In this document: positions 1 to 43,266 of the stretch, piece after piece
Layout: every line of letters begins with the position of its first letter
Numbering within the stretch: position 1 is the stretch's first letter
From: Candidatus Gastranaerophilales bacterium
GTDB lineage: Bacteria > Cyanobacteriota > Vampirovibrionia > Gastranaerophilales > Gastranaerophilaceae
Assembly: GCA_947631645.1 (NCBI GenBank)
Contig: CANRMD010000013.1
Location: forward strand, 1 to 43,266
Direction of reading: 5' to 3'
DNA: 43,266 nucleotides
The notes under the pieces: model-generated
Database searches by the model: none
What the model was told of the DNA's origin: nothing
Seen by the model: the letters and a program-made list of their open reading frames with translations, nothing else
Translations under genes and position numbers: made by a program

Positions 1-914
1 CTCGGTTCAACAGATTTAACAACAACTTTAACAAAATCCCCGGGGACCAAAAGCTCATCGGCATTTTCAAATGTTGCCCTTAAACTTATCGTACCCGTTG
101 TTTCATTTACTTCATTATCAACAAACTCAATCTTACCGATTTCAGGATATATACTTCCGTCAGCAAGCTGGATTTGTACATTCATATTGCTGAAATCAGC
201 AGAAGAATCAATTTTTCTAAACTTTAAAAATTCCGCACTTTTTAAATTAAAATATACATAAATAGGGCTGACACTAACTATTCTGGCTAAAGGTCCCGAT
301 TGTGTATTAACCAGGTTGCCTTCCGTAATTATAATTTTACCTATTTTACCGTCAATTGGGGAAGTAACTTTTGTATAGCTTAAATTTAATTTTGCATCAG
401 CCAATTGTGCTTTTGCCGCATCAAGTGCAGCTCTTGTTCTGTCTCGTGTTGCCAAAGCTTCATCATAATATGATTTACTTACATAATCTTTTTTTACAAG
501 TTCTTTTGCCCTTGTAAGTTCTTTTTCAGCATTAGTATATGATGCCTGGCTCTGTCTTACATTTGCCGCCGCATTATTAACAGCTATTTGATATTGATCG
601 GGTTCTATTAGAAATAATGTTTGACCTTTGTTTATTTTTGCACCTTCATCAAAAAATCTTTTTTGAAGCCAGCCGTTAATTCTTGCCACTACATCAACAG
701 AATATTTTGCTTCAATTCTGCCTGCAGATTCTGACTCTGAATATATTTCCTGCACCGCAGGTTTCATTGTCTGTACCTCTTTAGGAGCACTCATTGCTTT
801 TTGCTGCATATATCCTGCAACCATTCCTGATAATTGATGCCATAATATCGGCACTATTATAATTACCGCTATCCACAATATCCATCTGTGTTTTTTATCT
901 TTTAAGTATCTCAT
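1..914 (-). CDS. RND efflux periplasmic adaptor (HlyD/AcrA-like), C-terminus cut by window edge
   Basis: Membrane-fusion adaptor linking an inner-membrane RND pump to an outer-membrane channel. About 304 codons are visible. Residues 11-25 form one hydrophobic anchor (WILWIAVIIIVPILW). Then come the first half of a lipoyl domain (VVARINGWLQKRFFDEGAKI), an Ala/Lys-rich helical hairpin, the second lipoyl half (YTKVTSPIDGKIGKI) and the start of the beta-barrel (IVSVSPIYVYFNLKSAEFLK), the order of the AcrA/MexA family. The ATG at 914 has GAGGA about 7 bases upstream, overlapping the stop of the preceding marR gene, so the two are co-transcribed. The pump gene should lie beyond position 1. The family call is firm; the substrate cannot be told. 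Confidence 0.88.
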   Translation of the reverse strand, partial: MRYLKDKKHRWILWIAVIIIVPILWHQLSGMVAGYMQQKAMSAPKEVQTMKPAVQEIYSESESAGRIEAKYSVDVVARINGWLQKRFFDEGAKINKGQTLFLIEPDQYQIAVNNAAANVRQSQASYTNAEKELTRAKELVKKDYVSKSYYDEALATRDRTRAALDAAKAQLADAKLNLSYTKVTSPIDGKIGKIIITEGNLVNTQSGPLARIVSVSPIYVYFNLKSAEFLKFRKIDSSADFSNMNVQIQLADGSIYPEIGKIEFVDNEVNETTGTISLRATFENADELLVPGDFVKVVVKSVEP

Positions 915-925
915 TTTATATCCTC

Positions 926-1360
926 TTATATTATCTTTAAATTATCTCTAAATATACTTATAGCTTTTATTAGTGCCTCTGTTTTTTCTTCCCCTAAGCT
1001 GTCTAAGGCTCTATATTCTATTTCTTTTGCCTTTTCTACTATTTTCGAAACATATTTTTTGCCCTCAGGCGTGAGTTTTATAACTTTATTCCTTTTATCT
1101 TTATCAGATTCTATTAAAGGTGCTATTATATTTTGTTTGATTAAACTTTTTATTATTGCATTTACTGTTTGTTTGGGTAAATAGGTATATTGGGTAATTG
1201 TTGTTTGTGTGCACTCTTTAACATCTAAAATTATCGCCAAAACCTTTAATCCCGCATAAGTTAACCCGCAAGATTTAGCATACTCGTTGTAAACTCCGGA
1301 TATTTCTACGTGGAATTTAAACAACTGTTCCGATAATTCTTTTAGTTTCAGCTTGTCCAT
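926..1360 (-). CDS. MarR-family transcriptional regulator of the efflux operon
   Basis: Winged-helix repressor of 144 residues, the usual MarR size. The helix-turn-helix lies around residues 50-80 (TQTTITQYTYLPKQTVNAIIKSLIKQ), followed by the wing with a DKRNK turn typical of MarR proteins (SDKDKRNKVIKLTPEGKKYV). It is the first gene of an operon with the RND adaptor. A consensus promoter and a palindrome lie just upstream, so autoregulation is likely: MarR proteins often repress the pump operon and release on ligand binding. The ligand is unknown. Confidence 0.88.
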   Translation of the reverse strand: MDKLKLKELSEQLFKFHVEISGVYNEYAKSCGLTYAGLKVLAIILDVKECTQTTITQYTYLPKQTVNAIIKSLIKQNIIAPLIESDKDKRNKVIKLTPEGKKYVSKIVEKAKEIEYRALDSLGEEKTEALIKAISIFRDNLKII

Positions 1361-1390
1361 AAAACATCCCTAATTAGTACAATATTTTAC

Positions 1391-1406
1391 AGTCCGATTA
1401 CGGACT
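1391..1406. promoter_or_regulatory. Probable MarR operator palindrome
   Basis: Perfect inverted repeat AGTCCG-ATTA-CGGACT lying directly downstream of the -10 box of the marR promoter, over the expected transcription start. A bound dimer here would block initiation. Assignment to the adjacent MarR protein is inference from position. Confidence 0.6.
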
Positions 1407-1435
1407 ATTGTATCGGTAAAATAAATACTTGTCAA
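1407..1435 (-). promoter_or_regulatory. Sigma-70 promoter of marR-adaptor operon
   Basis: On the minus strand TTGACA (1435-1430), a 17-base spacer and TACAAT (1412-1407): a perfect -35 and a 5/6 -10, 46 bases before the marR ATG. Confidence 0.75.
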
Positions 1436-1446
1436 TTATATTAACT

Positions 1447-1929
1447 TTATTTTTTTGTTAATTTACTACGTAATTTTTTATGATTATTAAGTTCTTTTTC
1501 TAATGCTTCCAAGCTTTGAGTAGCTGTCATACTTATCTGATATTGAAAATCTAAATCATTATCAATAATAATAACAGTTGGATAACCTGATATATCAAAT
1601 TTTTTGACAATTTCTGCGTTTTCGGGATGTTCACAATTAACAACCGCAAAATCAAAATCTTTATTGTATTTTGATGCAGCCTCACCGAAAATCGGCATAA
1701 ATCTTCTGCAAAAAGTACACCAGTCTACATAAAACATAACAATTTCAGGCTTGCCTGATTCTGCCTGTTGATATTGATGTATATGAGAGTCAGGTATTTC
1801 TATGGGGGCAGCTAAATTTGTGTTAACAGCATATTCATTCATATTTTTATGATTAAATAAAATGTGAATAAACACTAATAAACCGAATGCTGCAGCCAGA
1901 AAAATTCCTATAAAAAATCTTTTCTTCAC
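1447..1929 (-). CDS. Membrane-anchored thioredoxin-like protein
   Basis: Thiol-disulfide oxidoreductase of the thioredoxin fold, 160 residues. One N-terminal membrane segment (about 5-25) would place the domain outside the cytoplasmic membrane. The active site is WCTFC (Cys71, Cys74) and the cis-proline is in GYPT (Pro117). The start is GTG at 1929: an AAAGGAG Shine-Dalgarno sits 7 bases upstream and the GTGA overlaps the glgC stop, so it is translationally coupled as the last gene of lepA-glgC-trx. Its substrate is not evident, and the link to glycogen or translation genes is probably only positional. Confidence 0.85.
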   Translation of the reverse strand: MKKRFFIGIFLAAAFGLLVFIHILFNHKNMNEYAVNTNLAAPIEIPDSHIHQYQQAESGKPEIVMFYVDWCTFCRRFMPIFGEAASKYNKDFDFAVVNCEHPENAEIVKKFDISGYPTVIIIDNDLDFQYQISMTATQSLEALEKELNNHKKLRSKLTKK

Positions 1930-3161
1930 AATTTTGCTCCTTTAGGTACAACGGTTACACCGCCTGCTGAAACTAAAAACCCGCGTGCCTTATCTTCTTC
2001 AATATTAACACCAATTTTTGTATAAGGCGGAATATTAACATTTTTATCAATTATAGCTTTTCTTATTTCAGAATATCTTCCGACATTAACATTTTCCATT
2101 AAAATAGAATCCGTAACGTTTGAAAAGCTGTTAATTCTTACTTGAGGTGACAGTATACATCTTGATATACTTCCGCCAGAGATTACACATCCTTCTGAAA
2201 CCATGGAATTTGTTGCCATGCCTACTCTTTCACCTTCCGCCCAAATAAACTTTGCGGGAGGAAAGTTATAATTATAAGTTCTCAAAGGCCATTCGTCGGA
2301 ATATAAATTTAATTCGGGTTCATAGTCCAGCAAATCCATATTTGCCTGCCAATAACTGTCAATACTTCCTACATCTCTCCAATATCCGCGTTCCGATTCT
2401 GTCATACCCGTATACTCATTTTGAGAATAGTCATATACATATATGTTTTTGCCTTCTTTAAGCATTTTAGGTATAATATTTTTACCGAAATCGTGGTGAG
2501 AATTGGGGTTTGAAGCATCCTCGGTCACTTCTTTAACAAGGTCTGCAGTTTCAAAAATATAATTACCCATGGAAGCTAAGCACATATCCGGCCTATTGGG
2601 CATAGGTTTCGGCGGGGTTTGAGGTTTTTCCTGAAACCCGATTAAACGCCAATCATCATCCACTTCTATAATTCCGAATTCACTTGCCTCGGAAATCGGT
2701 ATCGGTATTGCCGATATCGTTAATTGTGCATTTTGTTTTTTATGATATCTCATCATTTGAGATACATCCATTCTGTAAATATGGTCACCGCCAAATACAC
2801 AAACGTGTTTTGGGTTTTCGTCATTAATATGAGTCAAATTTTGATAAACCGCATCCGCAGTTCCCTGATACCAGCTTCCATCCGTTCTCATCTGGGCGGG
2901 AACTAAATCTATATACTGCCCTAAAATGGGAGATACCGGCCAGCTTCTTGCTATATGCTGATTTAAAGAATCTGATTTGTACTGTGTAAGTATTTTTATT
3001 TTATAAAAACCTGAATTTATAAAGTTATTTATAACAAAATCTATAATTCTGTATCTGCCTCCGAACGGAACCGCGGGTTTAGCTCTGTCTCTTGTCAGAG
3101 GAAACAATCTTTTCCCCTCACCGCCCGCTAAAATCATAACAAGTGCTGTATCAAGTGCCAA
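1926..3161 (-). CDS. glgC: Glucose-1-phosphate adenylyltransferase (ADP-glucose pyrophosphorylase)
   Basis: Makes ADP-glucose from ATP and glucose-1-phosphate, the committed step of bacterial glycogen synthesis. 411 residues, normal for GlgC. The nucleotidyltransferase motif GGEGKRLFPLTRDRAKPAVP is at residues 13-32, FGGDHIY is in the middle, and the C-terminal left-handed beta-helix (SMVSEGCVISGGSISRCILS) carries the allosteric region. The start is TTG at 3161, fixed by an excellent AGGAGG five bases upstream that begins right after the lepA stop. No other glycogen genes are in the window. Operon with lepA. Confidence 0.96.
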   Translation of the reverse strand: MALDTALVMILAGGEGKRLFPLTRDRAKPAVPFGGRYRIIDFVINNFINSGFYKIKILTQYKSDSLNQHIARSWPVSPILGQYIDLVPAQMRTDGSWYQGTADAVYQNLTHINDENPKHVCVFGGDHIYRMDVSQMMRYHKKQNAQLTISAIPIPISEASEFGIIEVDDDWRLIGFQEKPQTPPKPMPNRPDMCLASMGNYIFETADLVKEVTEDASNPNSHHDFGKNIIPKMLKEGKNIYVYDYSQNEYTGMTESERGYWRDVGSIDSYWQANMDLLDYEPELNLYSDEWPLRTYNYNFPPAKFIWAEGERVGMATNSMVSEGCVISGGSISRCILSPQVRINSFSNVTDSILMENVNVGRYSEIRKAIIDKNVNIPPYTKIGVNIEEDKARGFLVSAGGVTVVPKGAKL

Positions 3162-3172
3162 TTTGACCTCCT

Positions 3173-4975
3173 TTAGTCTTCATTTATACTCAGTACTGCC
3201 ATAAATGCTTCTTGAGGTACTTCAACTCTGCCTACGGCTTTCATACGTTTTTTTCCGCGTTTTTGTTTTTCAAGCAATTTTCTTTTACGTGTAATATCAC
3301 CGCCGTAACATTTATCAAGAACGCTTTTTCTGAGTGCTTTTATGTTTGTTCTTGCAATAATTCTTCCGCCGATTGCCGCTTGAATAGCAACTTCAAAGAG
3401 CTGACGCGGTATTATATCTTTTAGTTTTGAAGTCAACTTTTGACCCACATAGAATGCATTATCTTTATGAACTATAGCACTTAAAGCGTCAACTACTTCA
3501 CCCGCAAGAAGAATATCCAGTTTAACTAAATCGGAACGTTTATAATCACTGAACTCGTAATCCAAACTTGCATAACCTTTAGAACGTGATTTTAACTGGT
3601 CATAAAAGTCGGTAATTATTTCACTCAAAGGTATTTCATAGTGAAGCGATACTCTTATTTTATCAAGGTATGTCATATTTTGGAAAATACCGCGTTTTGA
3701 TTGTGCCAATTCCATTAAAAGTCCTACATATTCATTAGGAGTAATAATTGTAACTTTTACATAAGGTTCTTCAATGTAATCTCTATATTGAGCATCGGGC
3801 AGATTTGCGGGGTTATCAATTTCAATAACTTCACCGTTTGTTTTATGCACTTTATAAATAACACTCGGAGCCGTTGTAACAAGCGTAAGATTATATTCAC
3901 GCTCCAAACGTTCCTGTGCTATTTCCATATGAAGCATTCCCAAAAAACCGCATCTAAAGCCAAAGCCAAGAGCCGATGAAGTTTCGGGTTCAAAGGTAAT
4001 ACTTGAATCGTTTAATTTTAATTTTTCCAAAGCTTCTTTTAAGTCCTGATACTGGTCATTTTCTACGGGATACAAACCCGAAAATACCATGGGAAGTGCC
4101 TCTTTATAACCCTCAAGAGGTTCTGCCGCACCGTTTTCAACGTGGGTTATTGTGTCGCCTACGAACCTTGTTATTTCTTTTATAGAGCACCCCATATAGC
4201 CTACATCACCTGTTTTTAATTCTTTTACGGGAACTCTGTTCGGGTTTAAATAACCAAGCTCGGTTATTTCATACTCTTTACCCGATGCCATAAATTTAAT
4301 TTTATCACCCAGTTTTATACTTCCGTCAACCACTTTGAAGAAGCACAAAGTACCTAAATATTGGTCATAAGCACTATCGAAAACCAAAGCTCTTAACGGT
4401 TTATCAGAAGTATCAACAGGCGGAGGCACAAATTCAACAACAGCTTCAAGTACGTCTTCTACTCCCGTACCTTCTTTAGCACTTACGGGGATTGCCATTG
4501 ATGCATCAATACCCAAAACCTCTTCTATTTCTTCTCTTACCCTTTCAACATCCGCAGAGGGCAAGTCTATTTTATTTATAACGGGAATTATCTCTAAATT
4601 TTGCTCTATTGCCAGATAAACATTAGATAATGTTTGAGCTTCAACGCCTTGGGTAGCATCAACTATTAGTAAAGCTCCCTCACAAGCAGCCAAAGAACGT
4701 GAAACTTCGTAAGAAAAATCTACGTGTCCGGGAGTATCTATAAGGTTTAATTCATATTCTTTTCCGTTTTTTGCTTTATAATTCATTCTTGCAGCATTTA
4801 ATTTTATAGTTATACCGCGTTCACGCTCTATATCCATAGTATCAAGCAATTGATCCTGCATATCACGCTCGGCTATCGTTCCTGTTTTTTCCAACAGCCT
4901 GTCTGCAAGAGTTGATTTACCATGGTCTATATGTGCTATAATGCAAAAATTTCTTACATTCTCTATGTATTTCAT
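3173..4975 (-). CDS. lepA: Translation elongation factor 4 (LepA)
   Basis: Ribosome-associated GTPase (back-translocase/initiation role) of 600 residues, the standard length. G1 is [10 protein letters not shown]3 is DTPGHVDF and G4 is NKIDLP. The LepA-specific C-terminal domain ends with [26 protein letters not shown]. It is the first gene of the lepA-glgC-thioredoxin unit. TTGGCA-N17-TAGACT lies so close upstream that transcription may begin at or next to the ATG. Confidence 0.98.
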
Positions 4976-4981
4976 ATTCCT

Positions 4982-5010
4982 AGTCTATTACAGAAAATTG
5001 AGTTTGCCAA
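4982..5010 (-). promoter_or_regulatory. Candidate promoter of lepA
   Basis: TTGGCA (5010-5005), 17 bases, TAGACT (4987-4982) on the minus strand. The -10 ends 6 bases before the ATG at 4975, which would give a leaderless or nearly leaderless mRNA. An AGGA lies within the -10 to start interval, so another start of transcription further upstream is possible. Confidence 0.4.
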
Positions 5011-5030
5011 GTAATTTTCTTTGCAAATTA

Positions 5031-5039
5031 TGCTATAAT
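5031..5039 (+). promoter_or_regulatory. Extended -10 promoter of the POTRA gene
   Basis: TGC-TATAAT, an extended -10 with a perfect hexamer and no good -35. Predicted start near 5046; the gene's Shine-Dalgarno is at 5058-5066. Confidence 0.55.
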
Positions 5040-5072
5040 ATTCTTGTGCACAGTTGAAAGGTGAGGTACTTT

Positions 5073-5540
5073 ATGAAAAAATTATTAGCTTTATTGTTTA
5101 TATTTTCTTGTGTTACCGACGTATCATTAGCTTCTCAATTCGGAGGATATGATGCAGGCAGTATTAACAGTCAATATATGCGTGAATTAAGAACCCATGA
5201 AGCCATGACAAGAGCCAGAAACAAGAATAATGCTATTATTTCCACAAAAACTGCACCTAAAACTCAAGAACAAGTTACTAATTCACCTATTAAATCAATT
5301 GTTTTCGTTAATAATAACTCCATAACATCGGATACTCTTTTGAATGTGGTTCAAAACAAAATTGATAAACCTATGACCGCTGAAAACATTGCGGAAATCA
5401 GAAAAGATATTATGAAGTTTTATCAGGATAACGGTTTTTATTCCGCTTTAGTTATGATTACATCTCAAGACCCTCAAAAGGGTGAAATAGTTTTTGAGGT
5501 TAATGAAGGCGGAAGAAATTCAATAGAAATTCAAAATTAA
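5073..5540 (+). CDS. Exported single-POTRA-domain protein
   Basis: 155-residue secreted protein. A signal peptide at residues 1-20 ends SLA, with likely cleavage before SQ. After a low-complexity linker, residues about 70-152 form one POTRA-like module (IKSIVFVNNNSITSDTLLN ... QDNGFYSALVMITSQ ... GEIVFEVNEG), the ShlB/BamA-type pattern. POTRA domains normally precede an outer-membrane beta-barrel; here there is no barrel and the gene simply stops. The start is ATG 5073, because AAGGTGAGG sits 6-8 bases before it; an in-frame GTG at 5061 lies inside that ribosome-binding site. It may be a periplasmic partner of an outer-membrane assembly machine, but this is inference. Confidence 0.72.
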   Translation: MKKLLALLFIFSCVTDVSLASQFGGYDAGSINSQYMRELRTHEAMTRARNKNNAIISTKTAPKTQEQVTNSPIKSIVFVNNNSITSDTLLNVVQNKIDKPMTAENIAEIRKDIMKFYQDNGFYSALVMITSQDPQKGEIVFEVNEGGRNSIEIQN

Positions 5541-5572
5541 TTAAAATTTTAAATTAGTCAATAATCGTAAAA

Positions 5573-5605
5573 AAGGTTTATTCATCAGTGTAATTTATAA
5601 ACCTT
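5573..5605 (-). terminator. Hairpin with U-run on the minus strand (weak terminator candidate)
   Basis: Inverted repeat AAGGTTTAT/ATAAACCTT (arms 5573-5581 and 5597-5605). Read on the minus strand it is followed by six T, so it could stop antisense read-through from the 7387-6143 gene. On the plus strand there is no T-run. Confidence 0.3.
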
Positions 5606-5611
5606 AAAATA

Positions 5612-5656
5612 CCCGTAAACTAAAAAAGAACGCTATATGTGTTTACAGTTTACGGG
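5612..5656 (+). promoter_or_regulatory. Inverted repeat covering the ribosome-binding site of the 5667 gene
   Basis: Perfect 10-base arms CCCGTAAACT (5612-5621) and AGTTTACGGG (5647-5656), 25-base loop. The GGG of the right arm is part of the GGGAAG Shine-Dalgarno (5654-5659) of the following gene, so the folded RNA would partly hide it. Confidence 0.45.
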
Positions 5657-5666
5657 AAGTATGGTT

Positions 5667-6146
5667 ATGAAAAAATTGACAAAAGTAATTTTTGTCTGGA
5701 TAGTTTTAATTATTGTGCCTCTTTATGCCAATGCATCCGAGTGGGAAAATACAGCGGACAATCCAAGATTAGTTAATCTGACAGCCGAACAGTACAGGGC
5801 GTTAGATACAATTGAAAAAAGAATTTATCATAATTCTTTTGCTTGGGAAAACACAATAGACAGGCTTGAAAGGCTTGAAATGGACTTGTTTCATGAAATT
5901 AGACCCGGAAGTCCTACACAAAGAATTAACACTTTAAGACTTGAAAGTACAAGAGTTGCTTTGAGAGGTACTTCTATGACCCCGATGATGCAAGATACTT
6001 TCAATACAAAATATATTAATCCGAGAGGTGAAAGCCAATATTATGATGATGTAGGTATAATAGACGGACTTATACGAGTTTGGTGGCCCGACTTTTATGC
6101 AAAATTATCTCAATACAGACGTTATAAAGAAGCTAATTTCTTTTAA
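5667..6146 (+). CDS. Small exported protein of unknown function with RLERLE motif
   Basis: 159 residues with a clear signal peptide (residues 1-23, ending YANA). The mature part has ALDTIEKRIYHNSFAWENTI then DRLERLEMDLF and SPTQRINTLR, a charged helical pattern. I recall similar RLERLE-type repeats in secreted proteins of cyanobacteria and their relatives, but cannot name a family. The start is ATG 5667: GGGAAG is 8 bases upstream, whereas in-frame upstream codons lie inside the inverted repeat. The last 4 bases overlap the convergent 6143-7387 gene. Confidence 0.68.
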   Translation: MKKLTKVIFVWIVLIIVPLYANASEWENTADNPRLVNLTAEQYRALDTIEKRIYHNSFAWENTIDRLERLEMDLFHEIRPGSPTQRINTLRLESTRVALRGTSMTPMMQDTFNTKYINPRGESQYYDDVGIIDGLIRVWWPDFYAKLSQYRRYKEANFF

Positions 6147-7387
6147 GCCTTACGTCTTACCACAAGAGCGTTGCTTATCATTGCGGAATTTTTTAAATTA
6201 CTGCCCGATAAAACGGTTCCGTTAAGATACATAACGGTTGAACTGCCTCCGTCAAGGTTTATAGCCTCATAACATCCTAAATTCTTCATTATTTTTGCAA
6301 GTTCATTTAAAGTAACACCGCTCGAGCCTTCTTTTCGTCCGTCCACCGTTACAATTATCATTACATTATCTCTTGTATATCCGATAGCGGTTCTGGGGTT
6401 TCTTCCCGATATTGAAGTTAATTTTTCATTTACCGCATCAACAAATATACTGCCGTTTTTAACCAAATAAGGCCCGCCTGATATTATATGGTCAATATCA
6501 TCCCATTTAGGCATTACGGAATATTTTATATTTACTCTGTCCGACAATTTTAAATCTTTAAAAGTATCAACAGGTGCGGATATTACGTATCCGTCTTTTG
6601 GTATTACAACAGGACTTGTTGATTTTGCAATAATTTTATTATTTTTAACCGCAATATGAATTGCGGGCTTCTTTGTTAGAGGAGATTTAACTCCCCATTT
6701 CGGGGTATACATTAAAACCTCGGAGAACATCATTCTTGGCTGATTTATATTATTTATCTTAATTAATTTATCTTTTGTTCTCAATTCTCCGAAAAATGAT
6801 ATTCTGGAAGTTCTGTAACCTTTAGAACTTATACCGAAACCCGCTCTTTCATATATCGGGCCTGATATAATTTCATTATTAACAACCAACGCACCTAAAG
6901 GTGTACCTGTATCTTGTTTAAAATAAGTACCGTTTACCGCTACTATTGTATTTTGATTTTGGGCGATTTTATTTATTCTGGACTTTGAATGAATATTTTC
7001 CGAAGCACTTTGCGGAACTATTTCTATGTTATCGTTCAAATTCCTGTTAACTTCTACAACATTCATTTTTATTCTTCTGTTATTTATATATTTAACAATC
7101 GGAATATAAACAACACCCTCTTCAATCTTTTTAACGGTATTATTTTTGTATTTTACTTTTAACTCGTTTTCCCAGTTTTTTCTTAATAAAAAAAGAGCAG
7201 AATAATCTTGCTCTTTAGTTACAAATTTATCTTGTACATAGTTATTCAATATATAACCACCCGTTTCAAAAGCATCAATCGGCAAATTCTGACCGGAGAA
7301 AACAGCTAACGCCATTATCACAAAACCCAGCTTTAAGACCATTTTCTCGGAACAAAATATTCTTCTTTCGGCCAATGCAGTAATCAT
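6143..7387 (-). CDS. Phosphodiester glycosidase family protein (NAGPA/DUF2233 domain)
   Basis: Envelope protein of 414 residues with an N-terminal hydrophobic segment (about 18-34). The C-terminal half has the family's hallmarks: IVAVNGTYFKQDTGTPLG, SGRNPRTAIGYTRD, VTVDGRKEGSSGVTLNELA and AINLDGGSSTVMY. The family includes the human uncovering enzyme that removes N-acetylglucosamine from phosphodiesters; bacterial members act on cell-envelope glycans or are related to sporulation proteins. The substrate here is unknown. It is monocistronic, with its own consensus promoter. Confidence 0.88.
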   Translation of the reverse strand: MITALAERRIFCSEKMVLKLGFVIMALAVFSGQNLPIDAFETGGYILNNYVQDKFVTKEQDYSALFLLRKNWENELKVKYKNNTVKKIEEGVVYIPIVKYINNRRIKMNVVEVNRNLNDNIEIVPQSASENIHSKSRINKIAQNQNTIVAVNGTYFKQDTGTPLGALVVNNEIISGPIYERAGFGISSKGYRTSRISFFGELRTKDKLIKINNINQPRMMFSEVLMYTPKWGVKSPLTKKPAIHIAVKNNKIIAKSTSPVVIPKDGYVISAPVDTFKDLKLSDRVNIKYSVMPKWDDIDHIISGGPYLVKNGSIFVDAVNEKLTSISGRNPRTAIGYTRDNVMIIVTVDGRKEGSSGVTLNELAKIMKNLGCYEAINLDGGSSTVMYLNGTVLSGSNLKNSAMISNALVVRRKA

Positions 7388-7409
7388 TTTTCTTGTTCCT
7401 TATACTACA

Positions 7410-7438
7410 ATTGTAACATATTTTTTATTAAATTTCAA
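7410..7438 (-). promoter_or_regulatory. Promoter of the phosphodiester glycosidase gene
   Basis: TTGAAA (7438-7433), 17-base spacer, TACAAT (7415-7410) on the minus strand; the ATG is at 7387. Confidence 0.65.
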
Positions 7439-7442
7439 GCCA

Positions 7443-7451
7443 TGATATAAT
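7443..7451 (+). promoter_or_regulatory. Extended -10 promoter of the C_GCAxxG_C_C gene/obg pair
   Basis: TGA-TATAAT, perfect -10 with the TG extension, 27 bases before the ATG at 7478; a strong AAAGGAG ribosome-binding site lies between. It is divergent from the promoter at 7410-7438. Confidence 0.6.
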
Positions 7452-7477
7452 ATTTTTTACAAATAAAAGGAGAAAAA

Positions 7478-7885
7478 ATGAAAGATATTGCAGATAAATA
7501 TTTTATGGAAGGTTATTCTTGTTCGGAAGCTGTAGTACAAGCAGCAATAGATAAGGGTTTTGCCCCTAAAGAACTATTAAGTGCGGCAACACCGTTTTCA
7601 GGAGGAATGGGAGCCCGATGCTTATGCGGAGCTGTTGCGGGAGCTCAATTAGTTATCGGCTGTTTGTACGGAAAAAATGAAAACCGTGACGGAAAAGAAG
7701 CAAGAAAAACAGCAAAAGAATTTTATGACAAATTTACAAATCTACACAATGTTACTTGTTGTAAAGTTTTATCTCAGGGGTTTGAAGATTTTCACTCGCC
7801 CGAACGCAGAAATCATTGCAGAACAATGGTAAAAGACAGCTGTGAAATATTATCCGAATTAATAAAGGAAAAAATATGTTCTTAG
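7478..7885 (+). CDS. C_GCAxxG_C_C family protein
   Basis: 135 residues of the small redox-type family named for its motif: GYSCSEAVV near the N-terminus, GGMGARCLCGAVAGAQLVIG in the middle, then a TCCKVL pair and HCRTMVKDSCEIL. The spaced cysteines suggest metal or iron-sulfur binding; the family is common in anaerobes and its biochemical role is not settled. The last 10 bases overlap obg, so the two are translationally coupled. Confidence 0.88.
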   Translation: MKDIADKYFMEGYSCSEAVVQAAIDKGFAPKELLSAATPFSGGMGARCLCGAVAGAQLVIGCLYGKNENRDGKEARKTAKEFYDKFTNLHNVTCCKVLSQGFEDFHSPERRNHCRTMVKDSCEILSELIKEKICS

Positions 7886-9141
7886 ATAAAACAAAAATAA
7901 AAATTTTATCGGGAAAAGGCGGTAACGGGATAGTAGCATGGCGTAGAGAAAAATACGTTGATAAAGGCGGGCCCGCAGGCGGTAACGGAGGTAAAGGCGG
8001 AGATATTTATCTTGTTGCAACAGAAGATTTATCAACATTAATGGACTTTCAATATCAATCTGTTTTTAAAGCGGAAAACGGAGAAAACGGATATATTAAG
8101 ACTCAGCATGGCAGATGCGGAAAAGATTTATATATTAAAGTGCCCGTAGGGACAATAGTAAAAGATGCTTCAACAGGTAAAATCATTGCCGATTTAAATA
8201 AAGACGGACAGATATTAATGGCAGCTCAAGGCGGAAGAGGCGGAAGAGGAAACGCCTGTTTTGCAACCGCACAAAAAAGAGCTCCGCAATTTTGCGAGCC
8301 CGGTGAAAACGGGATTGAAAGAACTTTGGAATTAGAGCTTAAATTAATAGCGGACGTAGGATTATTAGGCATGCCAAACGCAGGCAAATCTACTCTTATC
8401 AGTGCTGTAAGCTCTGCAAAACCGAAAATAGCAGATTATCCTTTTACAACTATTATTCCTCATTTGGGTGTAGTAAAAAAAGACAACGGCGACGGGTTTG
8501 TTATTGCCGATATCCCCGGATTAATCGAGGGAGCTTCCGAGGGAATAGGGCTCGGGCATGAGTTTTTACGCCATGTTGAAAGATGCCGTTTTTTAATTCA
8601 TCTTGTTGATTTAACACAAAATGACCCTATAAATAATTACAAAATTATTAATGAAGAACTTAAAAAACACTCCGAACAACTCTCAAAAGTTTATCAGGTT
8701 ATTGCACTTAATAAAATTGATTCTATTGATGAACAAACAAAAACAAAGTATCTGAGTGAATTTAAAAAGTTTTCAGATGATGTATTTTTAATATCCGCGG
8801 CAACAAGAGAAAATTTAAAGGAGTTTATGTATTTTGTTGCACAAAAGGTTGATGAAATACCAAAACCTGTTATAAATATTGAAGTTGAAGAAGATGACGG
8901 AGCAATCGATAATGACGACAGCTCATACAGCGTTTACAAAGTTGATAAACACACTTTTGTCGTAGAGGGCGGAAAAATATTTCGTTTGGCAAATGTTACG
9001 GACGGCAGAAATACTGAGCAGTTATACAGATTTCAAAATATTCTTAAATCAATGGGAGTATTTGATGCACTAAAAGCTGCGGGAGTTCAAGAAGGTGATA
9101 TTGTTAAAATAGGTCATTTGGAATTTGATTATTTGTTTTAA
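7876..9141 (+). CDS. obg: GTPase Obg (ribosome assembly / growth control)
   Basis: Essential P-loop GTPase of 50S maturation and stress signalling, 421 residues. Order: Gly-rich Obg fold (residues 1-155, e.g. GGPAGGNGGKGG and GGRGGRGNACFAT), G domain (G1 GMPNAGKSTL, G3 DIPGLIEGA, G4 NKID), then a full C-terminal OCT domain (VYKVDKHTFVVEGGKI ... GDIVKIGHLEFDYLF). OCT domains are typical of Firmicutes-type Obg but occur elsewhere. Confidence 0.97.
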   Translation: MFLDKTKIKILSGKGGNGIVAWRREKYVDKGGPAGGNGGKGGDIYLVATEDLSTLMDFQYQSVFKAENGENGYIKTQHGRCGKDLYIKVPVGTIVKDASTGKIIADLNKDGQILMAAQGGRGGRGNACFATAQKRAPQFCEPGENGIERTLELELKLIADVGLLGMPNAGKSTLISAVSSAKPKIADYPFTTIIPHLGVVKKDNGDGFVIADIPGLIEGASEGIGLGHEFLRHVERCRFLIHLVDLTQNDPINNYKIINEELKKHSEQLSKVYQVIALNKIDSIDEQTKTKYLSEFKKFSDDVFLISAATRENLKEFMYFVAQKVDEIPKPVINIEVEEDDGAIDNDDSSYSVYKVDKHTFVVEGGKIFRLANVTDGRNTEQLYRFQNILKSMGVFDALKAAGVQEGDIVKIGHLEFDYLF

Positions 9142-9162
9142 AAAATATTAAACAAGTTTTAA

Positions 9163-9399
9163 TTATGCTTCTATAAAAAGTCTTCTGCCTACGATATTGG
9201 GTTTACCGTTATAATATCCCGCGAAATATCCGCCTTTAACAGGTCTGTTTACCGCATAATTTTTTCTTGAAGGCATTTGTACAAATGGGTTTTCAAAAGG
9301 ATTATATCCTGCGGTTTCTGTCCTTACGGCACTAACCGTCTGATTTGAAGAGGGTGCATAAAATACCTTTGAAACCATATTTCTTAATTGATTTATCAT
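9163..9399 (-). CDS. Small protein of unknown function
   Basis: 78 residues; no domain recognised, no signal peptide, Tyr/Asn/Gly-rich C-terminal half (KGGYFAGYYNGKPNIVGRR). Supported as a real gene by a good AAGGAAG ribosome-binding site 6 bases before the ATG at 9399 and by fitting neatly against the end of obg. It lies in a stretch with its own long AT-rich upstream region. Confidence 0.5.
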   Translation of the reverse strand: MINQLRNMVSKVFYAPSSNQTVSAVRTETAGYNPFENPFVQMPSRKNYAVNRPVKGGYFAGYYNGKPNIVGRRLFIEA

Positions 9400-9577
9400 T
9401 TATACTTCCTTTTTTACATACACATATTTATATATAATGTTATTTTTTTATTTGTCATAATTATACTATTTTTTTTTATAACAAAGATATCATCTTTTTA
9501 TATGAAATATTGTTAAAATATTGTTATAAAGGGTAAATTAAGGGAATTGTATTTTATATATCGGTTATTTTACATTA

Positions 9578-9606
9578 TTGACGAATTTTAAAAAAAAATA
9601 TAAAAT
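9578..9606 (+). promoter_or_regulatory. Promoter of the pilin gene
   Basis: TTGACG (9578-9583), 17-base A-rich spacer, TAAAAT (9601-9606); the ATG is at 9648 with a GAGAGGT ribosome-binding site. The rest of the AT-rich 9400-9647 gap holds runs of A and T and nothing else I can name. Confidence 0.65.
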
Positions 9607-9647
9607 TTAAAAAGTAACATATAAGTTAAAAATGAGAGGTAGATTAT

Positions 9648-10271
9648 ATGAAAAAATTAGGTTTCACCCTTGCTGAAGTTTTGATTACTTTGGTAATTAT
9701 AGGTGTAATTGCAGCTATGACAATTCCGACATTGATGAATAACACCAATGCTCAAGAATTCCGTACGGCATTGAAAAAAGCTATTTCCGGTACTAATCAG
9801 GCACTAACTCTAAACTATGCATTGTATGGTTTATCTGCACAAGATTACACAAGTGCAACATTATTGGTAAATGATGTATTTAAAAGAAGAATGAGTGTAA
9901 TTGACGGTGTAAGTACATTTACTGATACGGGTAAATGTTCAGGTTCTGCTGTTTTCACTACTCAAGATGGTATGATTTTCTGCGTCACAAATTATAATTC
10001 AGCTAACAGCGATGACCAAGGTACAGCTTGTGACTCTTATAACACAACTCCTTGTGCTTCAAGTACAGATGCTCCTAACTTATGGATAGACGTAAACGGT
10101 CTTAAAAAACCAAACGTAGCTACAACATCTTCAAAAAGACCAAAAGATATTTATCAAGCTATGATTTATTCTCAAAAAGTAGTTCCATACGGACAGCCAA
10201 CTCAAGAAGTTATGTATGATGCAAATACTGAAGGTGCTGTTGGATACGGTTCTCAAACTACTAAAGGTTAG
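9648..10271 (+). CDS. Type IV pilin-like protein (prepilin N-terminal methylation motif)
   Basis: 207 residues. A short leader MKKLG is cut by prepilin peptidase before Phe6 (GFTLAE; Glu10 is the conserved Glu+5), followed by the alpha-1 hydrophobic helix VLITLVIIGVIAAM. The globular part has six Cys (97, 112, 128, 136 and nearby) likely forming disulfides. It carries the segments TTQDGMIFCVTNY, LWIDVNGLKKPN and RPKDIYQAMIYSQKVVP that mark this pilin subfamily in gut Melainabacteria-like genomes. It stands alone with its own promoter and strong terminator, as expected for a highly expressed subunit rather than an assembly-operon gene. Whether it forms pili or is a minor pseudopilin cannot be told. 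Confidence 0.9.
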   Translation: MKKLGFTLAEVLITLVIIGVIAAMTIPTLMNNTNAQEFRTALKKAISGTNQALTLNYALYGLSAQDYTSATLLVNDVFKRRMSVIDGVSTFTDTGKCSGSAVFTTQDGMIFCVTNYNSANSDDQGTACDSYNTTPCASSTDAPNLWIDVNGLKKPNVATTSSKRPKDIYQAMIYSQKVVPYGQPTQEVMYDANTEGAVGYGSQTTKG

Positions 10272-10288
10272 TAATTTTATTCATTAAA

Positions 10289-10321
10289 AAAACAGACACC
10301 ATTCGGTGTCTGTTTTTTTTT
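10289..10321. terminator. Bidirectional intrinsic terminator between pilin gene and gatB
   Basis: 12-base perfect stem (AAAACAGACACC / GGTGTCTGTTTT) with loop ATTC, a T-run after it on the plus strand and an A-run before it, so it also works for gatB on the minus strand. Confidence 0.92.
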
Positions 10322-10343
10322 GCATTACTTTTGATAATTTTAA

Positions 10344-11804
10344 TTATTTATCCAGAGCTTCTTTTAATAATTTATTCAACAACTGCGGATTAGCTCTACC
10401 CTTTGTTTCTTTCATAATCTGACCTACAAAAAAGCCGAATAATTTATCTTTACCGCCTCTATAAAGTTCAACCTGAGATGGGTTTGATTCAATAACCTTA
10501 TTAATAATATCTTGCAGAGCCCCTTCATCAGAAATAACGCTTAAACCTTGTTTTTCAACAATAGCCTTTGCACTTCCGCCTTCTTTTAACAATGTAATAA
10601 CAATTTGTTTACCTATATTATTTGAAATAGCACCTGATGTAACAAGATTAATCAGTTCCGCAAAGCTTTCGGGGGTTAGTTTAGTTTCTTCAATAGTCAG
10701 TTTTTCTTCTTTTAAATATGCTGCGATTTCTTTCATGAGGAAGTTATTGGCAACTTTAGGGTCTGCTTTTAAGTCAACAACTTTATCAAAGAAGTATGCA
10801 ATATCTTGCTGTTCAACCAAAACATTTGCATCATAAGGAGAAAGCCCGTAAGAAACATAACGTTGACGTCTTTGGGGCGGAAGTTCCGGCATTTTTGATG
10901 CGATTTCATCTACCCATTGCCTTGAAATTTCGAGAGGCATAAGGTCAGGTTCGGGGAAATAACGGTAGTCATGAGCATCTTCTTTACCTCTCATTGATTT
11001 TGTCACACCTTGATTATCATCCCAGAGCCTTGTTTCCTGAACAACTTCTTCACCAGATTCAACTATATCAATTTGTCTGTCTATTTCATATTCAATAGCA
11101 CGCTGTAGTGCTTTAAAACTGTTAACGTTCTTTATTTCCGCTCTTGTTCCAAATTCTTTTTGACCTATCGGGCGGACTGAAATATTTGCATCACACCTCA
11201 TAGAACCTTCTTCAAGGTTCCCGTCGCAAACACCTATGTATCTTAGAGTTGTTCTTAATTCTTCCATATATGCTCTTGCTTCATCAGAAGAACGCATATC
11301 CGGTTCGGATACAATCTCCAACAGAGGAGTTCCGGCTCTGTTTAAGTCAACCAATGAATAACTTGAACCTGCTATACCGCTTGAACCCATATGTACCAGC
11401 TTACCCGCATCTTCTTCTAAGTGAGCTCTTGTTATACCTATTCTTTTGCCTTCTATATCTATATGACCGTTTACACATATAGGCTGGTCATATTGTGATA
11501 TTTGATAACCTTTAGGTAAATCGGGATAAAAATATTGTTTTCTGTCAAATTTACAAAATTGGGGAATAGTACAGTTTAAAGCCAGTCCCGTTAAAATACC
11601 CATATTTACAACTTCTCTGTTCAAAACCGGTAAAACCCCCGGCATGCCCAAAGTTATCGGGCTTACTTGTGTATTTTGTTCGTTTCCGAATTCGGTTGAA
11701 TCACACGCAAAAATCTTTGATTTTGTTTTTAATTGTGCATGCACTTCTAAACCTATTACAACTTCATATTTTTTTCTTAATTCTTCCATTGTTGCCGTTG
11801 ACAT
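10344..11804 (-). CDS. gatB: Asp-tRNA(Asn)/Glu-tRNA(Gln) amidotransferase subunit B
   Basis: tRNA-binding/kinase subunit of GatCAB, which converts misacylated Glu-tRNA(Gln) (and Asp-tRNA(Asn)) to the amide form. 486 residues, full length: N-terminal catalytic part (YEVVIGLEVHAQLKT, LPVLNREVV, DRKQYFYPDLPKGYQISQ, DLNRAGTPLLEIVSEPD), then the YqeY/tail domain from about residue 340. AGAGGT precedes the ATG. gatA and gatC are not adjacent. Confidence 0.97.
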   Translation of the reverse strand: MSTATMEELRKKYEVVIGLEVHAQLKTKSKIFACDSTEFGNEQNTQVSPITLGMPGVLPVLNREVVNMGILTGLALNCTIPQFCKFDRKQYFYPDLPKGYQISQYDQPICVNGHIDIEGKRIGITRAHLEEDAGKLVHMGSSGIAGSSYSLVDLNRAGTPLLEIVSEPDMRSSDEARAYMEELRTTLRYIGVCDGNLEEGSMRCDANISVRPIGQKEFGTRAEIKNVNSFKALQRAIEYEIDRQIDIVESGEEVVQETRLWDDNQGVTKSMRGKEDAHDYRYFPEPDLMPLEISRQWVDEIASKMPELPPQRRQRYVSYGLSPYDANVLVEQQDIAYFFDKVVDLKADPKVANNFLMKEIAAYLKEEKLTIEETKLTPESFAELINLVTSGAISNNIGKQIVITLLKEGGSAKAIVEKQGLSVISDEGALQDIINKVIESNPSQVELYRGGKDKLFGFFVGQIMKETKGRANPQLLNKLLKEALDK

Positions 11805-11838
11805 AATTAAACCTCTGTTTATACATTTTTCTGTAAAA

Positions 11839-11847
11839 ATAATAGCA
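11839..11847 (-). promoter_or_regulatory. Extended -10 candidate for gatB
   Basis: TGC-TATTAT on the minus strand, 35 bases before the gatB ATG; no convincing -35. Confidence 0.4.
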
Positions 11848-11894
11848 TAAACATTATCAAATATCGAACAAGCTTAATCCCCTTTGTTTTTTAA

Positions 11895-11932
11895 AATAAA
11901 AAAAGTGAAAATTTGTATTTCGTTTCACTTTT
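11895..11932 (-). terminator. Intrinsic terminator of the sigma factor gene
   Basis: Arms 11901-11910 and 11923-11932 (AAAAGTGAAA / TTTCACTTTT), followed on the minus strand by a T-rich tail; 19 bases after the stop of the sigma gene. Confidence 0.75.
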
Positions 11933-11950
11933 ATTTATGTGCTTATTATA

Positions 11951-12892
11951 TTAACTCAGATAATCTTTTAAATGCTTAATACTTTCGCAAGATTTAAGTT
12001 TTCTTAAAGCAATACATTCAATTTGTCTTATTCTTTCTTTGGAAAACCCCATATCTTTGCCTAACTGCTCAAGAGTCTTAGGACTGTTTCCGTCAATACC
12101 GAATCTCCCTATAATAATTTTACGTTCTTTCGGCGTCAATTCTTTCAGCATAATATCTATATATCTTTTAAGTAAAATATTTTGAGTATTTTTTTCAGGT
12201 GAAGTATAATTATCATCAGCTATATAATCCTCAAGAGAAAGATTTTCGGCAACGGGTGTATCAAGACTGACAGGTTCCAGCTTAACGGTATTAAGCACGA
12301 TATTAACTTGTTTTACAGGCATTTTAAGTTTTTGAGAAATTTCTTCAACGCTCGGTTCTTTGCCGTTTAAGTAACTTAACTCAAAAATTGCCTTTTTTAC
12401 GAGTCTGATTTTATCAATCATATGAACAGGAACCCTGATTACCTTAGAATTATTAGCAATAGCTCTTGCAATAGTTTGTCTTACCCACCATGTAGCATAA
12501 GTTGAAAACTTAAACCCTTTGGAATAATCAAACCTGTTAGCTGCTTTAATAAGTCCTAAAGACCCCTCCTGTACCAAGTCCATAAACAGAACTCCTTGTC
12601 CCGTATACTTTTTAGCTATACTTACCACAAGTCTTAAATTTGCCTGAATTAGCTTTTTCTTTGCAATAAGTGCTTTTTCACTATCCCCTTCCTGAATTAT
12701 TTTTCCCAGTTCCTCTTCTTCTTTACGTTTTAACAACTTTGTTTTGCCTATATCTTTTAAATACATCTGCAAAATATCATCTTTATAAACAACGCTGTTA
12801 AAAGTTGAAATTTCATCATCTTCCTCATTTTGTTCTTCCAAATCAATATAATTATCTTCAAGACAAGCATCGTCCAAATACTGAATACTCAT
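11951..12892 (-). CDS. RNA polymerase sigma factor, RpoD/SigA family (group 1 or 2)
   Basis: 313 residues. Acidic N-terminus without a long region 1.1; region 1.2 [17 protein letters not shown]; region 2 [15 protein letters not shown] and [18 protein letters not shown] (core binding and -10 recognition); region 3 [14 protein letters not shown]; region 4 [24 protein letters not shown] (-35 recognition). The layout resembles cyanobacterial SigA/SigB-type factors. Being short, it could be an alternative group 2 factor rather than the housekeeping one; sequence alone does not decide. It follows the ykgJ-like gene after 70 bases and ends in its own terminator. Confidence 0.9.
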
Positions 12893-12962
12893 AGTAAAAC
12901 CTCACTCTCAATTATTATTACCGACGCGAAATTAAACCGTGAGTTCCATAATATAAAAATAT

Positions 12963-13541
12963 TTAAAATTTTGTTTTTAAGTATTCAATCATTTTCTTAC
13001 CCTCGCCAAATTCAAGATTTAATTCTTTTGCGAGAGGTAAATTCATAAATATATTGTTGCTGAGCCTGAAAATCTTAGGAAAAATTTTGTAATTATTCTT
13101 TTTTACAAGTTCTGATGAGAGATGCTGTTTTTCTTTATCATAAATCTTAGCAAAGTTAAGTCCCAAGGTAGTACAGAAAGGGAAAGACGGATTACCCTTG
13201 GAATCTTCGGTTAAAACGCCGAAAGCTCTGCATACAATAGGGCGGTTTTTATAAACAGAGCAGACATCATTTATTAAAAACGGACATATATAATTTTCGG
13301 TATCTTCAAGCTTTTTTAACTCATTAATATTATTTTTTATAATATTTTTAGTAGTTTCATTCAGTTTCTCAAAACCGAGCATTAAATATTCAAATTCAAG
13401 TTTGGACAGCGGAAAGTTACCTCTTTTACAGCAATGAGCACAGCCTTGTTTACAGCATAAATATTCACTTTGATAATCAAAAATCTTTTTTAAATCATCA
13501 TCAACCACGTCCAGAAATTTAACATAATTTTCAATCGACAT
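12963..13541 (-). CDS. YkgJ-family cysteine cluster protein
   Basis: 192 residues of the putative zinc/iron-chelating CxxC family. CCKQGCAHCCKRG is at residues about 29-41, then CPFLINDVCSVYKNRPIVCRAFG and a last Cys in FPFCTTLG. All expected cysteines are present. These proteins are thought to bind a metal or Fe-S cluster; the target is unknown. It follows larC by 15 bases, so it is probably in the larB-larC operon. Confidence 0.82.
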   Translation of the reverse strand: MSIENYVKFLDVVDDDLKKIFDYQSEYLCCKQGCAHCCKRGNFPLSKLEFEYLMLGFEKLNETTKNIIKNNINELKKLEDTENYICPFLINDVCSVYKNRPIVCRAFGVLTEDSKGNPSFPFCTTLGLNFAKIYDKEKQHLSSELVKKNNYKIFPKIFRLSNNIFMNLPLAKELNLEFGEGKKMIEYLKTKF

Positions 13542-13556
13542 AATACATTTCCAAAA

Positions 13557-14303
13557 CTAATCAAACAAAATAACTCTTAATACGGGATTTTTATACTTTC
13601 TTTTTCCCGCTCCGCAACCGACTTTTTTAATAATAATTTCATCAGGCAATTTTTTACCCGTATAAAGAGAAGCAGCGATTGCTGCACCCGTGGGAGTAAC
13701 CATTTCACCCTCATTATCCGTTAATTTTAAAGGAAGTTTGTATTTTTGAGCAATAGCACAAACAGCGGGAACAGGAACATTTAAAGTTCCATGCTGACAC
13801 TCTATTGTCCCTCTGCCCTCTGTCAAAGGCGAAAAATAAACTTCATCAGGATTTAAATCATCAAAAAGCACAGCAAAACTAACAATATCCGCTATAGAAT
13901 CAACCGCCCCGACTTCATGAAAGTGAACTTCAGAAATATCTTTACCGTGCACTTGAGCTTCAGCTTCAGCTACTATTTGAAAAATCTTTTTTGCAAGTTC
14001 TTTTGCAGTTGAAGTCATTTGAGCTTTATCTATTATCTTTTGAACATCAAATAAATTGCGGTGTTCATGGTGGTGATGATGTTCAATAAGCTCATCATGG
14101 CGGTGTTTTGGTAATATAACGTTAAAATCAGTCGCTTCAATGGCATTAACTTGAACTTTTTTTATTTCATAAGTAAATTCATTATCAAGTTTCATTGAAC
14201 TTAAAGCATCATCAAGTTTTTTTCTGTCCGCTCCGGCATCTAAAAGACTGGCCACTGACATATCACCCGAAATTCCCGAATTGCATTCAAAATATATTTT
14301 CAT
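13557..14303 (-). CDS. larC: Nickel-pincer cofactor nickel insertase LarC, N-terminal (LarC1) domain only
   Basis: LarC inserts nickel into the dithio-pyridinium precursor of the nickel-pincer nucleotide in a CTP-dependent reaction. Typical N-terminus YFECNSGISGDMSVASLLDAG, a His-rich metal segment (HDELIEHHHHHEHR, about residues 69-82), VHFHEVGAVDSIADIV and MVTPTGAAIAASL. The protein stops at 248 residues after GCGAGKRKYKNPVLRV, where full LarC (about 400 residues) goes on into the LarC2 CTP-binding domain. There is no room for LarC2 before the next gene, in any frame. Its start overlaps the larB stop by 4 bases. Confidence 0.85.
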   Translation of the reverse strand: MKIYFECNSGISGDMSVASLLDAGADRKKLDDALSSMKLDNEFTYEIKKVQVNAIEATDFNVILPKHRHDELIEHHHHHEHRNLFDVQKIIDKAQMTSTAKELAKKIFQIVAEAEAQVHGKDISEVHFHEVGAVDSIADIVSFAVLFDDLNPDEVYFSPLTEGRGTIECQHGTLNVPVPAVCAIAQKYKLPLKLTDNEGEMVTPTGAAIAASLYTGKKLPDEIIIKKVGCGAGKRKYKNPVLRVILFD

Positions 14304-14986
14304 TTTTTACCGCCCGAAATTAACCTGTTTATTTGATTAGCACTGTAACCTGCATTAAAGCCGTTATCTATATTAACAACACTCATACCCTCAGCACAAG
14401 AATTTAACATTGTAAGCAGTGCGGATAATCCTTTAAAAGAAGCACCGTAACCTATTGACGTAGGAACCGCAATAACATGTACATCAACCAATCCCGCCAA
14501 GATAGAGCCTAAAGCTCCCTCCATGCCCGCAACCGCAATAATTACATTTGCTTTTTTTATTTCATCTATTTTGTCAAACAATCTATGGATACCTGAAACC
14601 CCGATATCATAATACCTTTTAACATTACTGCCGTAAAATTCGGCAGTAACGGCAGCTTCTTCTGCTACGGGAATATCACCCGTTCCGCCGGTACATATTG
14701 CAACTTCACCGGTTTTTTCAATATTGCGAGATATTAAAGTTAAAACTTTTCCTTTTTCACTGTAACAAATATCAGGCATTTTTTTCTTTAAATATTCGTA
14801 CTGTTCAACGCTTGCCCTTGTTCCTATTACGTTTGTATTGTTTTCTTTAAACGCAGAAAATATTTCAAAAAGCTGTTCATTTGTTTTACACTCGCAAAAT
14901 ATCGCCTCTGAATAACCTCGTCTTTTTGTACGATCCGTATCAAGTTTTGCAAAACCCAGTTCTATATATTTATCATTGTTTTCCAT
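14300..14986 (-). CDS. larB: Nickel-pincer cofactor biosynthesis protein LarB
   Basis: Carboxylates nicotinic acid adenine dinucleotide and cleaves it to give the pyridinium dicarboxylate precursor of the nickel-pincer cofactor. 228 residues with a PurE-like C-terminal half: VAICTGGTGDIPVAEEA, VAGMEGALGSILAGLVD, AVPTSIGYGASFKGLSAL and NIDNGFNAGYSA. Coupled to larC. Neither larE nor the target enzyme larA is in the window. Confidence 0.92.
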   Translation of the reverse strand: MENNDKYIELGFAKLDTDRTKRRGYSEAIFCECKTNEQLFEIFSAFKENNTNVIGTRASVEQYEYLKKKMPDICYSEKGKVLTLISRNIEKTGEVAICTGGTGDIPVAEEAAVTAEFYGSNVKRYYDIGVSGIHRLFDKIDEIKKANVIIAVAGMEGALGSILAGLVDVHVIAVPTSIGYGASFKGLSALLTMLNSCAEGMSVVNIDNGFNAGYSANQINRLISGGKK

Positions 14987-15004
14987 ATAAATTTCTGCCT
15001 TTTC

Positions 15005-16057
15005 TTATGTATAATTATACATTATTTTTTTATTTTCACGCTCATAACGTTTTTTTGTTGCCACCCTGTTTAGAATTCCGACAGCAGCAGCAATTACCAT
15101 TGTATTAGTTAAAAAAGTCAATCCGTATGAGAAATTTTTGCTTTTTAAATATTGTTTTTGAAGAGCTGAGGGCAATTTTAATATTTCATCATAAGATTTT
15201 ATAACCCCGTTTTCGATTACTTTGGTATTAAATAATTTATCAAACCCTTTATGGATAGGTTTTTCTATAAGTTTTTCACCAAAAAACATTAAAGGAACGG
15301 TTGTCGCAAATCGTCTTGTATTTTCCTGAACTTCATATTTATCTCTTGAAGCATAATAATAGCTTGCTATACTGACAGGATATATAAATGCACCGTAATG
15401 TGACATTTTTAAATCGTTTGAATTTGTAAATTCAAAATTCCTTACCACTTTAGAAACAAAAGGTTTAATTTTTTCATAAATTTTATTATTTTTAGCAAGC
15501 GTCAAGACAACGGATAAAGCAGCAAGCGAAACCGCACTAACTGCAAGAAGCGATTTAATAAGCCCAAAAGCTTTTTGTTTAGCTTCTTCTTGTTTTGCCT
15601 GTTCATCCTCTTTTTTTAACCCTACTACACTTACAAACTCATCTTTACCCTTATTTGCATAAGTTAATATGTTTCTTACGGGAGCAATCGCAAAAACCAA
15701 AGGCAGAATGACTCCAAAGGTCGAAGCTATTTGAGCAAATTTTGCAAGTTTGATATTTTTTAACTTATCAAGTCCGACATTTTTAATCTCATCAATAGGT
15801 TTAGAAATCAGTTCTTTTTCAATATTATATTTTTTAGAAAAAACTTTCGATGTTGCTTTTGCAACAGCAGGTGCCGAAAAATAAAATAACGCTGATTCCG
15901 ATAATTCCGCAAAACCGATTTCCTTTGCTTCATCTTTGCTTCTTGAAACCGCAAGTTTAGCTAAAAGACATCCGCCCGTATCGCGGGCAAACATTCCTAA
16001 GGATGAACTTGTATTTAATCCCTTTAATATTCGTGTTGGCAGTGTTAAATTATTCAT
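15005..16057 (-). CDS. Integral membrane protein of unknown function
   Basis: About 350 residues. Hydrophobic segments at roughly residues 120-140 (FAQIASTFGVILPLVFAIAP), 165-185 (LLAVSAVSLAALSVVLTLA) and 320-335 (NTMVIAAAVGILN), with Lys-rich soluble stretches between. No family recognised. The start is taken as ATG 16057 rather than the in-frame TTG two codons upstream: a TTGACT-N17-TTTAAT promoter ends 8 bases before this ATG, which has no Shine-Dalgarno, suggesting a leaderless message. larB follows after 18 bases, so it may lead the lar operon, perhaps by chance. Confidence 0.65.
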   Translation of the reverse strand: MNNLTLPTRILKGLNTSSSLGMFARDTGGCLLAKLAVSRSKDEAKEIGFAELSESALFYFSAPAVAKATSKVFSKKYNIEKELISKPIDEIKNVGLDKLKNIKLAKFAQIASTFGVILPLVFAIAPVRNILTYANKGKDEFVSVVGLKKEDEQAKQEEAKQKAFGLIKSLLAVSAVSLAALSVVLTLAKNNKIYEKIKPFVSKVVRNFEFTNSNDLKMSHYGAFIYPVSIASYYYASRDKYEVQENTRRFATTVPLMFFGEKLIEKPIHKGFDKLFNTKVIENGVIKSYDEILKLPSALQKQYLKSKNFSYGLTFLTNTMVIAAAVGILNRVATKKRYERENKKIMYNYT

Positions 16058-16065
16058 AAACAAAT

Positions 16066-16094
16066 ATTAAATGATGATAGCTGCTGTCAGTCAA
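16066..16094 (-). promoter_or_regulatory. Promoter with predicted leaderless start
   Basis: TTGACT (16094-16089), 17 bases, TTTAAT (16071-16066) on the minus strand, with the ATG (16057) 8 bases after the -10. Confidence 0.55.
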
Positions 16095-16101
16095 TATTTT
16101 T

Positions 16102-16758
16102 TTAATTCCAAATATCGGGCACAGCTAATGTTAAAGCAGTTAAATTATTATATCCGTTTGATTTTAAAAGTTTTATTATTTCTTCTAATGTAGCACCTGT
16201 TGAGGTTATATCATCTATAATAAGATAATTTAAAGTTTTATCGGGAAATTCGGTTTTGCTAAGTTCAAAAGCTCCTTTGATATTTTTTATTCTTTCATCT
16301 CTGTGTAATTTATATTGATTTTGAGTATCTTTAATTCTTATAAGCAGATTTTTATTAACTTTATACCCGCTGAGTTTAAATATTTCATTTGCACATATTT
16401 CCATATGATTATATTTTCGTTCTTTTAGTCTGTTTTTATGAATAGGCACGGGTAAAAGAACATATTCTTTATTTAAATTTAATTCCTTAATATATTCATA
16501 CATAATAAGTGCCATAACTTTTGCAAGCTGTTTTTGGTTATGATATTTTAAATTTTTTATTAATTTTTTTATAACATCATCATAAACAGTACAAGAATAT
16601 ACATTTACACCTTCTATTAGTTTTAAAACCGTTTTAGGCAAATAGTGAATTTTTTCTTTGCATTTTGAACAGAGTATTTTATCCTCTTTTGTGCTTTTAC
16701 ACAAGTAGCAAGGTTGTATATATATAAGGTTTAGTAGTTTTTCAATTAAGTTTATCAT
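16102..16758 (-). CDS. comF: ComF family amidophosphoribosyltransferase-like protein
   Basis: 218 residues. An N-terminal zinc-ribbon (CYLCKSTKEDKILCSKCKEK) is followed by a phosphoribosyltransferase fold with the PRPP loop YLIIDDITSTGATLEEI. ComF proteins are needed for DNA uptake in naturally competent species, but the family also occurs where competence is unknown. The start is ATG 16758 (the in-frame TTG at 16767 overlaps the -10 box). There is no ribosome-binding site; a TATAAT ends 9 bases upstream, so the mRNA may be leaderless. Confidence 0.88.
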   Translation of the reverse strand: MINLIEKLLNLIYIQPCYLCKSTKEDKILCSKCKEKIHYLPKTVLKLIEGVNVYSCTVYDDVIKKLIKNLKYHNQKQLAKVMALIMYEYIKELNLNKEYVLLPVPIHKNRLKERKYNHMEICANEIFKLSGYKVNKNLLIRIKDTQNQYKLHRDERIKNIKGAFELSKTEFPDKTLNYLIIDDITSTGATLEEIIKLLKSNGYNNLTALTLAVPDIWN

Positions 16759-16767
16759 ATAATACAA

Positions 16768-16775
16768 ATTATAAT
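16768..16775. promoter_or_regulatory. Palindromic -10 shared by divergent comF and rseP
   Basis: ATTATAAT is its own reverse complement, giving TATAAT on both strands (16773-16768 minus, 16770-16775 plus). It lies between comF (ATG 16758) and rseP (ATG 16796); -35 boxes are weak on both sides. Confidence 0.55.
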
Positions 16776-16795
16776 AGATAAGAGAGAATAATAAA

Positions 16796-18184
16796 ATGAA
16801 TTTTATACATATGTTTTCAAGTTCAATAATAATGATTTTATTAATCAGTTTATTGATATTGGTTCATGAAATAGGGCATTTATTAGCGGCAAAACTGGTA
16901 GGAATAAGGGTAGATAAATTCGGGTTCGGCTTGCCTGTAGGCCCTACTTTATTTAAGAAAAAAATAGGCGAAACGGAAATATTAATTCACGCATTTTTAC
17001 TCGGCGGTTATGTTTCTTTCCCCGATGATGAAGAAGAATGCGACCTTCCTAAAGATTCACCGTTAAGATACTCAAATAAAACGGTAGGACAAAGAGCTTT
17101 AGTAATTTCCATGGGAGTTATTTTTAACGTAATTTTGGCTTATCTTCTCATATTTTTTACGGGGCTTATTTGGAAGCATCTGCCTGATAATAAATTTGTT
17201 GTGAGATTTGAAAATTTTGCCCCCTCTGCCGTTGAATCTATTCTAAATTCAGGGATACAAAAAGGTGATGTTTTCTATTCAATAAACGGTACAAATATTG
17301 ATTATCCGCTTGCAATAAATAAGTTTTTTACCTTATCAAAAGAATTTGACGGGTTCGCAAAACAAATTATAATTGATAAGAAATTAATTGAACTTAAAGA
17401 ATTAAACCCGCAGTTAAAAGATTTAAGCATTATAAAATCCGGTACAAAAATTAAATTACCCTCATTTCAGGATGAAGAAAAAATAAATCTTACTTTTGAT
17501 AATATAATAGGACTTGAAAAATATAATCCTAAAGAAACCGAATTATCAGCATTCCAAAAAGATTTAAGAAATAAAATTCACTATCAAAATGAATACACTT
17601 TGGAAAATGATGCACAATTAATAGATATAGCAGCAGCAATATCCGATACAAAAAAACCTGTTTATATCAAAATTTTAAGAAATAATGAACAAATTGAACT
17701 GCCCCCCGTATACTCGGATAAAGACGGTAAATTGGGAATTGAACAAAGTTATAGCGAAAAATATACAAAAACAAGTAATTTAAAAGAATTAATACCCGCA
17801 ACATTCCACTATGTAAACTATAATATAGGTTTTATGGTTTATACTTTAGGAAAACTCTTTACGGGCAAAATTCCCGTAAGCGAAATGAACGGTATTATTG
17901 CCATTACAAAGATAGGAACGGAAATTATCGCATATAAAGGTATTTTTCAAGGACTTTTACTTACCGCAATGATTTCTTTAAACCTTGCCTTAATTAATAT
18001 ATTACCCATACCGGCACTTGACGGCGGTCATTTGTTCTTCTTAATTATTGAAAAAATTACGGGTAAACCCGTCAGCAAAAACTTTATTGAAAAAGTAAGC
18101 AATTTCTTTTTCTATCTTTTGATAGCTTTAATGGTATTAATTATATATAATGATATTCATGCATGGATAATAGGTAAAATATAA
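16796..18184 (+). CDS. rseP: RIP metalloprotease RseP (site-2 protease)
   Basis: Intramembrane zinc protease of 462 residues cleaving anti-sigma factors or signal-peptide remnants. Zinc motif HEIGH at residues 24-28 in the first membrane helix (LILVHEIGHLLAAK), second ligand motif NILPIPALDGGH near residue 410, and four hydrophobic segments. The PDZ region between is present but diverged (AVESILNSGIQKGDVFYSINGT) and is followed by a long Lys/Glu-rich insert. AAGAGAG precedes the ATG. Divergent from comF. Confidence 0.93.
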   Translation: MNFIHMFSSSIIMILLISLLILVHEIGHLLAAKLVGIRVDKFGFGLPVGPTLFKKKIGETEILIHAFLLGGYVSFPDDEEECDLPKDSPLRYSNKTVGQRALVISMGVIFNVILAYLLIFFTGLIWKHLPDNKFVVRFENFAPSAVESILNSGIQKGDVFYSINGTNIDYPLAINKFFTLSKEFDGFAKQIIIDKKLIELKELNPQLKDLSIIKSGTKIKLPSFQDEEKINLTFDNIIGLEKYNPKETELSAFQKDLRNKIHYQNEYTLENDAQLIDIAAAISDTKKPVYIKILRNNEQIELPPVYSDKDGKLGIEQSYSEKYTKTSNLKELIPATFHYVNYNIGFMVYTLGKLFTGKIPVSEMNGIIAITKIGTEIIAYKGIFQGLLLTAMISLNLALINILPIPALDGGHLFFLIIEKITGKPVSKNFIEKVSNFFFYLLIALMVLIIYNDIHAWIIGKI

Positions 18185-18187
18185 ATA

Positions 18188-18523
18188 TTATTTTAATTTT
18201 ATAGCTTTTTGAACCACTTTAAGTGCTTCTAAATAACAATATAATTCTTCATTATTTTTCGAGCTGTTAAGAATTTGCAGTGCTTTTACAATTAAAGGAT
18301 TATCATTAATTTGACAATTTTCAAGTTCTAATCCTATTTGTGTAACAGTAATCCCAAGTGCATTAAGCAACTTATTTAGTGTTATATACGAAGGAAAATA
18401 TTTACCATTTTCAATCCGTGATAAATGTTTTTCATCAATTCCTACTTTTTCCGCTAATACTTGCTGAGTATATCCTTTAGATTTTCTTAATTCTTTTAAT
18501 TTTTTCCCAAAGTTGTTATTCAT
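18188..18523 (-). CDS. XRE-family transcriptional regulator
   Basis: 111 residues; residues 5-62 form a Cro/CI-type helix-turn-helix (GKKLKELRKSKGYTQQVLAE ... KHLSRIENGKYFPSYITLNKLL). The C-terminal 40 residues are a helical tail of unknown role. AGAGGTG precedes the ATG. It is convergent with rseP and divergent from the FkbM methyltransferase gene; a near-palindrome sits in its own promoter, so autoregulation, and perhaps control of the methyltransferase, is plausible. Confidence 0.85.
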   Translation of the reverse strand: MNNNFGKKLKELRKSKGYTQQVLAEKVGIDEKHLSRIENGKYFPSYITLNKLLNALGITVTQIGLELENCQINDNPLIVKALQILNSSKNNEELYCYLEALKVVQKAIKLK

Positions 18524-18553
18524 ATCACCTCTTTTTTAATTTTTATTGAAAAC

Positions 18554-18582
18554 AGGTAATACATACACTATGTTTACGTCAA
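18554..18582 (-). promoter_or_regulatory. Promoter/operator candidate of the XRE regulator
   Basis: TTGACG (18582-18577) on the minus strand with a poor -10 near 18559-18554. The spacer holds a near-perfect inverted repeat GTAATACATA...TATGTTTAC (18556-18577, one-base bulge). Confidence 0.4.
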
Positions 18583-18603
18583 GTTTTTACTTCTATTTTA
18601 TTG

Positions 18604-18632
18604 TTGTTATTATCACTTTTTTATGATATAAA
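18604..18632 (+). promoter_or_regulatory. Promoter of the FkbM methyltransferase gene
   Basis: TTGTTA (18604-18609), 17 bases including a TG extension, TATAAA (18627-18632); the ATG is at 18665. Confidence 0.55.
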
Positions 18633-18664
18633 TTAAAAAAAAGTTAGAAAGCTAAGAGAATAAT

Positions 18665-19507
18665 ATGAAAGAAAATGATATTATTGAATTATTTTTACAA
18701 AACAGACTGTCAGAATATAAAAAACACAAAGTTTTTAATATACTAGGAATTAAATTTAAAATACAACCCCGATGCACTAAACATGATACAGATATTTTAA
18801 AGTTAATGTTAGCAAGAATACAAAAAAAATTGGCAATGGTTGATAATATAAGTCGTATCGGGAATATTAAATTTTATGTGCCAAATTATCCTATTGATTC
18901 AATACAAAAGACAATAGTTGAATCCGGAAAATTTTTTGAACAAGATGAATTGGAGCTTATAAAAAAATATTTACCCGCAGATGATGCGGTAATTTTCGAT
19001 GTAGGAGCAAACATAGGCAATCATTCAATATATTGGGCAATATATTGCAATGCAAAAAAAGTTTATTCATTTGAACCTATAGATACAACTTTTAATATAT
19101 TAAAAAAGAATATTGAACTTAACAATTTATCGAATGTTATAATTCCATACAACATTGGTTTGAGTGACAAAAAATGTAACGGATTAGTAACTAATTATAT
19201 TGATTCTAATATTGGAGGTACTAAAATCGAACAAACCAATAATACAAGCGGGATAAAACTTGAAAGACTTGATGATATTAATATTGAAGAAGAAAAAATT
19301 GATTTTATTAAAATAGATGTTGAAGGTCATGAATATTATGCTTTAAAGGGTATGGAAAATACATTAAAAAAATATAAACCTACAATTTTTATAGAAATAT
19401 TCTCTGAAAATTTTAATAAAGTAAAAGCTTTATTAAAAGAATATAAATATGAAGAAATTGAAGCTTTAAATGACGATAATTACATTTTTCAGTATAAAGA
19501 ATCTTAA
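18665..19507 (+). CDS. FkbM family methyltransferase
   Basis: 280 residues. SAM-binding motif I IFDVGANIGNHSIYWA near residue 116, acidic VYSFEPIDTTFNILKKN, and the family's IDFIKIDVEGHEYYALKGM near residue 216, ending PTIFIEIF. FkbM-type enzymes O-methylate small molecules or glycans; no sugar or polyketide genes are nearby, so the substrate is open. The N-terminal 90 residues are Lys-rich and unrecognised. Its codon use is more A/T-biased than in gmk, suggesting it may be an accessory gene. Confidence 0.87.
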   Translation: MKENDIIELFLQNRLSEYKKHKVFNILGIKFKIQPRCTKHDTDILKLMLARIQKKLAMVDNISRIGNIKFYVPNYPIDSIQKTIVESGKFFEQDELELIKKYLPADDAVIFDVGANIGNHSIYWAIYCNAKKVYSFEPIDTTFNILKKNIELNNLSNVIIPYNIGLSDKKCNGLVTNYIDSNIGGTKIEQTNNTSGIKLERLDDINIEEEKIDFIKIDVEGHEYYALKGMENTLKKYKPTIFIEIFSENFNKVKALLKEYKYEEIEALNDDNYIFQYKES

Positions 19508-19536
19508 AAAAAGTAGCATAATAAAAGTAATTCAGT

Positions 19537-19542
19537 TATAAT
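19537..19542 (+). promoter_or_regulatory. -10 candidate for the gmk operon
   Basis: Perfect TATAAT 20 bases before the gmk ATG, GGGAAAGA ribosome-binding site between; no clear -35. Confidence 0.45.
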
Positions 19543-19562
19543 CTTTAAAAACGGGAAAGATT

Positions 19563-20120
19563 ATGACAGGTCGATTATTTATAATAGCAGGCTGCTCGGG
19601 AGTAGGAAAAGGAACTATTTTAAAAATGTTCCTTGAAAAAAATCCTGACGTTAAATTTTCAATATCTGCAACAACCAGAAACCCCCGTGAAGGTGAAAAA
19701 GACGGGGTAAATTATTTCTTTATTTCCGAAGATGAATTTCAAAAAGCGATTGAGAACAAAGAGTTTCTTGAGTGGGCAGAATTCAGCGGGAATTTCTACG
19801 GAACAAAAAAAAGTTTTGTTGAAAAAACTCTTGCCAAAGGTATTGACTTAATTCTTGAAATAGAAGTACAAGGGGCAAAACAGGTTAAAGAGAAAATGCC
19901 CGATGCCGTTTCGATATTTATTATGCCTCCATCTATAGAAGAACTCGAAAAAAGGCTTAGAGGCAGACACACCGAAGATGAAGCAACTATTCAAAAAAGG
20001 TTAAAACAAGTTGAAAGAGAACTTGAAGCAAGTAAAACATTTGATTACATAATAGTTAACGATAACCTTGAAAAAGCTTTAACTCAATTTCAAAATATTT
20101 ATGATGAAAGAAAAGAATAA
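19563..20120 (+). CDS. gmk: Guanylate kinase
   Basis: Phosphorylates GMP to GDP. 185 residues: P-loop GCSGVGKGT (usually GPSGxGK; the Pro is Cys here), SATTRNPREGEKDGVNYFF for GMP binding, FLEWAEFSGNFYGT, EIEVQGAKQV, and lid FIMPPSIEELEKRLRGR. It heads a tight run with coaBC, nif3, an exported protein and rsmD. rpoZ, often between gmk and coaBC in other bacteria, is absent. Confidence 0.97.
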   Translation: MTGRLFIIAGCSGVGKGTILKMFLEKNPDVKFSISATTRNPREGEKDGVNYFFISEDEFQKAIENKEFLEWAEFSGNFYGTKKSFVEKTLAKGIDLILEIEVQGAKQVKEKMPDAVSIFIMPPSIEELEKRLRGRHTEDEATIQKRLKQVERELEASKTFDYIIVNDNLEKALTQFQNIYDERKE

Positions 20121-21304
20121 TGTTTACGGGTAAAACAATTCTTATAGGTATAACAGGAGCTATAGCAGCATATAAAACATGCGAGCTTATCAGAATGTTT
20201 AAAAAACATAACGCAAATGTTAAAGTTGTTGTTACTCCTAATGCACTTAATTTTGTTACAAAAACAACACTTGAAACATTAAGCCAAAATTCCGTAGATA
20301 CAGATTTATTTAATATAAAAGAATATAAACCCGAACACATAGCTCTTGTTGATGAAGCGGATATATTCTTAATAGCACCCATAAGTGCAAACACAATTGC
20401 AAAAATCACCCACGGAATTTGTGATAACCTTTTAACAACTACATTTTGTGCTTTTAAAAAACAAACCGTTATAGCTCCTTGTATGAACACAAATATGTGG
20501 GAAAATCATTCGACTCAAAAAAATCTTAAAACATTAAAAGACCGCGGTATAAAGATTATAGAACCCGAAACGGGTTTTTTAGCGTGCGGAACCGACGGCA
20601 AAGGCAGATTAGCTGACCTTAATATTATTTTTAATACCGTCAAAGATTGCCTTATCCCAGAGCAAATTCTGAAAGGGAAAAAAATTGTTATAACAGCAGG
20701 CGGTACAAAAGAAGATATTGATACCGTAAGGTATATAGGAAATTACAGCTCGGGCAAAATGGGTATTGCTATTGCCGATAACGCATACAAATCAGGTGCT
20801 GATACAGTTTTAATTTCAACAGTTGAAACTAAAAAACAGTACAAAGTTATTAATGTAAAAACGGCAGATGAAATGTATAGTGCCGTAAAACAAGAATTCA
20901 ATTCCGCAGATTCTCTAATAATGGCGGCTGCCGTAAGCGACTACAGAGTTAAAAATAAATCGGAACATAAAATAAAAAAGACAGGAAACTCGCTAACTTT
21001 AGAATTAGTAGAAAATCCTGATATTTTAAAAGAAATGTGCAAAATAAAAAAAGAAAATCAAATAGTTGTAGGTTTTTGTGCCGAAAGTGAAAATTTAATC
21101 GAAAATGCCAAAACAAAAATAGACAATAAAGGTTGTGATTTTATTTGTGCTAATGATATTTCAAAAAAAGATATCGGTTTTGAATCAAATTACAATGAAT
21201 TATATATAATAGATAAAGAACATAATATTATGCATCTTGAAAAAACAAATAAATATACTTTAGCGGAAGAAATTTTGGGAAAAATATATGGAAAAAGTAA
21301 ATAA
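20120..21304 (+). CDS. coaBC: Bifunctional phosphopantothenoylcysteine decarboxylase / phosphopantothenate-cysteine ligase
   Basis: Two consecutive steps of coenzyme A synthesis in one protein of 394 residues. The CoaC flavoprotein is first (GITGAIAAYKTCELIRMFKK, APISANTIAKITHGICDNLL, APCMNTNMWE, ending GFLACGTDGKGRLAD), then CoaB from about residue 185 (KIVITAGGTKEDIDTVRYIG, SSGKMGIAIADNA, AAAVSDYRV). It starts inside the gmk stop (TAATG) and its last 17 bases overlap the next gene. Confidence 0.97.
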   Translation: MFTGKTILIGITGAIAAYKTCELIRMFKKHNANVKVVVTPNALNFVTKTTLETLSQNSVDTDLFNIKEYKPEHIALVDEADIFLIAPISANTIAKITHGICDNLLTTTFCAFKKQTVIAPCMNTNMWENHSTQKNLKTLKDRGIKIIEPETGFLACGTDGKGRLADLNIIFNTVKDCLIPEQILKGKKIVITAGGTKEDIDTVRYIGNYSSGKMGIAIADNAYKSGADTVLISTVETKKQYKVINVKTADEMYSAVKQEFNSADSLIMAAAVSDYRVKNKSEHKIKKTGNSLTLELVENPDILKEMCKIKKENQIVVGFCAESENLIENAKTKIDNKGCDFICANDISKKDIGFESNYNELYIIDKEHNIMHLEKTNKYTLAEEILGKIYGKSK

Positions 21305-22022
21305 AATAATAAAAAAGATAGAAGATTTTGCCCCGTTAACAACAATGCAAAAATGGGATAATTCAGGCTGGCAGATTAATTTGGGAATAGAAAATACAAA
21401 TAAAATTCTTGTAGCACTTGATGTAACACCATCTACAGTTGATGAAGCCATTAAAAAAAAGTGCGATTTAATTATTTCGCATCATCCTGTTTTTTTTAAC
21501 CCGATAAAAACAATTGATTCCCCGTTTATAATAAAAGCGGTTCAAAACAAAATACAAATATATTCCGCACATACAAACCTTGATATTGCTCAAGGCGGAG
21601 TAAGTGAATACTTAGCTGAAAAATGCGGAGTGAAAGATTTAGATACCGCCTTTGAATTTATTAAATATAAACAATATGATAAGGAAAAGAATTTTTCAAA
21701 ACTTATTTCACATTTGAAAACAACATTCAGTTTACCCTCCGTAAGAGTTGTAAACAGTCAAAGAAAAACATATCGTTCAATAGCATTTTGCTCGGGTTCG
21801 GGAGCTGAATATATTCAAGATTTGGAAAAAATCGGTATTGATGTTTTTATAACAGGCGACTTAAAACACCATCAAGCTCTTAATGCAAATAAGATGACTA
21901 TTGTTGATTTAGGTCATTTCCACAGCGAAAAATTTGTTGTTGAAATTTTTCAAAAGTTATTAAAAAATGAAGATGTAGAAATATTTGCGGCGGTCGAAAA
22001 ACCGGCATGGGAGTTGGTATAA
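21288..22022 (+). CDS. Nif3-like dinuclear metal-center protein
   Basis: 244 residues of the NIF3/YbgI family. Metal ligand motifs are IISHHPVFF (about residues 64-72), SAHTNLDIAQGGVSEYLA and, near the C-terminus, GDLKHHQALNA and DLGHFHSEKFVV. It lacks the roughly 100-residue insert of the longer members. The biochemical role of the family is unsettled (some are annotated GTP cyclohydrolase I type 2). Coupled to coaBC by overlap. Confidence 0.92.
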   Translation: MEKVNKIIKKIEDFAPLTTMQKWDNSGWQINLGIENTNKILVALDVTPSTVDEAIKKKCDLIISHHPVFFNPIKTIDSPFIIKAVQNKIQIYSAHTNLDIAQGGVSEYLAEKCGVKDLDTAFEFIKYKQYDKEKNFSKLISHLKTTFSLPSVRVVNSQRKTYRSIAFCSGSGAEYIQDLEKIGIDVFITGDLKHHQALNANKMTIVDLGHFHSEKFVVEIFQKLLKNEDVEIFAAVEKPAWELV

Positions 22023-22543
22023 TGAAAAAGATTTTTTTAACGTTTTTAAGTTTATTACTTATTCAAGGACTCAGTTTTGCTAAAGACACAATTCAGTTTG
22101 AATTCCCAAATCAAGGCTGGCATAAAATCCAGAGCCCTGACGGAGTTGAAGCAAAAAAATGTTATGTACCATATAATCAAAGTGCACAAAATTATACCGA
22201 AATGCTTATTTTTTATGAAAGAGTATTAAAAAATACCGATATTTCGCCCATTGTTATATTACAAAAACAACTGGGAAAAGATAAAAATAACTATCCCGAT
22301 ATTTATCCCGAATACATAAAAAGAGAGATGGATAATGCCATGACAGCTTGGTGCAGTAAAGCAAAAAATACTTGTTCCATTCAAAGAGCTTTTCAGGGTA
22401 AAGAGGGAGTTATAATTACCACATATATAAACAAAGCACCGCATTATTCTCAAAATATTTTTTCACAATGGTCAAATATCTTAGGTCATATAAAAATTTA
22501 TGACCCTCAAACAGACAAAAATACTAACTTAATTGAGTTATAA
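22022..22543 (+). CDS. Exported protein of unknown function
   Basis: 173 residues; signal peptide 1-20 (FLTFLSLLLIQGLSFA). The mature part begins QFEFPNQGWHKIQSPDGVEAKKC and looks like a compact periplasmic domain with three or four Cys. No family recognised. The start is ATG 22022, overlapping the nif3 stop (TAATG) with GGGAG about 8 bases upstream; an in-frame ATG at 22007 lies in nif3. It sits between nif3 and rsmD in the same operon. Confidence 0.72.
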   Translation: MKKIFLTFLSLLLIQGLSFAKDTIQFEFPNQGWHKIQSPDGVEAKKCYVPYNQSAQNYTEMLIFYERVLKNTDISPIVILQKQLGKDKNNYPDIYPEYIKREMDNAMTAWCSKAKNTCSIQRAFQGKEGVIITTYINKAPHYSQNIFSQWSNILGHIKIYDPQTDKNTNLIEL

Positions 22544-22545
22544 AT

Positions 22546-23082
22546 ATGCAAATAACGGGCGGAAAATTTAATTCAAGAAAAGTAAAAACACCTGAATTTG
22601 ACAATATTAAACCTACTCTGTCTAAAACAAGACAAGGAATTTTTAATACTTTGTCTAATATGATGGACTTTGACAAAAAAGTTTTTATAGATATGTTTTC
22701 AGGCAGCGGGATAATGGCTCTTGAAGCAGTATCAAGAGGTTTTCAATCAATTATGTTTGAAAAAGACAGAAAAACAGCACTTGCTATTAAAGAAAGTTTT
22801 TTATATTTTAACTTAACACCTGAAATATATTTTGGTGACTCATTAAAAAACTTATCAAAACTTACAAAAAAGGCTGATGTAATATTTATTGACCCGCCAT
22901 ATGAATCAGATTTATACGAAAAATCTTTAAATCTTATAAAAGATATAAATATAATGAATAAAAACGGAATTATAATACTTGAACACCCTATATATAAACA
23001 GATAAATATTAAAGGCTTTGAATTAATCAAAGCCAAAACATACGGAAATAAACAAATAACCTATCTTAATCTAACGGAATAG
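22546..23082 (+). CDS. rsmD: 16S rRNA (guanine966-N2)-methyltransferase RsmD
   Basis: 178 residues. ITGGKFNSRKVKTP at the N-terminus, PTLSKTRQGIFNTLSN, SAM motif FIDMFSGSGIMALEAVSRG and catalytic FIDPPYES are all as in RsmD, which methylates G966 of 16S rRNA. It follows the exported-protein gene after 2 bases. The last 17 bases overlap the convergent LysM gene. Confidence 0.92.
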   Translation: MQITGGKFNSRKVKTPEFDNIKPTLSKTRQGIFNTLSNMMDFDKKVFIDMFSGSGIMALEAVSRGFQSIMFEKDRKTALAIKESFLYFNLTPEIYFGDSLKNLSKLTKKADVIFIDPPYESDLYEKSLNLIKDINIMNKNGIIILEHPIYKQINIKGFELIKAKTYGNKQITYLNLTE

Positions 23083-23641
23083 TTAATTTTTGTCCGATAG
23101 AAAGCTTACTTGCTGTAGTAAGGTGGTTAACTTGTCTGATTTTTTCTATTTTCTTTTTGTCATACTTTCCGAAGAAACGATTAACAATACTGCTCATAGT
23201 ATCACCTCTTTGAACAATATATGTTTCAACAGCCGGAATAGTTTGCTCTTCTTCAGCCTTAGTTTCGGTAGGTACAACTTTTATTTGTTGAATTTGATTT
23301 TTTCTTGAAATTTTCTTTTCGTATTTAGGCTGTTCAACAGCAACAGAAGTTGTTTCATGTGATGACATATTAGAACTGATACTCATAATTGCATTCATAA
23401 TGAAAACACATAAAGCACCTGCAATAAAACCTGTTAAAAGGTAAACTCCCGGTGACCTTTCTTCCTTAGGATTTGTTATAAAATTTTGCCATAAAAGGTC
23501 AATTTCTTTTTCTTTTGCAGGACGTTTATATGCTTTTGGAGCGTTATCATCTTGCTCCAATTCTTTTTGGTTCTTTATTTCAGACAAATATGCTACCTTC
23601 TCTCCTGATATATTTGACCTATACATAGATGAATTTCTCAT
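23066..23641 (-). CDS. Membrane-anchored LysM-domain protein
   Basis: 191 residues. A cytoplasmic charged N-terminus is followed by one membrane helix (about residues 70-92, LLTGFIAGALCVFIMNAIMS), a Lys/Glu linker and a C-terminal LysM domain (TYIVQRGDTMSSIVNRFFGK ... LSIGQKLTIP) expected to bind peptidoglycan from the periplasmic side. The start is set at ATG 23641, since a TTGACT-N18-TATCAT promoter lies upstream at 23672-23701 and AAGGA precedes this ATG; codons further upstream would be untranscribed. Confidence 0.88.
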   Translation of the reverse strand: MRNSSMYRSNISGEKVAYLSEIKNQKELEQDDNAPKAYKRPAKEKEIDLLWQNFITNPKEERSPGVYLLTGFIAGALCVFIMNAIMSISSNMSSHETTSVAVEQPKYEKKISRKNQIQQIKVVPTETKAEEEQTIPAVETYIVQRGDTMSSIVNRFFGKYDKKKIEKIRQVNHLTTASKLSIGQKLTIPLD

Positions 23642-23671
23642 AATATAACCAATCCTTAACTTAACAAAGAC

Positions 23672-23701
23672 ATGATAGTCTAATAAACATTTTGAAGTCA
23701 A
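23672..23701 (-). promoter_or_regulatory. Promoter of the LysM gene
   Basis: TTGACT (23701-23696), 18 bases, TATCAT (23677-23672) on the minus strand; expected start near 23665, 24 bases before the ATG. Confidence 0.65.
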
Positions 23702-23719
23702 GAAAAAACGTCTTTAAAT

Positions 23720-24001
23720 TTACATTCGCTTTAAATATAATTTTTTAAATATTTTATAAACATATTTTAGCCAAACATAAATCAAAATAGGTAAAACAAT
23801 TAGCACTAAAGGATTATAATTTAATGCTTCTAAAAAATTACCTTTTAAAAGAGCACATACAGCATGCCCCATTCCGCAGCCGGGACAATTTACTCCAAAT
23901 ATAAATTTAAATAGACAAAATTTGTTATCATGAAAATGATAAAACATTAAGATTAAAAGAGGTGATACACAAATTATCACCTCTTCAAAATTTCTATACA
24001 A
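23720..24001 (-). CDS. DUF2752 membrane protein
   Basis: 93 residues with two hydrophobic segments and the family signature NCPGCGMGHAVCALLKGNFLEALNYNPL between them. The function of DUF2752 is unknown. The start overlaps the TM2 gene by 8 bases, so the two small membrane proteins are co-translated, which may mean they work together. Confidence 0.85.
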   Translation of the reverse strand: MYRNFEEVIICVSPLLILMFYHFHDNKFCLFKFIFGVNCPGCGMGHAVCALLKGNFLEALNYNPLVLIVLPILIYVWLKYVYKIFKKLYLKRM

Positions 24002-24281
24002 GGTCTTGACCGTCTTCTGTTTGGAATTTTTTACATAAAATACTGATTAAATCAATTAAAGTCCAAATACCGCAGCCTCCAAGGGTAAATAACTGTACAA
24101 TACCGATTCCTATATATCCGGTATAAAATCTGTGAGCACCTAAACCGCCTAAAAATAAACATAAAAGTAAAGTAATTAACCATTCTCTTTTATTTTTGTT
24201 ACTTTGTTTTACTTCACAACCGCAATGCACACATATTACTGCATTATCATCAATTTCTTTTCCGCAATTTTGACAAAACAT
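23994..24281 (-). CDS. Zinc-ribbon / TM2-domain membrane protein
   Basis: 95 residues. An N-terminal zinc ribbon (CQNCGKEIDDNAVICVHCGCE) is followed by a TM2 domain with two helices joined by the conserved turn (LLCLFLGGLGAHRFYTGYIG, GIVQLFTLGGCGIWTLIDLI). The start is ATG 24281 with GGAG 8 bases upstream; the in-frame TTG at 24308 overlaps the -10 box. Confidence 0.9.
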   Translation of the reverse strand: MFCQNCGKEIDDNAVICVHCGCEVKQSNKNKREWLITLLLCLFLGGLGAHRFYTGYIGIGIVQLFTLGGCGIWTLIDLISILCKKFQTEDGQDLV

Positions 24282-24307
24282 ATTCTTAACTCCATTTTTA
24301 CCCGTCA

Positions 24308-24336
24308 ATTATATCAAATTTGCTTAATATTTTCAA
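24308..24336 (-). promoter_or_regulatory. Promoter of the TM2-DUF2752 operon
   Basis: TTGAAA (24336-24331), 17 bases, perfect TATAAT (24313-24308) on the minus strand. It abuts the terminator of the preceding gene. Confidence 0.72.
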
Positions 24337-24337
24337 T

Positions 24338-24375
24338 AAAAAATATCCGATTAAATAATTAATCGGATATTTTTT
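24338..24375 (-). terminator. Intrinsic terminator after the HEAT-like gene
   Basis: Arms ATATCCGATTA (24343-24353) and TAATCGGATAT (24360-24370), extended by A/T pairs to about 16 base pairs and followed by T residues on the minus strand. Confidence 0.85.
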
Positions 24376-24389
24376 TAAGTAATTCTTTT

Positions 24390-24683
24390 TTATGCAGCTA
24401 CACCATTAATTTCGGTAATTAAATAATTAGCAATCCATTCAAAATCACTGTTGGCTTTTGCGGCTTTTTTAAGGTAGTCAATGGAAGATTCACCGATTCT
24501 TATAAGAACCATAGCAACAATTCCTCTGGTTTTTCCTTTAACAATTTGAAGAGAATCAACTAATGAAGGAACTGCATCTTTTCCTATATTTACTAATTCG
24601 TTTTCAATTTCATTTTTTACGTTATTATCTGCTGTTTCTAATTTATTTAAATATTCGTTAATCGGTAATAATACTGCGTTCAT
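24390..24683 (-). CDS. Small HEAT-repeat-like helical protein
   Basis: 97 residues, all helical, with two HEAT-like units (NELVNIGKDAVPSLVDSLQ and VLIRIGESSIDYLKKAAK). Probably a protein-interaction module; no partner is evident. The start is ATG 24683, since AAGAGG lies 7 bases upstream; the longer in-frame form would begin inside that leader. Tandem TATAAT boxes lie upstream and a strong terminator follows, so it is monocistronic. Confidence 0.65.
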   Translation of the reverse strand: MNAVLLPINEYLNKLETADNNVKNEIENELVNIGKDAVPSLVDSLQIVKGKTRGIVAMVLIRIGESSIDYLKKAAKANSDFEWIANYLITEINGVAA

Positions 24684-24716
24684 CTGTTTGCCTCTTTTAG
24701 TTTTGTTCAACTTCCG

Positions 24717-24727
24717 ATTATATTATA
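24717..24727 (-). promoter_or_regulatory. Tandem -10 boxes before the HEAT-like gene
   Basis: Two overlapping TATAAT on the minus strand (24722-24717 and 24727-24722), no clear -35. Beyond them, to 24961, the sequence is AT-rich; the only structure seen is the dyad TATACC-TT-GGTATA at 24862-24875, a possible operator for the plus-strand gene at 24962. Confidence 0.35.
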
Positions 24728-24961
24728 AAGCAAAAAATTGAATTTCCCGTTTTTTTAATATATTCTTTATATCTGCCTCAAACTTCAATAAAGATAATAC
24801 TTTTCATTTTATTTATTATTTTACTTCTCACAAAAATAGCCCGAATATATAGTTACTATATTATACCTTGGTATATTTAATTCTTTATAAAATAAATTTA
24901 AACTTAATATATCTCTTAGGGATATGGAAGTGTGTAAATTTGTCATTACGGGGTATATAAA

Positions 24962-25270
24962 ATGCTAGTTGAAAAATATATTAACGGATTAAACCAGAGA
25001 AGCCAGTTAGAATTTAAAAATATATCAAAGGATATTATTCCCTGGTTAGAAAAGACAGCCCTGGAAAATAACTGTCTGATTGATAAAAAAGAGTGGAAAA
25101 GTAAATATAACAGCTACGTTATTTATGATTACGAGCCGTTTTGTTCGGACGGTTTTGAAATCAATGTTACTGTTTCTTCTCACGATATAAATTATTTATA
25201 TTTTCTTAAATTTTTATATGATAATAAACTTGATACAATAGAGTATCTCAATAATTGTATAGGTGAATAG
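24962..25270 (+). CDS. Small protein of unknown function
   Basis: 102 residues, no signal peptide, no domain recognised; acidic, with aromatic-rich segments (SYVIYDYEPFCSDGFEINVT). Supported by a continuous ORF with CGGGG before the ATG and by codon use like its neighbours. Promoter not identified. Confidence 0.5.
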   Translation: MLVEKYINGLNQRSQLEFKNISKDIIPWLEKTALENNCLIDKKEWKSKYNSYVIYDYEPFCSDGFEINVTVSSHDINYLYFLKFLYDNKLDTIEYLNNCIGE

Positions 25271-25283
25271 TAAAAAAGTATTA

Positions 25284-25313
25284 TTGTGAATATTCAAAAT
25301 AATATTATATAAT
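25284..25313 (+). promoter_or_regulatory. Promoter of the Hsp20-like gene
   Basis: TTGTGA (25284-25289), 18 bases, perfect TATAAT (25308-25313). Transcription would begin near 25320, at the foot of the hairpin 25317-25360. Confidence 0.6.
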
Positions 25314-25316
25314 AAA

Positions 25317-25360
25317 AAGGCACTCAAAAGCCGTATAAAAACGGTATAAGTGAGTGCCTT
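25317..25360 (+). promoter_or_regulatory. 5'-UTR hairpin of the Hsp20-like gene
   Basis: Perfect 10-base arms AAGGCACTCA (25317-25326) and TGAGTGCCTT (25351-25360) with an inner CCGT/ACGG stem (25331-25334, 25341-25344). There is no T-run after it on the plus strand, so it is not a terminator in that direction. It lies between the promoter and the ribosome-binding site (25374-25380). Likely an mRNA-stabilising or regulatory 5' structure. Confidence 0.5.
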
Positions 25361-25384
25361 ACAGCTCAAAAGAAAGGAAGCAAT

Positions 25385-26041
25385 ATGGAAGAAAATTATC
25401 AGGAAAATAACCAACCGGTTGAAGAAAAAAAACATATTTGTTTTGAAGACCATTGCTGGAAAAAATGTTTAGCAATGGTAATAGCAGCATTTTTAGGCGG
25501 TTTTTTGGCCTGTTACTTTGCTGCGGATCAAATGTTTGAAAGAATGGAAAAACGTCACTTTGAACCTCACAGGTTTGAAAAAAGAATGCTGAAAGACATT
25601 GACAGAATGTATAAACAAGATAAACAAGCATTCAATGATGCTTTTGATATTGAAAAAATGTACAAACAAGACAAAAAGGCGTTTGAAGATGCTTTCAATC
25701 CCGACAGAATGAAAAAAATTAAACATCCTCCAATGCCTATTATGCCTCCCATGCCTGATTTTATGTGGGAAGGAGTAAAAATTAAATCAGAAATTGATGA
25801 TAATATGTATAAAGTTACCATCGGTCTGAAACCTTTTCAAGATGACGAAAATAAAGTTAACTATAACGTAAACGGAAGAAAACTTACTGTTTTCGGAAGC
25901 TCAAGCGTAAAAGATAAACATTCCGAAAATGATATTTCTTTTTCTCAGGATTTTATTCTGCCTGACAATGCTGATATCGCTAATATTTCAAAAATTAAGA
26001 AAGACCATAAACTTATTATTTCGGTTCCTATAAAGATGTAA
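25385..26041 (+). CDS. Membrane-anchored Hsp20/alpha-crystallin-like protein
   Basis: 218 residues. A short cytoplasmic N-terminus is followed by one membrane helix (about 28-47), two near-identical 17-residue repeats (MYKQDKQAFNDAFDIEK at 75-91, MYKQDKKAFEDAFNPDR at 92-108), a Pro/Met-rich linker (PPMPIMPPMP) and a C-terminal alpha-crystallin-like beta domain from about 129 (MYKVTIGLKPF ... NGRKLTVFGSS ... DHKLIISVPIKM). Small heat-shock proteins are normally soluble; a membrane tether with a repeat spacer is unusual. AAGGAAG precedes the ATG. The last 14 bases overlap folC. Confidence 0.75.
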   Translation: MEENYQENNQPVEEKKHICFEDHCWKKCLAMVIAAFLGGFLACYFAADQMFERMEKRHFEPHRFEKRMLKDIDRMYKQDKQAFNDAFDIEKMYKQDKKAFEDAFNPDRMKKIKHPPMPIMPPMPDFMWEGVKIKSEIDDNMYKVTIGLKPFQDDENKVNYNVNGRKLTVFGSSSVKDKHSENDISFSQDFILPDNADIANISKIKKDHKLIISVPIKM

Positions 26042-27251
26042 GCTTTATATAAAGATTTCCAATCATATAAAGGCTGCCTGTTACTACTTTAAGGCAGTCT
26101 TTTTGTATTATTTGCTCGAGATTATCGGGATTAAATTTATATAAATACTTTAAATTAGGCATAGTTGTTTTAAATTCATTAAAACTTAATGCATCTTTAT
26201 GGTTAAATTCAAAGAAATAAATTTCATCATTTTCATCAAATAAAGTATTGCAAACTGTTTTGTAATCTTTTGTTATAAGAGATGAATAAATAAAAAGACG
26301 TTTTTTTCCTTTAAAATAATAATCAAGAGTTTTTTTAAGCTGAATTGCGGCATCAGGGTTATGAGCACCGTCTATTAAAATGTTTTTTTCTTTAATATAT
26401 TCAAGTCTTGCACCCCATTTTGCCGTTTTTAAACCTTCTTGTAAAGCGATTTCGGAAATATTACCAAAAAATTTCACTGCCTCCATAACTAAAGCCAAGT
26501 TCTGTTTTTGATATAACCCTAATAGCGGAAATAAATATTTTTTATTGTTAATTAAAGCATAATTTGTGCCGTTTTCGAAAAGCATTTCAATATCTTTTGA
26601 TACGGGATGTATATGGACATTCATTTTTTTTGCTGTTTCTTTTGCAACTTTAAAGCCCTGATTATTTTCGGAAATTATTACATCAGAATTAGCTTTTATT
26701 ATCCCTGATTTTTCAAATGCAATCTTTTCAATTGTATTGCCAAGCCTGTCGGTATGGTCTTTTGAGATTGAGGTTATTATTTCCAAAATCGGTTGTTTGA
26801 TTATATTTGTTGCATCAAACCTCCCGCCTAAACCCGTTTCGACTATGGCATAATCAATTTTTTCATCGTAAAAGTATTTGAACATAACGGCAGTAAGAAT
26901 TTCAAACTCAGTTAATTTAATGTTTTCTCTCTTAGCTAAAGTACAAATTTTTTCTATATATTCTGCAAAAACTTCTTTTGATATTTGAATATCATTTATT
27001 TTAATTCTTTCGGTATAATCAACAAGATGAGGACTTGTATAAAGCCCTGTTTTATAGCCCGCACATTTTAAAATATTAGCTAAGATGCTTGCAACTGAAC
27101 CCTTACCGTTAGTGCCCGCAATATGAATTATTTTTATTTTATTCTGAGGATTATCATATTTTGCCATTAAGGACTCAATCCTTTCAAGCCCCAGTTTTAT
27201 GCAAAAGTTATCTTTTGCGGTTAAGATTTTTATTGCTTCATTATAATTCAT
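26028..27251 (-). CDS. folC: Folylpolyglutamate synthase / dihydrofolate synthase
   Basis: Mur-ligase-fold enzyme adding glutamate to folates, 407 residues: P-loop HIAGTNGKGSVASILANIL, YTSPHLVDYTERIKIN, IVETGLGGRFDATNII, SISKDHTDRLGNTIEKIA, IDGAHNPDA. It is the last gene of the murF-mraY-murD-ftsW-murG run and overlaps murG by 4 bases. Its 3' end contains an intrinsic terminator for the opposite strand. Confidence 0.95.
   Translation of the reverse strand: MNYNEAIKILTAKDNFCIKLGLERIESLMAKYDNPQNKIKIIHIAGTNGKGSVASILANILKCAGYKTGLYTSPHLVDYTERIKINDIQISKEVFAEYIEKICTLAKRENIKLTEFEILTAVMFKYFYDEKIDYAIVETGLGGRFDATNIIKQPILEIITSISKDHTDRLGNTIEKIAFEKSGIIKANSDVIISENNQGFKVAKETAKKMNVHIHPVSKDIEMLFENGTNYALINNKKYLFPLLGLYQKQNLALVMEAVKFFGNISEIALQEGLKTAKWGARLEYIKEKNILIDGAHNPDAAIQLKKTLDYYFKGKKRLFIYSSLITKDYKTVCNTLFDENDEIYFFEFNHKDALSFNEFKTTMPNLKYLYKFNPDNLEQIIQKDCLKVVTGSLYMIGNLYIKLTSL
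26070..26105 (+). terminator. Intrinsic terminator of the Hsp20-like gene, inside folC
   Basis: 10-pair stem (26070-26079 with 26092-26101, one G-U pair), 12-base loop, then TTTTT on the plus strand. It starts 29 bases after the stop of the plus-strand gene and lies within the last 80 bases of folC coding sequence. Confidence 0.75.
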
Positions 27252-28360
27252 TCTATTGTGCTTTTAAGTTGGTTAACAATCTCTCGCGTAGGATTTTTTT
27301 GAGCTGACTCATCTGCCTTTTTTTGCATTTGAATAAGTTTATCATCATCAAGTTCTTTAATTTTTTCTAATAAATTTTCAGCTGTGCAATCAGCATCTTC
27401 AAGATATAGAGAAACACCTCTGTCACACATCTCTTTAGCATTTTTTCGCTGATGGTCTTGTGCTGCATAAGGGTAGGGAATAAGTATGGAAGCCGGACGA
27501 CATTGAAGAATTTCCGATAAACTTAAAGACCCTGCACGTGCAATAACTATATCAGAAGCTTTAAGCGGATATACCATCTCATCAAAATAAGGTCTTAACA
27601 TTATATTATTATTGTTTTTAAAATCAGGGTAAATTTTATCCAGTTCTGTTAATACCTCATCAAAATTCTTTTTGCCCGTTTGAAGTATTACATAAGCATT
27701 AAATTCTTCAGTCAATACTTTTAAAAGACTTATCATTGCGGTATTAATTGTTTTAGCACCCTGTGAACCTCCCATTGCGAATATAACTTTCTTATCTGAA
27801 GGAATATTTAATCTTGATTTTGCTTCTTCTTTTGTAACCGTAAAAAATACTTCTCTTATGGGGTTTCCGTTAAAAATTATATTATTTGATTTTAAAAGCT
27901 TTTTGGAGTTTTCAAAAGCGACGGAAACTATTTTAGCCTTTGGGGCAGCAAGTTTTGACACTAATCCCGGGGTAGAATCGCAATCATGAATCATATAAGG
28001 TTTATGAAGCGTTATAGCCGCGGTTACTATAGGAGCCGAAACATAACCGCCTGTTGTAAAAATTGCGTCAGGTTTATATTTTCTTAAATATGATAATGCT
28101 TTTAAATATGCAAAAGTAAATTGTACACCCCACTTTATAATTCCAAAGCTGATTTTTCTTGGCATACCCGAAACATCAACAGGCAAAAATTCAACATTCG
28201 GATAGTTTTTAGCTATTTCATATTCTAAATTTTTAGGGTTACCGATAAAATAAATTTTTTGAGTATCTTCTTCTTTTAAAAGACTGTCAACAACAGTAAA
28301 AGCAGGATATATATGCCCTCCTGTTCCGCCGCCTGATATAAAATAAGTTTTATTGGACAT
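27248..28360 (-). CDS. murG: Undecaprenyl-diphospho-muramoylpentapeptide N-acetylglucosaminyltransferase
   Basis: Makes lipid II from lipid I on the cytoplasmic membrane face. 370 residues: ISGGGTGGHIYPAFTVVD at the N-terminus, AIFTTGGYVSAPIVTAA, IFAMGGSQGAKTIN, RAGSLSLSEILQCRPASIL and IPYPYAAQDHQRKNA. Overlaps ftsW by 11 bases and folC by 4. Confidence 0.97.
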   Translation of the reverse strand: MSNKTYFISGGGTGGHIYPAFTVVDSLLKEEDTQKIYFIGNPKNLEYEIAKNYPNVEFLPVDVSGMPRKISFGIIKWGVQFTFAYLKALSYLRKYKPDAIFTTGGYVSAPIVTAAITLHKPYMIHDCDSTPGLVSKLAAPKAKIVSVAFENSKKLLKSNNIIFNGNPIREVFFTVTKEEAKSRLNIPSDKKVIFAMGGSQGAKTINTAMISLLKVLTEEFNAYVILQTGKKNFDEVLTELDKIYPDFKNNNNIMLRPYFDEMVYPLKASDIVIARAGSLSLSEILQCRPASILIPYPYAAQDHQRKNAKEMCDRGVSLYLEDADCTAENLLEKIKELDDDKLIQMQKKADESAQKNPTREIVNQLKSTIE

Positions 28361-29486
28361 TTGGTAACCTTCTTATTCTTTTTTTAGATACGTTAAGTAA
28401 AACACCTATCATGCACATGGTAATAAACAGCGAAGTACCGCCGTAGCTTATAAACGGAAGCGGAACACCTGTTGCGGGCAGCATAGAGCTTGCAACACAT
28501 ATATTTATAAAGGCCTGTATACATATTGAAACCGTAATACCTGCCGCTAAGAGTTTTCCGAACACATCTTCACAATGATTAGAAATAATTAAACCGCGTT
28601 GCAGAAAAGCAATAAATAAGCCTATAATTAAAAGACAGCCGATAAACCCGAATTCTTCGGCAAATACGGCATAAATAAAATCAGTATGCCCTTCAGGCAG
28701 CCAGCCGAGTTTTTGCCTTGAGTTTCCGTAACCCTCTCCAAATAACCCGCCCGCAACAAAAGCAAGCATTGATTGGATAATATTATAACCCGCTCCGTAA
28801 GGGTCAGATTCGGGGTTTAACCATATTGTTATTCTCTGTTTTTGGAACGATTGTATTGCAAAAGTCAAGCCAAAAACACCCATAGCTATTGTACTTACTA
28901 TAATTTTTATACTACCGCCCGCAGCAAAATACATAAATAAAGATGAAGCAGCCAAAATTAAAACCATACTTAAATTCGGCTGTTTAAAAATCAGCCCGAG
29001 CATTATTACAATAGGAATATAATATTTGTACATTTTTGTATTAAAAATATTGATATCACGTGAAAAAGCACTGGCTAACAGCATTATAACAGATAACTTG
29101 GCAGCTTCTGACGGTTGGAATTGAATAGGGCCTAATGTCAGCCATCTTTGAGCACCGTTTACGGTTGTTCCAAAAAAATGTACACCGAGCAAAAGAAATA
29201 TTATTATCCAGGCAAAAGGCAGCGAAAGTCTGTCTAAAGCCTTATAATTAAATCTGCTGATTGTAAACATTGCAATGCAGCCTAAAAGAAACCAAATAAA
29301 CTGTCTTAAAACAAAGTAGGTCGAATAAGTACCCTGTATTATACATTTTGGTGCGCCCGCAGAAAATATTGCCAAAAAACCTATTATAATTAAAAACAAA
29401 ACAATAAATGTTAATGTACTGTCATAAGGTGACAGTATAACATTTGGTTGTGGTTTTTGTGTTTGATTATAACTTGGATTTGACAT
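28350..29486 (-). CDS. ftsW: SEDS-family peptidoglycan polymerase, FtsW
   Basis: Lipid II polymerase of the divisome, 378 residues and about ten membrane helices. Family motifs are PIQFQPSEAAKLSVIMLLAS, GWLPEGHTDFIYAVFAEEFG and PFISYGGTSL. Called FtsW rather than RodA because it lies between murD and murG. The start is ATG 29486 (MSNPSYNQ, with GAGGAG upstream), overlapping murD by 20 bases; a longer in-frame form would overlap murD by 77. Confidence 0.92.
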   Translation of the reverse strand: MSNPSYNQTQKPQPNVILSPYDSTLTFIVLFLIIIGFLAIFSAGAPKCIIQGTYSTYFVLRQFIWFLLGCIAMFTISRFNYKALDRLSLPFAWIIIFLLLGVHFFGTTVNGAQRWLTLGPIQFQPSEAAKLSVIMLLASAFSRDINIFNTKMYKYYIPIVIMLGLIFKQPNLSMVLILAASSLFMYFAAGGSIKIIVSTIAMGVFGLTFAIQSFQKQRITIWLNPESDPYGAGYNIIQSMLAFVAGGLFGEGYGNSRQKLGWLPEGHTDFIYAVFAEEFGFIGCLLIIGLFIAFLQRGLIISNHCEDVFGKLLAAGITVSICIQAFINICVASSMLPATGVPLPFISYGGTSLFITMCMIGVLLNVSKKRIRRLPNVQ

Positions 29487-30816
29487 AGTTTTTAAACACT
29501 TCTCCTCTGTGTTCATAGCTGTTAAACATATCATAGCTTGCACAAGCAGGTGATAAAAGTACGATTTCGTTATCTAAAGTTAAAGATATATCCACTGCTT
29601 TTTCGAGTGAATCTGCCAATATTATATTTGTAAACCCGTTTTTTTCAATATTTTCTTTAAAACGTTGAGTTGCTTCTCCGATTAAAATAACAGTTGAAAC
29701 GTATTTATTAATATAATCCCTGCAGAACTCTGTTAAATCGGTATTTTTGTCTCTGCCGCCCGCAATTAAAGTCAATTTTTTATCAGGAAAAGCCTTTACG
29801 GCAACAAAAGATGCTTCAGGGTTTGTAGCTTTTGAATCATTATAAAACTCTTTACCCTGAACGGTTGCGGTATATTCTATTCTGTGTTCTACGGGTTTAA
29901 ACGACATAATTTGTTCTCTTATATGTTCATTAGATATACCTGTTAATTTTGCTACAATTATTGCACACATTGTATTTTGGTAGTTATGCTCGCCTACAAG
30001 CGGAATTTCACTTAATTTTATAATTTCTTCTTCCTGTGTCTTTTTATAATAAACGGCATCATTTTTTATGTAGCAGCAGTTTTTATCAAGTTCTTTGGCA
30101 TAAATAAATTTTTCTCCCGTGTAAGTTTGAGAGAACTTATATATTGTTTCATCAACACCCGAAAAAACAGCGTACATAGGCTGTTTATAATCTTTAAACA
30201 AACTTACTTTTGCTTCAAAATAGTTATCAAGCCCTCCATGCCAATCTATATGGTCGGGTGTAAAAGTCAGAAAACAAGCTATTTGAGGTCTAAAAGTCGG
30301 AGCTGTTGCCAGTTGAAAAGAACTTGCTTCACATACATAATAGTCAGGTTTTTTTTCTATTAAAGAAGTAGGAGGAACTCCTATATTTCCGCAAACAGGG
30401 GCATTATATTCACTTGAAAGGATATGAGAAGTTAAGAACGTAGTTGTAGTTTTACCGTTAGTACCTGTTATTGCTATAAAAGGAGCTTCAGCTTCAAGAT
30501 AAGCAAGCTCAACTTCGCCGATTACCTGAATATTTTTTTCTTTAAGCCGAGTAAATATTTCGCTTTTAGGCGGAATCCCGGGGCTGGTTATTGCAATATA
30601 CGAGTCATTTATAAACTCATCACTGTGCTTGCCCGTTTCAACTTTTATTCCTTCTTTTTCAAGGTCATTAACAAGTTCTCTGTCTTCTTCTTTAAGCGGT
30701 TTATTTTCCGTTATATAACAATCCGCACCTTTATTTGAAAGGTATCTTGCAGCAGAAACTCCGCTTTTTGATAAACCCAATACTAATACTTTTTTATCTG
30801 TCCATTTTCTTTTCAT
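29467..30816 (-). CDS. murD: UDP-N-acetylmuramoylalanine-D-glutamate ligase
   Basis: Adds D-Glu to UDP-MurNAc-L-Ala. 449 residues: VLVLGLSKSGVSAARYLS (UDP-substrate domain), P-loop AITGTNGKTTTTFLTSHIL, FTPDHIDWHGG, YNDSKATNPEA, LIAGGRDKNTDL and SPACASYDMFNSYEHRGEVF. Six bases after mraY. Confidence 0.97.
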   Translation of the reverse strand: MKRKWTDKKVLVLGLSKSGVSAARYLSNKGADCYITENKPLKEEDRELVNDLEKEGIKVETGKHSDEFINDSYIAITSPGIPPKSEIFTRLKEKNIQVIGEVELAYLEAEAPFIAITGTNGKTTTTFLTSHILSSEYNAPVCGNIGVPPTSLIEKKPDYYVCEASSFQLATAPTFRPQIACFLTFTPDHIDWHGGLDNYFEAKVSLFKDYKQPMYAVFSGVDETIYKFSQTYTGEKFIYAKELDKNCCYIKNDAVYYKKTQEEEIIKLSEIPLVGEHNYQNTMCAIIVAKLTGISNEHIREQIMSFKPVEHRIEYTATVQGKEFYNDSKATNPEASFVAVKAFPDKKLTLIAGGRDKNTDLTEFCRDYINKYVSTVILIGEATQRFKENIEKNGFTNIILADSLEKAVDISLTLDNEIVLLSPACASYDMFNSYEHRGEVFKNYVKSKL

Positions 30817-30822
30817 AATTTT

Positions 30823-31797
30823 CTACCATAAAATTTTAAATAAAACTACCGCAATTGTACAAAATATAAACGTTACAAGTGAAAATACAAGAACGATTTT
30901 ATTCTCACTCCAGCCTAAAAGTTCAAAATGATGATGAATAGGGCTCATTTTAAATACTCTTTTACCCGTAAGCTTAAAGCTTGTAACCTGAATTATTACT
31001 GATAATGTTTCCAAACAAAAAACAATACCTATTAATAAAATCCAAAGCTCAAATTTTCCCATAACAGCAAGTGTTCCGAGAAGTCCACCCAAAGCAAGCG
31101 AGCCTGTATCACCCATAAAAACTTTAGCAGGGTGACTGTTAAAATATAAAAATGCAAAAGTTGAGCCCATAGCAGCCGCTGAAACTATTGCCAAATCTGT
31201 TTGACCTGTAATTATACAAATTAAAGTACAAGCAAGCATTGCTATAGAAAAATTTGAAGCTGCTAAACCATCGAGTCCGTCAGTCAAATTAACCGCATTT
31301 GATACTCCCGTCATAAAGATTATTACAAATATCGGATAAAAATAAGCTAAATCAAAACTTAATTGCCCTATGCTTAAATAAGTCTGCCCGCCAAGAGTCA
31401 TATAAACAGCGGGGAGAATAGATATTGCTATTTGTAAGAAAAGTTTATTTCTCGGAGTTAAACCCGCTTTATTAGCTTTATGTTTGATTTTACCTATATC
31501 GTCAGTCAATCCCGCAATCATAAAGAACAAAAATGACATAAGTACTATTAATGCATAGGGAGATAAAGTTTGATTCATAGTTAATGCCGCAAGCGAAGCT
31601 GCTATAATCGGCAGTACAATAAAAACACCGCCTGTTGTCGGAGTTCCCGCTTTCTGTGCATGTGCTTCAGGTGCATCAGAGAGTATATACTGCGTGTACA
31701 TTTTTTTCTTTAAAAATTCAATGTATACAACCCCGAATAACAAGGTTAATACGAACGCTACCAGCATTGAAACTACTACTAATACATTAAATTCCAT
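30823..31797 (-). CDS. mraY: Phospho-N-acetylmuramoyl-pentapeptide transferase
   Basis: Makes lipid I from UDP-MurNAc-pentapeptide and undecaprenyl phosphate. 324 residues, about ten helices. AHAQKAGTPTTGGVFIVLP, TDDIGKIKHKANKAGLTPRN (catalytic Asp pair), NAVNLTDGLDGLAAS, MGDTGSLALGG and MSPIHHHFELLGWSENKIV are all intact. Confidence 0.97.
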   Translation of the reverse strand: MEFNVLVVVSMLVAFVLTLLFGVVYIEFLKKKMYTQYILSDAPEAHAQKAGTPTTGGVFIVLPIIAASLAALTMNQTLSPYALIVLMSFLFFMIAGLTDDIGKIKHKANKAGLTPRNKLFLQIAISILPAVYMTLGGQTYLSIGQLSFDLAYFYPIFVIIFMTGVSNAVNLTDGLDGLAASNFSIAMLACTLICIITGQTDLAIVSAAAMGSTFAFLYFNSHPAKVFMGDTGSLALGGLLGTLAVMGKFELWILLIGIVFCLETLSVIIQVTSFKLTGKRVFKMSPIHHHFELLGWSENKIVLVFSLVTFIFCTIAVVLFKILW

Positions 31798-31799
31798 AA

Positions 31800-33119
31800 T
31801 CAGCTGTTTAACTCCTCGAGTATTTCTTCAAACTTCATAAATCTTGATGCTTTTAAAAGTATATTTGAATTTTTTGGCAGTTTATTTTTAATAAACTCAC
31901 AAAGTTCATGTTTATCTTCAAAATGGACGGTTTTAAGGTTTTTAGGGTTAATATATTTAGCTAAATTCCCTACTGTTAAAACATAATCGCAGTTATAGTT
32001 TTCCAAGAATTGCCCTGTTTGTGCGTGATATTCTTCCTCGTTTAAACCAAGTTCTCCCATATCTCCCAAAACAAGCGTTTTTGGTGACGGGGTATAGTCT
32101 AAAAACGTTTTTATTGCCGCTTTTACTGATTCGGGGTTGGAATTATAACTGTCATTAATAATTTTAAACCCTTTTATATCTTTAACATCCCACCTTTTTT
32201 CTATCGGAGTAAATTCAAAAAGCCCTTTTGCAATAATTTCGGGCGTAATTCTTGCAAAAAGACCTGCCTCAATAACAGCAAGTGCGTTTTGAACATTATG
32301 TTCTCCCGCCACATTAAGTTTGTATTCATAACCTTTATATTCAAATTTACAAGTTTCCGACGTCATTTCTTTAATAACAAGATTTTTATCATTTAAGCCG
32401 AAATAAATCGTTTTGTGTTTATTATCATTAACTTGCTTAATTAATTCGTTATCATGAGCAATTAATATTCCGTCTTGTTTAAGATGCGAGGTTATTTCAA
32501 ATTTTGCTTTAGCAATATTAAGTAAAGAACCCAATCTGCCTATATGGGCACTACCCGTATTAACTATTACAGCTATATCAGGCTGAGCATATTTAGACAA
32601 AAGCTCTATCTCGCCAAACCCTCGCATACCCATTTCCGCGATTAAATATTTAGTGTCTGTTTCAAGTGAAGAAAGTGTTTGACACAAACCAATTTCGTTA
32701 TTATGGTTCAAAATCGATTTTACGGTATTACCCGCATTTTTAAAAACGCTGTAAAGCATTTCTTTAACGGTAGTTTTTCCACTGCTTCCCGTTACTGCTA
32801 TTGTATAGGGATTAATTTTATTTTTGTAATAATTAGCAAGTTTTAAATAAGCCTCAAGTGTGTTTTTTACTAATAAAATAATTTCTGCGTTATTGTATAT
32901 TTTGTTTTTATCGGTTGTAAAATAGCCGATTGCACCCTTTTCAAGTGCATTTTGAATAAAATTTTCTCCGTCAAAATTCTCACCTTTAAGCGGAATATAT
33001 ATTTGACCTTTTTCTATGGTTCTTGTATCGGTAGAAAAACCGATTAAAGAATTATCGTCATTTTTTTTAATAACTTCAGCTCCAGATGCTTTTATAATCT
33101 CACTCAAACTAAGTTTCAT
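31800..33119 (-). CDS. murF: UDP-N-acetylmuramoyl-tripeptide-D-alanyl-D-alanine ligase
   Basis: Adds D-Ala-D-Ala to the UDP-MurNAc-tripeptide. 439 residues: STDTRTIEKGQIYIPLKGENFDG-type N-terminus, P-loop VTGSSGKTTVKEML, NHNNEIGLCQTLSSL, EMGMRGFGEI, NDSYNSNPESVKAA and LGDMGELG. It is the first gene of the mur/ftsW/folC unit, with GGGG before the ATG and mraY 2 bases after it. Confidence 0.97.
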   Translation of the reverse strand: MKLSLSEIIKASGAEVIKKNDDNSLIGFSTDTRTIEKGQIYIPLKGENFDGENFIQNALEKGAIGYFTTDKNKIYNNAEIILLVKNTLEAYLKLANYYKNKINPYTIAVTGSSGKTTVKEMLYSVFKNAGNTVKSILNHNNEIGLCQTLSSLETDTKYLIAEMGMRGFGEIELLSKYAQPDIAVIVNTGSAHIGRLGSLLNIAKAKFEITSHLKQDGILIAHDNELIKQVNDNKHKTIYFGLNDKNLVIKEMTSETCKFEYKGYEYKLNVAGEHNVQNALAVIEAGLFARITPEIIAKGLFEFTPIEKRWDVKDIKGFKIINDSYNSNPESVKAAIKTFLDYTPSPKTLVLGDMGELGLNEEEYHAQTGQFLENYNCDYVLTVGNLAKYINPKNLKTVHFEDKHELCEFIKNKLPKNSNILLKASRFMKFEEILEELNS

Positions 33120-33194
33120 TTTATCCCCAATTCTTAAATAATTTTATCATAAACCAAGCCATTTGTTTAAAATTATTTTTAACCTTTAATCTTC

Positions 33195-33223
33195 TTGACT
33201 TAGAGCAGCTATCAGATTATAAA
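33195..33223 (+). promoter_or_regulatory. Promoter of the AKR-polyferredoxin-tatAC operon
   Basis: TTGACT (33195-33200), 17 bases, TATAAA (33218-33223); the ATG is at 33253 with AGGGGG as ribosome-binding site. Confidence 0.7.
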
Positions 33224-33252
33224 ATTTAATATAAAATGATTAGGGGGATAAT

Positions 33253-34484
33253 ATGAAACGTCGTGAATTTATAAAAAGTTCTTTGTTAGCTTTAGGCGGA
33301 ACTGCATTAATGACAACGGGCTGCGGAAAAAATAAGATTGTAAAAGCACAAGGACAAGTTGCGAAAAGGAAATATAAGGATATAGAAGTACCTCTTTTAG
33401 GGTTTGGCTGTATGCGGCTTCCTATGGACGGGAAAAAGTCGATATGGCAGAACTTGAAAAAATGACGGAATATGCCTTTGCACACGGTGCTAATTATTTT
33501 GATACGGCTTATATGTATGTTGACGGAATGTCTGAAAACGCTGTAGGCAAAGTGCTTAAAAAATATGACAGAAGCTCTTTTATTCTTGCGGATAAAAGTC
33601 CTATATACAAAATGAATTCAAGAGAAGACGTTAGAAAAATATTTGATGAACAACGCAAAAAATGTCAGGTTGATTATTTCGATTTTTATATGTGCCACAA
33701 CATCAATGTTAATACGGTTGAACAATATAAAAATGTTAAAATGGTCGAAGAACTTGCAAAACTTAAAGAAGAAGGTTTGATTAAATATTTTGGTTTTTCA
33801 TTCCACGGCACTCCCGAAATTTTAAAAGATGTTGTAAAAGATTATAAGTGGGATTTTGCTCAATTGCAGGTTAATTACCTTGATTGGGATGTTGTAAAAG
33901 CTCATGAACAATATAATATTGTACAAGCTCTTGATATTCCCGTTACCGTTATGGAACCTTTAAGAGGAGGCGGTCTTGTTAATTTGAGTGAAAAAGCACT
34001 CGCAAAATTAAAAGAAAATTACCCGAATGCTACTCCCGCCGAGTTTGGTTTAAGATGGGCGGCAAGCCAAAATAATGTTGTTACGGTGCTATCGGGCATG
34101 AGTAACTTAAAACAAATGAAAGAAAATATAGCTACTTTTGAAAACTTTACTCCCATGAGCGAAGATGAAATAAAAGTTGCCGATGAAATGGCAAAAATCA
34201 TACAATCGCAAGGCGAAATTAACTGCACCGCTTGCAAATACTGTACGGAAGTCTGCCCAAAAGGAATTAATATCCCCGCAATTTTCTCTTTATACAATCA
34301 ATACAAGGTTACAAACAGTGCTTTCCATTTAAAAATATACTATGAAACGCTTAGCGACAGCGAAAAAGCAAATAATTGCATAAAATGTAATTTGTGTAAT
34401 AAAAACTGCCCGCAAAACCTGCCCATACCTGATTTATTAGCACAAGTACAAAAAGAATACGAAAAAGCAAAGGCAAGTTCATAA
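33253..34484 (+). pseudogene. Tat-exported aldo/keto reductase with C-terminal ferredoxin domain, frameshifted
   Basis: Two overlapping frames together encode one protein of about 410 residues. Frame 1 (33253-33465) has a twin-arginine signal (KRREFIKSSLLALGGTALM, possible lipobox Cys in TTGC) and the first barrel strand PLLGFGCMRLPMDG. After the A5 run at 33433-33437 the coding moves by one base into the frame open from 33444, which holds the AKR catalytic Asp/Tyr (YFDTAYMY), Lys (ADKSP) and His (FYMCHN). It ends in two 4Fe-4S motifs (CTACKYCTEVCP and CIKCNLCNKNCP). One more A would restore a single frame. This may be a natural mutation, slippage or a sequence error. It overlaps the next gene by 1 base. 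Confidence 0.85.
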
Positions 34485-35758
34485 TGTTATATAAAATAAG
34501 ATTTTCAATTGCAATTATCGTTTTTATTATTGCAATATTAGGCATTTTGGGGATATTTTATCCTTTACCCTTTTTTGATATCCAAATTGCACCGTTATTG
34601 CAAAGAGCAATTGTTGATTTTACGGTAATTGGTGCCGTAACTTTAGCAATAATGCTTATTTTGACGCTATTATTCGGCAGAATGTATTGTTCTCTGATTT
34701 GTCCTTTCGGAATTTTTCAAGAACTAATTGCGTTATTTCGCGGTGAAGGTAACGAAGAAACAAGAAAAAATTTGCCTTTTAAATACTTTATCACTGCAAT
34801 AACTTTTGGAGCGATGCTTGGCGGAAGTGCTTTATTGATAAGGCATATAGAACCGTATACTTATTTCGGCTCGGCTTTTACACTGTCTGTTATAGGTATA
34901 ATTGCAGTTATTGCCGTTATAGTGCTTACTGTATTCAAAAACAGATACTTCTGTACAAACATTTGCCCTGTCGGGTGCATATTAGGTTTAATTTCAAAAT
35001 TTTCTCTTTTAAAAATTTATATAGATGAAAAAGAATGTTTATCCTGCACTATGTGCGAAAGAAACTGCCCCGCGGGCTGTATAGAAGTTGATGAAGCAAA
35101 AGTTGATAATGAAACTTGTGTTAAATGTTTTAAATGTCTTGGCGAGTGTCCTAAAAATGCTATAAAATACGGTATTAAACCTAAAAATGAAGTAAAATTC
35201 AGCCCTAAAAGACGTGAGTTAATAACACTCGGGGCTGCCTTGGTTGTTTTGGGCGGAGCTGTTAAAGCAGGTATTGAAATAGGAAAAACCGCAGCAGAAA
35301 AGATAAAAAATATTATCCTGCCTCCCGGGGCAGAAAATGCTCAAAGAATGTTTAATAAATGTTTAAACTGTAATCTGTGCATTAAAGCATGCCCGAATAA
35401 AATTCTTACTAAAGCCGATAAAGACTTCGGTGCGGTACATATCGATTATACAAAAGGCGAAAAACACTGCAAATATGATTGCAAAGAATGTTCAAAAGTT
35501 TGTCCTTCAGGTGCAATAAAGAAAATTACGCTTGAGGAAAAGCAAAGAACAAGAATAGCCATGGCAGTAGTTAATCCCGAAAAATGTACTCATAACGGAG
35601 TATGTGTCGAAGTTTGTCCCGCTCATGCCATTACAAAAGAAGGTAATTCGCCTGCCAAAATTGATGCTTCAAAGTGTATCGGATGCGGAAAATGTAAAAC
35701 CGTCTGCACGCCGGGTGCTATAGAAATATTTGCAATAAATGAACAGCAGAGGGTATAA
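34484..35758 (+). CDS. Membrane polyferredoxin (NapH-like with NapG-like C-terminal part)
   Basis: 424 residues. The first 170 have about four to five membrane helices with CSLICPFG and CTNICPVGC, as in NapH/CcoG-type proteins, then two Fe-S motifs ([24 protein letters not shown]). Around residue 245 an [16 protein letters not shown] stretch looks like a twin-arginine signal fused inside the protein, followed by four more cysteine clusters ([48 protein letters not shown]), like NapG. It probably passes electrons from the membrane to the exported aldo/keto reductase; this is inferred from operon context. Confidence 0.85.
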
Positions 35759-35778
35759 TCTTAAAAAAGGAGAAAATC

Positions 35779-35994
35779 ATGTCGCTTGGCGTTACCGAAA
35801 TTATTTTAATATTAGTTGTAATACTGCTTCTTTTCGGAGGAAAGAGAATACCCGAACTTGCAAGAGCACTAGGCAAAGCATCTTATGAATTTAAAAAGGC
35901 AAAAGAAGTTATTAAAAAAGAAACCGATGAAATAAAAGACGCGATAGAAGACGCTCAAGAACCGCCTAAAGAATTTAAGAGCGATGAAGTTTAA
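35779..35994 (+). CDS. tatA: Sec-independent protein translocase subunit TatA
   Basis: 71 residues: one membrane helix ([15 protein letters not shown]-like, residues 5-20), the [14 protein letters not shown] hinge/amphipathic helix and an acidic/Lys-rich tail. AAAGGAG precedes the ATG. It follows the polyferredoxin by 20 bases and precedes tatC by 2. No separate tatB is present, so a minimal TatAC system is likely. Confidence 0.95.
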
Positions 35995-35996
35995 TA

Positions 35997-36710
35997 ATGG
36001 CTGAAGAAGAAAAAGAAGAAAGCCTTATTTCTCATCTTGAAGCTTTAAGAAAAACCGTTCTTAAATGCTTATATTCCGTTGCAATTGTTTTACCTTTTGC
36101 TTTTTACTTCTCGCCAAAAATTTTAAATCTCTTTATAAAACTGCTTTTAAAAGGCAATCAAATTACCTTAAATTTCTTTTCACCCGCGGAAGTATTTTTA
36201 ATACAAATAAAACTTGCCGTTTTAATCTCAATTACAGTGTGTTTTCCGTATATTATAAAACAGTTGTGGAATTTTATTCTGCCCGCACTATACGATAATG
36301 AAAGAAAATTTTTAAAATCGCTCGTAATTATTTCAAGCTTTTTATTTCTTTTAGGTGCTGCCTTTTGCATATTTATGATACTGCCTTTAATAATAAACTT
36401 TGGTTTGAGTTTTCAAACCGATAATATTCAGGCGGTATTCAGAATATCTGAGGTAATAAATCTTGCTTTATGGCTTTCATTAGCTTTCGGGCTGATGTTT
36501 CAGCTTCCAGTTATAACATATTATCTTATTAAATCAGGACTTGTTGAATATAATTCCATAGCAAATAAAAGACCTTATGTCGTGGTAGGGTTGTTAATAA
36601 CCGCAGGAATACTGACCCCGCCTGATGTAGTGAGCCAGATTATGCTTGCACTTCCATCTTACCTTCTTTTTGAGGGCGGTCTTTTATTTGCAAAATTAAA
36701 CAGAAAATAA
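35997..36710 (+). CDS. tatC: Sec-independent protein translocase subunit TatC
   Basis: 237 residues, six membrane helices. The N-terminal SLISHLEALRKTVLK is the twin-arginine recognition region; the fifth/sixth helices have the family's RPYVVVGLLITAGILTPPD and ending. It completes the operon with a Tat-signal reductase, polyferredoxin and tatA. Convergent with rubrerythrin; no terminator seen between. Confidence 0.95.
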   Translation: MAEEEKEESLISHLEALRKTVLKCLYSVAIVLPFAFYFSPKILNLFIKLLLKGNQITLNFFSPAEVFLIQIKLAVLISITVCFPYIIKQLWNFILPALYDNERKFLKSLVIISSFLFLLGAAFCIFMILPLIINFGLSFQTDNIQAVFRISEVINLALWLSLAFGLMFQLPVITYYLIKSGLVEYNSIANKRPYVVVGLLITAGILTPPDVVSQIMLALPSYLLFEGGLLFAKLNRK

Positions 36711-36723
36711 TATCAGTTAAAAT

Positions 36724-37305
36724 TTATAAACAGTCGCATAAAATCTCAAAATAGCCTTGTTTTTTATCGCAAACAGGACATTTAACGGGAGCTGATTTTG
36801 CTTCAACAACAGCCCCGCAATGAGTGCAAACCCATAAAACTTTTTCTTCTCTTTTAAAAAGTGTTTCGTCTTTAAGTCTTTGAGCAAGTGTTTTATATCT
36901 TTCGCTATGGTGTTTTTCAATGTTTGCGATATTGTAAAAGGCTTTTGCTATTTCATCAAAACCCTCTTCTTTAGCTGTTTTGCCATACTCGGGATACATC
37001 GTGGTGTGTTCTTCTTCCTCGTATTTAGCGGAGCACAACAGATTTTCCAAAGTAGTGCCATGGCAAGACGGGTACGAAATATTAGTAATTTCAACATCAT
37101 CGCCGTCTAAAAATTCATAATATATCTCGGCGTGTTCTTTTTCGTTAAGAGCGGTTTTTTTAAATATCTCTGATATCTGAATTAATCCTTCCTTTTCAGC
37201 CATGGAAGCAAATATACAGTATCTGTTTCTTGCCATAGATTCGCCCGCAAAAGCTTTCATAAGATTTTCTCTTGTCTTTGTACCTTTTAGTTCTTTTTTT
37301 TCCAT
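36724..37305 (-). CDS. Rubrerythrin
   Basis: Non-haem diiron peroxidase that protects anaerobes from hydrogen peroxide. 193 residues: the four-helix diiron domain with Glu ligands (FAGESMARNRY, EKEHAEIYYEF, EEEEHTTMYPEY, IEKHHSERYKTL), then a C-terminal rubredoxin domain (WVCTHCGAV ... KCPVCDKKQGYFE). AAGGAG precedes the ATG inside a perfect dyad (37305-37330). It pairs logically with the neighbouring anaerobic redox operon. Confidence 0.96.
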   Translation of the reverse strand: MEKKELKGTKTRENLMKAFAGESMARNRYCIFASMAEKEGLIQISEIFKKTALNEKEHAEIYYEFLDGDDVEITNISYPSCHGTTLENLLCSAKYEEEEHTTMYPEYGKTAKEEGFDEIAKAFYNIANIEKHHSERYKTLAQRLKDETLFKREEKVLWVCTHCGAVVEAKSAPVKCPVCDKKQGYFEILCDCL

Positions 37306-37330
37306 AATTTATCTCCTTTAAGATAAATTA
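37305..37330 (-). promoter_or_regulatory. Perfect dyad over the rubrerythrin ribosome-binding site
   Basis: Minus-strand TAATTTATCT-TAAAGG-AGATAAATTA, 10-base arms; the Shine-Dalgarno AAGGAG lies across the loop and the last arm base is the A of the ATG. It could act as an mRNA hairpin limiting translation or as a dimer operator. Confidence 0.5.
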
Positions 37331-37374
37331 TTTTAAACTGTATTTTCATCAAATATAATCATCTTATGGGTTAA

Positions 37375-37851
37375 TTAGTCCATCTCCCATTCATACCAAT
37401 TTCCGATTTTAACAATTATATAAGATGAATCCGTTAGCTTATCGCATTTACTTTGATTTGAACAGTATTGAAAAAAATTAAAATTTGCATAACTTTTATA
37501 TTCATCATCGTTATTTGTTTTCGTCAATTCATCTTTTGATACATATAATATATAATTCTGGTTTCCGCTTTCGCTAACATATTTATAAAAAGGCATTTTA
37601 GTAACTTTAAATTTAAAATCATCTATGTTGTCAGGATAAATTCCGTTTTCTTTTTTATAATTTTCAAGATATAAAATAACCGCATCATATTCTTTTAAGT
37701 TTTTTAAATTAATATGGTTGCTGACGTAACTTATTATTCCGGAAACTGAAAACAACATTAATGTAGTAAAAATCGTTATTGATATAAATAAAAAAATAAT
37801 TATTACTAAATACATTAAAATTTTTAGTAATTTTATAAAAATTTTTTTCAT
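37375..37851 (-). CDS. Membrane-anchored protein of unknown function with pseudopilin-like segment
   Basis: 158 residues. One long hydrophobic N-terminal helix (about 10-42) and an extracytoplasmic domain. The segment AVILYLENYKKENGIYPDNIDDF resembles the region after the helix in GspG/pilin-like proteins (YKxxNGxYPxxLxxL), but there is no prepilin cleavage site. AAGG lies about 9 bases before the ATG. Expression is probably driven by the poly-G promoter at 37883-37917. Function unknown. Confidence 0.6.
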   Translation of the reverse strand: MKKIFIKLLKILMYLVIIIFLFISITIFTTLMLFSVSGIISYVSNHINLKNLKEYDAVILYLENYKKENGIYPDNIDDFKFKVTKMPFYKYVSESGNQNYILYVSKDELTKTNNDDEYKSYANFNFFQYCSNQSKCDKLTDSSYIIVKIGNWYEWEMD

Positions 37852-37882
37852 AAAAAAGACCTTATTATATCCGCCGAAAAAA

Positions 37883-37917
37883 ATTATACCACTTCTACCC
37901 CCCCCCCCGAAGCAAAT
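37883..37917 (-). promoter_or_regulatory. Poly-G spacer promoter, candidate phase-variable switch (copy 1)
   Basis: Minus strand: TTGCTT (37915-37910), 21-base spacer with 11 consecutive G (37908-37898), extended -10 TGG-TATAAT (37891-37883). The start of transcription would fall near 37876, about 25 bases before the ATG at 37851 with a ribosome-binding site between. The element closely matches the one at 40523-40553. Confidence 0.6.
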
Positions 37918-37974
37918 TTAAAAGCTTCATCAAAGCAGTATCATCCAACAAATAATAAATAATAATTTAATCAT

Positions 37975-38022
37975 TTTTGTATACGTGGCTAAAAGAAAGG
38001 AGAAACGCCCATGTATACAAAA
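37975..38022 (+). promoter_or_regulatory. Inverted repeat bracketing the start of the XRE gene
   Basis: TTTTGTATAC (37975-37984) and GTATACAAAA (38013-38022), perfect 10-base arms 28 bases apart. The ribosome-binding site AAAGGAG and the ATG lie between or in them. Possible operator pair for autoregulation, or a hairpin presenting the start region. Confidence 0.45.
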
Positions 38023-38238
38023 GAAGAAAAAGAAGTTTTGAACATTTTGGTTCAAAACATCAAGAAATTAAGAAAGGAAAACAAGCATTCTCAAAATGTT
38101 TTTGCGGAAAAAACAAATTATGAACGCGAACACATCGCAAAGGTCGAAACGGGAAGAAGAAATTTAACCCTGAAATATATTATAAGAACAAGCATCGCAT
38201 ACAAAATACCGATTAAAGATTTATTTAATGATGTTTGA
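38011..38238 (+). CDS. Small XRE-family DNA-binding protein
   Basis: 75 residues, almost only a Cro/CI-type helix-turn-helix (NIKKLRKENKHSQNVFAEKT, REHIAKVETGRRNLTLKYII). AAAGGAG precedes the ATG. It lies between the first poly-G promoter and the FN3-like genes, so it is a candidate regulator of this region. Confidence 0.85.
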   Translation: MYTKEEKEVLNILVQNIKKLRKENKHSQNVFAEKTNYEREHIAKVETGRRNLTLKYIIRTSIAYKIPIKDLFNDV

Positions 38239-38375
38239 GTTTTTATGAAAACCAATGTAAAAAAATTGTAAAATTAATATAAAAATCGAAAAAATTTGAA
38301 ATAATTATATTAAATTCTTTAAACAAAAAAAACTAATCAGAATAAGGATAGAAAAGTATAGAAAGGACATTTATT

Positions 38376-38870
38376 ATGAACGAAAATAAATCTTTAAATG
38401 AACAGCAAGAACAAGTTATTCTAATTCCTGACCCAAGACAAATTATAATAACTCCTGCCTGTGCTAATCGAGCATACGGACTTTTTGATTCTGAAACAGG
38501 CACACAAGTTAGTGAGTTTAGAAAAGGTACTACAGGTAAAGTTGAATTTGACAACTTAGACCCAAACAAGCACTATGATGTTGGAGCTATTGAAGGTATG
38601 GGAGATGAAAAACCCCAATTCGCAATTGCATGGATTTCAGCAATGAAAGACACCACAGACGAAATATTAAAAAATTCAGGCAACTTGCCTGTTATATATC
38701 CGGCTACATATACAATAAAAGATAATGGCAGCAATTCCAACAACATTTTTGACTTGGTTGATGATAAAGGCGATAAGGTAGGAGAAGTTGCAAAATTAGC
38801 ACCAACCGGCGATAAACTGCAAATCAATTTTATATGCTCTTTCAAAATGAAAGACGACACAAAGGAATAA
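38376..38870 (+). CDS. FN3-like repeat protein of unknown function (one repeat)
   Basis: 164 residues, no signal peptide. Residues about 22-64 contain the module shared with the genes at 40872 and 41772: IIITPACANRAYGLFDSETG ... GTTGKVEFDNLDPNKHYDV. The pattern Y-x-L-(F/Y)-(N/D) ... G-x-V-x-F-x-x-(L)-(D/N)-P-x-x-x-Y is like the C-to-G strands of a fibronectin type III or related beta-sandwich. The C-terminal half looks like a second, more distant module. The leader AGAAAGGACATTTATTATG is nearly the same as before 40872 and 41772. Followed by a strong terminator. Confidence 0.65.
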   Translation: MNENKSLNEQQEQVILIPDPRQIIITPACANRAYGLFDSETGTQVSEFRKGTTGKVEFDNLDPNKHYDVGAIEGMGDEKPQFAIAWISAMKDTTDEILKNSGNLPVIYPATYTIKDNGSNSNNIFDLVDDKGDKVGEVAKLAPTGDKLQINFICSFKMKDDTKE

Positions 38871-38889
38871 AAAACTTGGCACAAAACTG

Positions 38890-38930
38890 ATAAGAAGCAC
38901 CATTAAAGGGTGCTTCTTATTATATTTCTT
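38890..38930 (+). terminator. Intrinsic terminator after the 38376 gene
   Basis: 12-base perfect stem ATAAGAAGCACC / GGTGCTTCTTAT (38890-38901, 38909-38920), 7-base loop, T-rich tail. Confidence 0.85.
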
Positions 38931-38968
38931 ATCCTTTGTAGTTTTGTTAAAATCCAACCGACATAATT

Positions 38969-39751
38969 TTATTTGATTATACTTCCGCCCCATTCAACGA
39001 GGGTTAAACCTTTTCTTTCAATCGGTTTCAGTGTTTGGGGCTGGGGCTTATCCTTTCTTTTTGCTTTTGATATTATTATTTGAACTCTGTTTATGCTCTC
39101 AGGTGTCGGCTCAACATAAAGAGGGTATAGGTTTTGCACTTCTTCATTTTGAAGAAAATATATTTTATATTTTTTCCAATTTTTATCAAGTGCCGTTTTA
39201 CTCCAGTAGCGGACAAACTCTTTTTTCTCCGCTTCATTGAATTTGAACTCATCTGCCTTAGCGTTTAAAAACGTTTCTATATCTTCTTTTTTAACAATAA
39301 AACCGTAATCTTTCTTTGGTATAGGCTTAGTTAACTCTATGCCGTCCCAGTAAATATAAGGGTATTGATTTTTTTCGCAAGCCTCTTTTGCATATTCAAA
39401 ACCAAAGGTATCAGGCAGTTTTGAGCATTTTGTATATTTAGGCTGTAAATCTTTAATTGTGCCGTTAGGTTCTGTTTGAACCCTCCAGTCCTTTTTATAT
39501 TTGGGGATTGTAATATCATATTTTATTGTTTTATCAAGTTTTATGCTGACTTGCGTCGGCTTTTCGCTATAAAGGTATATTGCGGGCTTATGATTCATTG
39601 TTGGAACAGACATAATAATGACGATAGCAGATAAGATTAAAAAACTTAAAATGCCCGTTAAAAAAGTCATAAGGTTTTTTCTGTAATTAGTGACTTCTTC
39701 TTCCGTCGGAGTTAAATTTATTTCATTTTCATTTATATTATCTTCTGTCAT
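38969..39751 (-). CDS. Membrane-anchored protein of the KPxIYLYP...VEWGG family
   Basis: 260 residues: cytoplasmic acidic N-terminus, one membrane helix (about 26-50), then an extracytoplasmic domain opening with HKPAIYLYSEKPTQVSIKLD and closing with RKGLTLVEWGG. Between them are the spaced motifs YPYIYWDG, YGFIVKKEDIETFLN and EKKEFVRYWSKTALDKN. I recognise this as a widespread uncharacterised bacterial family (KPVIYLYP ... FTVVEWGG) whose function is unknown. Its start overlaps the upstream gene by 14 bases, so it is controlled by the poly-G promoter at 40523-40553. Confidence 0.75.
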   Translation of the reverse strand: MTEDNINENEINLTPTEEEVTNYRKNLMTFLTGILSFLILSAIVIIMSVPTMNHKPAIYLYSEKPTQVSIKLDKTIKYDITIPKYKKDWRVQTEPNGTIKDLQPKYTKCSKLPDTFGFEYAKEACEKNQYPYIYWDGIELTKPIPKKDYGFIVKKEDIETFLNAKADEFKFNEAEKKEFVRYWSKTALDKNWKKYKIYFLQNEEVQNLYPLYVEPTPESINRVQIIISKAKRKDKPQPQTLKPIERKGLTLVEWGGSIIK

Positions 39752-40493
39752 ATATTGCGTCCTTATATTTATTTGGCGGAATTACTTTATTATTAACTCC
39801 GTCAACCACTAATGTAATTCTGTCAACATTACGAGGTTTTTCGGGATTATAATATTCGTTGGGTTCTCTAAAACCGTTTACATCCACATCAATAAGACAG
39901 CTTGAATTTTCATGGTTTTCCAAATCAACCTTATTACACCCCTGCTCATATTTTGATACTATATAAGCTATTCCTCTGGCATCAACAACAAACGGTTTAT
40001 CTTTATATTCGGTTAATTTATATTTTTTAATTTCACCCTTTTTAAACGTCTTATATTCATACTTATCGGATTTAATATTATAAACATCCTCAACATGCAT
40101 TCTCGAGATTATCATATTTGCAAATTCATTTGCGTTTTGAAAATCTTTAACTTGTTTACTCTCAACTTTATTTTCAAGCTCAAGTACTTGGTTTAAATTA
40201 CTCAATGCAATTATACGGTATCTTCTATATTCTATTGCGCATCCTTGTGAATTAGATATTCCATAAATAAATAAAGAAATTAAGTAAATTATAAGAAGAT
40301 TTAACAAGAATAAAATTACTATAATAAGCAGTTTTAAACATTCTTTCAGCTTAAAGGGAAACTTGGGAAAAAGTGCATATTTAAAACATTTTCTGTTTTC
40401 TATCAGATATTTTAAAGATTTAAAGCCCTTTTTTATTAAAATTACAAGGAGTATAAATAATATCAGATATATCAAGTATATTATAGAATCCAT
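39738..40493 (-). CDS. Two-helix membrane protein with a pilin-like C-terminal domain
   Basis: 251 residues. Hydrophobic helices at about 3-21 and 52-78 flank a Lys-rich loop. The extracytoplasmic part ends with KPFVVDARGIAYIVSKYEQGC and SCLIDVDVNGFREPNEYYN-EKPRNVDRITLVVDG. This runs in the same order and spacing as TTQDGMIFCVTNY and LWIDVNGLKKPN-RPKDIYQAMIYSQ in the pilin at 9648-10271, so a related globular domain is likely, here on a different anchor and without a prepilin leader. AAAGG precedes the ATG. First gene of a pair with the 38969 gene. Confidence 0.65.
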   Translation of the reverse strand: MDSIIYLIYLILFILLVILIKKGFKSLKYLIENRKCFKYALFPKFPFKLKECLKLLIIVILFLLNLLIIYLISLFIYGISNSQGCAIEYRRYRIIALSNLNQVLELENKVESKQVKDFQNANEFANMIISRMHVEDVYNIKSDKYEYKTFKKGEIKKYKLTEYKDKPFVVDARGIAYIVSKYEQGCNKVDLENHENSSCLIDVDVNGFREPNEYYNPEKPRNVDRITLVVDGVNNKVIPPNKYKDAIYDRR

Positions 40494-40522
40494 TTTTCTG
40501 CCTTTAATAATTAACCGAAATT

Positions 40523-40553
40523 ATTATACCACTCCTCCCCCCCCCCGTTGCAA
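40523..40553 (-). promoter_or_regulatory. Poly-G spacer promoter, candidate phase-variable switch (copy 2)
   Basis: Minus strand: TTGCAA (40553-40548), 19-base spacer with 10 consecutive G (40546-40537), extended -10 TGG-TATAAT (40531-40523). Predicted start near 40516, 23 bases before the ATG at 40493, with AAAGG between. It shares ATTTGC, the G-run, AGTGGTATAAT and a downstream TTTCGG with the copy at 37883-37917. Confidence 0.62.
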
Positions 40554-40871
40554 ATACTGAAAAAAACATAAATGTAACAAATTTTTAACAAGCACGTTTA
40601 GAATTTTAAAAAAACGGGAATAATATTAATAAGGCAAGTTATGGACATTTGCCGATAAATAATTAATAACAAACATAATATAAATACGAATATAATATAT
40701 AAATTTTATAAAAAAACTAAGAATATTTTACGAAACTGCATAAAAATTGCAGTGTAGATATTTTTGCCCCCAAAAAATGCGGTTAAAATCAATTTTTTTA
40801 ACCACAATACAGTTACGACGCCACAAAAGACGCCAATATTATGGTGCAAAAAAACAGAAAGGACTTTTATT
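40554..40871. other. Intergenic region between divergent accessory genes
   Basis: No gene seen. It holds small dyads: ACTGCA/TGCAGT (40735-40740, 40748-40753) and GGTTAAAA/TTTTAACC (about 40783-40805), plus a repeated GACGCC around 40818-40835. These are upstream of the plus-strand 40872 gene and may be its regulatory leader. No consensus promoter for that gene could be picked with confidence. Confidence 0.4.
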
Positions 40872-41747
40872 ATGGAAAATGTAAAAATGTCAAATATCAA
40901 TTACTATGATTCATCTTTCGTGAATGCTGAAGATGTTATGCTCAGCGAAGACAAAACCGTTATTACAATATTAAATACCAGCGAATTTTACAACTACACT
41001 CTATTTAATTCTAAAACAGGCATGCAAACGGAAAATTGGATGAGCGGTTCAAAAGGTACTGTGGTATTCTCGGGTTTAGATCCGAAAATAGAATATGCCG
41101 TAAGGGTTCAAAGCCGTGAAGATATTCTGCCTATGCCGGTTGTTAAACCTGAAATCATTATCAACCCTACAATTCCCGTATTGGATGCGGATATTATCAT
41201 ACCTGCAAAAAAACCGACTTTTAATCCGCAAAACGGCTGCGGAATGATTTCTATTAAAGCTGACTCTAATTACGGTTATGCAATTTTGAATGACAAAAAT
41301 ATGCCGTTAACTGATAAACAGCTTAAAGAATGGGGCATAAAAGTAACCAATAGCAAAGGGTTTTTAGTACCAAAAACGGATGACGGTTATTTCTTCACTA
41401 CAAATACAATCATTAATTTTGAAGTACCCGCAGGCGGAGAATATAAAATGGGCGGTAAGAATTTATCCAAAAAATACACATTTATAAACGGCCCTACATT
41501 TATTACTCCCGGAGTTTATTACAATGCTTGGTACGGCTATGTTCCGCCATATTTTATAACTCAAAAAGGCAGTTACAATTTAATTATCATTCCTGCATGC
41601 AGATATTCAAATTACTCATTATACAATAAAGCAGGTCAGCATATATTAACACAAACCGATAAAGATTTAGATAGGGTTGTCACTTTTAAACATGTAAATC
41701 CATCTGACAGCGTTATTGTCGGAAGCCCTATCCCACTAAAAGAATAG
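40872..41747 (+). CDS. FN3-like repeat protein of unknown function (three modules)
   Basis: 291 residues, no signal peptide. Module 1 is residues 21-80 (TVITILNTSEFYNYTLFNS ... GTVVFSGLDPKIEYAVRVQ). Module 2 is about 122-190, degenerate (MISIKADSNYGYAILND ... IINFEVPAGGEY). Module 3 is about 233-285 (NLIIIPACRYSNYSLYNKAG ... VVTFKHVNPSDSVIVG). A Pro-rich linker at 87-118 separates 1 and 2. The start is ATG 40872, chosen because ACAGAAAGGACTTTTATTATG matches the leaders of the sister genes; the longer in-frame form has no ribosome-binding site. Function unknown. Confidence 0.65.
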   Translation: MENVKMSNINYYDSSFVNAEDVMLSEDKTVITILNTSEFYNYTLFNSKTGMQTENWMSGSKGTVVFSGLDPKIEYAVRVQSREDILPMPVVKPEIIINPTIPVLDADIIIPAKKPTFNPQNGCGMISIKADSNYGYAILNDKNMPLTDKQLKEWGIKVTNSKGFLVPKTDDGYFFTTNTIINFEVPAGGEYKMGGKNLSKKYTFINGPTFITPGVYYNAWYGYVPPYFITQKGSYNLIIIPACRYSNYSLYNKAGQHILTQTDKDLDRVVTFKHVNPSDSVIVGSPIPLKE

Positions 41748-41771
41748 TATTAAACAGAAAGGAGACTTATT

Positions 41772-42098
41772 ATGAACAATAATAATTCAAAAAATAATAA
41801 TATATTTGATACTTCGTTTGTTAAGCCTGAAGACGTATTCGTAAGCGATGACAGAACGCAAATTTCAATAATTGAAACTACATCAATGCATGAATACTGT
41901 TTGTACAATGCGGAAACTACAAAACAGGCAACCCCTTGGGTTAACGGAAAAGAAGGTCACGTTACATTTTCGGACTTAGATCCCGATAAAAGATATTCAA
42001 TCAGGGTAAGACTTGCAAAAAAGGATTCAAAACCCGAAATAATCGGAATTGATACTTTACCTTTGGTTGATGATGATAAAAATAAAAAAGACAGTTAA
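41772..42098 (+). CDS. FN3-like repeat protein of unknown function (one module)
   Basis: 108 residues. After an Asn-rich start, DTSFVKPEDVFVSDDRTQIS and YCLYNAETT ... EGHVTFSDLDPDKRYSIRVR match module 1 of the 40872 protein closely (DSSFVNAEDVMLSEDKTVIT, YTLFNSKTG, GTVVFSGLDPKIEYAVRV). It looks like a recent tandem duplicate cut down to one module. ACAGAAAGGAG leader; 24 bases after the 40872 gene, same operon. Acidic/Lys tail. Confidence 0.65.
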   Translation: MNNNNSKNNNIFDTSFVKPEDVFVSDDRTQISIIETTSMHEYCLYNAETTKQATPWVNGKEGHVTFSDLDPDKRYSIRVRLAKKDSKPEIIGIDTLPLVDDDKNKKDS

Positions 42099-42116
42099 AA
42101 ATGAAAGGATAAAATT

Positions 42117-42272
42117 ATGGAATACAATTATATAGCAATGATTAATACAGCCTCAGGGGCAAAACAAGAAGTGAGTGTTAATGCAAAAAATGAACAAGAA
42201 GCAATAGAAAAAATTCAAAGTTTACCTGAATTTGTAAGTTTTAACTCTCTCCTTGTGCGTGATACAGATTAA
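42117..42272 (+). CDS. 51-residue protein of unknown function
   Basis: Short ORF with GAAAGGA 8 bases before the ATG, the same kind of leader as the two genes before it. Begins MEYNYIAMINTASGAKQEVS and has a helix-forming KNEQEAIEKIQ. The strand-strand-helix-strand look resembles a small ferredoxin-like or DUF-type domain, but no family is claimed. Last gene of the 40872-41772 unit; ends just before a strong terminator. Confidence 0.55.
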   Translation: MEYNYIAMINTASGAKQEVSVNAKNEQEAIEKIQSLPEFVSFNSLLVRDTD

Positions 42273-42275
42273 AAC

Positions 42276-42318
42276 AAGAAGCCCCCGCAAAATATACGGG
42301 GGCTTCTTATTATTTTTT
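42276..42318 (+). terminator. Intrinsic terminator of the FN3-like operon
   Basis: 12-base perfect stem AAGAAGCCCCCG / CGGGGGCTTCTT (42276-42287, 42297-42308), 9-base loop, then a T-rich tail ending in TTTTTT. The outer AAGAAGC/GCTTCTT matches the terminator at 38890. Confidence 0.92.
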
Positions 42319-42372
42319 AAAGATGGTTATAACTCCGTAAACCCCTACTATATACTCCCTAATTAAAGCAAA

Positions 42373-42402
42373 TTAACAAAAAAATGCAATATATGATAAA
42401 AT
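42373..42402 (+). promoter_or_regulatory. Promoter with predicted leaderless GTG start
   Basis: TTAACA (42373-42378), 18 bases, TAAAAT (42397-42402). The GTG at 42409 lies 6 bases after the -10, where transcription is expected to begin, and has no ribosome-binding site. Confidence 0.5.
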
Positions 42403-42408
42403 TATTTT

Positions 42409-42825
42409 GTGAAAAAATTAAAAAAATTTATCGGTAAATTAATTACAACGGCTATAATTATAATAATCTCAACGTTAATATATTTTTCAAATGATTCTTT
42501 TAATGACAAAATTTATCAGCAGCCAGATAATTATAAAGAAGCTGATTACGTTAGAGAATATTGTTCGGGTGAAATTGAGCATGTTTTGGAGGACAAAACC
42601 AGAGTTGACTGCCTGACCGACGAATATGCCATAGAATTTGATTATGCAAAAAAATGGGCAGAGAGTATCGGGCAATCTCTGTATTATTCTAAAATGACAG
42701 GTAAAAAGCCTGCTGTCGCAATAATTATGACTTCTTTTAAAGATGAAAAATATATAGACCGCATTAAGAAAACTGATGAAAATATTACAATTTTCAAAAT
42801 AAAATCAAAGAATTATATTGAATAA
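42409..42825 (+). CDS. Membrane-anchored small protein with nuclease-fold-like motif
   Basis: 138 residues from a GTG start. One membrane helix (about 10-26), then YVREYCSGEIEHVLEDKTRV, DCLTDEYAIEFDYAKKWAES and IGQSLYYSKMTGKKPAVAII. I recognise the RVDCLT...EFDYAKKWAE-IGQ-Y pattern as a conserved uncharacterised bacterial family. The D ... E-x-D ... K layout with a following Gln/Tyr is like a PD-(D/E)XK nuclease core, but that is inference. Function unknown. Confidence 0.7.
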   Translation: MKKLKKFIGKLITTAIIIIISTLIYFSNDSFNDKIYQQPDNYKEADYVREYCSGEIEHVLEDKTRVDCLTDEYAIEFDYAKKWAESIGQSLYYSKMTGKKPAVAIIMTSFKDEKYIDRIKKTDENITIFKIKSKNYIE

Positions 42826-42837
42826 AAATTACATTAT

Positions 42838-43266
42838 TTATTTTGTTGAAGAATATGTAAGTTCAGCAAAAACGGGGAAGTGGTCGGAACCTATATTATT
42901 TCCGTTTTTATAACTTTTTACTCTTATATCTTTTGAGGTTAAAATATGCTCTACCGTTACTCTTAAAAACGGAGGATGAAATGTATTCCAACTGCCAATG
43001 TGAATGTTTCCCGCTTTTGTTTGAGCATCATTTAAAGGCAGTGATTTTATATATTTTTTATAAACGGGAGAAAAAGTAGTGGAATTCAAATCTCCGGCAA
43101 TTATCAAATTTTTATTATCATCTTGTACTATATGATTTATCTTTTCAAACATTTCATTTCTTATTATGAAATATTCTTTTAATAAAGGCGGCAGTGTGTG
43201 AATTGCATAAACTCTAAAAACTTTCTCATCTTTTTGTATTTTTACATTAATTACTGGCAGTTTATA
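42838..43266 (-). CDS. Endonuclease/exonuclease/phosphatase family protein, N-terminus cut by window edge
   Basis: 142 C-terminal residues are visible; the frame is open to the window edge. YAIHTLPPL, IIAGDLNSTTFSPVYKK, TVEHILTSKDI and NIGSDHFPVFAELTY contain the conserved His, Asp-Asn (GDLN) and Asp-His (SDHFPV) of the DNase I-like metal-dependent fold. Family members cleave phosphodiester bonds in DNA, lipids or sugars; the target cannot be told. The H-x-L-PP motif is common in the envelope-associated subgroup. Confidence 0.88.
   Translation of the reverse strand, partial: YKLPVINVKIQKDEKVFRVYAIHTLPPLLKEYFIIRNEMFEKINHIVQDDNKNLIIAGDLNSTTFSPVYKKYIKSLPLNDAQTKAGNIHIGSWNTFHPPFLRVTVEHILTSKDIRVKSYKNGNNIGSDHFPVFAELTYSSTK

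Follow-up and report, generated by a model that had tools for sequence, protein, structure and literature searches.

Background

In Mycoplasma hyorhinis, each gene of the vlp lipoprotein family carries a poly-A tract in its promoter. The locus described here resembles that family in that a surface-protein gene has a homopolymer-bearing promoter of its own, but vlp differs in its poly-A tract, in belonging to another phylum and in forming a compact gene cluster. In Neisseria, the fetA promoter contains poly-C in its spacer and the porA promoter contains repeats (PMC5320596), and opc likewise undergoes homopolymer-spacer phase variation, according to a title cited in PMC5084427. The AT-rich gut bacteria Helicobacter canadensis and Campylobacter hold many tracts of G8 to G12 or longer in both coding regions and promoters, and the G8–11 tracts of H. 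canadensis vary among reads (PMC2823697). Bacteroides-type invertible promoters, named in PMC11868660, mediate stochastic surface-gene switching in gut commensals through inversion between inverted repeats.

The locus analyzed here belongs to a Candidatus Gastranaerophilales bacterium and lies within the window, that is, the whole 43,266-nt stretch of DNA under study, which is contig C13 of the draft genome G000 (1.87 Mb). As in porA and fetA, a homopolymeric G/C run is placed between the −35 and −10 elements of a promoter with an envelope target, and its length sets the spacing (PMC5320596). However, the Neisseria cases concern a few single genes, whereas here one stereotyped module with a preferred spacing of 19 nt precedes dozens of exchanged genes. 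The AT-rich gut setting and the abundance of coding and promoter tracts recall H. canadensis and Campylobacter, whose promoter tracts (five in H. canadensis) nevertheless stand singly and are not presented as repeats of a conserved promoter sequence (PMC2823697). Unlike the invertible promoters of the Bacteroides type, our locus is accompanied by ordinary AT-rich inverted repeats only.

Results

A G11 tract within a promoter spacer

The initial annotation had placed 11 G between a TTGCTT −35 and an extended TGG-TATAAT −10 on the minus strand, and had given the spacer as 21 nt. Both statements proved exact when the window sequence was read and the spacer recounted. The minus-strand layout of this promoter, hereafter copy 1, is TTGCTT-C-GGGGGGGGGGG (G11)-TAGAAGTGG-TATAAT, with the following elements:

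37910–37915, minus strand: −35-like TTGCTT, in which TTGC is fixed by the search pattern and the following two to three bases differ among copies
37909, minus strand: single C after TTGCTT
37898–37908, minus strand: G11 tract, within the 21-nt promoter spacer
37889–37897, minus strand: TAGAAGTGG, the 9-nt spacer tail, whose last TGG is the extended −10 (family consensus TAAAARTGG)
37883–37888, minus strand: −10 TATAAT

The end of the −10 lies 31 nt from an ATG at 37851 (minus strand), which has AAGG on its 5′ side, and the transcript is predicted to start at about 37876. G runs this long are not expected by chance in the AT-rich window, where 7 overlapping G8 matches (two tracts) were counted versus 0.21 expected, and none of 100 shuffles reached 7. 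Inverted repeats around copy 1 were limited to AT-rich, chance-like pairs, none of which convincingly bracketed the promoter; a hairpin or inverted-repeat switch was discarded for lack of a convincing structure.

The remaining features of interest in the window, including a second poly-G promoter (copy 2), are:

37375–37851, minus strand: copy 1 gene, 158 aa, one N-terminal membrane segment
38011–38238, plus strand: divergent gene for a 75-aa HTH_3 (XRE-type) regulator
38376–38870, plus strand: 164-aa gene between the poly-G genes, whose family numbers 16 copies across the islands examined
38969–39751, minus strand: 260-aa ORF, overlaps the copy 2 gene at its end
39738–40493, minus strand: copy 2 gene, 251-aa membrane protein
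40523–40553, minus strand: copy 2 promoter, TTGCAA-C-G10-AGGAGTGG-TATAAT, spacer 19
40764–42098, plus strand: two more members of the 164-aa protein's family, 327 and 108 aa (40764–41747 and 41772–42098), divergent from copy 2

The tail of copy 2 is one base shorter than that of copy 1, and for this reason its G10 tract results in a spacer of 19. The first 340–500 nt of the copy 2 gene are 96–98% identical to copies in G003, G035 and G040, with tracts of G9, G10 and G9, and the 260-aa ORF probably lies on the same transcript. The copy 1 protein has a probable extracytoplasmic domain; its identification as SUR7, Csy4/Cas6f or YccV was rejected, the Pfam/PADLOC matches being weak, below cut-offs or of marginal E-value. 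No close relative of the copy 1 gene was found elsewhere in the genus, and a paralogue within G000 (contig C37, L116) has its own poly-G promoter with G9 and a spacing of 19. The flank upstream of copy 1 is common to G007:C91 (82% across 293 nt), but the promoter there leads into a different gene. The 108–327-aa protein family, weakly fibronectin-III-like and without a firm Pfam match, is interspersed with poly-G genes both in the window and at L117–L120.

A genus-wide promoter family upstream of envelope-protein genes

Searching the pattern TTGCNNN-G6+-N2..18-TGGTATAA revealed 44 sites in 14 of the 41 genomes of one genus, with the family form TTGCNNN-G(8-11)-TAAAARTGG-TATAAT, while the reversed control pattern yielded no site in the same 41 genomes. 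The recurrence of the motif exceeds chance. None of the 51 other genera of the order whose genomes were sampled has it, and among 84,980 species representatives scanned, only rabbit-gut ('Lapin') Candidatus Gastranaerophilales MAGs and one odd contig matched. The latter (L083, CANQOR010000094.1, from Lapin-032), filed as 'uncultured Bacilli', bears two promoters plus family genes and is probably misbinned, because its genes and promoters match the poly-G family. A rabbit origin of G000 is presumed from this distribution. Viral carriage was rejected for want of any match in viral_contigs, and the promoters are not a trait of a single clade, since carriers are scattered on the mutS tree and at least six changes are forced. 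In other poly-G promoters, the TAAAA tail is kept and the −10 is preceded by TGA, TGC or TAG. Over all sites, the three bases after TTGC are TTC, CTT, AAC and 11 rarer forms. Arithmetic on the G9, G10 and G11 match counts gives 37 tracts of at least 9 G in G000 (16, 18 and 3).

At most sites, TATAA and ATG are separated by ~27–32 nt. An N-terminal hydrophobic segment was present in all 38 proximal downstream proteins, counted conservatively at sites close to a start codon, versus 26 of 66 island ORFs overall (at least 100 aa, cassette genes included). Kelch β-propeller models were matched by 20 of 35 downstream proteins, and others are lipoprotein-like or short membrane proteins. As judged from these features, the targets are envelope proteins, with surface exposure as a prediction. 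About 50 near-identical promoters make up this genus-wide family upstream of predicted surface-protein genes.

Spacing and the presumed working state

Spacing was scored at 49 distinct TTGC sites with at least 7 G in the fetched DNA, a set picked largely by TGG and TTGC, which biases the frequencies of both. The tracts comprise 8 (4 sites), 9 (26), 10 (16) or 11 G (3); both the 9-nt tail and TGG ahead of the −10 occur in 46 of the 49 sites, and the resulting spacing is 19 (27 sites), 20 (15), 21 (3), 18 (2), 17 (1) or 22 (1). Six tract-broken relatives, in which other bases interrupt the G run and which were recognized by TGG-TATAAT and family resemblance, are unable to switch easily. Five of them have a spacing of 19, and the one at 21 has a decayed reading frame behind it (ATGAGTATGTAG). 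The start codon is gone from one of the copies at 19; the remaining ones precede apparently open genes, for example at L128 (Kelch protein, 389 aa) and L119 (exo/endonuclease/phosphatase family).

These figures do not bear out the proposal of the initial annotation that ~4 G would have to be lost for a working spacer of 17, given the single site at 17, the 27 at 19 and the tract-broken copies at 19 before apparently intact genes. An ON state at 17 would leave almost all copies in the 14 species off, the broken ones permanently; we therefore favor 19 (G9 plus the usual 9-nt tail) as the most likely working spacing. The broken copies alone are statistically non-decisive here, as the parent distribution is already 55% at 19. 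The suggestion that the sequenced copy 1 is low owing to an over-long spacer probably holds in direction, with the reference at 19 and the excess at two G instead of four: copy 1 would be low or off at 21, and copy 2, at 19, probably on. Promoters usually have a spacing of 17, shorter than the 19 nt favored here, and as a −35 element TTGC is weak; an extended −10 with TGG might by itself be enough for a promoter. An A-form poly-G geometry that would make 19–20 bp act as 17 is not needed, as tract-broken copies are also at 19.

Tract-length variation and other contingency-type tracts

Comparing G-tract length among related genomes, a check that the initial annotation had put forward, uncovered G8 to G11 in an otherwise fixed frame and different lengths in near-identical copies. 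In G035 and G003, the same gene is 99% identical over 337 nt with no gap, behind the same TTGCCTT...TAAAAGTGG, and the tract is G10 in the former and G9 in the latter; these are different species, each represented by one genome. Tract length differs by one in several further pairs, on MAG consensus sequences that may themselves be off by one.

G000 also contains coding poly-C/G tracts. Three of these lie in ORFs that are long in only one of the three frames, and are candidate translational on/off switches:

L021 (contig C36): 312 aa at the present tract length
L023 (contig C50): 268 aa with one base fewer
L024 (contig C59): 390 aa with one base more

Three tracts near gene 3′ ends (L009) would alter C-termini upon a change in length, a type known in H. 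canadensis (PMC2823697). Loss of mismatch repair was rejected as a cause of slippage, since mutS, found in 40 of the 41 genomes, is present in G000.

We consider it highly probable, on this comparative basis, that the G11 tract is the slippage-driven, phase-variable spacer of a sigma-70-type promoter. Slipped-strand mispairing at replication would add or remove G's in the spacer, and the altered number would shift the −35/−10 distance and thereby turn transcription of the envelope protein up or down. With ~50 genes in related species, each with an independently drifting tract, populations would come to display many surface-protein combinations. The phase-variable promoter first proposed for copy 1 is supported by the ~50 recurrences, the lengths of 8–11, the envelope targets and the other contingency-type tracts, its 17-nt ON state being the part left unsupported.

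The same family could alternatively be a fixed promoter, in which the G tract serves as a stiff, A-form-like spacer or a regulator site and length differences reflect slow drift or assembly error. Lengths tight around 9–10 are what a fixed-size site would also yield, and MAG homopolymers are possibly wrong by one. However, lengths of 8, 9, 10 and 11 within a constant frame and changes amid 99% identical surroundings speak against this view, a pure run appears dispensable, since tract-broken copies precede apparently intact genes, and candidate coding on/off tracts occur in the same genome. We regard a fixed promoter as unlikely.

Exchange of promoter-plus-gene units

At some loci, the 400 bp upstream up to TTGC are 93–97% identical and different genes lie behind; at others, the gene is 91–99% identical from TTGC onward and the upstream DNA is unrelated. 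Promoter-plus-gene units have been reassorted between loci and species. Identity of these units is mostly 91–99%, with a few at 84–89%, between species whose mutS genes share 74–80% in most pairs and 89% in one; this difference, as measured against one core gene, is most simply read as transfer between species. Several shared units stop at the stop codon of the gene. The three bases after TTGC differ even where both flanks are >93% identical, as between copy 2 of the window and its counterpart in G040. REP-like hairpins (GTTGGGTTAGCGGAGCGTAACCCAAC and degenerate forms) occur just 3′ of the stop codons of several cassette genes (L046, L063, L074 and others).

An alternative raised by this pattern is a motif that serves mainly as a recombination joint: gene cassettes would be swapped at the conserved leader (~75 nt, counted from TTGC) or at some site inside that leader, with phase variation secondary or absent. 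Near-identical flanks ending at TTGC before unrelated genes, together with the converse arrangement, triplets after TTGC that match neither flank, and the common end of several units at a stop codon are all in keeping with such a joint. Nevertheless, no recombinase was recognized among the annotated neighboring genes, a common leader is enough for ordinary homologous recombination, and pure G tracts of shifting length at promoter spacing would be left unexplained, all of which makes a joint as the main function quite improbable. That the tracts are false poly-G from two-colour Illumina chemistry is barely conceivable: runs of 20–30 G in two congeners (G023:C108, G024:C55 and G024:C60), partly at contig ends, are probably artefacts of this kind, but they are distinct from the G8–11 tracts, which are internal to contigs and share their flanks across 14 genomes, drawn from several rabbit samples.

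Returning to phase-variable promoters that are also exchanged, homologous recombination would suffice to account for the reassortment, acting through the conserved leader and the interspersed copies of the 164-aa gene family. A dedicated mechanism acting at TTGC or the G tract, which would capture and exchange units as mobile cassettes each endowed with a random on/off dial, is a tentative idea that we hold to be rather doubtful. As to an integron-like cassette, with its attC-type site and tyrosine integrase, the annotated island genes included no integrase, and a short hairpin lies 3′ of some stop codons.

Discussion

Phase variation by poly-G/C spacers is already known, and what is new is the reuse of one module over dozens of exchanged envelope genes. 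A limited literature search returned no report tying Gastranaerophilales to phase variation or Melainabacteria to phase-variable loci. The G8 to G11 copies, together with the tract-broken ones, offer a natural series on spacer length versus promoter strength. If the slippage reading is true, Gastranaerophilales, uncultured gut relatives of cyanobacteria, would gain a form of bet-hedging akin to that of mucosal pathogens. The regulon behind it would comprise envelope proteins, β-propellers among them, that are individually tuned by slippage and pass between species living in one host.
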